From Campylobacteraceae bacterium (GTDB lineage: Bacteria > Campylobacterota > Campylobacteria > Campylobacterales > Sulfurovaceae), in the NCBI GenBank assembly GCA_027068975.1, contig JALXFN010000063.1:1-59100 (forward strand): a DNA stretch of 59,100 nt, written 5' to 3'. Positions 1-59,100 of this stretch are shown here, piece by piece. Below the pieces are notes generated by a model. It searched no databases. It was not told where the DNA came from and saw only the letters and a program-made list of their open reading frames with translations. Position numbers and translations under genes: made by a program. Position 1 is the stretch's first letter. The number at the start of each line of letters is the position of its first letter.

Positions 1-516
1 AAAAAAAAAGAAAAAAAAAAAATCAATAAACTCAAAGCTACTACATCAACATTTACCTTTAAAAATTTTAAAAACAAAACAACTATTGTAAATTTAAAAA
101 ATGATGTATATACATTTTCAAATATAAAACAACCTATTGTAATGGTTAACCTATCTTCTACTTGGTGTCCACCCTGTAGAGGAGAAGTCCCTCACCTTAG
201 TAGTCTACAAAAGAAATTTAAAGAAAATCTTTTTATAATTACTGCTTTGGTTCACGATAATATTAAAGACAATGAACTAAAAAAACTAATTATATCTGAG
301 AAAGCACACTTCTTCGTTGCTGTTAACCAAAATGAGAATGAAAAATTTGAAAAAATGATTATAAAAAAATTAGGAATTGTTGATAACTTCAAATTACCCT
401 TGATGGTACTATTTGCTAATGGTAAATACTTTACACATTATGAAGGAAGTATGCCAGAAGAGATGATAGAGAGTGATATAAAACAACTATTAGAAAAACA
501 AAAGAGAGATAAATAA
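1..516 (+). CDS. TlpA-like thioredoxin-fold protein, 3' part (partial)
   Basis: The reading frame is open from the first base, so the start lies upstream of the window; the in-frame ATG at 142 is inside the fold. The visible 171 residues hold a thioredoxin-like domain: a beta strand ending in VNLSSTWCPPCRGEVPHL, with the CPPC pair at visible residues 56 and 59, and a late PLMVLFANGKY strand in which LP supplies the usual cis-proline position. TlpA/ResA-type proteins are normally tethered outside the inner membrane and reduce or exchange disulfides, for example in cytochrome maturation. The signal or anchor region is not visible, so location is inferred. The stop overlaps the ftsY start (TAATG), so the two genes are probably translated together. 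The first 21 bases are nearly all A and encode a Lys-rich stretch. Confidence 0.8.
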   Translation, partial: KKKEKKKINKLKATTSTFTFKNFKNKTTIVNLKNDVYTFSNIKQPIVMVNLSSTWCPPCRGEVPHLSSLQKKFKENLFIITALVHDNIKDNELKKLIISEKAHFFVAVNQNENEKFEKMIIKKLGIVDNFKLPLMVLFANGKYFTHYEGSMPEEMIESDIKQLLEKQKRDK

Positions 517-1385
517 TGTTTAATATATTTAAAAAAGTTTTTAAACGTACCAATGATGCCATAAAAGAAGTAGCCCCCGAAAAAAAGAAAAAAATCACTA
601 AAGATGAGTTTGAAGATATTCTCTTAGAGGCTGATGTAAACTATGAATTGGTAGAAAAGTTCTTAGAAAAACTTTCCAATACCATTAACAGAGGTGAAGC
701 CTATAATGCACTTATTACAGTCTTTCAATATAAAGCTGATTGGAAAGATGATATCGATGCAAAACCTTTTGTAGACATGATTGTCGGAGTAAATGGTGCT
801 GGTAAAACAACCACCATGGCAAAACTCGCACGACATCATCAAAAAGATGGTAAATCAGTTATTTTTGGTGCTGCTGATACCTTTAGAGCTGCAGCCATAG
901 AACAGTTAACTCGTTGGGCAAAAAAGCTAGATGTTCCTATTGTAGCAACACAACAAGGTCATGACCCTTCTGCTGTTGTTTATGATACCATATCCTCGGC
1001 TATAGCAAAAAATATAGACCATGTACTTATAGATACAGCAGGAAGACTACATACTCAAACCAACTTAGGTGAAGAGCTTAAAAAAATGGTTCGTACAGCA
1101 GACAAAGCAATGACAGATGCACCACATAGAAAAATGCTTATACTTGATGGTACACAAGGTAGCTCTAGTATTAACCAAGCAAAAATTTTCAACGAACTTA
1201 TTGGTATAGATGGTATAATAATTACTAAGTTAGATGGTACAGCTAAAGGTGGTTCTGTTCTATCTATAGCAGATGAACTTCAAATGCCTATCTACTATAT
1301 AGGTACAGGGGAGCAACCTGATGACCTAATAAGATTTAAAGCAGATGATTATGTCAATACTATTTTGGATGGAATTTTTATCTAA
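516..1385 (+). CDS. ftsY: Signal recognition particle receptor FtsY
   Basis: SRP-type GTPase that receives SRP-ribosome complexes at the inner membrane for co-translational insertion of membrane proteins. The NG domain fills almost the whole 289 residues: G1 loop GVNGAGKTTT at 91-100, DTFRAAA at 121-127, G3 DTAGR at 173-177, and G4 TKLD at 237-240 followed by GTAKGG. The acidic A domain of the E. coli protein is missing and replaced by about 30 basic residues, as in other Campylobacterota. The LDGTQGSSS segment stands where many FtsY proteins have DANTGQ, a variant I recall from this phylum. The start overlaps the stop of the upstream thioredoxin gene by one base. Confidence 0.97.
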   Translation: MFNIFKKVFKRTNDAIKEVAPEKKKKITKDEFEDILLEADVNYELVEKFLEKLSNTINRGEAYNALITVFQYKADWKDDIDAKPFVDMIVGVNGAGKTTTMAKLARHHQKDGKSVIFGAADTFRAAAIEQLTRWAKKLDVPIVATQQGHDPSAVVYDTISSAIAKNIDHVLIDTAGRLHTQTNLGEELKKMVRTADKAMTDAPHRKMLILDGTQGSSSINQAKIFNELIGIDGIIITKLDGTAKGGSVLSIADELQMPIYYIGTGEQPDDLIRFKADDYVNTILDGIFI

Positions 1386-1415
1386 AGGGTTTTAGGTCAC
1401 AACTAGGAGGTTAAA

Positions 1416-2513
1416 ATGCCAAAAATATTTACCCCTATTTTACTTATACTGTTAACGACTACTTCTCTTCTTATTTTAAAGGAGAGAAAAACTTTTGATA
1501 TTAGAACGCTTGTGCATATAGACCCCATACCCCATACAAAAGAGTTAATAGCTAAAGAGAAATATGTAGAGGCAGAAGAGTATCTTAGCTATTTTATCTC
1601 ATATAATTATGTTAAAGAAAATCCTCAAAGTCAACAACTTCTACAAGCAATAAAATCAAAACGTGAAGATTATGGGTATAAAGCAAAAAAATTCTTAGAG
1701 GGATTAACCCAAGGAAAAAGTGATGAAGATATAGGAAAAGCCTCAGCTTTTGTTTCTGATTTTTTAATTGTTGGGGATATTAGAGATTTATCTATAGAGG
1801 GGAAGCACTATATTGATAATAAAGAGGTAGATAATGTTATTGTAGCTCTCTCTTCACTTGGTATCTTAGCAACAGCCTCAACAGTTTATACTATGGGAGC
1901 TACTACTCCTGTAAAAACCTCTATATCTGTTTTAAAGTATGGAAAAAAAGTCAACAAACTTCCCTCATGGCTAAGTAAACAACTTATTACACAAGCTCAA
2001 ATCTCAAATAAAACTAAATCATTAGATAATTTAAAAGATTTACTACAACCTATCTATAAACTTTACGATAAAATTGGTCTAAATCAAACACTAAATCTTC
2101 TAAAAAATACAAAAAATATTAAAGAGTTAAAAAGCTTTGTAACACTTGCATCTCGTTTTGGTAAAAAGAGTAATATTCTTCTAAAAATCACAAAAGGTAA
2201 GGCATTTGAGTATGCAAAAAGTATGCCTAATGTCAAAAGTAAAAACATACTCTATGCTTCTACTTATGGAGAAGAAGGATTAAAAGGTTTAAAGAAAATG
2301 GGAGAAGTTAAGTTCATAAAAAGAGTTGGTTTTAGCTCAAACTTAGCTAAAACAACCTATAAAGGAAACTTGAACTCGTTTTTTAATTATCTACTAAAAA
2401 CTATTCCTTCTTCACTTCTATATGCAATAGTTATTTTGACTCTTTTATATTTTATTCAGAAAATTTATATACCTATAAGAGAACTATTCAGCTCTCCTCT
2501 TCTATCCAAATAA
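1416..2513 (+). CDS. Uncharacterised protein with membrane helices at both ends
   Basis: I do not recognise the family with certainty. The 365-residue protein has an N-terminal hydrophobic helix (about residues 4-20) and a C-terminal one (about 335-353, SLLYAIVILTLLYFIQ). Between them lies a mostly helical, lysine-rich body with a small-residue-rich stretch near residues 140-165 that could be a further membrane-associated helix, just after the phrase FLIVGDIRDLSIEG. A perfect AGGAGG Shine-Dalgarno at 1405-1410, five bases before the ATG, marks the start and suggests strong translation. It follows ftsY by 30 bases and may share its transcript. Its last 12 bases overlap the convergent PAS gene. 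Function unknown. Confidence 0.75.
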   Translation: MPKIFTPILLILLTTTSLLILKERKTFDIRTLVHIDPIPHTKELIAKEKYVEAEEYLSYFISYNYVKENPQSQQLLQAIKSKREDYGYKAKKFLEGLTQGKSDEDIGKASAFVSDFLIVGDIRDLSIEGKHYIDNKEVDNVIVALSSLGILATASTVYTMGATTPVKTSISVLKYGKKVNKLPSWLSKQLITQAQISNKTKSLDNLKDLLQPIYKLYDKIGLNQTLNLLKNTKNIKELKSFVTLASRFGKKSNILLKITKGKAFEYAKSMPNVKSKNILYASTYGEEGLKGLKKMGEVKFIKRVGFSSNLAKTTYKGNLNSFFNYLLKTIPSSLLYAIVILTLLYFIQKIYIPIRELFSSPLLSK

Positions 2514-3074
2514 CTTCTTCATCTTCTCAAAGAAAATGGCAGACAAACCTTTTGGTTTTGCTAACTGTTCTATAAACTGGTCATAGTTCATATTTTTCTC
2601 TTCTAAATAAGCATCAAGATATGCCATTGAAGCTTTAACATCATGCTCTTTTTCAATTGCTAAAAGTTTAACATAAAGCTTTTCCATCACTTCTACAACA
2701 TGCTTTGGCGCTGCTTGTCTAAATGCTACATAATATTGAATATTTCCTAAAGGGTCACGTCTTATATCAAAGTCAGTTGTAACCCAATAGTAGTTACCAT
2801 TTTTAGCCATATTTTTGACTACTGCCATTATGTTTCTTCCAGATTTTAGATGATCCCACATAAGTTTAAAGATTGCTCTTGGCATATCTGGATGTCGTAA
2901 TATACTGTGTGGAGAAGATATCAATTCACTCTCTTTGTATCCCGATAACTCACAAAAGTAATCATTACCATAGATAATTTTTCCTGAAACATCTGTTTTA
3001 CTTACAATCATTCTTTTACTATCTAGTTTAATCTCTATATCTGTAGCTATTGGTCGTGTTATTGTTATTGACAT
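2502..3074 (-). CDS. PAS-domain redox/energy sensor, CetB/Aer-N-terminus-like
   Basis: A 190-residue soluble protein with a single PAS domain at about residues 20-125, showing the phrases SKTDVSGKIIYGNDYFCELSGY and SILRHPDMPRAIFKLMW typical of Aer-type PAS domains that bind FAD. The last ~65 residues are helical. There is no transmembrane segment, HAMP or methyl-accepting domain. In Campylobacter jejuni the PAS-only protein CetB works with a separate membrane partner (CetA) in energy taxis; this gene has that build, but no CetA-like gene is in the window, so the role is inferred. It could also feed another signalling protein. Its end overlaps the end of the convergent upstream gene by 12 bases. 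Confidence 0.85.
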   Translation of the reverse strand: MSITITRPIATDIEIKLDSKRMIVSKTDVSGKIIYGNDYFCELSGYKESELISSPHSILRHPDMPRAIFKLMWDHLKSGRNIMAVVKNMAKNGNYYWVTTDFDIRRDPLGNIQYYVAFRQAAPKHVVEVMEKLYVKLLAIEKEHDVKASMAYLDAYLEEKNMNYDQFIEQLAKPKGLSAIFFEKMKKLFG

Positions 3075-3140
3075 TCTAAATCCTATATAATATTAATTAA
3101 AAATAATTATATAGTATTTTTTCTTTATAAAAGTTTAAGT

Positions 3141-4088
3141 TTATCTTTTATTTAACAAGGAAATCTTTACCTGTTGTTTGAGCCACATTCTATGTTCAAT
3201 GGCAGGAAAACCTGCATAAGTTTTTCCTCCTTTAAGAGACTTCGTTACACCAGCTTTTCCTGCAATGGTTACAAAATCACCAATATGGAGGTGTCCTGAT
3301 ATTGCACTCTGACCACCTATTACAAGATTACGACCAGTAGTAGTAGAACCTGCGATTCCTGATTGACCAGCCATCAGTGAGTGTTCACCTACATCACAGT
3401 TATGTCCTATCTGAATAAGATTGTCAAGCTTTGTACCTTTACGTATATATGTTGTACCAAAAACAGCTCTATCAATGGTACAGTTTGCACCTATCTCCAC
3501 ATCATCTTCTATAACAGTATTACCATTTTGATAAATCTTAACATGTTCACCCATTTTTGTATGAGCAAAACCATAACCATCTGAACCTATTACTGTTCCT
3601 GCATGAACGATACAATTAGAACCTATTATGGAGTGATGGTAAATCGTAACATTGGGATATATAAGTGTATTAGAACCAATACTGACATTATCACCAATAT
3701 AAGCACCAGCCATAACGATTACATTATCTCCTAAAGTTACATTTTTTCCAAAAGATGCACGGATAGAAATATCACATCTCTCACCTATTTTGGGTTCATC
3801 ACCTTTTGTCTCTATTTTATGAGCAAAAAATTTTGAAGCCAATGCTAATTTTAAATAGGCTTCATCTGTTACTAAAGCAACAGTTGTTTCAGGTAATAAC
3901 CCTGCATACTCCTCTGCTATTAACACAGCTGCTGCTTTAGTATGATGGAGGTCATTAAGATATTTTTTATCATTAAAAAAAGAGAGTTGAGTAGGAGTTG
4001 CTTCACTAAGCGTGTGAAGTCCAGTTATTTCTATGTCATCACCTGTAAAAGAAATATCTATTTCTTGACATATTTGAGTTAATTTCAT
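3141..4088 (-). CDS. lpxD: UDP-3-O-acylglucosamine N-acyltransferase LpxD
   Basis: Third step of lipid A synthesis: N-acylation of UDP-3-O-acylglucosamine by acyl-ACP. An N-terminal uridine-binding domain is followed by a left-handed beta-helix of hexapeptide repeats (IGDNVS, IGSNTL, IGSNCI and so on), with the catalytic-region phrase IQIGHNCDVGEH that carries the active-site histidine in LpxD enzymes. I place the start at the ATG whose product begins MKLTQICQE: it has an AGGAAAAA ribosome site at the right distance and gives 315 residues. An in-frame ATG 33 bases further upstream lies inside a REP-like palindrome and has no ribosome site. The gene follows ilvI-ilvH on the same strand, an order also known in Campylobacter. 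Confidence 0.95.
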   Translation of the reverse strand: MKLTQICQEIDISFTGDDIEITGLHTLSEATPTQLSFFNDKKYLNDLHHTKAAAVLIAEEYAGLLPETTVALVTDEAYLKLALASKFFAHKIETKGDEPKIGERCDISIRASFGKNVTLGDNVIVMAGAYIGDNVSIGSNTLIYPNVTIYHHSIIGSNCIVHAGTVIGSDGYGFAHTKMGEHVKIYQNGNTVIEDDVEIGANCTIDRAVFGTTYIRKGTKLDNLIQIGHNCDVGEHSLMAGQSGIAGSTTTGRNLVIGGQSAISGHLHIGDFVTIAGKAGVTKSLKGGKTYAGFPAIEHRMWLKQQVKISLLNKR

Positions 4089-4109
4089 ATTTTTTCCTAT
4101 TATAGGCAA

Positions 4110-4135
4110 GGACAGCGACATCGCTCTGCCCCTAC
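4110..4135 (-). repeat. Single REP-like palindrome with GTAG head
   Basis: Read on the minus strand this is GTAG followed by an imperfect hairpin (GGGCAGAGCGA then TCGCTGTCC). It fills most of the 52-bp gap between ilvH and lpxD. The GTAG tetranucleotide next to a GC-richer hairpin is the pattern of REP elements and matches the build of the REP pairs near 33.7 and 35.8 kb, although the stem sequence differs. It may act as an intra-operon RNA hairpin. Confidence 0.5.
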
Positions 4136-4140
4136 ATTTT

Positions 4141-4611
4141 TTATCGTTCTATTGCAACAACCCCACCACGAACAATCTCAATAGGATTATAACGTTGTGT
4201 AGCCTCTAAAAAGTGTCTTACTCTACAAGGTTCATCTGCAACCATACCAATACATATGTTCACTCCAACATTAACGATTCCACCATTATAAGCTGCACAA
4301 AGAGCCTCTATATCTGCTAAACTCTCCTCTATAGGAAATTTAACCAATACCATCTCTTTCTCAACCATCTCATCATGTTCGATTACCTTATAGACAGGTA
4401 CAAGTTTATGAAGCTGTTTAGTAATCTGTTCCAATACTCTAGCACTACCTTTGGTTACAATGGTAATATGTGACAAATTAGAGTTAGGAATAGGTGCTAC
4501 CGTTAAAGTCTCTATGTTGTAACCACGTCCAGCAAAAAGTCCTGAAATTCTTGAAAGCACGGAACTCTCATTTTCAACCAAAACGGAGATTACTCTTCTT
4601 ACATTTTCCAT
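4141..4611 (-). CDS. ilvH: Acetolactate synthase regulatory (small) subunit
   Basis: Small subunit of acetohydroxyacid synthase, which binds the large subunit and carries valine feedback control in branched-chain amino acid synthesis. The 156 residues have the N-terminal ACT domain (RRVISVLVENESSVLSRISG, then FAGRGYNIETLTV) and the conserved C-terminal domain ending in EIVRGGVVAIER. Length is normal for IlvH/IlvN. The ATG overlaps the stop of the large-subunit gene by one base (TAATG), so translation is coupled and subunits are made in balance. Confidence 0.96.
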   Translation of the reverse strand: MENVRRVISVLVENESSVLSRISGLFAGRGYNIETLTVAPIPNSNLSHITIVTKGSARVLEQITKQLHKLVPVYKVIEHDEMVEKEMVLVKFPIEESLADIEALCAAYNGGIVNVGVNICIGMVADEPCRVRHFLEATQRYNPIEIVRGGVVAIER

Positions 4612-6323
4612 TACTTCTCTCCTTTCGTATTATCTTCTTTTTTAGGTAACATCATATTATATAATGCTCCAGCAGCAGGAACCATTGGTAAAACGTTTTC
4701 AAATCGTGCTACTTGTACATTAATAAATGCTACTTTGTCTTTCTCTATAGCATCTTTTATAGCTGCATCAAACTCTGCTTTTGTAGTAACATCATACCCT
4801 ATTCCATGACAAGCTTCAGCCAACGCCTTGTAGTTTGGTTGAAAACTCAAATCGGTTTCAGAATAACGCTCTTCATAGAAAAATGTCTGCCACTGTCGAA
4901 CCATTCCAAGGAAATGGTTGTTCAAAATAATATTAATAACAGGAATCTTATACTCAGAAGCTGTTACTAACTCTTGAACGTTCATCAAAATAGACCCATC
5001 ACCTGTAATATTTATAACTGTCTTCTCTGGAAATGCCTTTTTAGCTCCCAAGGCTGCAGGAAGACCAAAACCCATTGTTCCAAGTCCACCAGAGTTAATC
5101 CACTGACGAGGTCTATCAAACGGATAGTGTTGAGCTGCCCACATCTGATGCTGACCAACATCAGAAGTTATAATGGCTTGTTCACCAACTAACTTACCTA
5201 TTCTCTCAATTACCCATTGTGGTTTAATCACATCATCAGAGTCCACATAAGATTGAGGATGTAAGTTATCATAACGCTCCAAAACTTCTCGCCAATCAGC
5301 ATAACGCTCAGGCTTTATTTTCCCCTCAAGACCTTCAATAAACTTCTCAAGAACATTTGCTAAATCTCCAACAATAGGATAATCAACATCTACAAGCTTA
5401 CCAATGTTAGCAGGGTCAATATCCACATGGATAATATCTGCATACTTAGCAAACTCAGTAAGCTTACCTGTAACCCTATCATCAAATCTAGCCCCCAAAG
5501 AGATAACCAAATCGGTCTCTGACATTGCCATATTTGAAGCATAGTTACCATGCATTCCTAACATACCTTGAAGCAGTGGATTTTTAGCACCCATAACACC
5601 ACGAGCCATCAAAGTTTCAACAGCTGGAATCTGTCCCATCTCTGCAATTTTACGTACTAAATTACTTGTATCAGAGAGTGTAACTCCCCCACCAATATAA
5701 AGTAGAGGCTTTTTCGATTTTAAAATTGCTTCTATAGCTTTCTCAATCTGTCGTTTATTCCCTTTAACTGTTGGTTTAAAACTTGGGATATCTACACTAT
5801 CAGGGTAAACAAAATCACCAAACTCAGCAGTTATATCTTTAGGAATATCAACCAAAACAGGACCTGGTCTTCCTGTACGTGCTATATGAAAAGCCTCTTT
5901 CAGAATACGAGGAAGTTCAGAAAGTTCACGTACCAAGTAGTTGTGTTTTGTACAAGGTCGTGAAATACCTACAGCATCAATCTCTTGAAAACCATCTGTC
6001 CCAATAAGAGACAAAGGAACCTGCCCCGAAATCACAACCATAGGAATAGAATCCATATACGCTGTTGCTAAACCAGTTACAGCATTGGTAAATCCTGGTC
6101 CAGAGGTCACCATGGCAACACCCACTTCACCAGTAGCTCTAGCATAACCATCTGCTGCATGAACAGAAGCTTGTTCGTGTCTATTTAAGATGTGTTCAAA
6201 CCCATCTTGCTTATATATCTCATCATATACGTTCATGATAGCACCACCTGGGTAACCAAAAACGGTCTTTACACCCTCGGCTATCAGTGCTTCACAAACC
6301 ATTTGTGCACCGTTCATCTTCAT
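4611..6323 (-). CDS. ilvI: Acetolactate synthase catalytic (large) subunit
   Basis: Thiamine diphosphate enzyme joining pyruvate to pyruvate or 2-ketobutyrate, the first common step of valine, leucine and isoleucine synthesis. The 570 residues show the catalytic glutamate of NRHEQ (Glu50), the TSGPG loop near 73-77, the central FAD-binding domain (GARFDDRVTGK near 277-287), and the ThDP-binding GDG motif at 441-443 ending in NN at 468-469. The ATG is preceded by GGAG about 10 bases upstream; the next in-frame ATG is only two codons later. First gene of an ilvI-ilvH-lpxD operon. The roughly 140 bp upstream show no leader peptide or riboswitch that I can recognise. Confidence 0.96.
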   Translation of the reverse strand: MKMNGAQMVCEALIAEGVKTVFGYPGGAIMNVYDEIYKQDGFEHILNRHEQASVHAADGYARATGEVGVAMVTSGPGFTNAVTGLATAYMDSIPMVVISGQVPLSLIGTDGFQEIDAVGISRPCTKHNYLVRELSELPRILKEAFHIARTGRPGPVLVDIPKDITAEFGDFVYPDSVDIPSFKPTVKGNKRQIEKAIEAILKSKKPLLYIGGGVTLSDTSNLVRKIAEMGQIPAVETLMARGVMGAKNPLLQGMLGMHGNYASNMAMSETDLVISLGARFDDRVTGKLTEFAKYADIIHVDIDPANIGKLVDVDYPIVGDLANVLEKFIEGLEGKIKPERYADWREVLERYDNLHPQSYVDSDDVIKPQWVIERIGKLVGEQAIITSDVGQHQMWAAQHYPFDRPRQWINSGGLGTMGFGLPAALGAKKAFPEKTVINITGDGSILMNVQELVTASEYKIPVINIILNNHFLGMVRQWQTFFYEERYSETDLSFQPNYKALAEACHGIGYDVTTKAEFDAAIKDAIEKDKVAFINVQVARFENVLPMVPAAGALYNMMLPKKEDNTKGEK

Positions 6324-6465
6324 GAATTTAGCTCCAATCGTATTGTAATTTTGTGGTGGATTTTAGCTAAATTCGGATAAAAAGGGTCTGAAATTAAATA
6401 TTCAAACCTTTATTCTCTACTCTAGTGTAATGTATAATTTGTATAAGAAATCAACTACATATATT

Positions 6466-7581
6466 TTATTTATAATAAGCATCAACTCCATCAGCAATAC
6501 CCTTAACAAATCTCTCTTGATAGCGTTTACTTCTTAATCTTCTTAGTTCTCTATTATGTGTTAGGTAGCCTGTCTCTATTAAAACTGCTGGCATGGTTGA
6601 ACCTAAAAGAACCCAAAAATCAGAACTTTTAACTCCTTTATCATTTAACTTATAACGTTTTCTTACATTAGTTAAGATTTTACTCCTTATTCCTCTTGCT
6701 AATTTTCGAGACTTAGCAATTTTCCATGAACTTATCATTTTTTTATATGCTGATACTGAGTAGTAATACTTTCCTTTATAGTAGGCTCGTCTTTTTCTTA
6801 CTCTATCTGAATTTTTTAGAGACAAATAAAATACTTCAAAACCTTCATATTTCTGTTTAGGTTTTCCTTTTGCTGATGCATTAGCATGAATGGATATAAA
6901 TAGCTCTCCATTTCTAGCATTTGCATACTCTGTTCTCTCTTTTAAAGACAAATATTTATCATACGTTCTTGTCATAAAAACTTTATAGCCTCGTTTTTGC
7001 AACTCTCTTCTTAATCTTTTTGATATCTCCAAAGTCAGGGTTTTTTCATAAATACCTTTTCCAATGGCACCTACATCTCGTCCCCCATGACCAGGGTCAA
7101 TAATAATGGTTTTTTTACCATGATTAATTTTATGTTTCTTTTTTGCATGACTATTTTTTCTAGTATGCTGTTTTTTGCTAGAATAATTATTTCTTTCTAC
7201 CATTTTAGAAGAAGCATTTAAATAAATAGTCAATATTTTACCATTAATAGAATAATTTTTCTTATTTTTAGAATAGGACTCAATAACAATACGTAAATAG
7301 TTTTTATTAAACTGTCCAATCCTAAAAGCTTTAACCCCTTTATGCCTATAGTGGGATATTGTCTTAGTTTTAGGCAATACCCCATTTTTAATATCATATA
7401 TATATTTAACCAATCCATTACGTTCTATGGCTAAAGTTTTTATATTTCCAATATTATATTTAAACGTTAAAATAAGCTTATTATTACCTAAAGAAGTATC
7501 TCTTAAATAATTATTTGCTTGTGCAAAAAGTGTTTGAGAAAAAATAAAATACAGTAAAACAATAGATAACTTTTTAATCAA
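6466..7581 (-). CDS. amiC: N-acetylmuramoyl-L-alanine amidase AmiC-type
   Basis: Periplasmic zinc amidase that cuts the stem peptide from peptidoglycan during cell separation. The 371 residues carry a signal peptide (1-20, ending SQTLFA), an AMIN-like beta domain (about 30-122), a Lys/Ser/His-rich linker (125-155) and an Amidase_3 domain from 156. Expected zinc ligands are visible: His165 in DPGHGG, Glu179 in GIYEK and His232 in SIHANAS, with the catalytic Glu336 in LIETGYL. The linker is unusually basic. It is monocistronic by spacing: about 140 bp separate it from ilvI and 245 very AT-rich bp lie on its 5' side before the divergent gene, where I see no other feature. Confidence 0.93.
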   Translation of the reverse strand: MIKKLSIVLLYFIFSQTLFAQANNYLRDTSLGNNKLILTFKYNIGNIKTLAIERNGLVKYIYDIKNGVLPKTKTISHYRHKGVKAFRIGQFNKNYLRIVIESYSKNKKNYSINGKILTIYLNASSKMVERNNYSSKKQHTRKNSHAKKKHKINHGKKTIIIDPGHGGRDVGAIGKGIYEKTLTLEISKRLRRELQKRGYKVFMTRTYDKYLSLKERTEYANARNGELFISIHANASAKGKPKQKYEGFEVFYLSLKNSDRVRKRRAYYKGKYYYSVSAYKKMISSWKIAKSRKLARGIRSKILTNVRKRYKLNDKGVKSSDFWVLLGSTMPAVLIETGYLTHNRELRRLRSKRYQERFVKGIADGVDAYYK

Positions 7582-7826
7582 AATAGCTAATCCTCCCCAC
7601 CTATTAATTCAAAAGATATTTTAACATTTTATAGAGAATAATATGCTATTTTTTTTATTAAATTCAAAATATAATATTTAGAAACAACTTATTTACTCAA
7701 ATATTCTTAAATATTTTAAAATATTAGTTTTTTATATTTTTATTAATAATTTTTTAATATTATTATTTTAGTTTAAGAATAACACAATAGTATTTACTAT
7801 TACATATATGAAAAGGTTATTTTATA

Positions 7827-8246
7827 ATGTCAAATTTATTTAAATCACAACCTATTGATAATATAAATATTTTATCAAATGAATCCACCACAAAAGAAGA
7901 GGAAAAAAACTTTAGACAATATATTGTAAAGTTCTATGAAAAGCAAGGCTATAAAGTTTGGAACCATACGGATGATACTGGTGAAAACGATAAAGGTATT
8001 AATATCATTGCAAAAAAAAACAGAGAGATTCTCCTTATTCATTGTCATCTATCGACCATAAACATTACTACTCATGATTTAAAAGAGTTTGAGAATCAGC
8101 GTAATAAGTTTATTTTAGAAAATCCACTCTTTGAAGGTTATGATATAAATTTACGTTATTCATTAACTGGGTTTTTTTTAACAGAAGAGGCTTTTTGGTA
8201 CATACATGAACATTCAAAAATAATCTCGTATGAAGTCATAAAATAA
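7827..8246 (+). CDS. Small protein resembling a restriction-endonuclease-like (Mrr/PD-(D/E)xK) domain
   Basis: 139 residues, not firmly identified. A segment reading YIVKFYEKQGYKVW, then GENDKGINIIAKKNREILLIHCH, has the helix-strand-strand order of Mrr-type nuclease folds, with an acidic residue in the first strand region and a charged KNRE turn before a hydrophobic strand. The usual ExK/QxK triad is degraded (LLIHCH where Q-C-K would be expected), so catalysis is doubtful. No methylase or other defence partner is adjacent: the neighbours are amiC (divergent) and ppk2 (convergent, three bases away). Upstream DNA is extremely AT-rich. It may be a non-catalytic DNA-binding protein or a decayed defence gene. 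Confidence 0.6.
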   Translation: MSNLFKSQPIDNINILSNESTTKEEEKNFRQYIVKFYEKQGYKVWNHTDDTGENDKGINIIAKKNREILLIHCHLSTINITTHDLKEFENQRNKFILENPLFEGYDINLRYSLTGFFLTEEAFWYIHEHSKIISYEVIK

Positions 8247-8249
8247 AGA

Positions 8250-9053
8250 TTAGGAAAAAAAAGTCAAAACCTTCTCATCGACCCCGTTAATAAGTTCATT
8301 ATTTCTATTTTCATACTCAATATTGGACAATATAAACCGAATTAAATTAAGTCTTGCTCTCTTTTTATCATTGGCATCCAACATACACCATGGAGCATGT
8401 TTTGTTCCTGACCTCTTAAACATTTTATCTCTAAGCTCTACATATCGGTCATACTTTTGATGTGATTTATAATCTAAATCTGAAAGTTTCCAAGATTTTA
8501 AGGGGTCACCCTCCCTATCTTTAAGTCTTTTAGCCTGTGTCTCATGTGAGATATTCAGATAGAACTTAAAGATCATCACCCCATCATCTACCAACATCTT
8601 CTCTACATCATTTACTTGTCTATAAAAGAGTTCATGTTGCTCGTCTGTACAAAAACCAAACACCTGCTCTATACCTGCTCTGTTATACCAAGACCTATCA
8701 AAACAGACTATCTCACCAGCATTAGGTATCTGCTTTAAATGACGCTGAAAATACCACTGTCCAAGCTCTTTAGAGTTGGGTTTAGACAAAGCAACAGAAC
8801 GTGCTTCACGAGGATTCCAAAAACGATTAAGAGCCTTAATAGAAGAGCTTTTCCCACCTGTATCCATCCCTTCAAATATAATGAGTAGTCGTCTCTTATT
8901 ATCTATAATCCACTTTTGAAGTTTGACCAATTCTAAATGAAGTTTTAACAACTCTTTATTATAAAACTTTGTTTCAAGATTTCCATTTTTTTTGTATATA
9001 TCTTTAGCTCTCTCTTCATACTCTGGAAGGTTTTTTGTATACTCTACTCTCAT
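8250..9053 (-). CDS. ppk2: Polyphosphate kinase 2 (PPK2)
   Basis: Transfers phosphate between polyphosphate and nucleotides, usually making GTP or ATP from the diphosphate. The 267-residue single-domain enzyme has the PPK2 Walker A FEGMDTGGKSS (60-70), the Walker B-like CFDRSWYNRAG (117-127), and the lid phrase KDREGDPLKSWKLSD. One domain with this spacing fits class I PPK2. It follows rmuC by one base and ends three bases from the convergent nuclease-like gene. Confidence 0.93.
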   Translation of the reverse strand: MRVEYTKNLPEYEERAKDIYKKNGNLETKFYNKELLKLHLELVKLQKWIIDNKRRLLIIFEGMDTGGKSSSIKALNRFWNPREARSVALSKPNSKELGQWYFQRHLKQIPNAGEIVCFDRSWYNRAGIEQVFGFCTDEQHELFYRQVNDVEKMLVDDGVMIFKFYLNISHETQAKRLKDREGDPLKSWKLSDLDYKSHQKYDRYVELRDKMFKRSGTKHAPWCMLDANDKKRARLNLIRFILSNIEYENRNNELINGVDEKVLTFFS

Positions 9054-9054
9054 T

Positions 9055-10629
9055 TTAATCTCCTCTTATCTCTGGAGGAATATTTTTACTCGTCTTTGCA
9101 CCCAGCTCCTTAAGTTGTTCTGCTTGATTAACAAGATTTCCCTTTCCTTCACTAAGACGCTTTTTCGCTGTCTCAAACGTTCCTTGAAGCGTATCAAATT
9201 GTTTAGATATTTTTACCATATCTTCTGAAAAGTTTACAAACTTATCGTACAAAGCACCAGCTCTTTTCGCTATCTCTTTTGCATTTTGATTCTGTTTTTC
9301 ATACTTCCAAACATTCTCTATAGCTCTAAGACCTATAAGCAAGGTAGTTGGTCCTACAAGTAGTATCTGTTTCTTAAAGGCATCATCGTACAATGTTGGG
9401 TCGTTCTCTAGTGCTAAAGCCAATGCTCCCTCTATAGGTACAAACATAAAGATAAAATCTAAACTATTAATACCTAAAAGTTTTTCATAGTTTTTAGATG
9501 ATAAATCTTTAATATGATTTCGCATAGATTTAATATGTTCAGACAAATAAAGTTCTTTTGTTTTTGAGTGTTCAGCAGAGACAAACTTTTCATAAGCGTT
9601 AAGTGATGTTTTTGCATCTATAATTAAGTCTCTTTTATCTGGTAAATGAACCAACACATCTGGTCTATAACTTTTACCATCATCATTACGTAAAGCGACT
9701 TCTCTTGTATACTCAATTCCTTTTCGTAAACCTGAAGACTCTAAAACTTTTTCAAGAATCATCTCTCCCCAAACACCTTGTTGCTTATTACCACCTTTTA
9801 GAGCATTGGTTAAGTTAATAGCATCTTGACTGATTTGCTGATTAAGCTCTTTTAAAGAGATTATCTCCTGCTTAAGCATTGCCCTATCTTTAGACTCTGT
9901 ATTATAAAGTATATTTATCTCTTTTTTAAACTCATTTATTTGACTCTCCATAGGTTTTATAATGGAGCTTAAGTTCTCTTGACTCAACTTTGAAAAATCT
10001 TTTGAATTTCTTTCAAATATTTTAGCTGCAAGCAAACTAAACTCTTCTTTCAGCTCACCCTTATGCTCTTTCATCATCTGAATCTTTTCAAGATTTTGCT
10101 TTTTTTGTTCACGAACTTCTACGGCAGACTCTCTTAGTTGCATATTAAGACGGTTGTTGTCATTAACTAAACTCTCATTACGTTTTTTAGCAAGTTCATG
10201 CTTCTCTAGTAGTTGATGATAATCTTTTTCAAGTAAATCAAAATGAATAGCTGCTTGATCTATACTATTTTTTTGTGCAAGAGTAATTTCAATATGCTCT
10301 TTTTCTTGGTCTATTAGCTGTTCTTTTAACCTACTAATAGTCTCTTTAGAAAGTCGAAGTGCTTCCTTATTTTCAGCAAAGAGTTCAAGTTCACGTTTTA
10401 ACTCTATATTTAAAATCTTCTCTTCTGTCCAAGCTTTATCTATTAAAGCAATTTTTGCATCTTTTGCTTCATCTATCTCTTTTGCCCGTTCGAGGATGCT
10501 TGTTAGAGTTTTGATTTTGCTTAAAAATATAACTATTATTGTAGAAATTAAAAATGTAATAAGGAGAAAAAGCCCCAAAATTATAAAAAATTCATTATTC
10601 ATTTCAAAATTACTTAATAGTTTATCCAA
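9055..10629 (-). CDS. rmuC: DNA recombination protein RmuC
   Basis: RmuC limits recombination-driven rearrangement at inverted repeats in E. coli. The 524 residues contain an N-terminal membrane helix (about 14-34), a long coiled coil (about 40-270), and the RmuC domain with GVWGEMILEKVLESSGL and the nuclease-like core YRPDVLVHLPDKRDLIIDAK, which has the PD-(D/E)xK spacing. It lies between lolA (three bases upstream) and ppk2 (one base downstream), so the three are almost certainly one transcript. Nuclease activity is predicted for the family, not shown here. Confidence 0.93.
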   Translation of the reverse strand: MDKLLSNFEMNNEFFIILGLFLLITFLISTIIVIFLSKIKTLTSILERAKEIDEAKDAKIALIDKAWTEEKILNIELKRELELFAENKEALRLSKETISRLKEQLIDQEKEHIEITLAQKNSIDQAAIHFDLLEKDYHQLLEKHELAKKRNESLVNDNNRLNMQLRESAVEVREQKKQNLEKIQMMKEHKGELKEEFSLLAAKIFERNSKDFSKLSQENLSSIIKPMESQINEFKKEINILYNTESKDRAMLKQEIISLKELNQQISQDAINLTNALKGGNKQQGVWGEMILEKVLESSGLRKGIEYTREVALRNDDGKSYRPDVLVHLPDKRDLIIDAKTSLNAYEKFVSAEHSKTKELYLSEHIKSMRNHIKDLSSKNYEKLLGINSLDFIFMFVPIEGALALALENDPTLYDDAFKKQILLVGPTTLLIGLRAIENVWKYEKQNQNAKEIAKRAGALYDKFVNFSEDMVKISKQFDTLQGTFETAKKRLSEGKGNLVNQAEQLKELGAKTSKNIPPEIRGD

Positions 10630-10632
10630 TAT

Positions 10633-11202
10633 TTATCCCTCTATGATATCGTACCCTTTAGGTGCTTGACACTCTAGTTTTGTTACATCAAACGACGTAC
10701 TATTGTAAGTCATGTTATTAAATATAATTTTAACACCATTGTCTAAATTATCAACATAAACAATTTTACTCAGTTGTTCGTTTTTATCTAATGTAATAAT
10801 ATACTCTGTCTCTTTATATGTTGCTTTATAATCAACATTTGTTATCTTTTGTGCAACTTTTAGAATAGCTTCTAAGTTAATTCCTTCATCAACTACATAA
10901 TTTGAAATCTGTTCCAAGTCATGGTCTACAACCACAAGTTGCACACCATCTGTACAAACCTCTTTTTTTGTAGGAGAACTGTAATTCCACTTAAATAGAC
11001 TGTTACTATAGGTTTGCTCTGTCCCAGAGCTGTTAATAAAATTCTCTTTTGTGTTCTGAAATAAAACATTTCCATTATACTTAATAACTTTTCCTTTATC
11101 ATTGGTAATACTTTGTTGAAAATCTGTCTCAAAATTATTTGGAAGGGTAATCTCTGCATTAAGTGTCATAATCAGTACGGAAAGTGTTAATACTAATTTC
11201 AT
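10633..11202 (-). CDS. lolA: Outer-membrane lipoprotein carrier protein LolA
   Basis: Periplasmic chaperone that carries lipoproteins from LolCDE to the outer membrane. The 189 residues have a short signal peptide (cleavage near 16, LNA-E), then the half-barrel pattern FETDFQQSITNDKGKVIKYNGNVLFQN, and LFKWNYSSPTKKEVCTDG, which matches the LolA phrase with Trp and Pro. A ribosome site AAGGA lies seven bases before the ATG. First gene of lolA-rmuC-ppk2; 54 bp separate it from the next upstream gene. Confidence 0.88.
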   Translation of the reverse strand: MKLVLTLSVLIMTLNAEITLPNNFETDFQQSITNDKGKVIKYNGNVLFQNTKENFINSSGTEQTYSNSLFKWNYSSPTKKEVCTDGVQLVVVDHDLEQISNYVVDEGINLEAILKVAQKITNVDYKATYKETEYIITLDKNEQLSKIVYVDNLDNGVKIIFNNMTYNSTSFDVTKLECQAPKGYDIIEG

Positions 11203-11256
11203 TTTTTGTCCTTTTTACTATTAAATATATTTAAAATTTTGCCACAAAATCGTGGA

Positions 11257-11487
11257 TTAAATAAAAGATAACCCAGCTATTAAAATAATAGAGAGAAATA
11301 TTACATAACCATATTTTGGATTTTTTGTCTTCATTGCTTTATACATACCCCAAAAGAGAATACCCATTAAAATTAAAGTACTTATCAACCATGGTAACAG
11401 CCATGGCATTGAAGCATCAGCGTTCAACTTTTCAGTTGCGAAAAGTGACAGATTACTTAAAAGTGAAATCAATGCTATTTTTCTCAT
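11257..11487 (-). CDS. Small two-helix membrane protein
   Basis: 76 residues with an N-terminal signal-like segment (1-17, ending LFA), then two hydrophobic helices (about 29-47, PWLISTLILMGILFWGMY, and 60-75). No known family was recognised. Its ATG overlaps the stop of the preceding small gene by four bases, which places it in the mog-led cluster. Role unknown; a small assembly or accessory subunit is only a guess. Confidence 0.65.
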   Translation of the reverse strand: MRKIALISLLSNLSLFATEKLNADASMPWLLPWLISTLILMGILFWGMYKAMKTKNPKYGYVIFLSIILIAGLSFI

Positions 11488-11693
11488 TTTCCTAAATCCT
11501 CTTTTGCTAACTTATCTACCATTTTAATGCTATCTAGTGCATTTTCTAAAATTTGCTTTGTAGATTTTAAAGGTTTCATACGAAGATTGGTATATTTTTT
11601 ATCTAAACTTTCATCCATTAAAACTTCCATCACCTCTTTTTCTAATTCAGCATAAATCTCTTGAAGCTTCTGCTCAATAAACTCTACATTCAT
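11484..11693 (-). CDS. Small conserved helical protein
   Basis: 69 residues, predicted all-helical and highly charged (EFIEQKLQEIYAELEKEVMEV, then a second helix LENALDSIKMVDKLAKEDLGK). No family was recognised. Its start overlaps the mog stop by one base and its stop overlaps the next small gene, so it is translated as part of a tight operon, which supports it being real despite its size. Confidence 0.65.
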   Translation of the reverse strand: MNVEFIEQKLQEIYAELEKEVMEVLMDESLDKKYTNLRMKPLKSTKQILENALDSIKMVDKLAKEDLGK

Positions 11694-12226
11694 TACTTAC
11701 TCTTTGGTCTAAAGATTTTAATAACCTCTTCATTGGCTTCCATAAATGAACCACCTATAAGGTCAACACAGTAAGGGACAGCAGGGAAAACAGCATCGAG
11801 ACACTCACGAATAGATTTAGGTTTACCAGGAAGATTAATAATAAGAGAACCATTACAAATGCCAGCAGTTTGACGAGAAAGAATGGCTGTAGGTACATAC
11901 TGCAGACTAACAGCCCTCATCTGCTCACCAAAACCAGGAAGAAGCTTTTGGCAAACATTTTCTGTAGCTTCTGTAGTTACATCACGAGGTGCAGGCCCTG
12001 TACCACCTGTGGTTACGATAAGGTCACAATTTTTATCACGAGAAAGTTCTATAAGTGTATCCTCAATAATAGCTTGTTCATCTGCTATACATCGGTACTC
12101 ATACTCACACTCATTTAACAAATACTCTTTCATGGTATCCATTATGGCTATTCCTGAAATATCCTCATATATTCCTTGACTTGCACGATCACTGGCTGTT
12201 AGAACACCTATTTTTATTTTATCCAT
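11693..12226 (-). CDS. mog: Molybdopterin adenylyltransferase
   Basis: Adenylates molybdopterin before molybdenum insertion. The 177-residue MoCF-fold protein starts KIGVLTASDRASQGIYEDISG and has the signature TTGGTGPAPRDVTTEAT, where Mog enzymes keep Asp in the PRD loop, followed by NLPGKPKSIRECLDAVFPA. The length and the GTGPAPRD loop favour Mog over MoaB. It is the first gene of a three-gene cluster with two small proteins of unknown role. Molybdenum cofactor use fits the respiratory enzymes common in this phylum. Confidence 0.93.
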   Translation of the reverse strand: MDKIKIGVLTASDRASQGIYEDISGIAIMDTMKEYLLNECEYEYRCIADEQAIIEDTLIELSRDKNCDLIVTTGGTGPAPRDVTTEATENVCQKLLPGFGEQMRAVSLQYVPTAILSRQTAGICNGSLIINLPGKPKSIRECLDAVFPAVPYCVDLIGGSFMEANEEVIKIFRPKSK

Positions 12227-12267
12227 TTTTTTTCCTATTTTTTAGTGAACGGATTATAGCAAAAATA

Positions 12268-13191
12268 TTAAAAAGAGTAGCCAACTCCTACATAACCAAC
12301 TGAACTATCCATTCCAAACTTCATAATCATTGGGTCTAATTTAAAAGAATTTTTATAAATATCTATAGTAATGTCATCTACATCCCATTTTGAATACTTA
12401 TAGCCTAAAGTAGCATACAACCTTGGACTTAATGTTAACCAACCCCACTTATATTTTTCGGTAAATGGAGTGAAGTACAGACCAGCATTTAACTCTTGGA
12501 ATGTACCGTCTACAGAAAATTCAGAGTCAATATAATCATTTTTTATATATCCAGTTTGATAAGCAATGCTTCCTATACCATATATAGAGAGATTTTTATT
12601 TAATGTTTTTTGGAAGTTAATGGAAGGTCCAATTTTATAGGTCATCATAGATGTTTTTGTTTCTTTAAAAAGGTCAACCAAACTTAAAGCTGAATCTTGA
12701 TTTTCCAATACCATATTTATCATATCAGCTGAAGGGGTTGCAGAGCTTGAACTGTCTATCCAAGGTATAGAGAGACCTACCAATAGACCTAAACCTAAAA
12801 AGTTATCTTCATCTTTATGTTGTACATCATAACCAACTCTAAAATTTACATCTAAGCCTTTGACTCTATAATCCATGGTAGGAATCTCCCAAGGCGATGA
12901 AGAAGGTATAAAACTATTTGCTTGACCTACTAAGTTATTATAATTTTGTTGAGCTTGTTTTAAAGTTTTTGAGTCCATCCACATAAAATCGTAACTATAA
13001 AAAGCATCTGTACCAACAATGTTACTATGACGTTCAACCAAAGAAAAGGTATCTATATCAGTACTCATCGTACCAGATAAAGCCTGTTTCATAAAGCCAC
13101 CATTGAGGTTAAAAGTTCCAGAACCATACTGAAATTCTGCTGCTGTTAAAAGTGCTGAGACTGCTATTAATGATAAGCCTATTTTTTTCAT
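12268..13191 (-). CDS. Outer-membrane beta-barrel protein
   Basis: About 307 residues with a signal peptide (MKKIGLSLIAVSALLTAA) and alternating hydrophobic strands ending in the C-terminal phrase YVGVGYSF; a terminal phenylalanine is the BamA recognition sign of outer-membrane barrels. I start it at the second ATG because the ribosome site AAAGGGAA directly touches the first ATG (13197) but is well spaced for this one. Strand phrases such as FRVGYDVQHKDEDNFLGLGLLVGLSIPW recall porin-like or autotransporter-fold barrels, but no family is assigned. It stands alone by spacing. Confidence 0.75.
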   Translation of the reverse strand: MKKIGLSLIAVSALLTAAEFQYGSGTFNLNGGFMKQALSGTMSTDIDTFSLVERHSNIVGTDAFYSYDFMWMDSKTLKQAQQNYNNLVGQANSFIPSSSPWEIPTMDYRVKGLDVNFRVGYDVQHKDEDNFLGLGLLVGLSIPWIDSSSSATPSADMINMVLENQDSALSLVDLFKETKTSMMTYKIGPSINFQKTLNKNLSIYGIGSIAYQTGYIKNDYIDSEFSVDGTFQELNAGLYFTPFTEKYKWGWLTLSPRLYATLGYKYSKWDVDDITIDIYKNSFKLDPMIMKFGMDSSVGYVGVGYSF

Positions 13192-13254
13192 AACCATTTC
13201 CCTTTTGTATAAGTTATATTTATTATAAGGAAATAAAATTATAAAATAAAGTAT

Positions 13255-14070
13255 TTAACCTATTTTTATTAAAATCTTATCAAGCAATGTTGTAGAAAGT
13301 AGCCTTTTTAAAAAACCTAAAATATAAGTTGCTTTTGTAATATAATATCTAGGTTTTGGTTTTTTTTCAACTATAATTTTATAAACTACCTCTGCGACAG
13401 AGATAGCCTCTTCATTAAAAGGTACAGTACTTTTATCTGCAGATAAGTTTTTTTGATATGCCTCTTTAAAAACTGAATGCTCTATATCTACATTCTCTCT
13501 CAGTTTTTGCATGGCATTTTTACGAAAGTCACTTGTCACTGGTCCTGTATTTAGTAAGCTTACATAGATGTTGCTTCCCGTTAGTTCTAAACGTAATGTA
13601 TCGGTTAAACCCTCTATGGCATATTTACTAGCATTGTAAGCACCACGACCAAAGAGTGATACCAAACCTAAAACAGAAGAGTGTTGGATAATTTTTCCAT
13701 ACCCTTGCTTTCGCATAATGGGGATGATTTGTCGTGTACATTCATGCAGACCAAAAACATTGGTTTCAAACTGCTCTCTTAAAATATCTGTTTTTATATC
13801 TTCTACAGTACCTGCTTGTCCATAACCTGCATTATTAAACCAAATGTCTATTTTAGCATCTTCTTGCAAAACATAATCTATAACAGCTTTAACCTCATCA
13901 GGTTTAGTAACATCAAGTTTTAGAACATTTTGAAGACCTAAATCTTTTAATTTTTCTATATCTTTAGAATCCCTAACAGTAGCATAAACCTTTACGCCTT
14001 GCTTCTCCAAATACTCGGCTGTTGCAAAACCTATACCTGTAGAACAACCTGTTATAACGATATTGGTCAT
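13255..14070 (-). CDS. Short-chain dehydrogenase/reductase (SDR)
   Basis: Classical NAD(P)-dependent oxidoreductase of about 271 residues. It has the cofactor motif TGCSTGIG, the NNAG motif (WFNNAGYGQ), the catalytic serine in QHSSVLG and the YNASK Tyr-Lys pair, then NTGPVTSDF after the active site. The arginine in TVRD after the second strand suggests NADPH preference. Substrate unknown. The ATG is four bases after the trpC stop; a TTG one codon earlier is also possible. It is the last gene of the trmN6-ykgJ-TPR-trpC run, though it has no obvious pathway link to tryptophan. Confidence 0.9.
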   Translation of the reverse strand: MTNIVITGCSTGIGFATAEYLEKQGVKVYATVRDSKDIEKLKDLGLQNVLKLDVTKPDEVKAVIDYVLQEDAKIDIWFNNAGYGQAGTVEDIKTDILREQFETNVFGLHECTRQIIPIMRKQGYGKIIQHSSVLGLVSLFGRGAYNASKYAIEGLTDTLRLELTGSNIYVSLLNTGPVTSDFRKNAMQKLRENVDIEHSVFKEAYQKNLSADKSTVPFNEEAISVAEVVYKIIVEKKPKPRYYITKATYILGFLKRLLSTTLLDKILIKIG

Positions 14071-14074
14071 CAAA

Positions 14075-14872
14075 CTATTGTTTACCGTACTTTAAATCTT
14101 TAACTGCTTGGGTAATGTCATCTTGACGCATAAAATGTTCACCAACTAAGAAGGCATCAGCCCCAACTGAACTCAGCTCTTTAACCATCTCATGGTCTGT
14201 AATACCACTCTCTGCTACAATTATTTTAGAGTTTGGAATAAGAGGAATAAGTTTAGAGCTTAAAGACATATCCATCTCAAAAGTCTCTAAATTTCTATGG
14301 TTAATACCAATAATATCTGCTCCTGCAAAAATAGCTTTGGTCAAGTCTTTTTTATCATGAATCTCGACTAAGGCTTCCATGCCCAAGTGTCGTGTATAGT
14401 TTAAAAGCTCCTTTAACTCTTTAGTACTTAATGCCGTAGCTATAAGTAACAAATAATCAGCTCCAAATGCCAATGCTTCTAATACTTGATACTTGTCTAC
14501 TATAAAATCTTTACGTAAAAGAGGAATACTCGTATAACGACGAACCATTCCTAAGTACTCTTTATCTCCTTGAAAAAAATGAGGCTCGGTTAAAATAGAG
14601 AGTGAATCAGCCCCACCTTTTTCATAAGCTTGACCTATAACCATAGGGTCAAAATCTTCCCGTATAATCCCTTTACTTGGACTGGCTTTTTTTACTTCAG
14701 CAATAATTCTATAAGGATTTTCTTTGGTTGATTTTAGAGCAGAAAAGACATCTTTCGGAGAAAAAGGGTTGTATGCCAAAGAGCGTCCCAACCACTCTGC
14801 AGGATAGTCTACTTTTCTCTTCTCTAAATCCTCTTTTGTTTTTTTTATAATTTCGTCTAATATTTGTGACAC
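14075..14872 (-). CDS. trpC: Indole-3-glycerol phosphate synthase TrpC
   Basis: Closes the indole ring in tryptophan synthesis. The 265-residue TIM barrel has the family motifs [45 protein letters not shown] and VAESGI. The start codon is GTG with GAGGG about eight bases upstream. It is a single-function enzyme with no fused TrpF. No other trp gene is nearby; it sits in an operon of unrelated genes, which is common in Campylobacterota. Confidence 0.96.
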
Positions 14873-14887
14873 GTTATTACCCTCTTA

Positions 14888-16246
14888 TTATCTTTTACAC
14901 TTCGTACTTATTGCATCCCAATGCTCTATAAGCTCTTTCTCTTTTAACCCTTCTACATCTATTACTTTTTTCATTATAGTATAAGCTTCATCACACTCAT
15001 GTAACCTATAATAACCCCATGCTAATGAATCTAAATAGTAAGTATTTTCAGGTTCCATCTTTAATGCTTTTTTTATAATTTTCATTCCCTTAGGAACATC
15101 TATTTTTTTATCTATAAGCGTATAACCATAATAGTTTAAATAGACACTGTTTTTAATACCCTTTTCTATTGCTTTATCAAAAGAGCTAACAAGTTCTTTT
15201 AACATGTTTTTGTCATTTTTATTCTTTGAACTTTCAAACAGTGCCATTGCTGACTCAGCATACCATTTTGGATCATGCGTCTCTTTTAATAGTACCTTTG
15301 AGAGTTTTAATGCCTTTTGATAATCTTTCTTCTCAATATAGAGTGCATAGAGTAGCTCTTTATTGTCATACTTGTTTTTTAAAAAATCAATAGCTTTAGC
15401 ATACTCTTTCTTATACATATATGCATCAATTAATTTTTCAGCATAAATCTCCTCTTTTTTTTCATCATATAGTGATTCATAGACCGATATAATTTTATCT
15501 AAATTATTTTGCTGGGCATAAATATCTAAGAGCTGTAGACAAATTTTATCTCCACACCCTCTATTGGCTCTATGCGTCTCCAATCGGAGGATTGCAGCTG
15601 GAACATCTTTCATATAATTAGCTAATAGTGTTGATATTTTAATTAATATATCTTCATTGTAGGTTTTGCTATAAGCTTTAGATAAAAGCTTTATAGCCTC
15701 TTTATAATTTGCTGTATATATATAAGGATTAGCGGCTAATTCATAATCTATAGCCTGTTTCGATTTTGAAATTAACTCCTTTCCTACAACCTTAGCCTCA
15801 TCATATCTCTTTTCATTTAAAAGAGAAGAGAGAAGAATTCTTTGAATCTTAATATTATTGGGTCTCTCTTTTGCATATTTATATAACTTAGTAATATTTT
15901 TTAATTTTTTCCCTGAATAAAGAGCCGTCATCGACTCTTTAAGCAAGTACTCTTCATTATTGGTCTCAGTATAAAGTTTATTATAGAGTTCATTACTATG
16001 TTTAAAATCACCTTGTTGCTCATACCAAATGGCTCTCATTATTAATTCATCTTCATTTTTTAAATGCTTTTTTGAAGATGAAGAAACCTCTTTTTTTGAA
16101 AAATGTTTTGGATTATACTCTGCTAGCTTATCTTTAGAGACTATTGTACTTTTTGGTACATAGCTACTACATCCTACTATAGATAAAGCTGTAAATAGAG
16201 ATATGGTAATAGTTATTCTATTACTTAGTCTATGATTCCTGGACAC
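14888..16246 (-). CDS. TPR-repeat lipoprotein
   Basis: 452 residues starting with a lipoprotein signal (lipobox LSIVGC-SS, Cys at about 26), then an alpha-helical body of tetratricopeptide-like repeats, for example near AIWYEQQGDFKHSNELYNKLY and a clear C-terminal pair around MKIIKKALKMEPENTYYLDS. It is probably a scaffold on the periplasmic side of a membrane. The start is a GTG that lies inside the end of the ykgJ-like gene (22-base overlap), so translation is likely coupled. Function not assignable beyond protein-protein interaction. Confidence 0.82.
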   Translation of the reverse strand: MSRNHRLSNRITITISLFTALSIVGCSSYVPKSTIVSKDKLAEYNPKHFSKKEVSSSSKKHLKNEDELIMRAIWYEQQGDFKHSNELYNKLYTETNNEEYLLKESMTALYSGKKLKNITKLYKYAKERPNNIKIQRILLSSLLNEKRYDEAKVVGKELISKSKQAIDYELAANPYIYTANYKEAIKLLSKAYSKTYNEDILIKISTLLANYMKDVPAAILRLETHRANRGCGDKICLQLLDIYAQQNNLDKIISVYESLYDEKKEEIYAEKLIDAYMYKKEYAKAIDFLKNKYDNKELLYALYIEKKDYQKALKLSKVLLKETHDPKWYAESAMALFESSKNKNDKNMLKELVSSFDKAIEKGIKNSVYLNYYGYTLIDKKIDVPKGMKIIKKALKMEPENTYYLDSLAWGYYRLHECDEAYTIMKKVIDVEGLKEKELIEHWDAISTKCKR

Positions 16247-16617
16247 TCTTTTTTTACCTCTTCTTTATCGTTTTTAAATGTCTGCCAAAATGGAAAGGTT
16301 CGACATTGTAATGGTCTTACAGAGTATATTGTACACTGTTTTAGATTATTATCAAAAAAAATACAGGCATAATTGTCCTCTTCTAGTTTTTTTTCAACCA
16401 AAGAATAACGATGTTTGACTTTTTTGACATGCATTGTAGCAAATTCTTCTACTGATAACTTTAAAAAATTAGCCATTTTTTCTATCTCATGATATTTTAC
16501 CCATATATAACCACTCGCACCCGTACAACAAGCACCTCCACACGCTTCACATGCAGATGGAGTAAATTTATAGTCATATCCCTCTTCACTTAAAATACTA
16601 CTATTTTCCAATATCAT
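16225..16617 (-). CDS. YkgJ-family cysteine-cluster protein
   Basis: 130 residues with the family pattern CEACGGACCTG near the N-terminus (Cx2Cx3CC), later CIFFDNNLKQCTIYSVRPLQCRTFPFW and a last cysteine in KKECPG. Members bind a metal, usually described as zinc or iron chelating, and are often found beside enzymes that need a cluster or oxidation control; the activity is unknown. It overlaps the upstream methyltransferase gene by 17 bases and the downstream TPR gene by 22. Confidence 0.88.
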   Translation of the reverse strand: MILENSSILSEEGYDYKFTPSACEACGGACCTGASGYIWVKYHEIEKMANFLKLSVEEFATMHVKKVKHRYSLVEKKLEEDNYACIFFDNNLKQCTIYSVRPLQCRTFPFWQTFKNDKEEVKKECPGIID

Positions 16618-17308
16618 AATCTCCTTTTATACTGTTTGTTCCTGCTTTTTTAAAAGCATTTTTTGCCTCTTCGGTATAATTACTATTTTTATCAAAAACA
16701 ATCAATGGTGGCATTACCCTCATCATAGATTTTGAATTCATACGTGCTGCTATCATAACCAACTTTGAGTCTCTATCTATTTTAGAATGCACAAAACGTA
16801 TCACTTCAGGATTTATATTATTCTCTACTAATGTATGTAAAAGTCTATCTACTTGTTTAGCATCATAACAAAATATAAAACGCCCTCTTGGCTTTAATAC
16901 TTTTTTAACTTTAGCTATAAATAACTCTATAGGCAAATGGTGTGAATAACGAGCAATATTCAGATGCTCATTTTGACTCTGCTTTACATTTGAGTCATAA
17001 AAAGGTGGATTTGAAACAACAAAATCATACTTCTTATTATCTAACAACTCTATAAAATCACCCAAATGACTCTCAACCTTTAATTGATTTACTTTATAAT
17101 TATGTTTTGCATACTTCAACATTAGCTCTTGTTTATCGATAATGGTTGTTTCAAGGTTAAAATCACGTGTAAGCAACAAAGAGATAATACCAACTCCACA
17201 ACCAACATCAAGTAATTTACCTTTAGGTTGAAAAAAAGAAATAAAATCATACAAAAATATTGAGTCACTGTTATAAGCATACCCCTTGGTTGGTTGATAT
17301 AGGTACAA
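16601..17308 (-). CDS. trmN6: tRNA1(Val) adenine-37 N6-methyltransferase family protein
   Basis: Class I SAM methyltransferase with motif I LLDVGCGVGIISLL and the N6-adenine motif SNPPFYD, preceded by the family phrase QPTKGYAYNSDSIFLYDF. This matches the TrmN6/YfiC group that modifies A37 of tRNA1(Val). Start choice: an ATG at 17380 would overlap the divergent bpt start and has no ribosome site, and the residues it adds do not look conserved. A TTG at 17308 has AAAGGTGA correctly spaced, so I use that, giving 235 residues. The longer form cannot be excluded. Confidence 0.82.
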   Translation of the reverse strand: MYLYQPTKGYAYNSDSIFLYDFISFFQPKGKLLDVGCGVGIISLLLTRDFNLETTIIDKQELMLKYAKHNYKVNQLKVESHLGDFIELLDNKKYDFVVSNPPFYDSNVKQSQNEHLNIARYSHHLPIELFIAKVKKVLKPRGRFIFCYDAKQVDRLLHTLVENNINPEVIRFVHSKIDRDSKLVMIAARMNSKSMMRVMPPLIVFDKNSNYTEEAKNAFKKAGTNSIKGDYDIGK

Positions 17309-17378
17309 AGAATCACCTTTAGTTAAAAATAAATCAAATTTTACTATAAATTGACAATTTTTAGATAAAATTCTTATC

Positions 17379-18140
17379 ATGAAAGATAAAATTTTTACAG
17401 AAACACCACCACAATCAACAGACTTTTGTATGTTGGACTACGACTGTGCCTATTTACCAAATAAAAGCGTACGAATGAGTTATAAACATATAGAAGAGGC
17501 AACACAAGAGTACAATACTGCTCTTATTCATCGTGGATGGCGTCGTTTTGGATGTTACTATTTTCATCCTATTTGTGAGGGGTGTAATGAATGTAAATCT
17601 TTGAGAATCGATGTTAATAACTTTCAGCTTCGTAAGTCTCAAAGAAAATCTATAAAACGAAATAAAGAGACAAAAATTATTATTCAAAAACCTACACTCT
17701 CACAAGAGCATATTGACCTATACAATAAGTACCATGCATTTAAACATAAAAAAGATGACTGGTCTCATAGAAATATCTCACCACGTGAATATAGAGAAAA
17801 TTTTGTAGAAGGTGCACATGACTTTGGAAAAGAAGTACTTTACATAAAAGATAATAAATTAATTGGTGTTGATTTAATTGATGTACTTGATGATGGGATA
17901 TCTTCCATATACTTCTATTATGATCCAGACTATCCTTCCCTTTCATTAGGAACCTACTCACTACTCTACCAAGTTGAACTTGCAAAAGTTTTAGAACTTC
18001 CATGGATATACTTAGGTTATTGGGTTGATGGTTGTAAAGCTTTTGCTTATAAACCAAAATTTCAACCATTAGAGGTATTAGATGGCTTTCCAGCGATTGA
18101 AGAAGTTGCAGAATGGAATCTTTTTTTAAATAAATCTTAA
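17379..18140 (+). CDS. bpt: Aspartate/glutamate leucyltransferase Bpt
   Basis: Adds leucine from Leu-tRNA to proteins with N-terminal Asp or Glu, feeding ClpS/ClpAP decay (N-end rule). The 253 residues show the N-terminal CAYLPNKSVRMSYKHI segment, the cysteine cluster CEGCNECKSLRI and the C-terminal phrase YLGYWVDGCKAFAYKPKF, all characteristic of the bacterial Ate/Bpt family. Upstream there is no ribosome site. A GATAAAAT box ends eight bases before the ATG, so the transcript may be leaderless. It is divergent from the trmN6-led operon. Confidence 0.92.
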   Translation: MKDKIFTETPPQSTDFCMLDYDCAYLPNKSVRMSYKHIEEATQEYNTALIHRGWRRFGCYYFHPICEGCNECKSLRIDVNNFQLRKSQRKSIKRNKETKIIIQKPTLSQEHIDLYNKYHAFKHKKDDWSHRNISPREYRENFVEGAHDFGKEVLYIKDNKLIGVDLIDVLDDGISSIYFYYDPDYPSLSLGTYSLLYQVELAKVLELPWIYLGYWVDGCKAFAYKPKFQPLEVLDGFPAIEEVAEWNLFLNKS

Positions 18141-18317
18141 ACTTAAAAGAGAAAAATATGTTATATAATATTATATAATGTTATTTTTTCACCACTTTAT
18201 CTACTAAAAGTGATTATTATCTACCTTCAATTAAAAAAATCTTAAAAAACTATTGTTATTTCTCTATTTTTTAGTCATAATAGTTACAAATAAAAACACA
18301 TTTAAGGAGATGGCTTA

Positions 18318-18848
18318 ATGAACACAAGAAATTTTTTAATGACAACTATTCTATCTACCCTATTATTAACCAACACTTTATCTGCACAAGGTACGACTTG
18401 TAAAGGAGGAAAATGTTTTATTGATATTTCTAAACTATCACCATCAAAAAATACTAAATCTAAAATGGATACTTTTAAAAACTTAAAAAATATCAACTTT
18501 ACTACTATAGATGACTCTTCATCTACCATAGTGTTAGACCATGAAAAATATGTTATGAGTGAAAATGAAAAAATAAACTATCTATTAAACAACGAGGCTC
18601 TTTATAATAGCGAAGACACCATTGTATTTGAGCATGACAAATATATAATGACTGAAGCTGAAAAAGAGACTTATAATATGAATGAACGTCTTGAAAAAGC
18701 TAAATTAGAACAAAATCTTATAGTACCAACTATGACATCTGAAGATAAAAATGCTGAAGAAATCATACTGCCTCATTCAGAACTTTATTGTGATAATTCT
18801 AAACAAGCAACATTTTATCCAGAATCAAACGAATATGAGTGTGTATAA
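18318..18848 (+). CDS. Secreted protein with two internal repeats and four cysteines
   Basis: 176 residues, family not recognised. A signal peptide (1-23, ending LSA) is followed by CKGGKC (Cys28, Cys33). Two copies of a ~20-residue repeat follow: TIVLDHEKYVMSENEK at about 70-85 and TIVFEHDKYIMTEAEK at about 101-116. Two more cysteines lie near the C-terminus, so two disulfides are possible. A strong AAGGAG site is nine bases before the ATG. It is single, between bpt and a bidirectional terminator, with a 177-bp AT-rich upstream region. Confidence 0.7.
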   Translation: MNTRNFLMTTILSTLLLTNTLSAQGTTCKGGKCFIDISKLSPSKNTKSKMDTFKNLKNINFTTIDDSSSTIVLDHEKYVMSENEKINYLLNNEALYNSEDTIVFEHDKYIMTEAEKETYNMNERLEKAKLEQNLIVPTMTSEDKNAEEIILPHSELYCDNSKQATFYPESNEYECV

Positions 18849-18851
18849 ACT

Positions 18852-18876
18852 ATAAAACCCATATTATGGGTTTTAT
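18852..18876. terminator. Bidirectional rho-independent terminator
   Basis: A perfect 12-bp inverted repeat (ATAAAACCCATA / TATGGGTTTTAT) around a single centre base, AT-rich at both outer ends, lies between the convergent secreted-protein gene and purL. The purL stop codon lies within it. It can stop transcription from both sides. Confidence 0.8.
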
Positions 18877-21101
18877 ATGTCTTGCTCCACAACCTCTTTA
18901 AAACTCTTAAAATACGTTGCATTAAGTGTTTCTAGTTTCATCTCGACATCGTTAATTTTAACAATGTCTCCACCAACTTTACCAATAATATCAGTAGAGA
19001 GATCAAGCTCTTTTGCCATGGCTATGACAGCTTCCATATTCTCCTTAGAACTCACCTCTAGTATAGCCCTAGATTGAGACTCTTCAAAAATAGCTCTTTT
19101 ATCATCAAGTCGTATTCCTGCAACCACACCACGACCCGATACAGCTGCCATTTTTGCTAAGGCAATAGCAATTCCCCCAGAACTTAAATCTTTGGCTGAC
19201 TCCAAAAGACCTTTTGCATTAGCATCAATAACAAGCTTCCAAAGAGCCAACTCTTTTTTATAGTCAATATCAGCAAGTGAGCCTGTAGTTTCACCAAACA
19301 ACTCTTTAATATAAAGAGAACCACCAAACTCTGCTCTTGTATCACCTATCAGAATCAGATGATTCTCATCTTCTTGGAAGAAAGAGGCTAAAACTCTGTT
19401 TTCATCTTCATTCAGTCCAACCATGGCAATGGAAGGTGTTGGAAAAACAGAAACCCCATTGGTTTCATTATAAAGAGATACATTTCCTGAAACAACTGGG
19501 GTATTAAGTGCTAAACAAGCCTCTTTAATACCCTCACAAGCCTCTGCAAATTGCCACATAACCTCTGGATTTTCAGGGTTACCAAAGTTCAGACAGTCAG
19601 TAATAGAGAGTGGTCTAGCACCTGACATTGCAACATTACGTCCTGACTCCATTACAGCCAATGCTCCACCTTTATGAGGGTCAACATAACAGTAACGTGG
19701 GTTACAATCAGTAGACATCGCCAGAGCTTTACCATTTTCCTTAATTCTAATCGAAGAGGCATCTAAACTTCCTGGTGCTTTGGTGGTGTTGGTCTGTACC
19801 ATTGAGTCATATTGGTCATATATCCAAGCTTTATCAACCACTTCCATAGAACCTAAAAGCTTCTCAAACGCTACTTGATTATCCACTTTTTCATAAGAGT
19901 CTATACTCTTACTACTAATCTCATCTAAATATTTAGGTCGAGATGTTGGTCTATCTAAAATAGGAGCCTCTTCACTTACTGGTGCAATTGGCATATCACA
20001 CACTCTCTCACCATGCCACATAAGCTCCATACGACCTGTGTCTGTTACTTCACCAATCACAGCAACATCTAAGTCCCACTTTTCAAAAATGTCAATAACC
20101 TCTTGCTCTTTACCTTTTTTAACACATACCAGCATACGCTCTTGAGACTCTGAAAGCATAAAATCATACGGAGTCATTCCCTCTTCTCTTGCAGGAACTT
20201 GGTCTAAGTTCATAATCATACCTGAACCAGATTTACCTGCCATCTCAAATGCAGATGAAGTTAATCCTGCTGCACCCATATCTTGTATTCCTACAACCAC
20301 ATCTTTAGTTTTAAAGAGTTCAAGACAAGCTTCAAGTAAAAGTTTTTCTATAAATGGGTCACCCACTTGTACTGTTGGACGTAGAGATTTTGACTCTTCT
20401 GTAAATGAGTCTGAACTCATTACTGCACCACCAAGTCCATCACGTCCTGTTTTTGAACCAACATACATTACAGTGTTGCCAATACCCTCTGCAATTCCAA
20501 GGAAAATTTCATCTGCTTTACAGATACCTAAGGCAAAAGCATTTACTAAGATGTTACCATTATAAGAGTCATCAAACGAACATTCACCACCAATGGTTGG
20601 AACCCCCATACAGTTTCCATAACCACCAATCCCCTCAGTTACCCCTTTTACTAAGTGTCTTTGGTATTTAGAAGTTTGGTCTTGATTGACAATATTACCA
20701 AAACGTAAAGCGTTCATATTTGCCACAGGTCTAGCACCCATGGTAAATACATCTCTTAAAATTCCACCCACACCAGTAGCAGCACCTTGGTATGGCTCTA
20801 TAAATGATGGGTGGTTATGTGACTCCATCTTAAATACTGCAGCCATGCCACCACCAATATCAATAACACCAGCATTTTCTCCAGGTCCTTGAATCACCCA
20901 CGGAGCTTTTGTAGGAAAACCATTTAAATACTTTTTACTTGACTTATAAGAACAGTGTTCAGACCACATAGCTGAAAATATACCAAGCTCTACAATGTTT
21001 GGATGTCTACCGTCCAATATCTCTAATATATGAGTGTACTCTTCTTGACTAAGTTTATGTGTTTTTAATACTTCATCTAAGTTTTCTAATGGTTTTGACA
21101 T
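18873..21101 (-). CDS. purL: Phosphoribosylformylglycinamidine synthase subunit PurL
   Basis: ATP-dependent amidation of FGAR to FGAM in purine synthesis, using ammonia from PurQ. The 742 residues match the small (Gram-positive/archaeal) Pur[14 protein letters not shown] near the N-terminus, [15 protein letters not shown], the ATP-binding [21 protein letters not shown] and the second-half [13 protein letters not shown]. No PurQ or PurS gene is in the window. It stands alone on the minus strand with a 145-bp gap to the divergent spermidine gene. Confidence 0.97.
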
Positions 21102-21246
21102 ACTTTTATATTCCTATTATATGGGTGTTTTTTTCTGCGTTATTTTAGTTAAAATGTGCTAAATATGGGTTGAAAAACATAAATAATCATTTTTTTGAAT
21201 AATATATGTATAATTTTGAAAAAGTAGAACCCTAAAAGGAATAAAT

Positions 21247-22437
21247 ATGTCAAAAAAAACTCTAATCATTGGTGCAGGTGGTGTTGGTAATGTTGTAGCT
21301 TTTAAATGTGCTATGAACAGTAAAACTTTTGGAGAAATCACCCTAGCCAGTAGGACGCTTAGCAAATGTGATGCCATTGCAAAAAATGTAAAAGAAAAAG
21401 TAGGTGTAGAGATAAAGACTGCTGCTGTAGATGCTGACTCCATACCTGAACTTATAGTACTCTTTAAAGAGTTAAGCCCTGACATCGTCATTAACGTTGC
21501 TCTTCCCTACCAAGACTTAACTATTATGGATGCCTGTACAGCATGTAAGATTGACTACCTAGACACAGCCAACTATGAACACCCAGACACAGCTAAATTT
21601 GAATACAAAGAGCAGTGGGCAAGAGATGATGCATTTAAAAAAGCGAATATAATGGGGTTACTAGGGAGTGGTTTTGACCCAGGCGTGACCAATGTCTTTT
21701 GTGCCTATGCTCAAAAACACTACTTTGACGAAATCCATACCATAGATATACTTGACTGTAACGCAGGTGACCATGGCTATCCATTTGCCACCAACTTTAA
21801 CCCTGAAATTAATCTGCGTGAGGTAAGTGCCAATGGTCGTTACTGGGAAAATGGTAAATGGATAGAGACAAAACCCATGGAAATCATGCAAGTTTGGGAC
21901 TACCCAGAAATAGGAAAAAAAGATTCATATTTACTTTACCATGAAGAGATGGAGTCTCTAGTTAAACATATTAAGGGTTTAAAACGAATACGATTTTTTA
22001 TGACCTTTGGAGAAAGTTACCTAACCCACATGAAATGTTTAGAAAATGTAGGAATGCTAGGTATCAAAGAGATAGAACACAAAGGTATGAAAATAGTCCC
22101 TATGGAGTTTTTATCTACCCTACTCCCTGACCCTGCCTCTTTAGGTGAAAGAACAAAAGGTAAAACAAATATTGGTATCTATGCCAAAGGTATAAAAGAT
22201 GGTAAGGAGAGAACCATTTACATCTACCAAGTAAGCGACCATGAAAAGTGTTATGAGGAGGTCTTAAGCCAAGGGGTAAGCTACACCACAGGTGTACCAG
22301 CAATGATAGGAGCGAAGCTTATGTTAGAAGGTAAATGGCAAGGAAAAGGTATCTTTAACATGGAAGAGTTTGACCCTGACCCTTTTATGGAGGAGTTAAT
22401 GATTCAAGGCTTACCTTGGAAGATAGAAGAGAGATAA
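21247..22437 (+). CDS. Carboxynorspermidine/carboxyspermidine dehydrogenase
   Basis: Member of the saccharopine dehydrogenase family. In Campylobacter the orthologous type joins aspartate semialdehyde with putrescine or diaminopropane by NADPH reduction, the alternative spermidine route. The 396 residues have the Rossmann motif IGAGGVGNVVA, the phrases ASRTLSKC and YLDTANYEHPD, and the active region GFDPGVTNVFCAYAQ. The decarboxylase partner is not in the window. An AAAGGA ribosome site precedes the ATG. Transcription probably ends at the hairpin at 22490. Confidence 0.92.
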   Translation: MSKKTLIIGAGGVGNVVAFKCAMNSKTFGEITLASRTLSKCDAIAKNVKEKVGVEIKTAAVDADSIPELIVLFKELSPDIVINVALPYQDLTIMDACTACKIDYLDTANYEHPDTAKFEYKEQWARDDAFKKANIMGLLGSGFDPGVTNVFCAYAQKHYFDEIHTIDILDCNAGDHGYPFATNFNPEINLREVSANGRYWENGKWIETKPMEIMQVWDYPEIGKKDSYLLYHEEMESLVKHIKGLKRIRFFMTFGESYLTHMKCLENVGMLGIKEIEHKGMKIVPMEFLSTLLPDPASLGERTKGKTNIGIYAKGIKDGKERTIYIYQVSDHEKCYEEVLSQGVSYTTGVPAMIGAKLMLEGKWQGKGIFNMEEFDPDPFMEELMIQGLPWKIEER

Positions 22438-22489
22438 CAAAAATAAACATGAACACTATATTTTATACCTCATAAAATATAAAAATTAT

Positions 22490-22517
22490 GATGTTTAACA
22501 TGATTAAACATCTTTTT
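22490..22517 (+). terminator. Rho-independent terminator
   Basis: A perfect 9-bp stem (GATGTTTAA / TTAAACATC) with a 5-base loop and a run of five T follows the dehydrogenase gene by about 50 bp. A second, AT-only perfect 10-bp inverted repeat lies just before it at 22457-22481. Confidence 0.75.
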
Positions 22518-22626
22518 AAAAAAAATTTGATTTTTCTTTAATTTGGCTCATATTTGTCACATTTTTATCCCATTTTCTTAATAATATATAAATATAAAAA
22601 ATTAAATAAATATAGGAGAATGAATT

Positions 22627-23022
22627 ATGACCATAGCACTAGATAAAAACTACTACAACCAAAATTGTGATGAACAACTAAGCAAAGAAGAATTACTATT
22701 TTTTAAACAAGAGCTAGAGAGACAAAAAGAGAAAATTCAAAAAAATTTAGATAAAAAAATAAAAGAGTTAAATAACTATGATGAAGCAAAAGATGAAGCT
22801 GACCATGCTACTATAGCTATAGATAATCTAACAAGTAATACCATTTTAAGAGAGCAAGAGAAAACATTAATTAAAATACAAAGAAGTCTCAATAAAATTG
22901 CCTTAGGAACATATGGTGTTTGTACCATGTGTGAAGAGAAAATAAATATAGAGAGACTTAAAATTCAAATGTTCTCTGAGCATTGTGTCTCTTGTAGAAA
23001 TGAGCTTGATAATCGAAAATAA
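22627..23022 (+). CDS. DksA/TraR-type zinc-finger regulator
   Basis: 131 residues with a long helical hairpin (about 20-90, KEELLFFKQELERQKEKIQK) and a C-terminal C4 zinc finger CTMC...HCVSC. This is the DksA build, in which the coiled coil enters the RNA polymerase secondary channel and alters promoter choice with ppGpp. The coiled-coil tip has DEAKDEADHA, consistent with the acidic tip residues of DksA. A clear AGGAGA ribosome site precedes the ATG. Monocistronic between two terminator hairpins. Confidence 0.88.
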   Translation: MTIALDKNYYNQNCDEQLSKEELLFFKQELERQKEKIQKNLDKKIKELNNYDEAKDEADHATIAIDNLTSNTILREQEKTLIKIQRSLNKIALGTYGVCTMCEEKINIERLKIQMFSEHCVSCRNELDNRK

Positions 23023-23037
23023 TTAATCAAATATCTT

Positions 23038-23068
23038 AAATCATACAGTGCCAAGCAGTGTATGATTT
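23038..23068. terminator. Bidirectional terminator between dksA-like gene and murA
   Basis: A perfect 10-bp inverted repeat (AAATCATACA / TGTATGATTT) with an 11-base loop, in the 61-bp gap between the convergent genes. Confidence 0.65.
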
Positions 23069-23083
23069 ATCTATTATCCATCA

Positions 23084-24346
23084 CTACTCACTCAAACGTG
23101 AAATATCTGCTCCTAGTGAAGCCAGTTTTCCCTCTAAATTATCATACCCTCTATCAAGATGATAAATTCTATGAACATTGGTTGTTCCATTAGCAACTAA
23201 ACCTGCTAAAACCAAAGCTGAACTTGCACGTAAATCTGTTGCCATAACATCAGCACCATATAACTCTACTACAGGATTAACAGCTGCTATTGAACCTTTT
23301 AGCCAAATGTCTGCACCCAAACGATTAAGCTCACTCACATGCATGAAACGATTTTCAAAAAGTCGCTCTTCTATCACACTTTCACCTATTGCCATCGTTG
23401 CTACTGCCATAAATTGTGCCTGCATATCGGTAGGAAACCCTGGGTACTCGGTAGTAATAAGGCTTACTGGTTTAAGACGACTGTTTCCATGTATGGTTAT
23501 CTTTTCATCCTCTATCTCAAAAGTACAACCCATCGCTTTAAGTTTATCTATAGAGGCATCGATATGTGTTGGATTTACCTTTTCAAGTGTAATGGTCGAA
23601 GCTGTAATGGCTGCTGCACAAAGATAAGTTCCAGCCTCTATTCTATCAGGAATAATCTCTACATCTTTAAAAGTTAAAGTTTTTTGACCTGTTCCCTCTA
23701 TGGTAATTTCAGAAGTACCAATACCCTCTATTTTAACACCTGCATCAGCTATCATTTCACAAAGTTGTACTATCTCTGGCTCTTTTGCTGCATTGATTAT
23801 GGTTGTTGTACCATGTGCCAAAGCTGCTGCCATAACGATATTTTCTGTTCCACCTACAGTAATTTTATCAAAAACTATTTTAGCACCTTGCAATCCGTTT
23901 GGAGCTTCAGCTCTTACATATCCACCTTTTATCTCTATGATTGCACCCATAGCTTCTAACGCTGTTAAGTGTAAGTCAATAGGACGCTGACCAATGGCAC
24001 AACCACCAGGTAGACTCACTTCACACTCACCAAACCTTGCCAACAGTGGACCTAGAACCAAAATAGAGGCTCTCATCTGAGAGACTATCTCATAAACTGC
24101 TTTAGTGGAGTTCATGGTTCCATTGTCAATATTGGCTACCGTATCGTTATGCTCAACGGTTCCACCTAAAATATCTAAGAGTTTAAGCAGTGTTCTAATG
24201 TCAACTACATTGGGAAGATTTGTCAATTTTACAGGTTTGTCAGACAGAATAGTTGCAGCTATAACAGGGAGGGCTGAATTTTTTGCACCAGAGATTTGAA
24301 TGGAACCAGAAAGCTTAGCCCCACCTTTTATTTTTAAATAATCCAT
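23084..24346 (-). CDS. murA: UDP-N-acetylglucosamine 1-carboxyvinyltransferase MurA
   Basis: First committed step of peptidoglycan synthesis, adding enolpyruvate from PEP to UDP-GlcNAc; target of fosfomycin. The 420 residues show the N-terminal [20 protein letters not shown], the catalytic loop [16 protein letters not shown] with Cys116 (fosfomycin-sensitive type, not the Asp variant), and the C-terminal [13 protein letters not shown]. Length is normal. Single gene between the convergent dksA-like gene and a divergent unknown gene. Confidence 0.97.
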
Positions 24347-24466
24347 TTTTAATTATATCCATTTAATATTATTTTTTTTATTTTCACCTAATTTTATCTA
24401 AAATATGTTAATTATAGTATATAATATATTTATGTTAATTCAAATACGTAAAGAAAGGATAAGTTA

Positions 24467-24934
24467 TTGAGCACTCCAGATAAATTAAGTAGCCTAATAG
24501 ATCAAGTTGAACAGAAGTTGGACAGTAACTCTTATCATAATTCATCAGGACTAGATCTACGTAAAGAAAACCTAAAAACTTTAGAGTTTCTTTATAATAA
24601 GTTAGAGATATCTAAAAAACATGATAATTTTGAAACTGTTTTTGAATATAAAGCCATGAACTTATCTGGCATAGGTCTTAAAAAAGAAGATTTTGCAGAA
24701 ATTCGTAAAGGTAAATATATTCAAATTATCTCTATTTCTTACCAATTTAATGAGAAGGGAAAGCGTATTGCTAAAAACTCTTCACTTGGATATTTTGGAA
24801 AATCTGACAACCTAGAACCAGAGCTTAAAAGAGATATTATAGAGTTTGTACTTAGATGGCGTTATGAAAAGGCTTTTCAACATACAGAGCATTATGAACT
24901 ACTACTCCAAAAATTAGATAAAAAAATTCTTTAA
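24467..24934 (+). CDS. Uncharacterised cytoplasmic protein
   Basis: 155 residues starting at TTG, preceded by AAAGGAT seven bases upstream; the first in-frame ATG is too far inside to be the start. Predicted mostly helical with a small central beta region (YIQIISISYQFNEKGKRI) and a C-terminal helix (IIEFVLRWRYEKAFQHTEHY). No family was recognised. It may be co-transcribed with the next small gene (79-bp gap) and the helicase gene. Confidence 0.65.
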   Translation: MSTPDKLSSLIDQVEQKLDSNSYHNSSGLDLRKENLKTLEFLYNKLEISKKHDNFETVFEYKAMNLSGIGLKKEDFAEIRKGKYIQIISISYQFNEKGKRIAKNSSLGYFGKSDNLEPELKRDIIEFVLRWRYEKAFQHTEHYELLLQKLDKKIL

Positions 24935-25013
24935 ATTCTATTTGGGATTTAATATCTAAACAACTCTAAACATAATTTTGGATAAAGTTTGATATTAAAT
25001 TCAAAGGAAATAG

Positions 25014-25349
25014 ATGCAGATTGATTTAACACCTAAAGCACTTTTATCTCAACTTGGTTATAGCAACACTGAAAGTTCTATGAACCAAATGGAAAAGACA
25101 ATTAATAATACAAATGGTTTTGATGAGTTTTCAAAACATCTTTTAGCATTACATGATGGACTGGCACATTTAAAAGGCTTTGTCGCACTCTCTAACTCTA
25201 AAAATGTATTTAAGATTAAATGTTCAGAAGATGTATCTAAAGAGATACAAGATGAATTTACAACACTTGTTGAAAACTGGGCAAAAAAATATAAAATAAA
25301 TATTGAAAAAGTAATAAAAAAACCTACCTACTATATTCTTGGTAAATAA
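25014..25349 (+). CDS. Small uncharacterised protein upstream of helicase
   Basis: 111 residues, no family recognised. It is helical in the first half (DEFSKHLLALHDGLAHLKGFVALS) and beta/alpha in the second. The stop is three bases before the helicase ATG, so the two are translated from one transcript, and a link to DNA metabolism is possible but only by position. AAAGGA precedes the ATG. Confidence 0.65.
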   Translation: MQIDLTPKALLSQLGYSNTESSMNQMEKTINNTNGFDEFSKHLLALHDGLAHLKGFVALSNSKNVFKIKCSEDVSKEIQDEFTTLVENWAKKYKINIEKVIKKPTYYILGK

Positions 25350-25352
25350 TTT

Positions 25353-27377
25353 ATGCCACTTAGCACGCTTAATGAAGAGCAGCTAAGTGCTGCTACTGCA
25401 CCCATGGGCAATAACCTAATTATTGCTTCTGCAGGTACGGGAAAAACATCTACTATCGTCGGAAGAATAGGTCATCTACTGCATAATGGATACGACCCTT
25501 CAAAAATACTTCTTTTAACTTTTACCAATAAAGCAGCTGGAGAGATGTTGGCTCGAGTTGGTCGATACTTTCCCTCAAATGTTGTAAAGAAGATTGAATC
25601 TGGAACCTTTCATGCTGTTAGTTACAGATGGTTAAAAGAGATGGATACAAAAGTTACACTAAAACAACCAGGTGAGTTAAAAACACTCTTTCGTTCTGTC
25701 TATGAAAAGCGTCATATAAAACGTCTAAATTTAGATACAGAAGCTTTTTCTGCTACTTATTTATATGAGCAATATAGCCTTTATCAAAATGCCTCTTTAG
25801 ATGGTTTTGATGTTTGGTTTTTAGAGCGATATCCTGACCATAAACCACTTATTGACATTTATATGAATATTATAGATGAGTTTGAAGAGACTAAAGATAA
25901 GTATGGTTTTGTCTCTTTTAATGACCTACTTTTAAAAATGAAACAACATCTTGAAGAGAATGGTCGAGACCTTATAGAAGTTTTAGTAGATGAATACCAA
26001 GACACCAATACTTTACAGAGTGCATTAATAGATTCAATGAAGCCAAACTCACTTTTTTGTGTAGGAGATTATGACCAAAGTATCTATGCTTTTAATGGTG
26101 CAAACATACAAAATATTGCTACTTTTGGAAAACGATACTCAGATGCAACTGTTTTTACTTTAGACAAAAATTATCGTTCATCTGCGAGTATATTAGCACT
26201 TGCAAATAAGGTTATAGAAATCAATGAAAGAATTTATCCTAAAAAATTAGTAGTAACTAAAATAGGGAAGAATCAGCCCCCTAAACTACTTATGTATAAT
26301 GAACTTTTTGACCAATATCAGTCCATAGCTAAAACCATAAAAAAGACCTATACTCCCACAAAAGAGATAGCTGTTATATTTAGAAATAATGCTTCTGCTG
26401 ATGGTATTGAGGCCAGTTTACGAGAACTTGGAATTGCTTCTAAAAGAAAAGGTGGAAACAGTTTTTTTGAAGCTAAAGAGGTAAAATTTTTACTTGATGT
26501 CTGCTCTTTAATGGTAAATCCAAAAGATATGATGGCATTTATTCATATTTTTGAGTATGGTAAAGGAGTTGGTACTGCTTTGGCTAAAGAGATGTTCGAG
26601 TGTTTTATCCATTTTGGAGAGGGACATCTTTTTGTAGGTATGATGAACCCTAGAGTTTTTAACCTCCCTAAACTAAACCCAAACAAAAACTTACAGCTCG
26701 GACTCTTTGACGATGATAGTGAAATAGGTTCAGTAACCCGTTTTTCTCATATGGATTTAGATGAGAAGATACGTTCACACCCTATTCTTAAACACCCTAA
26801 GCTAACTGCTGATGGTGTTGAATTTTTTAAAATGTATTATGAGTTTGTTCGTTCTGTAAATACGGTTAAACAACCTAAAACGCTACTTATAAAACTTATA
26901 AACTCTCCTCTTTACCAATTTTTAGTAGAGCAACTCTCAAACCAAAGAGGAAAATTAAAGTCAGGTGAGATAGACACAGACAAAAAGAACTTAGCCAAAG
27001 AGCGTATAGCTAGAAAAGCACGACTCTTAAGTGATTTAGCCTCACACTACAATGAGACTGAACGCTTTGTAAATGCCATGGTTTTAGGTGGTAATGAACT
27101 AAGTGAAGGTGATGGAGTCAACCTTTTAAGTATTCATGCAAGTAAAGGTTTAGAGTTTTTAGAGGTTTATGTCGTAGACCTTATGGATGGAAGATTCCCA
27201 AATACTAAACTCATGGGAAAAGGTGGAAGCTTAGATGAAGAGAGACGGCTTTTTTATGTAGCTGTAACTCGTGCAAAGGAGAAACTATACCTCTCTTATG
27301 CAAAATCAGACAGGGTTAAAAAACTAGATTTTAAACCCTCACCTTTTTTGTATGAAGCTGGATTGTTGAAGAGGTAA
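25353..27377 (+). CDS. uvrD: UvrD/PcrA/Rep-type superfamily 1A DNA helicase
   Basis: 3'-5' DNA helicase used in repair and in clearing protein-DNA blocks. The 674 residues hold the Q motif LNEEQLSAATAP, Walker A ASAGTGKTST (25-34), motif Ia LLTFTNKAAGEML, Walker B DEYQDTN (about 213-219), motif III GDYDQSIYAFNGA, motif IV YRSS, motif V VNLLSIHASKGLEF and motif VI RRLFYVAVTRAKEKLYLSY. The length is slightly below UvrD and close to Rep/PcrA, so the exact type is uncertain. No nuclease domain is fused. Confidence 0.93.
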   Translation: MPLSTLNEEQLSAATAPMGNNLIIASAGTGKTSTIVGRIGHLLHNGYDPSKILLLTFTNKAAGEMLARVGRYFPSNVVKKIESGTFHAVSYRWLKEMDTKVTLKQPGELKTLFRSVYEKRHIKRLNLDTEAFSATYLYEQYSLYQNASLDGFDVWFLERYPDHKPLIDIYMNIIDEFEETKDKYGFVSFNDLLLKMKQHLEENGRDLIEVLVDEYQDTNTLQSALIDSMKPNSLFCVGDYDQSIYAFNGANIQNIATFGKRYSDATVFTLDKNYRSSASILALANKVIEINERIYPKKLVVTKIGKNQPPKLLMYNELFDQYQSIAKTIKKTYTPTKEIAVIFRNNASADGIEASLRELGIASKRKGGNSFFEAKEVKFLLDVCSLMVNPKDMMAFIHIFEYGKGVGTALAKEMFECFIHFGEGHLFVGMMNPRVFNLPKLNPNKNLQLGLFDDDSEIGSVTRFSHMDLDEKIRSHPILKHPKLTADGVEFFKMYYEFVRSVNTVKQPKTLLIKLINSPLYQFLVEQLSNQRGKLKSGEIDTDKKNLAKERIARKARLLSDLASHYNETERFVNAMVLGGNELSEGDGVNLLSIHASKGLEFLEVYVVDLMDGRFPNTKLMGKGGSLDEERRLFYVAVTRAKEKLYLSYAKSDRVKKLDFKPSPFLYEAGLLKR

Positions 27378-27451
27378 CTTGACTTTCGTAGCTAAATCCA
27401 AACAATAGAGTGCTATCCCTAAATTTGGTAAAGAATCAACCTACTTTCTGC

Positions 27452-27457
27452 TATAAT
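27452..27457 (+). promoter_or_regulatory. Extended -10 promoter box
   Basis: TATAAT preceded by TG and one base (TGCTATAAT) lies about 64 bp before the thioredoxin-like lipoprotein ATG. No convincing -35 box is seen, as usual in Campylobacterota. The expected transcript would begin near 27464 and include an imperfect hairpin at 27473-27496. Confidence 0.6.
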
Positions 27458-27520
27458 AAGTCTAATAAGCTAAGTTCGATGCTATTACATCAAACTCAGG
27501 TTAATAATTAAGGAAAAAAT

Positions 27521-27982
27521 ATGTCTTTAGTGAAGTATATAACCATTATTTTTATGGTTTTATTTATAAGTAATTGTACAAATTCTGATAATAATACAAA
27601 AAAAGAGAAAGTTGTTCCAGACAAAATCACTATGCTTTTCGTAACACAGCCAGAGTGTCCATCATGCGAAAAATTAGAAAAAGTTATGAAATTAAAAGCT
27701 CCTAAAAAACTCATAGAGTCTTACTTTAAAATCAAAAAAGTCTATCTTGGTGAAAAAATTCCTGATAATCTTATACCTCCAAATGGAACACCTACTATCT
27801 ATTTTTTAGGCTCTGATAATGAAGTTTTGGTTGAACCTCTCATAGGTGAAAAAAATGAAACTGCTCTTATGGAATTTTTAACTGACTCACTTTATGAGTT
27901 TAAAGTTACCTATGGGGTTGACATAAGAGAACTCAAAAAAAGTGAAAACAATGAAACAAACAGTTCCAAAGCTTCTTCTTAG
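27521..27982 (+). CDS. Thioredoxin-like lipoprotein with CPSC motif
   Basis: 153 residues: a lipoprotein signal (lipobox FISNC, Cys19), then a thioredoxin-like fold with CPSC at about residues 44-47 (TQPECPSCEKLEKVM) and the later GTPTIYFLG strand with cis-proline. This suggests a membrane-anchored thiol:disulfide protein in the periplasm. The C-terminal ~25 residues are polar. AAGGAAAAAAT precedes the ATG. Its end overlaps the next lipoprotein gene, so the two are probably an operon. Confidence 0.82.
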   Translation: MSLVKYITIIFMVLFISNCTNSDNNTKKEKVVPDKITMLFVTQPECPSCEKLEKVMKLKAPKKLIESYFKIKKVYLGEKIPDNLIPPNGTPTIYFLGSDNEVLVEPLIGEKNETALMEFLTDSLYEFKVTYGVDIRELKKSENNETNSSKASS

Positions 27983-28688
27983 TAGCTTTTTTCTTTTAAG
28001 CATTACAGCTTGTAATGCTAAAGATTCTAACTCTAACCCTAATAAAATAGCCTCCATACCTGAAGCATCAGGTATCTCATACTGTAACAACACCAACACT
28101 CTTATGGTAGCTAACGATGAAGGTTGGTACTCTGAAATAACTCCATCAGGTAAGATAATCTCAGAATATAAACTAGGAAAATATGACTTAGAGGGTGTCT
28201 TTTGTGAAAATGAGGTCATTACTTTTGCTATAGAAGATGGAGCTTTACTTCAAGTAAACCGTAAAAGTATGAAGAAAAAACTTCTAAAAGTGAAAAGTGA
28301 AAAGTTTAAACTAAACAGACCTATGGGCATAGAAGGCATAACCAAAATAGGTGAGCTATACTATCTTGCTATTCAAGCTAAAAAGAAAAAAGATTCCAAT
28401 CTATTGCTTGTCAAAGCAGGTGCTAACTATGCAAAGGTTATTGATGTTATCAACCATAGAGTCAAAGACTCTTCAGCTTTAGAGTATAAAGATAAAAAAC
28501 TCTATATCGTCTCTGATGATAAAGACAAACTCTATATTTACGATTTAAAACAGAAAAAAATTCTAAAAAAAATCAAACTGCCAAAATTTGCTCAAGAGGG
28601 CATTACCTTTGATAACGAAGGAAATCTATTCTTAGCTGATGATGATGGAGCTGTTATGAAATATACACTTAAAGAGTTAGGGATTTAA
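27951..28688 (+). CDS. SdiA-regulated/esterase-like beta-propeller lipoprotein
   Basis: About 245 residues with a lipoprotein signal (lipobox ITAC) and repeated four-stranded blade phrases (EASGISYCNNTNTLMVANDEG, DLEGVFC, GIEGITKIGELYYLAIQ, QEGITFDNEGNLFLADDDG). This matches the SdiA-regulated (YjiK-type) propeller family, whose enzymatic role is unclear. I use the ATG at 27951; an in-frame GTG three codons earlier is possible. It overlaps the end of the preceding gene by about 30 bases. The 3' end overlaps the convergent DUF192 gene by 20 bases. Confidence 0.78.
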   Translation: MKQTVPKLLLSSFFLLSITACNAKDSNSNPNKIASIPEASGISYCNNTNTLMVANDEGWYSEITPSGKIISEYKLGKYDLEGVFCENEVITFAIEDGALLQVNRKSMKKKLLKVKSEKFKLNRPMGIEGITKIGELYYLAIQAKKKKDSNLLLVKAGANYAKVIDVINHRVKDSSALEYKDKKLYIVSDDKDKLYIYDLKQKKILKKIKLPKFAQEGITFDNEGNLFLADDDGAVMKYTLKELGI

Positions 28689-29151
28689 TTATAGAAGAAA
28701 ATTCTATCCTATCTCCCACTTTCAAACCAAGTTTCTCAAACTCCCCTGCCCGTAACTCTAAAGCATAAGAGACTTTTGAAGAGGAAGTAAATAGTTTAAG
28801 TGATTGCTTAGGCATCGTATAAATGTCAATAATGGTACCATCCTTTTTTATATAAACTATATCCAAATCAAAAAAAGTATCTTTCATCCAAAAGGAGAGC
28901 TTCTCTTCATAAGGGTAAAGAAAAAGCATACCATTATTTAGAGAAACCTCATCAGCTAAAAGAGAACTTAAACCCTCTTTTTTCTGTTTAGGGTCTATTG
29001 CTAACCAAACTTTAAAAGTTCTATTTTTCAAAACCAAATCTGTCTGAAAAAGCTTTTTTAGAGGTATGGTTCGGGAAGGAACCGTTTCATTAAAATCTGC
29101 CTCTAAAAAACTAAAGAGAAGAAACCATATAATAAAATGCCTTTTAGTCAT
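28669..29151 (-). CDS. DUF192 secreted protein
   Basis: About 160 residues with a signal peptide (MTKRHFIIWFLLFSFLEA) and a DUF192 domain: VWLAIDPKQKKEGLSSL, GMLFLYPYEEKLSFWMKDTFFDLDIVYI and YALELRAGEFEKLGLKVGD. The family is small, beta-rich and exported; its function is not established. Start: ATG at 29151, with AGGGG about 11 bases upstream; a GTG at 29163 is less likely because the ribosome site would touch it. It overlaps the end of truD by eight bases, so it is coupled to it. Confidence 0.85.
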   Translation of the reverse strand: MTKRHFIIWFLLFSFLEADFNETVPSRTIPLKKLFQTDLVLKNRTFKVWLAIDPKQKKEGLSSLLADEVSLNNGMLFLYPYEEKLSFWMKDTFFDLDIVYIKKDGTIIDIYTMPKQSLKLFTSSSKVSYALELRAGEFEKLGLKVGDRIEFSSIIKSLTL

Positions 29152-30223
29152 TGGCTGAGCCACCCCTCAAAACATCTAAAACATTAGTAGCATACGACCC
29201 CTTAGGCAAAGTAAACTCCAACTCATAGTGAGCTTTCTCTTCTACATAATTTTTCTTTATATCTGTAACCTTTATCCAAGCGTATCGTCTAGCTCCATTC
29301 TCTCCAACCTCTTCATCATAGTTTTTCTCTATAAGTTCTGCCACTTTTGTAGCTCGACTTACACGTTTTCCAGGGAGCAGACCCGAAGGTGCAATGTCAA
29401 ATTCAGCAAAGCGTTTAGCCTCCTCTTCTAGTGACTCCAACTCAAAAACACGTCCATAAGGGTAGTGCATCATTAAATCACCTTCTAAAAGTTTAAAGAA
29501 ATGAGGCTGTTTTTTTGTCCCCTTTAATGAACCCTCTGGAAGTTTAAATACCTTTTCTGCATCTGCTTCTGAAAAGGCATCTAGCAACATAGAGAGTTCT
29601 ATACGTTTTGATAAACAAGCATTAAAAAGATATGACTGATAGGCATTAAGCAAAAAGGTTTTTTTCTTTCTGTCACGTATTTTCAATGTTCCGTCCATAA
29701 TGGCTTTCCCCTCTTTCCAGTTATCACCTGTATTTCCAAAACGTTGGTTTCCAAAGTAATTTGGTACACCATTTTTCTTTACCCATTTTACTACAGAATC
29801 CAATTTGTCTTTTTGTACCCCTAGTACCTTTTTAAGACGCACTTTAAAGTGGTTTCCTTTTAGGTGTCCTATACGTATTTTATTATTATGTCTGTAGGTT
29901 CCAAGTATTTTAATCTTGTCATGGTTAAAGGTCTTCATTATCTCTTCATTATCTTTAGCAAGTAAAGAGATATACTGCATGGTCATGGCATTTTTGTCTT
30001 TTAACCCTGCGTAACCAATGTCACGCTGTTTTATCTTACAGTACTTAGCAATAGCCGAGACCATCTCCCAAGTGGTCATATCTTTTTTACGTACATGTAA
30101 AATAAGGTGTTCCCCCTCCCCTGTAAACTCGTAAAGAGGAATCTCATCGACAATAAAGTCACGACTAGAGGGGTTAAATATAAAATCATTTTTTACTTTT
30201 ACTGGGTATAGAAGGTTTTGCAT
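29144..30223 (-). CDS. truD: tRNA pseudouridine(13) synthase TruD
   Basis: Makes pseudouridine at position 13 of tRNA. The 359 residues contain the TruD catalytic phrase GYAGLKDKNAMTMQ with Asp76, the NYFGNQRFG signature, and an insertion domain ending with LPGKRVSRA. Length is normal for the bacterial family. First gene of a pair with the DUF192 gene. Confidence 0.95.
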   Translation of the reverse strand: MQNLLYPVKVKNDFIFNPSSRDFIVDEIPLYEFTGEGEHLILHVRKKDMTTWEMVSAIAKYCKIKQRDIGYAGLKDKNAMTMQYISLLAKDNEEIMKTFNHDKIKILGTYRHNNKIRIGHLKGNHFKVRLKKVLGVQKDKLDSVVKWVKKNGVPNYFGNQRFGNTGDNWKEGKAIMDGTLKIRDRKKKTFLLNAYQSYLFNACLSKRIELSMLLDAFSEADAEKVFKLPEGSLKGTKKQPHFFKLLEGDLMMHYPYGRVFELESLEEEAKRFAEFDIAPSGLLPGKRVSRATKVAELIEKNYDEEVGENGARRYAWIKVTDIKKNYVEEKAHYELEFTLPKGSYATNVLDVLRGGSAND

Positions 30224-30370
30224 TTTTTTCTTTCGTTGTTTATATAGATAAATTTGATAGTATTATACCTCTTTCCTTTAATTAAAGAGAATAGATTAAC
30301 TTTATTTATATATACTTCTTAATCAAAAAAACAATTATTTGTTACCCATTATCAAAGAAAGAGAAAAACA

Positions 30371-31705
30371 ATGAAACTATACGCCCCATGGGAGAAAGCC
30401 TTTAAAAAGGTAGCAACCCCTTTTGAACACTTTATTCATGCACAGACCACAACGGGTATGATTTTGATGTTTATGACCATCTTGGCACTGATACTTGCGA
30501 ACTCACCACTCACAGAGAGTTATGCCCACTTTTTTCATACCAAAGTAGATTTAAATGTCGGTTCATGGGAGCTTTCCCATACCATTCATCACTGGATAAA
30601 CGATGGTCTTATGGCAATATTTTTCTTTATTATCGGATTGGAGATAAAAAGAGAGGTATTGGTAGGTGAACTTTCAAACATGAAAGTAGCTATTTTACCT
30701 ATTCTATCTGCCATTGGTGGAATGGTTTTTCCTGCGTTAATCTATCTTAGTATCACTTCAGGTACAGAGGGAGTAAATGGTTGGGGAATCCCAATGGCAA
30801 CAGATATCGCCTTTGCCATCTCTGCTTTGGTACTTTTAGGAAAAAGAATCCCTACAGCATTGGTAACATTTTTAGTGGCTCTTGCTATTGTCGATGACCT
30901 TGGGGCTGTTTTGGTAATAGCACTCTTTTACACCGAGCAGATACATCTCTTGCCACTGGCTTTAGCAGGAGGGGCTTTTCTAGTTTTAGTTGCCTTTAAC
31001 CGTTTTGGGATTCATATGATTTTACCCTACTTTATTGTTGGACTCTTTTTATGGTTCTTTATGTTGGAGTCAGGAGTTCATGCAACCATTGCAGGAGTCA
31101 TTGCAGCGTTAGCAATTCCATCTAAACCAAAACGAACACCTGATGAGTTCTCTTCTCATACCAAAGCATTACTTGATGAGTATGATAGGGTTTCAACAGG
31201 AGATATTCATGTACTCAATGAAAAACAAAAGGCGATTTTGCGAAATATTCAAGACCAAATTGATGCTTTAGGAACCCCTGCTTCAAGGTTAGAGCGTGGG
31301 CTTCATCTGCCTGTAGCGTTGATTGTGATTCCTCTGTTTGCTTTAGCCAATGCAGGGATAGCTATTGATTTCTCCTCTTTAGGAGAGGTTGTGTTTGAAC
31401 CTGTTTCATTGGGGATTATTACAGGACTTATTGCTGGAAAAGTTCTGGGTATTTTTGGCACAACATGGTTGGCGATTAAGTTAAAAGTAGCCCAACTCCC
31501 AAAAGAGAGTAGCATGAGTCAAATCTTTGGTGTGGCATTTTTAGGGGGGATAGGGTTTACCATGTCTATTTTTGTGGCAGACCTTGCCTTTGTTAACTCC
31601 CAAGAGCTTGTTTTTCAAGCAAAAGTTGGGATTTTATCGGCATCACTTTTTGCAGGACTCTTTGGTTACTTTTGGCTTCGCTTTGTGGCGAAGTCAAAAG
31701 GTTGA
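30371..31705 (+). CDS. nhaA: Na+/H+ antiporter NhaA
   Basis: Inner-membrane antiporter that exports sodium in exchange for protons. The 444 residues include about 12 hydrophobic helices, IIGLEIKREVLVGELS, the ion-binding ATDIAFAISAL and the two aspartates of VALAIVDDLGAVLVIA (Asp175, Asp176). The loop between helices near residues 255-305 (SSHTKALLDEYDRVSTGD) is longer than in E. coli NhaA and is typical of the longer subtype. It would suit a marine or saline organism. The SD is a short AAAGAGAAA. Confidence 0.95.
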   Translation: MKLYAPWEKAFKKVATPFEHFIHAQTTTGMILMFMTILALILANSPLTESYAHFFHTKVDLNVGSWELSHTIHHWINDGLMAIFFFIIGLEIKREVLVGELSNMKVAILPILSAIGGMVFPALIYLSITSGTEGVNGWGIPMATDIAFAISALVLLGKRIPTALVTFLVALAIVDDLGAVLVIALFYTEQIHLLPLALAGGAFLVLVAFNRFGIHMILPYFIVGLFLWFFMLESGVHATIAGVIAALAIPSKPKRTPDEFSSHTKALLDEYDRVSTGDIHVLNEKQKAILRNIQDQIDALGTPASRLERGLHLPVALIVIPLFALANAGIAIDFSSLGEVVFEPVSLGIITGLIAGKVLGIFGTTWLAIKLKVAQLPKESSMSQIFGVAFLGGIGFTMSIFVADLAFVNSQELVFQAKVGILSASLFAGLFGYFWLRFVAKSKG

Positions 31706-31708
31706 TGA

Positions 31709-32626
31709 TTAAGGTATATAGTAGTGATTTACAATATAACTCAACCCAAAAAGCAGAGGAATAAAAAGCAGTGTACTAACCAAAATAAGAGAGGTAACCT
31801 CTTTAGGCTTACAGTCATAAAGTGAGGCAAGGTTAATATTAGCAATAGCTAAAGGGGTCATCATCTCCATAAAAATAATACCTTGAACAAATAAAGATAG
31901 TTCTGTAAATGAGAGTATAAACGCAGAGGCTAAAGGGATAATAATAAACTTCTGACTAATCGTCCCCACAAAGAGTTTTGGGTGTAACTCTTTAATACGT
32001 ATGCCTTGCAGAAATGTACCAAGTAAAAAGAGTTGTAAGACTATACCTGCGTAAGCTCCCATTTTAAAAAACTCTTCTATTTGAGGGCTTAGTGGTATAT
32101 CATAAACATTTATGAGTATGGCTACTACAGAAGCTGGAATAATAGGTATTTTAACGATGTTAAATAGTGAATCTTTAATGCTAAAAGAGCCACGAGAGTA
32201 GATATATACACCGATAATGTAGACTACAAAAACATTGGCAATATTTATCAGTGTAGTATAAATGACCGACTGCTCTCCAAAGAGAGCAATGCCAAGTGGT
32301 ATACCAATATTTCCCGTATTACCAACAAATCCTGCAATACTAAATATGGCTCTATTTTTCTTATCAGCAAAGAGAAGTTTTCCCAAGATAATAGTAGGTA
32401 TAAGTAACAGCAAAATAATAGCAAGATAAAGCAGTGGAACATAAACATGCTCACTATGCAACTTAGCTGTAGAAAACCCCCAAACCGTCACAAAAGGCTG
32501 TAAAAAATAGACAGACATTAGTGTGAGTGTTTTGGTATTTATCTCCTCTTTAAAGATGCGTTTAGCCATGTAGCCAAGCAGTATAAAAACATAGACAAAA
32601 ATAATGGATAGGAGTGTTGTTATCAT
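31709..32626 (-). CDS. AEC-family (auxin efflux carrier-like) transporter
   Basis: 305 residues in about ten hydrophobic helices with the family phrases FLQPFVTVWGFS, FVGNTGNIGIPLGIALFG and the repeated second-half pattern with EMMTPLAIANINLASLYD. AEC carriers export or import small organic acids; the substrate is unknown. It is the last of three genes behind the double operator at 33594-33655 (15 bases after the thioesterase gene), so it is probably controlled by the nearby TetR protein. It ends three bases from the convergent nhaA. Confidence 0.9.
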   Translation of the reverse strand: MITTLLSIIFVYVFILLGYMAKRIFKEEINTKTLTLMSVYFLQPFVTVWGFSTAKLHSEHVYVPLLYLAIILLLLIPTIILGKLLFADKKNRAIFSIAGFVGNTGNIGIPLGIALFGEQSVIYTTLINIANVFVVYIIGVYIYSRGSFSIKDSLFNIVKIPIIPASVVAILINVYDIPLSPQIEEFFKMGAYAGIVLQLFLLGTFLQGIRIKELHPKLFVGTISQKFIIIPLASAFILSFTELSLFVQGIIFMEMMTPLAIANINLASLYDCKPKEVTSLILVSTLLFIPLLFGLSYIVNHYYIP

Positions 32627-32641
32627 GGTGAAATTATAGCA

Positions 32642-33046
32642 TTATTTTCTAGCTACAAACCAAACAAACTCACCCTCCATCGTTACAAGTGACGCTTCAT
32701 CAAAAAGCTCAACCTCTACAGCTATCACCCCTTGCCCTCTTCTCTCAAACTGTTTCAAAAACTTCTCTTTAGCTTCCTTACTCAAAGAAGCTTTTACTCG
32801 AAGTGTAGAGGTAGCAGGAGATTTATATTTTACGGTAGATGAGCGAAGCAGGGGAATTACTTTGCCCTCATATTGAGGAAACTCTTTTATCAAAGACTCT
32901 GCTGACGCTGTCTCTGCTAAAGTAAATTGGGCTGAGGCATGAATGGTTTGAAGATGATTTTGTAGTTCATCTCTCACATTAAGCTTTAACTCACCATCCT
33001 TTTCAATGCCTATATGTTTAACAAATGGAACCTCTAAAACATCCAA
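32642..33046 (-). CDS. Hot-dog-fold thioesterase-like protein (DUF4442/PaaI-like)
   Basis: 134 residues with a hot-dog fold: HLQTIHASAQFTLAETAS, where the His and the helix Glu/Ala stand as in thioesterases, then VKYKSPATSTLRVKASLS and the last strand TMEGEFVWFVARK. It probably acts on an acyl-CoA or related thioester, but the substrate cannot be told. The start is TTG with AAGGA six bases upstream; the TAG of the upstream gene lies within that ribosome site. Middle gene of the putative TetR-controlled operon. Confidence 0.78.
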   Translation of the reverse strand: MDVLEVPFVKHIGIEKDGELKLNVRDELQNHLQTIHASAQFTLAETASAESLIKEFPQYEGKVIPLLRSSTVKYKSPATSTLRVKASLSKEAKEKFLKQFERRGQGVIAVEVELFDEASLVTMEGEFVWFVARK

Positions 33047-33048
33047 AA

Positions 33049-33573
33049 CTAATCCTTTTTACTATAAGTCATCAAAATACGCCCATTTTTCAGTATCATC
33101 CCTGCATGAGCAACAGCATCAAACACATCTTTTTGACTCCAACCCATGTTGTAAAGCTCTTCAAAATCAGAAGCATTACATAAATGACTCTCATACATAG
33201 ATTTAATGGCAAAAGTAGCTAGTGCTTGATGCTTTTCATCAAAGGGAACGGCTTCAATATTGGCTATAGCCACATCAAGTTGAGGTTGAATAAACCCTCT
33301 TCCTAAAAGTAGCTTTGCATTAAATGCTTTACAGTAAGGGTAATCCTCTTTAAAGGCAATATGCAAACGAATAAATGCGAATAAATCAAAGTTAATATTT
33401 GGATGTTTTACCAAACGCATCGCCTCTTTTAGAAAATCTTCTAAGTACGTAACTTCGATATTGCCTAAAAACTCCATTTGAGGTACAACAGTTCCATAGA
33501 GAGCTTCTACCTTTTTAAAAAGCTTCTTTAGTTTCTCTTTTTGGGCTTCATTTTTTTGATACATAAACATCAT
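33049..33573 (-). CDS. Carboxymuconolactone decarboxylase/AhpD-like protein
   Basis: 174 residues, all-helical. The phrase FIRLHIAFKEDYPYCKAFNAKLLLGRGF and the later ALATFAIKSMYESH and VFDAVAHAGMI match the AhpD-like fold. AhpD proteins use a CxxC pair with a His; here only one cysteine (PYCKAFN) remains, so classic peroxidase-coupled disulfide chemistry is unlikely. The start has AAGGAATT just upstream; two ATG codons follow each other. First gene of the operon behind the two palindromes, so its expression is probably repressed by the TetR-family protein. Confidence 0.7.
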   Translation of the reverse strand: MMFMYQKNEAQKEKLKKLFKKVEALYGTVVPQMEFLGNIEVTYLEDFLKEAMRLVKHPNINFDLFAFIRLHIAFKEDYPYCKAFNAKLLLGRGFIQPQLDVAIANIEAVPFDEKHQALATFAIKSMYESHLCNASDFEELYNMGWSQKDVFDAVAHAGMILKNGRILMTYSKKD

Positions 33574-33593
33574 AATTCCTTTTTAAATTCAAT

Positions 33594-33609
33594 TAGACTA
33601 TTTAGTCTA
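33594..33609. promoter_or_regulatory. TetR-type operator, promoter-proximal copy
   Basis: Perfect 7-2-7 palindrome TAGACTA-TT-TAGTCTA, 21 bp before the AhpD-like gene start. A matching site lies 45 bp away (centre to centre). On the minus strand a TATACT -10 box sits between the two, so bound repressor would cover the start region of transcription. Assignment to the adjacent TetR protein is an inference from position. Confidence 0.7.
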
Positions 33610-33637
33610 GTGACAGTATAGAGGAATTTTTCTTAAG

Positions 33638-33655
33638 CTAGACTAATTGGTCTAG
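33638..33655. promoter_or_regulatory. TetR-type operator, distal copy
   Basis: CTAGAC-N6-GTCTAG, the same 7-2-7 palindrome as the first site with one mismatch in the inner arm. It covers the place where the -35 box for the minus-strand TATACT would be. Together the sites form a double operator around the promoter of the AhpD-like/thioesterase/AEC operon. Confidence 0.7.
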
Positions 33656-33670
33656 TAAATCTCAAATCCC

Positions 33671-33777
33671 GTAGGTGTGACCATGTCACACGTCAAAACC
33701 AAACAAGGCATAAATAAAAATTATAAATATCTATTTAATTCAAACCGAAAATTGGCGTATGACACGGTCACACCTAC
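33671..33777. repeat. REP pair (BIME-like), copy A
   Basis: Two inverted 24-bp units. The first (33671-33694) is GTAG followed by the hairpin GTGTGACCATGTCACAC; the second (33754-33777) is the same on the minus strand with small changes (CGT loop, GTCATAC). They are separated by 59 bp of AT-rich DNA. The GTAG head plus hairpin is the hallmark of REP elements mobilised by RAYT (TnpA-REP) enzymes. The distal unit overlaps the tetR stop codon. Confidence 0.8.
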
Positions 33778-34361
33778 GTTAATTTATAAGCTTCTAACGA
33801 ATCCAATATATATTGGCTCTGTATCAAAAAAGTTTTAGAAGAGGAGAGAGAGGGAGACAAAGAGAGTATGCCCCAAACAGAAGTAAGCATATAGGTTGCA
33901 AAGGTTTCAGAGTTTAAACTTTTGTCAAACTCGCCCAAAGAAATACCCTGTTCAAGCATTGCTTTTATGCCCCCTTTCATCTCGTTGACTTTAGTTGAGA
34001 GAACAGCATCAAACTCTTTATCTGTCGCTGAGAGTTCTACCATAAGACGGTACAAAGGGCATCCATAGGTTACTAAAAGTCTATTTTTACTGACAACTAA
34101 AAAAGTATTTCTAAAGCTTTGTGTAATGCTTTCATTCTCTTTTATCTCATAGCTAAAAAAAGCATCCATCTTAGGAAATAGACGCTCTACAACCATAGCA
34201 AGTACCAACTCTTTTTTAGATTTAAAATGATGATACATAGACCCTTTTGGTACAGAAGCTTTTTTTAGTATAGCATCTACTGATGTAGCTGTATAGCCGT
34301 TAATGTAGACCTCTTCAAAGGTTATATCTAAAAGTTTTTCTCTTGTGGGTTGTTTTTTCAT
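33774..34361 (-). CDS. TetR/AcrR-family transcriptional repressor
   Basis: 195 residues. The N-terminal helix-turn-helix (about 8-54) shows NGYTATSVDAILKKASVPKGSMYHHFKSKKELV, a clear TetR signature; the rest is the ligand/dimer domain with a single cysteine (YGCPLYRLM). It likely represses the adjacent AhpD-like operon through the two palindromes. The gene follows the isochorismatase-methyltransferase gene by 12 bases and may share its transcript. The stop codon TAG is formed by the GTAG of the adjoining REP unit, so the C-terminus may have been changed by that insertion. Confidence 0.9.
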   Translation of the reverse strand: MKKQPTREKLLDITFEEVYINGYTATSVDAILKKASVPKGSMYHHFKSKKELVLAMVVERLFPKMDAFFSYEIKENESITQSFRNTFLVVSKNRLLVTYGCPLYRLMVELSATDKEFDAVLSTKVNEMKGGIKAMLEQGISLGEFDKSLNSETFATYMLTSVWGILSLSPSLSSSKTFLIQSQYILDSLEAYKLT

Positions 34362-34373
34362 AAAGAGATTATA

Positions 34374-35684
34374 CTATATTTTTACAGCCCTTACTCTCAA
34401 CCGTTTATAATCCAACAACCACTCCTCCTCTTGGCTATAAATACGCTCTTTTAAAATAACTTGACACTCCTCTTTAAAAACCTCAAACTGCTCTTGGCTT
34501 AAATGTTTGGTCACACCATTAGCAAAAATGTCTAACCAATTGCCTATATCGTCCATTGGTGTAGGTCTAGGGATAATCTCCATGTACTCTACCCTAAAAC
34601 CCTCTGACTCCAAAAGTGTTGTATACTCTTCCACACTAGGGAAGTACCAAGGGTTATCAAACGCTCCAAACTCGGGATGCTTCTCAAATACCTCTTGCAT
34701 CGCAGAGACCAAGGCATAAGCATTCCCCTCACCTCCAAATTCACAGACAAAATGCCCACCACGTTTAAGTACTTTAGCTATATTTTGAACAGCACTCCGT
34801 GCATCTTTGACCCAATGCAACATCGCATTTGAAAAGATAGCATCAAACGCTTCATCATAAGGCAAATCAGTCACAGAACCAACATAAGCTTCTATACCTT
34901 TAGATTGGCATTGCTCTATCATCTCAGCACTCATGTCTACGCCAACGACTTTTGCTCCTCTTCGTTCTATCTCCACAGCCAAAGTTCCTTCACCACAACC
35001 TACATCTAAGATTTTTTCTCCTTTTTGTGGGTTAAGTAAATCGACCACAGGCAATGCCAATTGTGAGACAAAGGCAGTGTGTTTGTTGTAGCTGTTTGGG
35101 TTCCATTTATTTGTTTCATTTTGAGTTGTTACAAAATTTTCTGTAGTCAAACACTCTACACCAATATTAGCAATATCAACTATATTGGCTTTTGCTATCT
35201 CCTGCGTTTGTGCTTCTGTTGCATCGGTAATCAATGTCACATCATAACCCAAAGCCACCCCATCAAAGATAGTTGCACGAATACAGTTTGGATATTGAAT
35301 TCCACAAACAACAATCTTTTCTATACCCAATCGTCGCAAAATAAAATCTAACTCTGTCTGCATAAAACCACTAAAGCGATTTTTAACTATTTTGTACTCT
35401 CCCTCTATGGGTGCTAATTCATCAATAATTTCACACCCCTTAGTATGAGGAACACAATATTTTTGCTCTGTTAAAAAATTATCTAATCTCGTCTTTTCTA
35501 TGTCGCTTCCATCTGCTCTATATTCTCTATAAACATGGAACACAGGTAACTCTTGTGACCTAAAAGATGCAAGTACTTTTTGAATATTTGGTACTATAAT
35601 TTCGGCTCTTGCGATGGTTTGTGGAGCTGTTGGCAAAACAAAATCGTTTTGCATATCAATTATAATTAATGCTATTTTTTTCAT
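34374..35684 (-). CDS. Fusion of isochorismatase-like hydrolase and SAM methyltransferase
   Basis: 436 residues with two domains. Residues 1-185 form a cysteine hydrolase of the isochorismatase/nicotinamidase type with the triad Asp10 (LIIIDMQNDF), Lys101 (VKNRFSGF) and Cys134 (GIQYPNCIRAT). Residues about 193-436 form a class I SAM methyltransferase with motif I ILDVGCGEG (225-233), a VVGVDMS second strand and FDAIFSNAMLHWV, as in Tam/UbiE-like enzymes. The reading frame is intact across the joint. A hydrolase-methyltransferase fusion suggests consecutive steps on one small molecule, but the substrate is unknown. It is upstream of tetR and bracketed by REP pairs. Confidence 0.85.
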   Translation of the reverse strand: MKKIALIIIDMQNDFVLPTAPQTIARAEIIVPNIQKVLASFRSQELPVFHVYREYRADGSDIEKTRLDNFLTEQKYCVPHTKGCEIIDELAPIEGEYKIVKNRFSGFMQTELDFILRRLGIEKIVVCGIQYPNCIRATIFDGVALGYDVTLITDATEAQTQEIAKANIVDIANIGVECLTTENFVTTQNETNKWNPNSYNKHTAFVSQLALPVVDLLNPQKGEKILDVGCGEGTLAVEIERRGAKVVGVDMSAEMIEQCQSKGIEAYVGSVTDLPYDEAFDAIFSNAMLHWVKDARSAVQNIAKVLKRGGHFVCEFGGEGNAYALVSAMQEVFEKHPEFGAFDNPWYFPSVEEYTTLLESEGFRVEYMEIIPRPTPMDDIGNWLDIFANGVTKHLSQEQFEVFKEECQVILKERIYSQEEEWLLDYKRLRVRAVKI

Positions 35685-35717
35685 AATTTTTCTCTATTAT
35701 TTTTACGTATATTCTCC

Positions 35718-35824
35718 GTAGGTGCGACCATGTCGCACGTCAAATCCCTGTTAAAGATATAGGAAAATTTGAATTGTGATTATAATTTAAATTTCCTCTT
35801 GACGTGTGACATGGTCACACCTAC
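35718..35824. repeat. REP pair (BIME-like), copy B
   Basis: Second pair of the same family: GTAG plus hairpin GTGCGACCATGTCGCAC at 35718-35741, and the inverted unit with hairpin GTGTGACATGGTCACAC at 35801-35824. The arms show compensating changes (GTGCGAC pairs with GTCGCAC; GTGTGAC with GTCACAC), so the hairpins, not just the sequence, are kept. It lies upstream of the fusion gene; with copy A it brackets the fusion gene and tetR. The surrounding 342-bp gap otherwise holds only the small ORF candidate at 35882. Confidence 0.8.
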
Positions 35825-35881
35825 GTAAGCAATTAAGGTTGGTCATCCAATCAAGGAATCAATAATTTTTTAGAATAATGC

Positions 35882-35962
35882 TTAAAGACTAAGCAGGAAA
35901 AAAGAGAGAAGGAGAGCAGAAAATCTTTGAGGGGTTTGTGTGGTGTATGAAAATGGTTTCAT
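35882..35962 (-). CDS. Candidate 26-residue small ORF
   Basis: A short frame with a strong AAAAGGAGA ribosome site six bases before the ATG. The product begins MKPFSYTTQTPQRF and ends in a hydrophobic tail (SALLLSFFLLSL). The ribosome site itself pairs with the end of the ORF: AAGGAGAGCA at 35909-35918 is the exact complement of 35965-35974, so a 10-bp stem could hide the start site. It lies 64 bp after the PEBP gene on the same strand, before REP pair B. It could be a leader peptide, a tiny membrane protein, or simply an RNA structure. Confidence 0.35.
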   Translation of the reverse strand: MKPFSYTTQTPQRFSALLLSFFLLSL

Positions 35963-36026
35963 GATGCTCTCCTTTTATTTTGTTATTGAAAGTGTAGTAG
36001 ATTTTTAGATATTTGTCAAATCTATC

Positions 36027-36560
36027 CTATTTATCACGCCCATAATAAGAGACCATAGTCGCTTTTTCAAGTACATGTTGGTTTATCATATACCCTACCA
36101 AGGCACTGTCACTCTTTTCCTTGACATCCAACTCTTCAACATCTAAAGCATAAACTGTAAAAATATAAGTATGGTCTCTATCTCCTTTTGGAGGACAAGC
36201 CCCACCAAAACCTGTAGCACTAAAATCAGTCATCGTCTCTACTGCACCTTTAGGTAATTTTCCCTGTGCTGATGCATCTGAACTTACACCTTTGGTCTCT
36301 TTTGGAATATTTACAACCAACCAATGCCACCATCCAGAACCTGTTGGTGCATCAGGGTCATAGACTGTAATAGCAAAAGATTTTGTTCCTTTAGGAGCAT
36401 CTCTCCAATGTAACTCTGGTGAGATGTTTTTTCCTGAACATCCAGAACTATTAAATACTTGATTATTACTTAATTGTCCTTCTAAATCATTACTCTGCAA
36501 AGTAAAACTACCTGCCATTAAACCTGATGCCATTAATGCTGTTAAAATAATTTGTTTCAT
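36027..36560 (-). CDS. PEBP-family (YbhB/YbcL-type) periplasmic protein
   Basis: 177 residues with a signal peptide (MKQIILTALMASGLMAG) and a phosphatidylethanolamine-binding-protein domain: NISPELHWRDAPKGTKSFAITVYDPDAPTG, then WWHWLVVNIP, and GACPPKGDRDHTYIFTVYAL, which carry the anion-binding Asp-Pro-Asp and His residues. Bacterial members are called Raf-kinase-inhibitor-like, but no kinase role is known; they are probably small-ligand binding. Monocistronic by spacing, with about 128 bp upstream to the next gene. Confidence 0.9.
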   Translation of the reverse strand: MKQIILTALMASGLMAGSFTLQSNDLEGQLSNNQVFNSSGCSGKNISPELHWRDAPKGTKSFAITVYDPDAPTGSGWWHWLVVNIPKETKGVSSDASAQGKLPKGAVETMTDFSATGFGGACPPKGDRDHTYIFTVYALDVEELDVKEKSDSALVGYMINQHVLEKATMVSYYGRDK

Positions 36561-36688
36561 GTATAATCCTTCTTTTTATTTTTGACATGATAGCTAAATT
36601 AGAAAGAGAAAAATATAATAAATGGTGCAAATAGTATTGGTTTTATTTTAACCAACAAGATAAAAAACTATACTTCCACCGAAATCTA

Positions 36689-37279
36689 CTACGACATCCC
36701 TTTAACTTCTACTCTCCGACGAACAAAAACCATAAATATAAAAGCAATGGTAGAGACATCTAGTGTAATAGGAAAAAGTAAAGTTGTTAGACTATACTCT
36801 TCAAGTGCCATCAGTGCAAAAACATCTTTAAATACCATCATCATAAAAAAGCTCAACTGCTCTTCAAAGGGAAAGTGATATGCTTTTTTAAACGTAGGAA
36901 TAAAACCCAATGTATCAATAATGCTTAACAAGATAACAGCATTAAGAGCCGAATCGGTCATGTACCAAAGAGGAATGGCACAAAGGGCTAAAGTAAAAAA
37001 GAGCCAATCACTTCTAGTAATGACATCGAGTGAAACTTTTTTATAGGCTAGAAAAGCAATAAAAAAGCAGACAGATGCAGAAACCCCCACAGAATAAGTA
37101 CCCACACCCCCTTTGCTAGAGAGCATAGCAAAAAAGACTATTGAGGTGGTCATACCCCAAATAATCCATGAAAAAAGATGAGGTTTTGTCTCATTATTTA
37201 AAATGCTTCTTATATAGGGAAAATAGGCAATAAGAACTAGGATTATAGCAATAGTACTATAGATTTGTTTCGGTTCGAT
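36689..37279 (-). CDS. PQ-loop-like multi-helix membrane protein, probable AUC start
   Basis: 196 residues in six or seven hydrophobic helices. The N-terminal helix ends YFPYIRSILNNETKPHLFSWIIWG, and a second phrase IIDTLGFIPTFKKAYHFPFEE occupies the equivalent place in the second half. This repeat resembles PQ-loop/SemiSWEET-type proteins, but no substrate can be named. The usual frame from the ATG at 37153 would remove the first helix and half of the conserved loop. The frame stays open upstream to an in-frame TAA, with no ATG, GTG or TTG on the way. A codon ATC follows AAGGA at exactly the right distance (six bases) and precedes the EPKQIYS coding sequence, so I place the start there. Confidence 0.75.
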   Translation of the reverse strand: MEPKQIYSTIAIILVLIAYFPYIRSILNNETKPHLFSWIIWGMTTSIVFFAMLSSKGGVGTYSVGVSASVCFFIAFLAYKKVSLDVITRSDWLFFTLALCAIPLWYMTDSALNAVILLSIIDTLGFIPTFKKAYHFPFEEQLSFFMMMVFKDVFALMALEEYSLTTLLFPITLDVSTIAFIFMVFVRRRVEVKGMS

Positions 37280-37337
37280 GGGGGTTCCTTTTTATAAAGT
37301 ATCTTAATACTTTAACAAAAAAAAGATAAAATAATAT

Positions 37338-38273
37338 ATGACAACACAAGAGCGACTACTGTACATTATTGAGAGGGTCTCAAAAGAGCCATGTTCTACT
37401 CAAAAACTTACCCAAGAGATTTTTGAGACAACAGAGAAAAATAAACAACGCCTTATTCAGATGGATATTAGTCTATTAAAAAAACATTTTAAAGATAAAA
37501 TGGTTACTGTCTCAAACAGACATAAATTTATAGAAGTCCCTTACTTTATCAAAAACATTACAACTACCGATGGAATCAAGATGAAAGAGTTGATTGAGTT
37601 TATGATGGTTTTTGATAACAAAATGCTCTCTATGTTTGAAAAAGAAGAGCCTCTACTCATTAAAAAGCTTAGAGAGGATATTAAGAGTATCTATCTGATT
37701 TATGAACCCCCTTTAGAGATACTTAACTCTGTTTTCTTAGAGGATATAAAAAGAGCCATTAAAGGTAAACGCTATGTTACACTAACTTATGAGAGTAATA
37801 TGTTTGAAACGTATACTGATATACAGATACACCGTATTATCTACGCTAGTGGGAACTGGTATATTGCTATTCATGACTCTAATTGGGAGAAAAAATATAA
37901 TCTTTTGCGTATCAATTTTATTAAAAGTCTAAAACTAGAGTCAAAAACTTTTCATAGAGACATAGAGATAGAAAAAGCCATTGACAATTTCCAATCACTC
38001 TTTACTAAGCCTGATGCTGAGCCTTTTGAGGTGATTGTAGAGGTCTCTTCTAAAATTATGAGACACTTTAAACACAAAAAGCATCTAAAATCTCAAAAGA
38101 TTATAGAGGAGAGTAAAAGAGGATTGAGGATTAGTTATGAGGTTACAGACCCTTTGGTGATTATACCACTTATAAAGCAGTGGATGCCATATATTAAGGT
38201 TATATCTCCTAAGCACATTAAAGAGCAAATTACTAAAGATGCAGAGCTTTTTTTAGAGTTGCACAAGGGGTAA
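37338..38273 (+). CDS. WYL-domain transcriptional regulator
   Basis: 311 residues: an N-terminal winged helix-turn-helix (1-65), a linker, a WYL domain (about 130-205) with RAIKGKRYVTLTYES and ASGNWYIAIHD (Trp174-Tyr175-Ile176), and a C-terminal WCX-like extension (230-305). WYL proteins bind ligands or nucleic acid through the WYL domain and often control defence or stress genes. The next gene starts three bases later with a strong ribosome site, so this regulator and the TAXI membrane protein form one operon. No ribosome site precedes the ATG; a GATAAAAT box ends six bases before it, so the message may be leaderless. Confidence 0.88.
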   Translation: MTTQERLLYIIERVSKEPCSTQKLTQEIFETTEKNKQRLIQMDISLLKKHFKDKMVTVSNRHKFIEVPYFIKNITTTDGIKMKELIEFMMVFDNKMLSMFEKEEPLLIKKLREDIKSIYLIYEPPLEILNSVFLEDIKRAIKGKRYVTLTYESNMFETYTDIQIHRIIYASGNWYIAIHDSNWEKKYNLLRINFIKSLKLESKTFHRDIEIEKAIDNFQSLFTKPDAEPFEVIVEVSSKIMRHFKHKKHLKSQKIIEESKRGLRISYEVTDPLVIIPLIKQWMPYIKVISPKHIKEQITKDAELFLELHKG

Positions 38274-38276
38274 GAG

Positions 38277-39680
38277 ATGTTTAAGCTATTTAAAGAAAAA
38301 CCCATGAAGAGACTTCAAAAAAAAATAGATGGAGGAGAGTCTGCCTTAGCTATCATTAATGAGATAGAGAAGATGGACATTCATAAAAATCCTTTAGAAT
38401 CCATCAATACTCTCTTTTCTATAACTGAATCACTTCTAAAGAGAGTTTTAGACAACAATAAGCCATGTGGTAAAAACATAAGCCTCTACCATAGTAAAAA
38501 CAGTAACACCATTATTAACCTTCAGCAGATTCAAAAAGCCATCTCAATTAGACATGAGACAACCCATGCACTCTTAGTAAGAGATGTTATAAAAACAGAC
38601 TTTGCTATCCATACTTATATTAAATATATACGAATTATTGCTTATGAAAACAATATTGATTTAGATGACTTTATTCTCTCTCCTAGAACAGAAGATTCTA
38701 TAAAGAAAATATCATTACAAAGTACAAAAAAAAGAGATTTATTGATAATGGTAAGTTTAATTTTTCTACTATTCTATTTTTCTTTCTTTTATAAGGTACT
38801 AAATCCTAAATTTTTAACAGGCTCTTCTTTGGGAACTTATTATCCAATTGCACAAGATATAAAAAAGTTAATTGCTCCTCATCTACTGGTTTTAGAGACA
38901 GAAGGCTCAATGGACAATATGAAGCGTATTGGATTGAGCAAGGAGAATGAGTTTCTAATTGCATTTGTTCAAAATGATGTTTTGAAATACTTATCTAAAG
39001 AGGCTCGTTCTGGTGATATGGAGAGACAAAAAATATTAAATAAAACCAAAGTGCTTATGCCCATTCACAGTGGAGAGATTCATATTTTAGTTAGAGAAGA
39101 CAATTTAGATATTAAAAATTTTAGAGATTTAAAAGATAAAAAAATTAGTATTGGGATGAGAAATTCTGGTACATCTATCACAGCAAAGTCACTCTATTTT
39201 AAACTCTTTCATGAAGAGATAGATAAAGTTTACCAACCCTATTATGAAGCTTTAAAAGCCCTAAGAGATAGAAGTATTGATGCTATTGTTTTAACAGGAG
39301 GGCAACCGTTATCTAAACTCAACAAAGATACAAGTGCTGTTCGATTGCTCTCCTATGAAGGAGAGCCTTTAGATGGATATAGTGTATCTTATATAAAAAA
39401 GAACTCCTATCCTTGGCTAAAACAAGAGAAGATTAGAACTCTATCTGTTCAATCTTTTATTGTAACCAATATTACCTCAAACAGGGAGAGTCTTCTCTAC
39501 CTTAAAGAGTATCTTAAAAAGTTAAAAGAGTATAAAGTCAATATAAGAAACAACAAAAATATAAAAGTCACCCACCCTAAATTGAAAGATTTAGCCCAAA
39601 AGAGATGTCTTCCTCCTCTACCTACAGGCTTAGAGTACCATCAATTTGTAAAATGGGATACTCCTTGGTGTAAAAAGTAG
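38277..39680 (+). CDS. Membrane-anchored TAXI-type receptor with cytoplasmic HEPN-like domain
   Basis: 467 residues in three parts. Residues 1-150 are cytoplasmic and helical, with IRHETTHALL (Arg92-x4-His97), the spacing of the HEPN RNase motif R-x4-6-H. Residues 154-173 form one transmembrane helix. Residues about 176-467 are a TAXI-family (TRAP-associated extracytoplasmic immunogenic) solute-binding domain starting TGSSLGTYYPIAQDI, with the lobe phrases KKISIGMRNSGTS and SIDAIVLTGG. No TRAP permease gene is nearby, so import is unlikely and ligand sensing is more plausible. It is co-transcribed with the WYL regulator. The HEPN call is tentative; the TAXI call is firm. Confidence 0.8.
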   Translation: MFKLFKEKPMKRLQKKIDGGESALAIINEIEKMDIHKNPLESINTLFSITESLLKRVLDNNKPCGKNISLYHSKNSNTIINLQQIQKAISIRHETTHALLVRDVIKTDFAIHTYIKYIRIIAYENNIDLDDFILSPRTEDSIKKISLQSTKKRDLLIMVSLIFLLFYFSFFYKVLNPKFLTGSSLGTYYPIAQDIKKLIAPHLLVLETEGSMDNMKRIGLSKENEFLIAFVQNDVLKYLSKEARSGDMERQKILNKTKVLMPIHSGEIHILVREDNLDIKNFRDLKDKKISIGMRNSGTSITAKSLYFKLFHEEIDKVYQPYYEALKALRDRSIDAIVLTGGQPLSKLNKDTSAVRLLSYEGEPLDGYSVSYIKKNSYPWLKQEKIRTLSVQSFIVTNITSNRESLLYLKEYLKKLKEYKVNIRNNKNIKVTHPKLKDLAQKRCLPPLPTGLEYHQFVKWDTPWCKK

Positions 39681-39682
39681 TA

Positions 39683-39703
39683 AAACGAAAATGATTTTCG
39701 TTT
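39683..39703 (+). terminator. Hairpin after the WYL/TAXI operon
   Basis: Perfect 10-bp inverted repeat AAACGAAAAT / ATTTTCGTTT around one base, directly after the TAXI stop codon. It ends in TTT but has no long T run; likely a terminator. Confidence 0.6.
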
Positions 39704-39726
39704 AGGATAATGCCCTGATTTTTTAA

Positions 39727-39930
39727 GACGCAGTATCATCAGGACTCTACAATGGAGAAAAAGCAGATTGGAACAAATGGATGGAGAAACCATTAACCAT
39801 GACCTCTATGGGTATGGCTGTTGCAACAGGAAAACTCCAATTTAAAACAGGAGACTTTAAAGCGATGATTAAGAATCTATCAATGGCAGGACCATTTATT
39901 AAAAGTTTTGGACTTATGACTAAAATTTAA
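39727..39930 (+). pseudogene. C-terminal remnant of an SCP2-like (sterol-carrier domain) gene
   Basis: A 67-residue open frame without a plausible start: a TAA lies directly before it and the first ATG is 18 codons in. The phrases GEKADWNKWMEKPLTM, ATGKLQFKTGDFKAMIKN and GPFIKSFGLMTKI follow the ending of SCP2 lipid-binding domains (a Trp-containing helix, GKLxxxGD, then a hydrophobic tail). The upstream part of the gene is absent, and the TAXI terminator lies where it should be. It therefore looks like the tail of a deleted gene. Confidence 0.65.
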
Positions 39931-39932
39931 TC

Positions 39933-39960
39933 TCTATTGTTCCTATAAAGGAACAATAGA
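39933..39960. terminator. Bidirectional terminator before ddl
   Basis: Perfect 11-bp inverted repeat TCTATTGTTCC / GGAACAATAGA with a 6-base loop, between the SCP2 remnant and the end of ddl. Confidence 0.8.
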
Positions 39961-39963
39961 ACA

Positions 39964-41010
39964 CTATTGAGTTTTCCCACCCTTAGCAGACTGAATAGAG
40001 TTAATATAAGAGTAATCTATCTTAATAGCTGACTCTTTTGGAAGATGTGATACTAAACGCTCTACCATCCCCTCAAAATCTGCAAAGAGATAGTTTGCCA
40101 TAGAACCAGGAATAGGATTAATTTCATTCAATAACACCTCACCATCAACGACAAAGAAATCACAACGTATAATTGCTCCCTCAAAGAGTGTTCCATAGAC
40201 CTTTTTAAAGCTCTCTTGAATAGCTGATTTTAACTCAGAACTTATAGAGGCATCTTCTACATCTCCATCACGTGAAAAGTCTAAATACTTCTTCTCAAAG
40301 TCTAAAAACTCCTCTTTGTTTGGCTCTTCCACAATAGATAGTTCAAATTCAGAAGTTTTACACCCTGCTTGGTTGTACTCTAAAACCCCATCAATAAATG
40401 GCTCTATAATTACTTGATTATCAAATTCAAAAGCAACATCTAAGGCATAGTCTAACTCATCAGCCGACTTAACAATAGAAACACCAATACTAGAACCAAG
40501 TCTTACAGGCTTAATAATCACAGGGTATTCAAGCTCGACATCACGACTATCAGAGCTGTTTAACACAGAGTAAGGAACTACTTTTACCCCTAAACTCTCT
40601 GCATAAAGCTTCGTATAAAGTTTGTTATACGAAAGTACCGATGCATCAACACGTGGAGATATATATGCTATGTCATTAAACTCTAACAATGAAGCTATTT
40701 TTCCATCTTCACCATCTCTACCGTGTATAAGGTTTAGAACAGTTCCTAAATTCTGCTCTTTAAGCCCCATCATTCCTACGGTACAAAAAGCACCTTTTTT
40801 AAGTAGTAGTTTTTTATCTTTCTTATATGCCCCATCAGAAAAATGATTTGACTTCATATTTTTAGCATCAACTAAATAGAACTCTCTATTGCTATCAACA
40901 AAAATAAAAGAGAGATTCGATTTTTTTAAAACTTTTTTTAGAGTAATCGCCGAAACGATAGAGATTTCATGCTCAAAACTAGAGCCACCAAAGAGTATTG
41001 CTATATTCAT
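39964..41010 (-). CDS. ddl: D-alanine--D-alanine ligase
   Basis: ATP-grasp enzyme making D-Ala-D-Ala for peptidoglycan. The 348 residues show FGGSSFEHEISIVSA at the N-terminus, the central IIKPVRLGSSIGVSIV ATP-binding lysine region, and the C-terminal RCDFFVVDGEVLLNEINPIPGSM with the metal-binding Asp, Glu and Asn. Length is normal for this phylum. The tyrosine/serine specificity region cannot be judged by eye. It ends at a terminator shared with the opposite strand. Confidence 0.96.
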   Translation of the reverse strand: MNIAILFGGSSFEHEISIVSAITLKKVLKKSNLSFIFVDSNREFYLVDAKNMKSNHFSDGAYKKDKKLLLKKGAFCTVGMMGLKEQNLGTVLNLIHGRDGEDGKIASLLEFNDIAYISPRVDASVLSYNKLYTKLYAESLGVKVVPYSVLNSSDSRDVELEYPVIIKPVRLGSSIGVSIVKSADELDYALDVAFEFDNQVIIEPFIDGVLEYNQAGCKTSEFELSIVEEPNKEEFLDFEKKYLDFSRDGDVEDASISSELKSAIQESFKKVYGTLFEGAIIRCDFFVVDGEVLLNEINPIPGSMANYLFADFEGMVERLVSHLPKESAIKIDYSYINSIQSAKGGKTQ

Positions 41011-41063
41011 TTGTTTTTGCCTTATAAATTATTAAATGTATTTTACCTTATTTGGCTTTATGC

Positions 41064-41069
41064 TATACT
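41064..41069 (+). promoter_or_regulatory. Extended -10 promoter box for the PAP2 gene
   Basis: TATACT preceded by TG and one base (TGCTATACT). The predicted transcript start near 41076 lies just before the first ATG (41079), which argues for the second ATG (41094) as the translation start. Confidence 0.55.
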
Positions 41070-41093
41070 TTCTAAAAAATGGATTTGAATATT

Positions 41094-41621
41094 ATGAAAA
41101 AACTTTTAGCTCTTAGCCTTATTTCTCTACTAAATCTCACACCTCTCTCTGCCAAAAGTAACACTGAGACATTAGGTGACATCTTAGCCGTTACTCTTCC
41201 TCTTGCTACTTATGAAACAACTATCTACAACCAAGACAAAGAGGGACAATCTCAATTTTATAAATCTTATAGAGCAACCATAGCTACGGCAGTTGTATTA
41301 AAATATGCCATAAAAGAAGAGAGACCAGATAAGAGTAATAATCGTTCTTTCCCTTCAGGACATACAGCAAGTGCTTTTGCAGGAGCAGGTTTTATTCATA
41401 AACACTATGGGTTAAAATATGCCATCGCTCCTTACATTTTAGCAACCTATACAGGCTATAGCCGTGTTCACTCCAACAAACATCATACTCATGATGTTAT
41501 TGCTGGAGCCACCATTGCCATGCTTTCTAATTGGTATTTTGTAAAGCCATATAAAAACTTAAAAATCTCTCCAACAGCTACTAATGAGTTTCAAGGAGTT
41601 AAAGTAAGTTACAAGTTTTAG
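41094..41621 (+). CDS. PAP2-family phosphatase, periplasmic
   Basis: 175 residues with a signal peptide ([20 protein letters not shown]) and the three PAP2 motifs: [21 protein letters not shown] and [14 protein letters not shown]. The catalytic His pair and Lys/Arg residues are therefore present. Apart from the N-terminus only two weakly hydrophobic segments are visible, fewer than in integral PAP2 enzymes. Lipid A or undecaprenyl pyrophosphate dephosphorylation are the usual roles in Gram-negative bacteria; the substrate is not decided. I choose the second ATG because of the promoter position. The last four bases overlap the end of ruvA. Confidence 0.85.
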
Positions 41622-42178
41622 AATCTTTGCAACTTCTTAAGCCCCTGCTTCACCAATGAAGCAGTGTCTCCTGTTGCACCAGAAAGTGCTTTTCTTATCT
41701 GCTCTTTTTTAAAGCCTAAACTCTCCAATGCCAAAATAGCATCTGCCATGCCATTCTCTACAGCAACCGAGTCAGAGTTTCCATCGACAATAAAGTCTGC
41801 CAACTCTACCAAAATACGACTTGCAGCTTTTGGACCAATGCCTGGTACTCTCTTTAACAACCCCACATCTTTGTCTGCTACTACCCTAGCAAAGGTTTCA
41901 GGCACAAAGGTCGAACATGTAGCCATGGCAACTTTTGGACCTACACCATTGATTTTAATAAGGGTATCAAACATCTTTTTTTCATTGGCTTCCATAAAAC
42001 CAAAAAGTAAGTTAGCATCTTCACGAATAATCTGTGTTACTAAGAGTTTTATCCTACCCTCTTTTATGGCATTTGAAGTATTGACTGAGATATTTACTTC
42101 ATAGATAAGTCCGTTTACATTTAAATGTATAAATGTTGGGTCTTTTTTTTCTACTGTTCCTTCGATTCCAACTATCAT
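41618..42178 (-). CDS. ruvA: Holliday junction DNA helicase subunit RuvA
   Basis: Binds four-way junctions and loads RuvB. The 186 residues have the N-terminal OB fold ([23 protein letters not shown]), two helix-hairpin-helix motifs ([14 protein letters not shown], then [18 protein letters not shown]) and the small C-terminal RuvB-binding domain ([19 protein letters not shown]). The length is slightly below E. coli. No ruvB or ruvC is next to it. Confidence 0.96.
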
Positions 42179-42318
42179 TTGACTCTCTTTTTATTTTAAT
42201 TTTTAAAGTATAGCCATTATATTTTAGAACTTATAAAAATATGACAAATTGTAATGTTATTTCTTTTTTGGTTATTTAGATAAAATTACATCAATCAAAA
42301 AAACTAAAGTAAATATAT

Positions 42319-43725
42319 ATGAAATTAAAATCAATATTCTCAAACAGCTTCGGTATCTTACTCTCTCGTATTACAGGTTTAGGTAGAAACACTCTTTTAG
42401 CCACAGCACTTGGTGCATCTGGCTACTCAGATATGTTCTTTGTTGCCTTTAAACTTGCCAATATGTTTCGGCGTATCTTTGCAGAGGGGGCATTTACTCA
42501 AGCATTTATGCCATCATTTGTAGATGCTAAACAAAAAGGTGTCTTTGCTACAGCCATTTTTATGCGTTTTATGCTCTTTATAGTCGCCATGTCACTGGTT
42601 GTAACCATTTTTCCTGAAATTGTTACCAAACTCCTAGCATGGAAGTGGGACGCAGATAAAATTGCACAAACAGCTCCCTTTACAGCCATTAACTTTTGGT
42701 ATTTAGACCTTATTTTTATGGTTACATTTATGGGAGCACTTCTACAATACAGAGAGCATTTTATTACTACAGCTATGTCTACTGCCCTACTTAATCTCTC
42801 TATGATTTCAGCCCTTTTACTCTTTATGCACTCTGAGCCTAAAACCATTATTTATGCCTTAAGTTTTTCGGTACTTATTGGTGGGCTTTTACAGGTGGCT
42901 ACCCATATTTATGCCCTAAAAAGATTTAATATGTTACGTCTGCTTATTGGTGGGTGGAAATATAGAGATAAAAAAGATATAACAGAAGAGAAAACCAAAT
43001 TTACTAAACTATTTCTCCCCTCAGTTTGGGGAAACTCTGCACCTCAATTTGCCTCTTATCTCGATACATTTTTAGCCTCATTTTTGATTACAGGCTCTAT
43101 CTCCTATCTATTTTATGCCAATCTACTTTTTCAACTACCTTTAGGACTCATTGCTATTGCTACAGCTTCTGCCCTATTTCCCTCTATCTCAAAAGCCCTA
43201 AGTCGTGGAGATGAAAAAGATGCCTACAGTAATTTAGCCAAAGCCTTTTGGCTCTTAGCCTTTCTACTGGGTATCTCTGCCTTAGGTGGAGTCATATTTG
43301 CTGAACCAATAGTATGGTTACTCTTTGAATATGGAAAATTTACCCCTGCTATGACTCATGACACAGCTAATGTACTTGCCATGTACATGGTTGGTCTGCT
43401 ACCCTATGGTTTTGCTAAACTCTTTTCTATGTTTCTCTATGCTTCACACAGACACACAAAAGCAGCTAAAATTGCCACCATAGCCCTAGTGGTAAACATG
43501 ATATTCTCTTTAATTCTAATGCAAAGCATGGGTGCAATGGGTCTAGCATTAGCAGGAAGTATTGGTGGTTGGACACTCTTTATCTTGACCATTAAAGAGG
43601 TAGGATTTAGTAGATTAATAGAGATTTTAAAATCCAAAAAGCTTATCTATCTCATAGTTACTTTAATTGGTTGTGCTATTCTATTTTGGTTTTTAAATGG
43701 TGTTTTGATGGGATGGATACGATAG
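42319..43725 (+). CDS. murJ: Lipid II flippase MurJ
   Basis: MOP-family carrier that moves lipid II across the inner membrane. The 468 residues have about 13-14 hydrophobic helices with the N-terminal signature SRITGLGRNTLLATALGASGYSDMFFVAFKLANMFRRIFAEGAFTQAF, including the arginines needed for flipping, and the central WGNSAPQFASYLDTFLASFL. A GATAAAAT box (TAAAAT at 42281-42286) is a possible -10. It probably shares a transcript with cysS-type genes only in other genomes; here the next gene is 141 bp away. Confidence 0.95.
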   Translation: MKLKSIFSNSFGILLSRITGLGRNTLLATALGASGYSDMFFVAFKLANMFRRIFAEGAFTQAFMPSFVDAKQKGVFATAIFMRFMLFIVAMSLVVTIFPEIVTKLLAWKWDADKIAQTAPFTAINFWYLDLIFMVTFMGALLQYREHFITTAMSTALLNLSMISALLLFMHSEPKTIIYALSFSVLIGGLLQVATHIYALKRFNMLRLLIGGWKYRDKKDITEEKTKFTKLFLPSVWGNSAPQFASYLDTFLASFLITGSISYLFYANLLFQLPLGLIAIATASALFPSISKALSRGDEKDAYSNLAKAFWLLAFLLGISALGGVIFAEPIVWLLFEYGKFTPAMTHDTANVLAMYMVGLLPYGFAKLFSMFLYASHRHTKAAKIATIALVVNMIFSLILMQSMGAMGLALAGSIGGWTLFILTIKEVGFSRLIEILKSKKLIYLIVTLIGCAILFWFLNGVLMGWIR

Positions 43726-43866
43726 AGTACAATCAGCATCGAACCCTACGGAATATCTTTAAATTTTCAAATTAAAAAAATAGATATTTCTAAACTCATT
43801 TTTCTAAAAACTAAGTCCTATCTAATCCATCTTTTACTATATTTCATTAAAAAAAAGGTTAACCTT

Positions 43867-44496
43867 ATGTCTAAACTATTTTCACTCTACAACAAACTCT
43901 TTCACAATGAAAAACTCAATATCCCTGCTCTTTTTTTTATGGGGCTTGGAGTGTTTGGATTGATTGCAATTTTTACTAGCTTTATTAGTGATTTTATGAT
44001 TTTTCCTTTTACCATTGTTGCTACTTTGGCCAGTTTTTTTGCTGTATGGCATCTAAATATTTTAGGCTCTTTAACTGAACAGGTTGAAAAACTTGAAACA
44101 ACTGTAGAGAGTCTAAAAGAGAGTAATGACACACTTCACAGTGAACTCCTAGCCCTAAAATCTTTACGTGAAAATTTACAAATTTATGCCCAAGAGAATC
44201 AAGAAGATTTTTCAAAAGTTTTAAATGATATTAATGGTAGTTTTAATAGACTAGAAAACATTACCAAAGCCAATGAAAAAATTCTTATTGCTAGAGTGGC
44301 ACAAGATTTAGAGTTTTTAGACTCTAAGGCAGGAATGAAACGTGAAGAGTATGCACGATTTGTCAATAGAATTCCTAATAATCTACAAAAACGATTTGAG
44401 GAGCTAGGCTATGACTCTTTTGATAAAGTTGCAGGAGATAATAAGATAGTCGACTATAAAGAGATAAAAAATATTGTTCAATCAATAGTAGCATAA
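43867..44496 (+). CDS. Two-helix membrane protein with coiled coil
   Basis: 209 residues, family not recognised. Two adjacent membrane helices (about 20-38 and 42-61) are followed by a coiled coil (about 66-125, GSLTEQVEKLETTVESLKES) and a compact C-terminal part ending YDSFDKVAGDNKIVDYKEIKNIVQSIVA. The soluble part is probably cytoplasmic. The stop codon is directly followed by the ATG of the next gene. The 141-bp upstream gap holds a GTAGGGTTCGATGCT motif discussed in the findings. Confidence 0.65.
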   Translation: MSKLFSLYNKLFHNEKLNIPALFFMGLGVFGLIAIFTSFISDFMIFPFTIVATLASFFAVWHLNILGSLTEQVEKLETTVESLKESNDTLHSELLALKSLRENLQIYAQENQEDFSKVLNDINGSFNRLENITKANEKILIARVAQDLEFLDSKAGMKREEYARFVNRIPNNLQKRFEELGYDSFDKVAGDNKIVDYKEIKNIVQSIVA

Positions 44497-44946
44497 ATGA
44501 CCCTATTTATAGACGGAGACGCATTCCCTAACCTGCTTAAACCCATTGTTTTAAAAGCCATAGAACGCCTACAAATCAAAACCTATGTCATAGCCAACAA
44601 AAAAATAAATGTAGGAAAATCAAAACACATAGAGTACCTCATCGTAGAACAAGGGGCAGATGAAGCTGACCATAAAATAGTGGAGATGGTAGAAGTTGAT
44701 GACTTAGTAATTACGGCAGACATTCCCTTAGCTAACCGAATAATCACTAAAGATGCCCATGCCATTGACCATAGGGGTGAGCTTTACTCTGTTGAAAATA
44801 TAAAACAGTACCTAACCATGAGAAACTTTATGCAAGAGATGAGAGATGCAGGGGAAGTCACAGGTGGGCCAAAAACATTTGGAGTCAAAGATGCCCAAAA
44901 TTTTGCAAATCAGCTTAATGCTTTTTTACAAAAATATTATATATAA
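44497..44946 (+). CDS. YaiI/YqxD family (DUF188, UPF0178) protein
   Basis: 149 residues of a PIN-like fold: LFIDGDAFPN at the N-terminus, EADHKIVEMVEVDDLVITADIPLANRI with the conserved acidic residues, then AHAIDHRGELYS and TGGPKTFGVKDAQNFANQL, the family C-terminus. Presumed RNA-related because of its PIN-like fold, but no activity is established. It starts immediately after the preceding stop codon. Confidence 0.92.
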   Translation: MTLFIDGDAFPNLLKPIVLKAIERLQIKTYVIANKKINVGKSKHIEYLIVEQGADEADHKIVEMVEVDDLVITADIPLANRIITKDAHAIDHRGELYSVENIKQYLTMRNFMQEMRDAGEVTGGPKTFGVKDAQNFANQLNAFLQKYYI

Positions 44947-44966
44947 GGTGTGTTTTACAACACACC
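44947..44966. terminator. Bidirectional terminator hairpin
   Basis: Perfect 8-bp stem GGTGTGTT / AACACACC with a TTAC loop, directly after the DUF188 gene and before the convergent YdcH-like gene. Confidence 0.75.
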
Positions 44967-44972
44967 AAACAA

Positions 44973-45197
44973 CTATACTTGAGCCTTTTTATACTCTAAA
45001 ATCATTTTAAACATTTCATCTTTCAATAAAAGCTTCTCTTTTTTCATCTTTTCAATTTCAATATCACTCATACCTACTCTACCATGCTCTGCATCTTTTA
45101 CATCTTGGTCAAGTTTATTGTGTTTTTCAAAAATTCTTGCGAAGTGTATGTTACTCTGTTTTAATTCTGTAATTTCAGATCTGTATTCTGCCAACAT
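44973..45197 (-). CDS. YdcH/DUF465 small helical protein
   Basis: 74 residues forming one helical hairpin, with the family pattern FARIFEKHNKLDQDVKDAEHGRVGMSDIEIEKMKKEKLLLKDEM paraphrased as a long-helix, turn, long-helix layout. DUF465 proteins are common in proteobacteria and their function is not settled. AAGGA precedes the ATG. It ends at the shared terminator. Confidence 0.85.
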   Translation of the reverse strand: MLAEYRSEITELKQSNIHFARIFEKHNKLDQDVKDAEHGRVGMSDIEIEKMKKEKLLLKDEMFKMILEYKKAQV

Positions 45198-45271
45198 TTA
45201 GTATATCCTTTTAGAATTGTTTTTTGTTCCTAGATTGTATTATTACAACACTTTGTATTCTATTAAAATCA

Positions 45272-46789
45272 CTATTTAACAGTATAAATAGAAGTAACCT
45301 TAAAGCCATCATATGTTCTTTTTAAAGTCATGCGTCCTTTACTTCTTCCTGCTGATGTTTTAAAATCATCAGACGATACAGTCCACTGAGTAGTCATACT
45401 TATATCACAATAATCAAAATTACCTTTTCGGTAGATACTTATTATTTTAAAAGCCACCAGTCGAAAATCTCTTTTTGTCCATTTCTTTTGGTAGTTAACT
45501 TTATCTTTACGAATTTGACTTTGATTAACATTTTTCAAACTAAAGTATCTGTCAACTTTTGAGTCATAATTAGAAACGATATCATCAATGGTACCACTTG
45601 TTGAAGAGGCTATAAATTTATCTAAAAATCTTTTTACAGACATTCTGTTGAATCTCTCTGTTGTATTTTCTCCACCTACTTGTGTACCCAAAGAGTTAGA
45701 ATTCTTTTCCTTAACAGAAGATATAGGCTCCCCTAACTCTTTAATATCAAATTGAGACTCTTCAGGTTCTTTAGCTGCTACAACTTTACTCTCCTCAAGT
45801 TCGATATCAACCTCCTCTGGTTCTTTAACTTCTATTTTAGGCTCATCTTCAACCTTAGTCTCTTCATTAACTGTAACTTTTACATCTTCTTCATCTGCAT
45901 AAACTTCTTCATTTGGTATATCAAACACATCTTTTTCAATATCAGACTTTTCATCATCAACTTTTTTGACATCAGATTTTTGAGTATCAGATTTTTGCTC
46001 TCCCTCTTCTATATATGAGGCATTAAAAGGTCGCTCTTTTTTCTCATCAAGCTTTGGCTCTTCTTTTTTATCTTCACTCTTTGGTTCTTCTTTTTTTATA
46101 GACTCTTTATTTTGCTCGTCTACATCATTTAAAGCTGGTCGCTCTATTTCTGCTACTACAGAGACATGCTGTTCTCTTGCTCGTCTTTTATCTTCTTTAA
46201 TCATATTCCAACTGTAATACGCCAACCCAAGCATAATGAGAACGGAGACAGAGAGTATTTTAAGAAATAGATATGACTTTGGCTTTTTTTCTTCTTTTTT
46301 GGAAACAGATTCTTCAATCTCAACACCCTCTTGCTTTGCTATACTCTCTTTTTTGTTATGCTCTTCTATAGGAGGTAAAACTATCTTATCTTTCTCCTCT
46401 TTGTTGATACCACCCTCAAGATAATGTTCTACATTTGAGTTATTAACAAACTCCATAATAGTATAAACTGTATTGTTCTCTTCCAAATAACCATAAGTTT
46501 GAACGTGGTTACTTTGGGTATTCTTTTGAGCTGCTGTTATCTCTTCAATCATCTCTTTTTTTGTCTCTTCAAAAAGAATTTTTGACTTAGCCTTAACTTT
46601 AACTGAGTTGTTCTCTTCTCGACTGGCATATGATTTTAAGAAAAATTCTTTAATAACAAAAAGGCTCCCTAAGCGATGTGTATCTTTAACCAAGTATAAA
46701 ATTTCAAACTCATCTTCGCCTAAAACCTTAACTATCTCGTAATGTCCACCTAATATGTGTCCCTCTGGTAAATAGTAACTCTCTACCAT
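45272..46789 (-). CDS. Membrane protein with kinase N-lobe only (pseudokinase) and periplasmic domain
   Basis: 505 residues. Residues 14-116 match the N-lobe of Ser/Thr protein kinases: HYEIVKVLGEDEFEILYLVKD, VIKEFF with the ATP-site lysine at 47, an alphaC-like helix, and the hinge VYTIMEFV. No C-lobe follows: HRD, DFG and APE motifs are all missing. The glycine loop has also lost its second and third glycines. A transmembrane helix lies at 172-193, then a very acidic Lys/Glu repeat region (200-385), then a small alpha+beta domain (about 390-505, KRFLDKFIASSTSGTIDDIV to SIYTVK) resembling NTF2-like folds. A signalling or cell-envelope sensing role is plausible but unproven. Confidence 0.7.
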   Translation of the reverse strand: MVESYYLPEGHILGGHYEIVKVLGEDEFEILYLVKDTHRLGSLFVIKEFFLKSYASREENNSVKVKAKSKILFEETKKEMIEEITAAQKNTQSNHVQTYGYLEENNTVYTIMEFVNNSNVEHYLEGGINKEEKDKIVLPPIEEHNKKESIAKQEGVEIEESVSKKEEKKPKSYLFLKILSVSVLIMLGLAYYSWNMIKEDKRRAREQHVSVVAEIERPALNDVDEQNKESIKKEEPKSEDKKEEPKLDEKKERPFNASYIEEGEQKSDTQKSDVKKVDDEKSDIEKDVFDIPNEEVYADEEDVKVTVNEETKVEDEPKIEVKEPEEVDIELEESKVVAAKEPEESQFDIKELGEPISSVKEKNSNSLGTQVGGENTTERFNRMSVKRFLDKFIASSTSGTIDDIVSNYDSKVDRYFSLKNVNQSQIRKDKVNYQKKWTKRDFRLVAFKIISIYRKGNFDYCDISMTTQWTVSSDDFKTSAGRSKGRMTLKRTYDGFKVTSIYTVK

Positions 46790-46847
46790 CTCTTTCTCCC
46801 TTTATCTTTATCACACTATTCTTTTAGAAAATTATATCATATTAGGA

Positions 46848-46853
46848 TATAAT
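46848..46853 (+). promoter_or_regulatory. -10 box for cysS
   Basis: TATAAT, 32 bp before the cysS ATG in the 95-bp divergent gap. No clear -35 box. An AAAGGT ribosome site follows at 46869. Confidence 0.5.
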
Positions 46854-46884
46854 CTCAACATTAAAACCAAAAGGTCAAGCCTCT

Positions 46885-48294
46885 ATGTATATCTACGACA
46901 GTGTAAAAAAGACAAAACTTCTATTTGAACCTATTATTCCCCAAAAAGCCTCTATCTATGTTTGTGGTCCAACCGTTTATGATGACGCACATTTAGGTCA
47001 TGCCCGTTCAAGTCTTAGTTTTGACCTTTTATCTCGTACACTTAAAGCTTTGCGTTATGAAGTAACTATGGGGAAAAACTTTACCGATATAGATGATAAA
47101 ATCATAAAAAAAGTTCAAGAGACAGGGCAAAGTTTAGAAGAGATAACAACACATTATATCAACCGTTATCAAGAAGAGATGAGAGCTTTAGGCGTACAAG
47201 ACGCAGACATAGAACCTAAAGCTACAGAATCACTTGAAGCAATAGAGTCTATGATTCAAGGTCTAATTGATAAAGATATAGCCTATGTAGTAAGCTCAGG
47301 TGATGTCTATTTTGACACCTCTAAAGATGCAAACTATGGTACTATTTCTCACAAAGTTGGTGATGATGAAGAGAACCAAAGCCGTGTAGAACATAATTCT
47401 GAAAAGAGAAACCCTAAAGATTTTGCTCTTTGGAAAGCTTGTCATGGTGATGAAGATATCTGTTTTGAAACCAAATTCTCAAAAGGTCGACCAGGTTGGC
47501 ACATAGAGTGTTCGGCAATGATAGAAAAACATTTTACACACACACATGGTTCGGATGAATACAGCATAGACATTCACGGAGGAGGAGCCGACCTACTCTT
47601 CCCTCACCATGAAAATGAAGCAGCACAGAGCCGATGTGCCACAGGTCATGAACTAGCAAAGTACTGGATGCACAATGGTTTTGTAAACATTAACGGAGAG
47701 AAAATGAGTAAATCATTAGGCAACTCCTTTTTTGTTAAAGATGCTCTTAAAGTCTACGATGGAGAGATTTTACGAAACTACTTAATTTCAGTACACTATA
47801 GAAATGACTTTAACTTTAATGAGGAAGATTTACTCAACTCTAAAAAACGATTGGATAAATTATATAGATTAAAAAAAAGAGTAACCCCAACCAAAGCATC
47901 TAAACCAAATATCGCTTTTCAAAAAGCCATTTTAGAAGCGATGAGTGATGATTTAAATATCTCGGTAGCCTTAGCAACCATAGAGGATATGATATCTGCT
48001 ACCAATGATAAGTTGGATGAAAACCCTAAAGATAAAGGGCTTAAAAAAGAGACCCTTGCCAACATAGAGTTAATAGATAAACTTTTAGGATTTGGAGGGA
48101 AAGAGCCATTCTCCTATTTTCAAATTGGGATTGATGACGATACAAAAGAGAAAATAGAAACGTTAATAGAAGCTAGAAATCAAGCAAAAATAGAGAAAAA
48201 CTATGAACAATCAGATGCCATTCGTGATGAATTATCTGCCATGGGCATTGCCATTATGGATACAGCCAATGGAACAGTTTGGGAAAAACTATAA
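46885..48294 (+). CDS. cysS: Cysteinyl-tRNA synthetase
   Basis: Class I aminoacyl-tRNA synthetase charging tRNA-Cys. The 469 residues show VCGPTVYDDAHLGHARS with the zinc-site Cys27 and the HIGH-like HLGH at 36-39, PGWHIECSAM with further zinc ligands, DLLFPHHENE, and KMSKS at 273-277. It is followed by the MsbA-like gene after 35 bp and may share its message. Confidence 0.97.
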   Translation: MYIYDSVKKTKLLFEPIIPQKASIYVCGPTVYDDAHLGHARSSLSFDLLSRTLKALRYEVTMGKNFTDIDDKIIKKVQETGQSLEEITTHYINRYQEEMRALGVQDADIEPKATESLEAIESMIQGLIDKDIAYVVSSGDVYFDTSKDANYGTISHKVGDDEENQSRVEHNSEKRNPKDFALWKACHGDEDICFETKFSKGRPGWHIECSAMIEKHFTHTHGSDEYSIDIHGGGADLLFPHHENEAAQSRCATGHELAKYWMHNGFVNINGEKMSKSLGNSFFVKDALKVYDGEILRNYLISVHYRNDFNFNEEDLLNSKKRLDKLYRLKKRVTPTKASKPNIAFQKAILEAMSDDLNISVALATIEDMISATNDKLDENPKDKGLKKETLANIELIDKLLGFGGKEPFSYFQIGIDDDTKEKIETLIEARNQAKIEKNYEQSDAIRDELSAMGIAIMDTANGTVWEKL

Positions 48295-48329
48295 ATAAAT
48301 ATTCAGATTATAATCGAGGAACTTAAAAA

Positions 48330-50039
48330 ATGAAAAATCTATTTAAACAATACCTCCCCTACCTTATGGATTACAAACGACAATTCATCTTTGCCATTAT
48401 AGGTATGTTCGCTGTTGCAATAGGTACAGCAGGTACAGCAAAAATGATTAAACCTATACTAGACGATGTCTTTGTAGCCAAAGATGCCACTATGCTTGGA
48501 GTAATACCTTTTTTACTTATTACTGTTTTTGCACTAAAAGGTGTGGGGCAATATATTGAAACCTACTATATGTCATTTATAGGTCTTGATGTGGTTCGTA
48601 AACTACGTAATAAGCTTGTGAACCACCTCACCTACCAAGATATGGAGTTTTTTCAAAAAATGCATACAGGAGAGATTCTTTCACGTGTAACCAATGATAT
48701 TACCCGTATTCAAAATGTTGTAACCTCTATGATTCCTGACTTTATTAGAGAATCCTTAACTATTGTAGCATTAACAGGATATGTCATTTACGAGAGTCCA
48801 AAACTCGCTTTTTACTTTCTTATTATTATGCCTTTGGCTCTCTACCCTTTGAGTATTTTGGCACAAAAGATGAAAAAATACTCTAAGCTTTCGCAGGAGA
48901 GTACCTCTGACATGACTTCACGTTTGGGTGAGATATTTTCAAATATAGAGGTTATAAAAGCCAATTCTAGCCAAGAATTAGAAGGTGAAAAATTTGCAAA
49001 AGAGAACCAAAATGTTTTTAAATATCTCTTAAAACAGGTTAAAGTCAATGCCCTAACCTCTCCCATTATGGAGATACTAGGTTCCGTTGCCATTGGTTTG
49101 GTTATCTATATTGGTGGTAGTGAAGTGATAGAGGGGCGAATGACGGTTGGTGCATTCTTTGCTTTTGCTACAGCTCTTTTTATGCTCTATACTCCCATTA
49201 AACGTATCTCATCACTCTATAATCAAGCTCAAGATGCTATTGTAGCCAATGAACGAATGTTTGAACTACTCAATAATAAACCTAACATAAAATCTGGTGA
49301 GATAGAACTTAACGAGCAAATAAAACATATATCTATTATGAATACCTCTTTATACTATGATAATAAGGTTGCACTAAATAGTGTTTCAGCTGGTGCTGAC
49401 CGTGGTGAGAGTATAGCTCTTGTAGGTGACTCTGGTGCTGGTAAATCTTCTTTAGTAAATCTTTTGGTACGCTTTTATGACCCAAATGAAGGTGAAATCA
49501 TCATCAATGATAAATATAATATAAAAGATTTAACCTTAAAATCACTGCATCAAAAAGTAGCTTATGTTACACAACGTATCTATATATTTAATGACACCAT
49601 TGCACAGAACATTGCCTATGGTCAAGAGTTTGATGAGCAAAGAGTTATAGAAGCATTAGAAAAAGCACATGCTTTAGAGTTTATTACAGAACTAGAAGAT
49701 GGTATAGATACCATGCTAACTGAAAATGGTAATAATTTATCAGGTGGACAGAGACAAAGAGTAGCCCTTGCTCGTGCCATCTACAAAAAACCTGACATAC
49801 TTATACTTGATGAAGCCACCTCTGCACTAGACAATAAAAGTGAAGCCCTCATTCAAAAAGCCTTAGAAGAGTTAAAGTCAGAGATGATAACAATAACAGT
49901 AGCACATAGGTTAAGTACCATTGAACACTCTGATGCTATTTTGGTCTTTAAAGAGGGTCAAATCATCTGTCGAGGTCAGCATATTGACCTTATTAATGAG
50001 TGTGAAGAGTATCAAAAATTGGCAAAAGTTTTAATATAA
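48330..50039 (+). CDS. msbA: MsbA-type lipid A/phospholipid ABC exporter
   Basis: Half-transporter with a fused ATPase. Residues 1-310 carry six membrane helices; residues about 325-569 are the nucleotide-binding domain with Walker A GDSGAGKSS (near 365), signature LSGGQRQRVALARAI (near 470), Walker B ILILDEATSALD and the switch histidine in TVAHRLSTIEH. It would flip lipid A-core or other lipids as a homodimer; assignment to MsbA rather than another exporter rests on general similarity and on the lipid A genes present (lpxD, eptA). GAGGAA precedes the ATG. Confidence 0.88.
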   Translation: MKNLFKQYLPYLMDYKRQFIFAIIGMFAVAIGTAGTAKMIKPILDDVFVAKDATMLGVIPFLLITVFALKGVGQYIETYYMSFIGLDVVRKLRNKLVNHLTYQDMEFFQKMHTGEILSRVTNDITRIQNVVTSMIPDFIRESLTIVALTGYVIYESPKLAFYFLIIMPLALYPLSILAQKMKKYSKLSQESTSDMTSRLGEIFSNIEVIKANSSQELEGEKFAKENQNVFKYLLKQVKVNALTSPIMEILGSVAIGLVIYIGGSEVIEGRMTVGAFFAFATALFMLYTPIKRISSLYNQAQDAIVANERMFELLNNKPNIKSGEIELNEQIKHISIMNTSLYYDNKVALNSVSAGADRGESIALVGDSGAGKSSLVNLLVRFYDPNEGEIIINDKYNIKDLTLKSLHQKVAYVTQRIYIFNDTIAQNIAYGQEFDEQRVIEALEKAHALEFITELEDGIDTMLTENGNNLSGGQRQRVALARAIYKKPDILILDEATSALDNKSEALIQKALEELKSEMITITVAHRLSTIEHSDAILVFKEGQIICRGQHIDLINECEEYQKLAKVLI

Positions 50040-50115
50040 ATATTAATGCTATTTTCTATATAAAAATTTAAAAATAAAATAAATACTTTTTATTATAATT
50101 ATCAAATAAATAAAC

Positions 50116-50144
50116 TTTACTTATTTCTTTAGAATGGCTATACT
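50116..50144 (+). promoter_or_regulatory. Sigma-70-type promoter for the YeeE pair
   Basis: TTTACT and TATACT separated by 17 bp, about 28 bp before the first YeeE-like ATG. It is one of the few places here with a recognisable -35 box. Confidence 0.6.
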
Positions 50145-50171
50145 TCCAAAAAAATTATAAAGGTTATAACT

Positions 50172-50681
50172 ATGACAAATAGATTACCATGGTGGATGGG
50201 TGGCATATTGATGTCTGGTCTTCTACTCTTAACATTTTCAATATACGGTGCAGACAGACCTATAGGGGCGTCAACTTATGTTCCCTATGCTGCAGCACTT
50301 ATTTTTGATTTAGACCCTGAAAAATACTCTTATATAAATAAGATAAAAGATTCTGGTTCATGGGAAGGGGTAATGCTTTTAGGTGTACTTGTTGGAGGAT
50401 TTGTTACTTCTGTATTTATTACAAAGAGTTTTCGTTTTTCACTTATTCCTACAGCATGGAAGACGTATAAAAACAACTCTGTACTCTCCAGACTCTTATG
50501 GAGTTTTTTTGCAGGGTTTATTATGATTATTGGGGCAAGACTTGCAGGAGGATGTACCTCTGGTCACTTTATGTCAGGTATGAGCCAAATGGCAGTTTCA
50601 GCTATGATTTTTGGTGGCGTAGTTATGTTAACGCTTGTCATAACAGGTAAACTCTTTTACAATACGAAAGGTAAGAAATAA
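50172..50681 (+). CDS. YeeE/YedE-type sulfur transporter, N-terminal half subunit
   Basis: 169 residues with about four hydrophobic helices and the hallmark GARLAGGCTSGHFMSGMSQM, whose cysteine lines the conducting path in thiosulfate transporters of the TsuA/YeeE family. The full-length family carries two such halves in one chain; here this half ends and the second half starts on an overlapping codon (one shared base). Import of thiosulfate or a related sulfur compound would suit a sulfur-metabolising organism. Substrate not proven. Confidence 0.88.
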   Translation: MTNRLPWWMGGILMSGLLLLTFSIYGADRPIGASTYVPYAAALIFDLDPEKYSYINKIKDSGSWEGVMLLGVLVGGFVTSVFITKSFRFSLIPTAWKTYKNNSVLSRLLWSFFAGFIMIIGARLAGGCTSGHFMSGMSQMAVSAMIFGGVVMLTLVITGKLFYNTKGKK

Positions 50682-51349
50682 TGGCTGATGTTATATTTGT
50701 AGTTGATGATGTTAACTCAACCATAATCGATAGAGCTTTTAAAATGGTTGAAAATGTAATTCATATGGACCATGGCTCTGTAGCATTGGTTTTTTTAATT
50801 GGTGTTATCTTTGGTGGAATCATTCAATACACACGTGTAGACAAGTTTGAAAAGATAGCAGGTTTTTCCATGTTGAAAGACACCATTATACCCAAGATGC
50901 TATTTTTAACTGTAGGAATAACATCCATAGGTCTTTACTTTATGATTGATGCAGGTCAAGCACACTATCATGTAAAACCAATTATTCTACAAGGGTTAAT
51001 TATAGGTGGTGTTTTATTTGGAACCTCTATGGCAATTTTAGGTAAATGTCCAGGTACTGGACCAGTATCTATTGCAGAAGGACGAATTGATGTACTAGTG
51101 GGTGCTATTGGTGGTCTTTTAGGTGGTTTAGTATTTACACTCTATTATGATGATTTTTTCAAACCTCTTATGGGTGAAAGTTTAGGTAAGAGTATTTTAC
51201 CAGATTTTTTTAAAGGAAGTGAAGATATAACAGCTCTTGTTTTTGGTGTACTTGTGATAATCATTGCGATAGCCATTCCTAAAGTAGAACTCTTCGATGA
51301 AGCTGACTTATCTCAACTTCCTGATGATAAAAGACCAGATAGAAAATAA
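50681..51349 (+). CDS. YeeE/YedE-type sulfur transporter, C-terminal half subunit
   Basis: 222 residues with about five hydrophobic helices and the second conserved cysteine motif AILGKCPGTGPVSIAEGR. An N-terminal extension of ~35 polar residues precedes the first helix. It presumably pairs with the preceding protein to form one transporter. It overlaps that gene by one base, so equal amounts are expected. The C-terminus is polar and cytoplasmic. Confidence 0.88.
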   Translation: MADVIFVVDDVNSTIIDRAFKMVENVIHMDHGSVALVFLIGVIFGGIIQYTRVDKFEKIAGFSMLKDTIIPKMLFLTVGITSIGLYFMIDAGQAHYHVKPIILQGLIIGGVLFGTSMAILGKCPGTGPVSIAEGRIDVLVGAIGGLLGGLVFTLYYDDFFKPLMGESLGKSILPDFFKGSEDITALVFGVLVIIIAIAIPKVELFDEADLSQLPDDKRPDRK

Positions 51350-51356
51350 AGCTTTC

Positions 51357-52922
51357 TTACTTCTCTTTTAATATATCCCTATCTCTATCATACACCTTGG
51401 TCTCAACCTCAAACAGACCAAGAAGTGTATGAAAAAGGTTATCATGGGTGTATCTTTTATCTATATTTTTATTAACCTCTTCTCCAAACCACATTAAAGC
51501 ACCGATGTGTGTTTGAGCATCAGGAGCCATAAAGTAAGGTAGCCCATGAAGATAAATTCCACTCTCGCCTAAACTCTCACCGTGGTCACTCATGTAAATC
51601 ATCGCTGTTTCATGTGTTTTGTCGTATCTCTTTAAAAAGTTTATGGTTTTAGATAAGAAATAGTCTGTATATAAAATAGCATTATCATAGGCGTTTGATA
51701 TCTCCTCTTTGCTACACTGCTCTAGTTGATTTGTTTTACAAGTGGGTTTAAACTTTTCAAACTCTTTTGTGTATCTCTTATAGTATGCTGGTCCATGATT
51801 TCCCATTTGATGCAACACTATAAGTATATCCTTACCCTTATTCTCTTCGATATACCTATCAAGCCCTACAAGCATCCCCTCATCTCTACACTCCTCATCA
51901 CAAATAGTATTGTTTTTAGAGGTTTTGTAGTTTTGATAGGGAACTCTTAACGCCACACCTTTACTATCAGAGTTATTATCTCTCCATAAGATAGATATCT
52001 CTTTTGTATGATTTAAAACATCTAAGACATTCTCATGGGAGATACCTTTTTTGTAGCTATAGTCACTCTTATCAAATACCGAGAACATACATGGAACAGA
52101 CTCTGCTGTGCTTGTACCACAAGAGTAGATATTGGAGAAGTTTATGATACTCTCTTTTTTAAGGAGTGGATTTGTCTCTTTGTCGTAACCATTTAGAGAG
52201 AAGTGGTCAGCCCTTACAGCCTCTCCTACAACCATAATCACCAACTTTCTACGCTCACCATCAACCTTAGCTACTTTAGCATCTAGTCCAATTGGTTTTA
52301 CAATCACCTCTTTAGTGTTAAACGTCAAATTTATATATTTTCCTATGGAGTATATCCAATAGGTAGGATTGACCGAGTATCTAAGTGGCTTATGCTCCCG
52401 TGCAAACGATGTATAGTGTCTGCTAAAAATCAAAATAGAGGCAACTATGACCAAGAGTGAGAAAAAAATAGTTTTTGCTTTTGAGATTAACTCTGCTCTT
52501 AACCCTCTATACTCTATTTTCGATTTATATATAAAAAGAGCAGGAACAACCCCAAGAGTAAAAAAGTATAAAACCTGTTTAATGGTCAGCAAATCCATAG
52601 ACTCATTTAGGTTTGTCTGTAATGTGTTTCGTATCATGCTATCATCTATAACCACATGGTAGCTATTCATAAAGTAGTTTGTCAAAGATGAGATAAGAAC
52701 AACAGCTATCAAGATAGGTTTTGTGGTGTATTTTGAGCTTACAAGTGTAAATAGCAGTATATTAAAGGCTATAAGTAGAAACAGTATAGATATTAAAAAC
52801 CCACTATTCTCTACGCCCCATGGATAGACCTTTAGCGTATTTGTAAAAAATGTATAGTTATCAAACAGTACTAAAAATAGTACTGTTGATATTATAAGTT
52901 TTGATTGTGTTAAATTTTTGAT
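51357..52922 (-). CDS. eptA: Phosphoethanolamine transferase EptA/EptC-type, probable AUC start
   Basis: Adds phosphoethanolamine to lipid A or other surface targets. Five N-terminal membrane helices are followed by the sulfatase-fold domain with VGEAVRADHFSLNGY (metal Glu), the nucleophile threonine in CGTSTAESVPCMFS, and MYMSDHGESLGESGIYLHG. The first usual start codon in frame, TTG at 52712, would cut away the first two helices. The frame runs on upstream for 70 codons of clearly conserved sequence (LTQSKLIISTVLFLVLFDNY, YPWGVENSGF) to an ATC preceded by AAGGA with five bases of spacing. Before that is an in-frame TAG, with no ATG, GTG or TTG. I take ATC as the start: 521 residues, normal for EptA. 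Confidence 0.88.
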   Translation of the reverse strand: MKNLTQSKLIISTVLFLVLFDNYTFFTNTLKVYPWGVENSGFLISILFLLIAFNILLFTLVSSKYTTKPILIAVVLISSLTNYFMNSYHVVIDDSMIRNTLQTNLNESMDLLTIKQVLYFFTLGVVPALFIYKSKIEYRGLRAELISKAKTIFFSLLVIVASILIFSRHYTSFAREHKPLRYSVNPTYWIYSIGKYINLTFNTKEVIVKPIGLDAKVAKVDGERRKLVIMVVGEAVRADHFSLNGYDKETNPLLKKESIINFSNIYSCGTSTAESVPCMFSVFDKSDYSYKKGISHENVLDVLNHTKEISILWRDNNSDSKGVALRVPYQNYKTSKNNTICDEECRDEGMLVGLDRYIEENKGKDILIVLHQMGNHGPAYYKRYTKEFEKFKPTCKTNQLEQCSKEEISNAYDNAILYTDYFLSKTINFLKRYDKTHETAMIYMSDHGESLGESGIYLHGLPYFMAPDAQTHIGALMWFGEEVNKNIDKRYTHDNLFHTLLGLFEVETKVYDRDRDILKEK

Positions 52923-53015
52923 TTTTTTCCTTTGAGTATATAGCTAAATTATTAGACAACATTATATACATCAGTAGCTTAAATAGTTTGTTATCTTCTC
53001 TGTATACTTAATTTA

Positions 53016-53250
53016 CTATTTTTCTCTATCATTATTTTCTGCTCTTCCATAGGAAATCCATCTCGTCTGTACCCCAAGGTCATTTCTTTCAGGATATTTA
53101 TTTATAGCCAATCTACTCTTCAAAGATTAATTGTCCAACTTTGTCTTCATTATAGTTTATAAATAGATAGACATATGAGGGTTTATCTATTGACAAATGG
53201 TATGCAATTAGATATCGTTCTTGTGTAGTTAAGTGTTGATACGGTTTCAT
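53016..53250 (-). pseudogene. Decayed small gene with frameshift
   Basis: An ATG with a good TAGGAT site begins a 45-codon frame (MKPYQHLTTQERYLIAYHL at the N-terminus, then YVYLFINYNEDKVGQLIFEE) that ends at a TAG. A one-base shift near that stop opens a second frame (RLAINKYPERNDLG, then VQTRWISYGRAENND) to a stop at 53016. The two pieces read like one ~85-residue protein broken by a frameshift. The first 19 residues resemble the start of IS30-family transposases, but the rest does not. The remainder of the 467-bp gap between eptA and the PKD gene shows nothing else I can name. Confidence 0.4.
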
Positions 53251-53389
53251 GTTAAATCCTATATTGGTCTATTTAATTTTACTTTATCAGCCTTAACCTC
53301 TTTTTTTATTAAATGCACTAATACTACCAAGAGAAGCAGACCAATTAAAATAAGTCATAATTAATTTATCTAATCAAAAAGGTTTTAAG

Positions 53390-54985
53390 ATGAAAAAAAT
53401 TCTAGGAATATCTCTCATTATTATTATGTTTTTCGGATTTTTTTACTTTTGGAAACAAGAGAAAAAAGAAGTAGTTAAAAGTGTAAAAGTTTGGGAAACA
53501 AAAGAGCTAATAGTACATAACTTGAAGAGTCATAAAGATAAAAACAGTTTAATACCCAATAAAAAACCAACTGTTAGAATTAATGGATTTACCATTATAG
53601 CAGTTGGAGATGTAATGACACTTCATAGTACAGTAAACGATGAAGATGGAAATATCACCTCTTATTTATGGGAAAAGGAGGGCAAAATATTGGGAAGAAA
53701 ACCTGAACTTTCTCTTATGCTCTCTAAAGAGGGTCAACATACCATAACACTTAGAATCACAGACAATTTAGGTGCAATGGCAAAATCTAGTATTGATATA
53801 GATGTTTTTGCTCCTTATGATAAAAAGATATTTTATAAACATCGTCATTGTCACTGTCAAGGGCTTATATATAGCTATTATAACGATGATGGAAACTTAA
53901 CAAAAGAGATAACACAGAGTGATAAAGATGGTACTGTTATTAAAGAGTTTACTTATGATGATAAAGGAAAGCTACTCTCTATGCACTATAAAAATTATTA
54001 TGATGAGAGTAATTTAGAAAAAGAGAGTACCTCTCGTTATGATAAATTTGGAAATGAGATAGAGGAGTTTGGAAAAAAGAAGAAGTATGGTGAATTAGAT
54101 AATGATAAATTGGTCTCTTTTTATAATCGCTACAAATACAACGAAAAAGGTAAAATGATTGAATCGTCTATGGAAAATAATGGTGTGCTTAAGCAAATAG
54201 AAAAACATACCTATGATAAGGATGGAAACCAGCAGAGTTCTGTGTATAAAAATTATAAAGAGGGTATCTTAAAAAGTAAAAGTATGAGATTATATAATTA
54301 TGATGAAAATGGTAACCTTTTAAGTGAAACAAGTCAAGAATATGATGTAGAGAGTGAAATAACAATAGTTTCAGAGAGAGAAGAGCGACGTTATAATGAA
54401 GCAAAACAAATTTTAGAAAAAAGAGTCGATAATAATGGTGATGGAGAGATAGATGATTACACATATTATGTCTATGATGATGTAAATCATCTACTACTTG
54501 AAGAGAGAGATAAGTCTAACAATGGAAGTAGTGAACGCTTAACTTCCTATACTTACTCTACAGAGGGATTGATACTTCAAGAAGAGACAAAAAAAGAGGG
54601 CAGAAGAGAATTTATTAAACAGTACACTTACAATAGTAATGGACAAGAGACTTCAAAAAGTATAGATAATAATGGAGATGGTTTGATTGACCATACTTTT
54701 AAAACATTTTATGATAACGAGGGAAATCGTATAAGAGAAGAGTCTTATAATAATGAGGTTCTATCTAGTTCTACTATCTATAATAGTGGAAAGATAGTTG
54801 AACGCAATCGTGGAGGTTATAACATGAAATATATTTACGATGAAAAAACAGGAGTACTAAAGCATCTAGTAACTAAAGAACCTTTAGGACAAATAAGCAT
54901 TAAGGATTATGATGATGCAGGAGAACTTGTAAAAGAGAAGGATGAAAATGGTGAAGTTTTTTATGAAGAAGAGAGACGACGATAA
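53390..54985 (+). CDS. Surface-anchored PKD and YD-repeat protein
   Basis: 531 residues. An N-terminal membrane helix (5-21) anchors the protein, without a lipobox. Residues 60-140 form a PKD-like Ig fold (VGDVMTLHSTVNDEDGNITSYLWEKEG, then ITLRITDNLGA). Residues 150-520 are about 12 degenerate repeats of the type YDDDGNLTKEIT, like the YD/RHS repeats. Two calcium-loop-like phrases, DNNGDGEIDD and DNNGDGLIDH, occur among them. There is no RHS core or toxin tip. Probably an extracytoplasmic adhesion or structural protein; function unknown. It is convergent with the duplicated tamB end. Confidence 0.75.
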   Translation: MKKILGISLIIIMFFGFFYFWKQEKKEVVKSVKVWETKELIVHNLKSHKDKNSLIPNKKPTVRINGFTIIAVGDVMTLHSTVNDEDGNITSYLWEKEGKILGRKPELSLMLSKEGQHTITLRITDNLGAMAKSSIDIDVFAPYDKKIFYKHRHCHCQGLIYSYYNDDGNLTKEITQSDKDGTVIKEFTYDDKGKLLSMHYKNYYDESNLEKESTSRYDKFGNEIEEFGKKKKYGELDNDKLVSFYNRYKYNEKGKMIESSMENNGVLKQIEKHTYDKDGNQQSSVYKNYKEGILKSKSMRLYNYDENGNLLSETSQEYDVESEITIVSEREERRYNEAKQILEKRVDNNGDGEIDDYTYYVYDDVNHLLLEERDKSNNGSSERLTSYTYSTEGLILQEETKKEGRREFIKQYTYNSNGQETSKSIDNNGDGLIDHTFKTFYDNEGNRIREESYNNEVLSSSTIYNSGKIVERNRGGYNMKYIYDEKTGVLKHLVTKEPLGQISIKDYDDAGELVKEKDENGEVFYEEERRR

Positions 54986-55054
54986 GAGGGAACTGTAAGA
55001 GACCATAAACTAAACTGTGTCAACACCTAAATCATTGGTCGAATTATATCAAAA

Positions 55055-55147
55055 ATTCTAACGGTCTTTCCGATACAAAAACTCTATACTAGAAGCACTT
55101 GGCATAATAATAATATCTGTTTCAAAGTTTTTGTTGTGTTCGGCTCT
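55055..55147. repeat. 93-bp direct repeat, left copy (copy of the tamB 3' end)
   Basis: Identical base for base to 57663-57755. On the minus strand it encodes the last residues of the tamB product (from AEHNKNFETDIII to the LYRKDR end) and its TAG stop, without the rest of the gene. The flanks differ: AAAGTC before it here, versus AAAGTA in the true gene, a silent change, so homology extends a few bases further with mismatches. It lies on the other side of the DUF4874/DUF4832 gene. The gap between 54986 and 55211 holds this repeat and a terminator only. Confidence 0.9.
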
Positions 55148-55197
55148 GACTTTCAGTCAAGGGGTCAAATTCGGGTCGTACAAATCTAAAAAATCAG

Positions 55198-55222
55198 TAA
55201 CTCAATAAATTTTATTGAGTTA
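55198..55222. terminator. Terminator of the DUF4874/DUF4832 gene
   Basis: Perfect 12-bp inverted repeat TAACTCAATAAA / TTTATTGAGTTA around one base. The stop codon of the gene lies in its right arm. Confidence 0.75.
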
Positions 55223-57470
55223 TACTAACCATGCCTAACTTATTATATCCTTTCTCCTCATCCCAAACATTCTCATTTGCAAACCTAATAGCATACCTTT
55301 TATCGTTTTGAAGTTTTGGTGATTTATCAGGTAACCACAGATATAGAGTATAGTTTCCAACTTCTATACTATTTGGTAATTTTTGATTAAACTTAAGTGT
55401 TATCTCCTCTCCTCCATACCATTTTCTAGGATCAGTATCTATTTTAAATTTATACTCTTTATTATCATTATAAAGTACTAGATATACAGGTCTTTCATTT
55501 ACCGTAGCACTAAAACCTCTGTTTATGAGCTTTAATGCTATATTTAAATTCTTACCTTTTTGAACATTATTTGGAATTGTTGCACTCTCTAAGACAAATC
55601 TATATCCTAATTTTTTTTGGAACTCCTCCCAACATCCTTCTTCTTGATAAACTTCAACAGGTAGTTTATCTTGTCTTGTCCAATCCCCTCTGATTTGATC
55701 TCCAAGCAGACTATAGTGAAATCTTTTTGCCATATCCAAGCCACTTTCACAAGAGACAGTGTTTGGCTCATTTTCAACATCAGCAGTACACATCTCACCT
55801 ACAACTGATGTATATTTTGTACTTTGTTCTAAGTATCTAAATTGTTCATCTCTTGTATCTACATCTCTTGAAAATGTTCCCATATCTGTATTGTTCCAAG
55901 CAAAGCAGTCATCATGAAATCCTGCTCTACTTTTATCTATTTCTTTATTTGCTTCATCTTCTGTTAGAGCAGTTGGATACCAACTCATTAAAAATGACGG
56001 TCTTCTAAACATTATTTTTATCTCTTTAGGAACATTTTGCATAAGAGTATCTTTGATTTTTCTACTATTTTCTGCAGTTGTTAAATTGTGTGTTGAGTGG
56101 TGCCATTCTCCCCATGCACCTATATATCCTGCTCCAATAGCCATGATAACATCTTTATTCTCTTCTAAGATAGGTTTTAGTTGTCTTATATGATTTAATA
56201 CTCTATCTATATCTGCATCTTCATCTCCTAGGTGTTCATTGTAGGTAACTCTTAAAATAGTTTTTAGTCCAGCTTGTCTAATATATTCAAACTGTTTTTT
56301 TACTTTATCTATGTAGCTTTGTGGTATAGGTGAATTTCTAGAACCAGCTAAGACAAGGTCTAAACGAAAAGTTGTATAAGGTCCACTACTAATCCAATTT
56401 AGATGGCTTGGTTCAGTATGTGTATTTCTATATGGGACATCTGACATATATCTGAGTGCATATAGACCTCTTTCTGGATTTTTAAATATCTCATTGTCTT
56501 CAGTATAGGTAATAGTTTTTCTATTGACTAAATCTATCTTTACTATTTCAGAATAGACCTTGTTTTTCCAATCCTTCAAACTAACACTAGCCATAAACCT
56601 AAAGGTTTCTTCAAGTGGAATTAAATTTTTAGATACCTCTACCAATATTTCATTATTGTTTTTATCTGTATTAACTACTTTACCTATCTTTTCCCATTTC
56701 CAATTATGTGCTCCTTCAGGATAGCGATATACTAAACCATCTTCTATTAAATAGTCTGCACCAGGAATATTGTTTTTAGAGTAACCAGTATTTTTGTCAT
56801 TATCTAAGTCTATGTAAACCTCATAATGATTACCCACTGGAAAAGAACCATCTATTTTAAATAGATAATTACTATCTGTTTCTGAAAATTTAAGTGTGTT
56901 AATTTTTATATTGTCTCTTCTTTTTACCTTTATAACTTTAGCCATAGAGTAGGTAGTATTTTTCCAATCATATGTTGCTGCACTTGCTAAAATTTTAAAG
57001 ACATTACCTAGATGTATAAGTTTATGAGGTATTTTTGTTGAGGCTTTTTTCTCTCCTTTTTGAAAAGGTGTTGAACCTATTTTATTCCAGTGCCAACCAG
57101 TTGTATTTTTAGGATACTTATAGATTGTCCCCCCATGCGAATCTTCTATTAGATAGTCTGCACCTTTTATCTCTTTATTTGTTCCTCTATATCCAGTATT
57201 TGGATTATTATCTGCATCTATAAAAAATGAGAGATGACTATTTGGTGCAAATTTTCCTTTTGCAATTAGTTTTGAATCACTTGCTTTATAGCTAAGTGAG
57301 TTAAACTTTATGTTCTCTTTTCTATTTTGTTTTTTTTGATAGGCAATAATACCCATACTATTATCATTGCTAGAATAGGTATCAACTAAGTATGTTTTTG
57401 AATCAAAGTAATTGTCTGTTGATGCAATTACTACGGTTATAAGTATCAATAAACTAAAAAAAGTTCTCAT
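55212..57470 (-). CDS. Secreted DUF4874/DUF4832 protein with two N-terminal beta domains
   Basis: 752 residues. A signal peptide (1-17) is followed by two related ~140-residue beta-sandwich domains, each with the phrase GADYLIED and a following tyrosine/tryptophan-rich strand (WHWNKIG; WKWEKIG) and a DADNNPNTGY or DLDNDKNTGY calcium-like loop. From about 335 comes a TIM-barrel-like DUF4874 domain (NPERGLYALRYMSDV, TTFRLDLVLAG, GYIGAWGEWHHS), and then a DUF4832 domain (ESATIPNNVQKGKNLNIALKLINRGFS). Families of this build are predicted glycoside-hydrolase-related, acting on surface polysaccharide. The gene lies inside the 93-bp direct repeat pair and may be acquired. Confidence 0.8.
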   Translation of the reverse strand: MRTFFSLLILITVVIASTDNYFDSKTYLVDTYSSNDNSMGIIAYQKKQNRKENIKFNSLSYKASDSKLIAKGKFAPNSHLSFFIDADNNPNTGYRGTNKEIKGADYLIEDSHGGTIYKYPKNTTGWHWNKIGSTPFQKGEKKASTKIPHKLIHLGNVFKILASAATYDWKNTTYSMAKVIKVKRRDNIKINTLKFSETDSNYLFKIDGSFPVGNHYEVYIDLDNDKNTGYSKNNIPGADYLIEDGLVYRYPEGAHNWKWEKIGKVVNTDKNNNEILVEVSKNLIPLEETFRFMASVSLKDWKNKVYSEIVKIDLVNRKTITYTEDNEIFKNPERGLYALRYMSDVPYRNTHTEPSHLNWISSGPYTTFRLDLVLAGSRNSPIPQSYIDKVKKQFEYIRQAGLKTILRVTYNEHLGDEDADIDRVLNHIRQLKPILEENKDVIMAIGAGYIGAWGEWHHSTHNLTTAENSRKIKDTLMQNVPKEIKIMFRRPSFLMSWYPTALTEDEANKEIDKSRAGFHDDCFAWNNTDMGTFSRDVDTRDEQFRYLEQSTKYTSVVGEMCTADVENEPNTVSCESGLDMAKRFHYSLLGDQIRGDWTRQDKLPVEVYQEEGCWEEFQKKLGYRFVLESATIPNNVQKGKNLNIALKLINRGFSATVNERPVYLVLYNDNKEYKFKIDTDPRKWYGGEEITLKFNQKLPNSIEVGNYTLYLWLPDKSPKLQNDKRYAIRFANENVWDEEKGYNKLGMVSITQ

Positions 57471-57553
57471 ATTAATTATCCCCTAAAAATTAATTTTAAA
57501 ATAATATTATATTATATAAATTAATATCAATAAAAAATTATATTTTTTTTTAT

Positions 57554-57658
57554 TTATTTTAATAAGCTTTGTAACCTCAAGAAACAAGTGCAATTTAGAA
57601 TTAATACTTCTTCAAGTAAAGCTTCTTTAGGAGTTTTGAAGCCAAGAGCTTTTCTTGG
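57554..57658 (-). mobile_element. IS30-family transposase C-terminal remnant
   Basis: 34 codons to a stop reading PRKALGFKTPKEALLEEV, then LILNCTC. IS30-family transposases end with an RPRKxLGxxTPxEV motif of this kind. It stops abruptly at the boundary with the tamB 3' end (57659-57662), where the next codon is TGA instead of the expected Arg codon. No other part of the transposase is adjacent. It marks a past insertion-sequence event at this junction. Confidence 0.7.
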
Positions 57659-57662
57659 TCAG

Positions 57663-57755
57663 ATTCTAACGGTCTTTCCGATACAAAAACTCTATACTAG
57701 AAGCACTTGGCATAATAATAATATCTGTTTCAAAGTTTTTGTTGTGTTCGGCTCT
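57663..57755. repeat. 93-bp direct repeat, right copy (true tamB 3' end)
   Basis: Identical to 55055-55147. Here it is in place at the end of the tamB-like gene, including the TAG stop and three further bases, after which the IS30 remnant begins. Confidence 0.9.
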
Positions 57756-59100
57756 TACTTTGACACCGTTTTCACCATCTTTAAACATGTACATAAGGGT
57801 AATGTTTTTTGAGATTTTTCGTCCAATCTCTAAAGAGAGTTCATCATTGCTATCTGAACCTAAAAGTAAGTGGTCAACGTCTATTCCTAAACTTTTTATA
57901 AGTCCTTTTGCAAAGGAACCACCAAGTAGAGTATAAGCATCTGCTCCTTGACCATTGGAACCTGTTCCATCAAAAAGAATTAATGATAAAATCTCTTGTT
58001 GTGTCAAGTATGGTTCTGAATTAAAATTAACAATAGGCTCTTCAACACTTCCAGATATAAAAACATGAATGGTATATTCATCTTTTTGATAATTTGCTTT
58101 TATATCAAGAAGAGGTTTTTTAGGGTCTCCTGCAAAATATAAGTGACTCTCTTTGAGGCTAAAATATTTATCTTCCATCTCATAAAAACCTTTTGTAACT
58201 GTAGACATTCCTGTTACCATAAAATCTGTCTCGTACTCTTTTACAACCCTTAACTCATTATAGAACTCTATGGTTGTATTTTTCCCATAATAGTTCAACG
58301 GCTTTTCACTTCTGATTTTTAAATTGACTTTCAAATTTTGAAGTGCTGATGCTTTCTTTTCTTTCTGTTCTTGAACAATGATAATATCAGCATCTTCCAC
58401 AATACTTGACCCAGAAACATCATAATGAACAGAGTTTCCTAAGATATTAACATCACCATCTACTTCCACCTTTTTTCCATGAAGCTTTAATTTGGCATCA
58501 ACATCAAAAAGTAAATCAAAATCTCTGGTAATAAAAGGGAACTCTTTTGTAGAAATAGTAAAGTCACCATTAGAAGTTTTTAAGTCATAGCCTCCATCAA
58601 TAAGAATTTTATTATTAAGCCATAGTTTTTTAACAGTTAAATGATTATTTTTTAAATTTAAATATGATTTATTATTGGCATAAAAATCTTTAAAATAAGG
58701 ATTGGTATCCAGTCTAAAACGGTATTTATCAATAACAATGTCTCCATTTTTATCTAAAGTAAATAGAGCATCTATTTTTTCTATATCCAATGCTGAATCA
58801 TACTTTATAAGAGGGCTTTTTAGAGAAACTCTTAAAAGACCATTTTTACTTTTTGTAAGCGTGACATCAACTTTCCCTTCTAATTTAGGGAAAGTAATAT
58901 CATAATAGTTTTCAACGATAGAGAGCAGTCTTTTTAAATCTGTCACATTTGATTTCAGTTCTATATTGTTACTATTACTATTGGAAAAGCTTATATCTTC
59001 TCCTGCCAATAGTAAATGCCCATTACTCATAAGCTTATTTTTAGCATTATAGTTTAAGGAGAATTCTAAATTTTTATTATCTTTAATTTTAATACTGTAT
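57666..59100 (-). CDS. tamB: TamB-like translocation and assembly protein, C-terminal part (partial)
   Basis: The frame is open to the window edge, so the gene starts beyond 59100; the ATG at 59030 is internal. The visible ~477 residues are beta-rich and end with the DUF490 (TamB) signature: EYTIHVFISGSVEEPIVNFNSEPYLTQQEILSLILFD, then GADAYTLLGGSFAKGLIKSLGID and a last strand ending FLYRKDR. TamB proteins span the periplasm and help outer-membrane biogenesis and lipid transport, usually with a TamA barrel, which is not in the window. The last 93 bp are duplicated at 55055-55147. Confidence 0.88.
   Translation of the reverse strand, partial: YSIKIKDNKNLEFSLNYNAKNKLMSNGHLLLAGEDISFSNSNSNNIELKSNVTDLKRLLSIVENYYDITFPKLEGKVDVTLTKSKNGLLRVSLKSPLIKYDSALDIEKIDALFTLDKNGDIVIDKYRFRLDTNPYFKDFYANNKSYLNLKNNHLTVKKLWLNNKILIDGGYDLKTSNGDFTISTKEFPFITRDFDLLFDVDAKLKLHGKKVEVDGDVNILGNSVHYDVSGSSIVEDADIIIVQEQKEKKASALQNLKVNLKIRSEKPLNYYGKNTTIEFYNELRVVKEYETDFMVTGMSTVTKGFYEMEDKYFSLKESHLYFAGDPKKPLLDIKANYQKDEYTIHVFISGSVEEPIVNFNSEPYLTQQEILSLILFDGTGSNGQGADAYTLLGGSFAKGLIKSLGIDVDHLLLGSDSNDELSLEIGRKISKNITLMYMFKDGENGVKVRAEHNKNFETDIIIMPSASSIEFLYRKDR

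Follow-up and report, generated by a model that had tools for sequence, protein, structure and literature searches.

A mobile gene pair in Campylobacterota encodes a WYL regulator and a candidate receptor ribonuclease with periplasmic TAXI and cytoplasmic HEPN-like domains

Layout of the Gene Pair

The stretch of DNA that was analysed (hereafter the window; 59,100 nucleotides of contig JALXFN010000063.1, from a Campylobacteraceae bacterium) carries two genes on the + strand with three bases between them, an ORF of 311 aa (37338-38273) and an ORF of 467 aa (38277-39680). The original prediction described them as a WYL regulator followed by a protein that combines a helical domain in the cytoplasm with a single membrane helix and a TAXI domain, and all of these parts are present. 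The features of the locus, with the evidence for each, are:

37304..37337, +, short conserved leader with the promoter-like pair TTAATA-17-TAAAAT (homology start; promoter scan)
37304..39697, +, extent of DNA similarity to the unit in genome G032 (blastn of the whole window against loci L002, L042 and L043)
37338..38273, +, WYL-WCX regulator, 311 aa (Pfam; 88-92% identity in three other genomes; N-terminus aligned to a relative with HTH_11)
38256..38810, +, segment without DNA similarity to the G011/G007 allele, covering the end of the WYL gene, the HEPN part, the linker and the membrane helix (blastn gap; dS)
38277..39680, +, HEPN-like/membrane helix/TAXI protein, 467 aa (Pfam, NCBIfam, AlphaFold2)
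38304..38681, +, cytoplasmic HEPN-like domain, residues about 10-135 (model, VIA-align, invariant columns)
38745..38801, +, single membrane helix, residues 157-175 (hydropathy peak 2.1, preceding positive charges, model)
38808..39677, +, periplasmic TAXI ligand-binding domain, residues 178-467 (Pfam, Foldseek, aligned residues)
39686..39704, +, small inverted repeat after the stop codon (printed sequences; kept in relatives)
39727..39930, +, 3′ remnant of a gene whose full-length copy (131 aa) adjoins ddl in genome G003 (tblastn; DNA matches in genus members)

In the 467-aa protein, the strongly hydrophobic helix 157-175 is preceded by KKR, and because of these positive charges the N-terminal domain is placed in the cytoplasm. 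An AlphaFold2 model of the whole protein (mean pLDDT 82.8) makes the three parts visible, with a helix running from residue 139 to 175. Chance adjacency of the two genes is ruled out, since the pair recurs in three further genomes of the genus (G032, G011, and G007), where the WYL protein is 88-92% identical and the TAXI protein 61-74% identical to those of the window. Purifying selection on the HEPN part (dN/dS about 0.13 against G032) likewise speaks against chance. The promoter-like pair in the leader ends 5 bases ahead of the WYL start codon, such sites being no commoner than in shuffled sequence, and the WYL-gene transcript may be leaderless. The leader resembles the 3′ end of an SDF symporter gene, of which it may be a remnant.

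The TAXI Domain and Transport

The periplasmic domain matches Pfam NMT1_3 (E 3.7e-22; 79.7 bits against a cut-off of 27) and scores just under the cut-off of NCBIfam TRAP_TAXI (81.5 bits against 84.35). Foldseek retrieves TAXI structures at E 2e-16, with glutamate-bound TAXI proteins as the best matches. The strongest binding determinants of VcGluP are Y45, S75, and Q93 (PMC11574862); an alignment that runs through TtGluBP equates them with Y188, S211, and Q232 of the 467-aa protein, which match the glutamate-binding residues of known TAXI proteins. The protein thus shares the TAXI fold and the key Tyr, Ser, and Gln with VcGluP, TtGluBP, and BP0403 (TAXI-GltS), and with BP0403 also the possession of extra N-terminal domains and the lack of a TRAP partner. 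However, it differs from all three in being fused across the membrane to a HEPN-like domain, with no translationally coupled transporter.

It had been claimed that no TRAP permease accompanies the pair and that the TAXI domain probably senses instead of importing. In three genomes the pair has no TRAP permease next to it, and in the fourth the contig ends within the gene. Elsewhere in the window's genome there is a single DctM gene (contig C84); the stretch seen shows no adjoining TAXI gene, and a search of this genome for a second TAXI gene found none. In a tree of 42 TAXI domains, those linked to TRAP permeases split from a permease-free group that includes the window's domain (branch support 96/96); only this main split is used here because some deep branches are long. 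The position in the tree and the kept glutamate determinants argue that the domain probably senses and does not import, and TRAP transport was rejected for the pair on the grounds of the missing permease and of this position.

A link to transport of another kind was retained as a rival, because a TAXI protein that lacks a TRAP partner can work with a different symporter, the example being TAXI-GltS of Bordetella (PMC12344293), and because symporters lie near the unit in two genomes: an SDF (dicarboxylate) symporter gene immediately precedes it in G032, and G011 has a TAXI protein together with an SDF symporter 2.9 kb from the pair. The 467-aa protein would then be a binding protein anchored in the membrane and supplying a secondary transporter such as a dicarboxylate symporter, and its cytoplasmic domain would only dock onto or regulate that transporter. 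We consider this rather unlikely, as the SDF symporter gene is found in 29 of the 34 genomes of the genus, nearly all of them without the WYL/TAXI pair, and is located away from the pair in the window's own genome. The cytoplasmic domain, moreover, has retained nuclease motifs and has been exchanged as a module (see below), and in G032 the junction suggests that the unit was inserted where the symporter gene ends.

In G011, a TAXI-type binding protein is encoded directly upstream of an SDF (dicarboxylate) symporter gene (L042 5338-7470), and the two may form another binding-protein-dependent symporter pair; the neighbors of this symporter are different ones in the rest of the genus. Two further TAXI loci were seen. 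In G028, a permease-free TAXI protein is clustered with a membrane subtilase and with SrfB and SrfC-type (Virul_Fac) proteins (L044 3292-15648). In G037, an 848-aa protein has an N-terminal TAXI region followed, as judged by eye, by putative FGE-sulfatase, LysM, and further binding-protein regions (L053 7251-9797).

The Cytoplasmic Domain

Part of the original prediction was an Arg92-x4-His97 motif in a helix context like that of HEPN ribonucleases, and motif, fold and relatives all support a HEPN-like domain. The described hallmarks of HEPN domains are Rx4-6H where helix 3 ends, Ex3[KR], and a polar residue (N, D or H) following the R (PMC3710099). In the window, the first takes the form R92-H93-x3-H97 at the end of model helix 82-97, and the second the form E51xxxK55; R92, H97, E51, and K55 are among 11 columns that are invariant over five sequences, to three of which the window is only 25-28% identical. 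The residue after the conserved Arg is polar, being H93 in the window and N in divergent relatives. Random placement of 11 invariant residues produced the two motif spacings together in about 0.02% of trials (~0.0002), a rough figure given that the test was framed after the motifs had been seen. Between the window/G032 allele and the G011/G007 allele the domain is only about 28% identical, and the change from RHETTH to RNYFQH keeps both R92 and H97; distant relatives carry RNNIAH and RNDIAH.

The fold of the N-terminal domain, modeled over residues 1-160 (mean pLDDT 77.6, core mostly above 80), is likewise HEPN-like. In VIA-align comparisons with solved structures, ranks 1-12 are all of HEPN type, 1wwp, Csm6, and HepT toxins among them (Z 8.7 to 5.9, with rows outside these twelve beginning near Z 5.4), middling Z-scores being frequent among helical bundles. 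With Foldseek on the isolated domain, the first two ranks go to HEPN toxins, neither match being significant. Relatives of the domain weakly match Pfam HEPN_MAE_28990 (E 0.0013), HEPN_Apea (0.0024), and HEPN_RiboL-PSP (0.0038), as well as PADLOC Csx1/CARF-HEPN profiles, all below threshold. No Pfam HEPN model, however, matched the window's own domain even at E 10, which together with the commonness of moderate fold scores among bundles speaks for an unrelated helical bundle whose Arg/His pair is a coincidence. Such a coincidence would have to account for two independent invariant HEPN motifs, for the relatives with RNNIAH, RNDIAH, and RNYFQH, and for top fold matches that are consistently HEPN, and we hold it to be very improbable; the domain belongs, with high confidence, to the HEPN superfamily. 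Neither of the two observations named as grounds for dropping the original prediction was made: the modeled structure is HEPN-like with R92 and H97 conserved, and a TRAP permease adjoins the pair in none of the genomes found. Two other identifications were rejected. When PDB sequences were searched with a profile built from the HEPN alignment, only weak TOM70 matches to the C-terminal part of the alignment came up, which were read as chance, and a Csx1/Csm6 CRISPR ancillary RNase was set aside since neither Pfam nor PADLOC finds a CARF domain and the sensor is TAXI.

Membership of the superfamily does not by itself imply catalysis, as some HEPN domains lack RNase activity and serve as binding domains (PMC3710099). 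The domain here might accordingly bind RNA or nucleotides, or only mediate pairing, with the real output running from the TAXI state to the WYL regulator; the adjacency and joint transfer of the two genes would suit this. However, the residues that inactive HEPN domains lose are kept here while the rest of the domain has changed greatly, which makes a non-catalytic role unlikely. We predict, with fair confidence, that the HEPN part is a catalytic RNase.

The WYL Regulator and Defense Genes

The product of 37338-38273 matches the Pfam models WCX (E 8.5e-6) and WYL (E 5.5e-5), in each case above cut-off, and its HTH is seen only by alignment of the N-terminus to a relative that carries Pfam HTH_11. 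With the HTH so placed, it has the HTH + WYL + WCX layout of WYL-WCX defense regulators (CapW/BrxR-like). WYL proteins of this kind, as shown by CapW and BrxR, can repress defense operons (PMC9122588, PMC9122601). The likeness extends to position, a WYL plus WCX regulator being sited ahead of genes that it may control. In contrast to the CBASS or BREX partners of those regulators, however, the partner here is a receptor-like protein, and the regulation is a prediction; most likely the WYL protein represses or tunes transcription of the pair.

Loci of relatives of the WYL protein (16, and one more from G011) include among the neighbors Cas1, Cas2, Cas6, Csx1, Csx20, Csx23, CARF nucleases, and SAVED proteins, and in four of these loci an MBL-fold protein adjoins the regulator (L050 5487-9849, L028, L033, and L027). 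In several of the latter there is also a protein with a putative protease-like N-terminus, which Pfam does not confirm. In a tree of the relatives, the four sequences from the window and the three other genomes form a clade of their own, deep support being weak. The suggested link to defense stands for the regulator's kind, which often adjoins defense genes, but not for the place of the pair in the window, where the immediate neighborhood is metabolic. The neighbors tested include no clear defense genes, and a defense island in the window was rejected; matches to mad2 and pVip were read as generic methyltransferase and radical-SAM matches. A single gene at 34374-35684 of the window encodes an isochorismatase-type hydrolase fused to a methyltransferase and is adjoined by a TetR regulator.

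Distribution, Mobility, and Allele Exchange

The pair was seen in one genus only (four genomes). Of 175 genomes of the family searched with a profile of the cytoplasmic domain, just four, all of that genus, contain it with strong support, two of the four alleles (G011 and G007) being nearly identical and searches beyond the phylum being limited. Two distant relatives of the domain (G380 and G395) stand out clearly among 397 genomes sampled across the phylum, and two further marginal matches were not treated as relatives.

The unit of the window is 83% identical to that of G032 over 2,412 aligned positions, and nothing outside 37304..39697 matches. It occupies three different sites in the genus. 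In the window it sits next to ddl, and the insertion is bounded on its right by the remnant at 39727..39930. In G032 it adjoins the end of the symporter gene, and in G011 and G007 it comes after a gene of pilus type. These boundaries indicate that the WYL/TAXI pair is a small, horizontally moving two-gene unit. An origin from a phage or plasmid was rejected, there being no match over the whole protein among phages, plasmids, and viral contigs.

Parts of the unit have also been swapped between alleles. Against G011 and G007, DNA similarity extends over 37307-38255 and 38811-39700 and is absent in the stretch between, where dS is 2.57 (saturated) as compared with about 0.6 on both flanks. Selection on protein sequence does not raise silent-site change. 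Since dS is saturated just here, the pattern is better explained by exchange of the HEPN-membrane segment between alleles than by fast evolution. G011 and G007 have almost the same receptor gene (dS 0.03) and different WYL genes (dS 0.30), so that parts of the unit also reassort.

A Predicted Receptor Ribonuclease

The gene pair, its domains and topology, the conserved motifs, the mobility, and the allele swapping, all read from sequence, are best explained by a mobile, WYL-controlled receptor ribonuclease in which the ligand state of the outer TAXI domain would govern RNA cleavage by the cytoplasmic HEPN domain. We give this reading a probability of roughly 0.55. Homology adds to it, as distant relatives of the domain occur in a SAVED/HEPN/MotA-like/OmpA operon, once with a WYL gene ahead. 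Against it stand the lack of a Pfam HEPN match for the window's domain and of a clear flanking defense gene in the window, the restriction to 4 of 175 genomes in one genus, and the symporter neighbors in G032 and G011.

The predicted steps, from ligand through signaling to catalysis and biological purpose, would run as follows. The 467-aa protein would be a one-pass inner-membrane receptor, and the ligand of its periplasmic TAXI domain would be an amino acid or organic acid, probably a glutamate-like one. A change between the bound and the empty state would alter the pairing of two cytoplasmic HEPN domains, and the altered pairing would switch on RNA cleavage through the R92/H97 active site, while the WYL protein would limit expression of the pair. 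The outcome could be growth arrest or reshaped expression upon an outside signal in a setting of stress or conflict, with phage defense, competition, and nutrient stress each a possible purpose.

Comparison With Known Systems

Three groups of bacterial inner-membrane HEPN proteins have been predicted, with external parts that perhaps sense surface stimuli (Anantharaman et al. 2013, PMC3710099). The present protein resembles them in joining a cytoplasmic HEPN domain to membrane helices and in the predicted degradation of RNA upon outside stimuli. However, those groups have a WP-type helix, a helical domain or a Zn-ribbon and no known outer ligand-binding domain such as TAXI, and no WYL partner is mentioned for them, whereas the present unit has one. 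The suggestion of a new kind of signaling or defense module thus holds in part: membrane HEPN sensing had been predicted in 2013, and what is new is the TAXI sensor, the WYL partner, the two-gene mobility, and the modular swap of the HEPN-membrane segment. A literature search for TAXI, HEPN, and WYL in combination found nothing.

Eukaryotic Ire1, whose KEN domain is a HEPN member, offers another parallel, with an outside sensor, one membrane helix and an inner HEPN-superfamily RNase activated by pairing. The likeness is one of layout only, as the orientation is opposite, the sensor different, and a kinase domain absent from the 467-aa protein. A full Ire1-like arrangement, in which a periplasmic amino-acid-binding TAXI domain controls a HEPN RNase through one helix, with the effector swapped between alleles and the whole WYL-regulated, is a tentative proposal to which we give somewhat less than even odds. 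The receptor ribonuclease would be a candidate for a step predicted in 2013, for which we found no follow-up, namely the conversion of an outside chemical signal into bacterial RNA cleavage by one protein. It would tie binding-protein sensing to WYL-controlled conflict modules, and the locus offers a clean swap of the HEPN-membrane segment inside a gene pair with both ends conserved.

The distant relatives of the domain lie in an operon (L078 6409-12338 in G380; L084 4697-9571 in G395) that encodes a SAVED-membrane protein, a HEPN protein of 589-611 aa, a small coiled-coil-like protein, a MotA/ExbB-like protein, and a MotB/OmpA protein that matches ZorB profiles. A WYL regulator precedes the operon in G380, and none was seen in G395. 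The HEPN domain is homologous to that of the window (E 1.4e-17 in G380), and G380 shares with the present unit a WYL regulator and membrane parts; the operon differs in that sensing would be via the SAVED domain and in that its HEPN protein has no TAXI domain. This operon is possibly an undescribed defense system.
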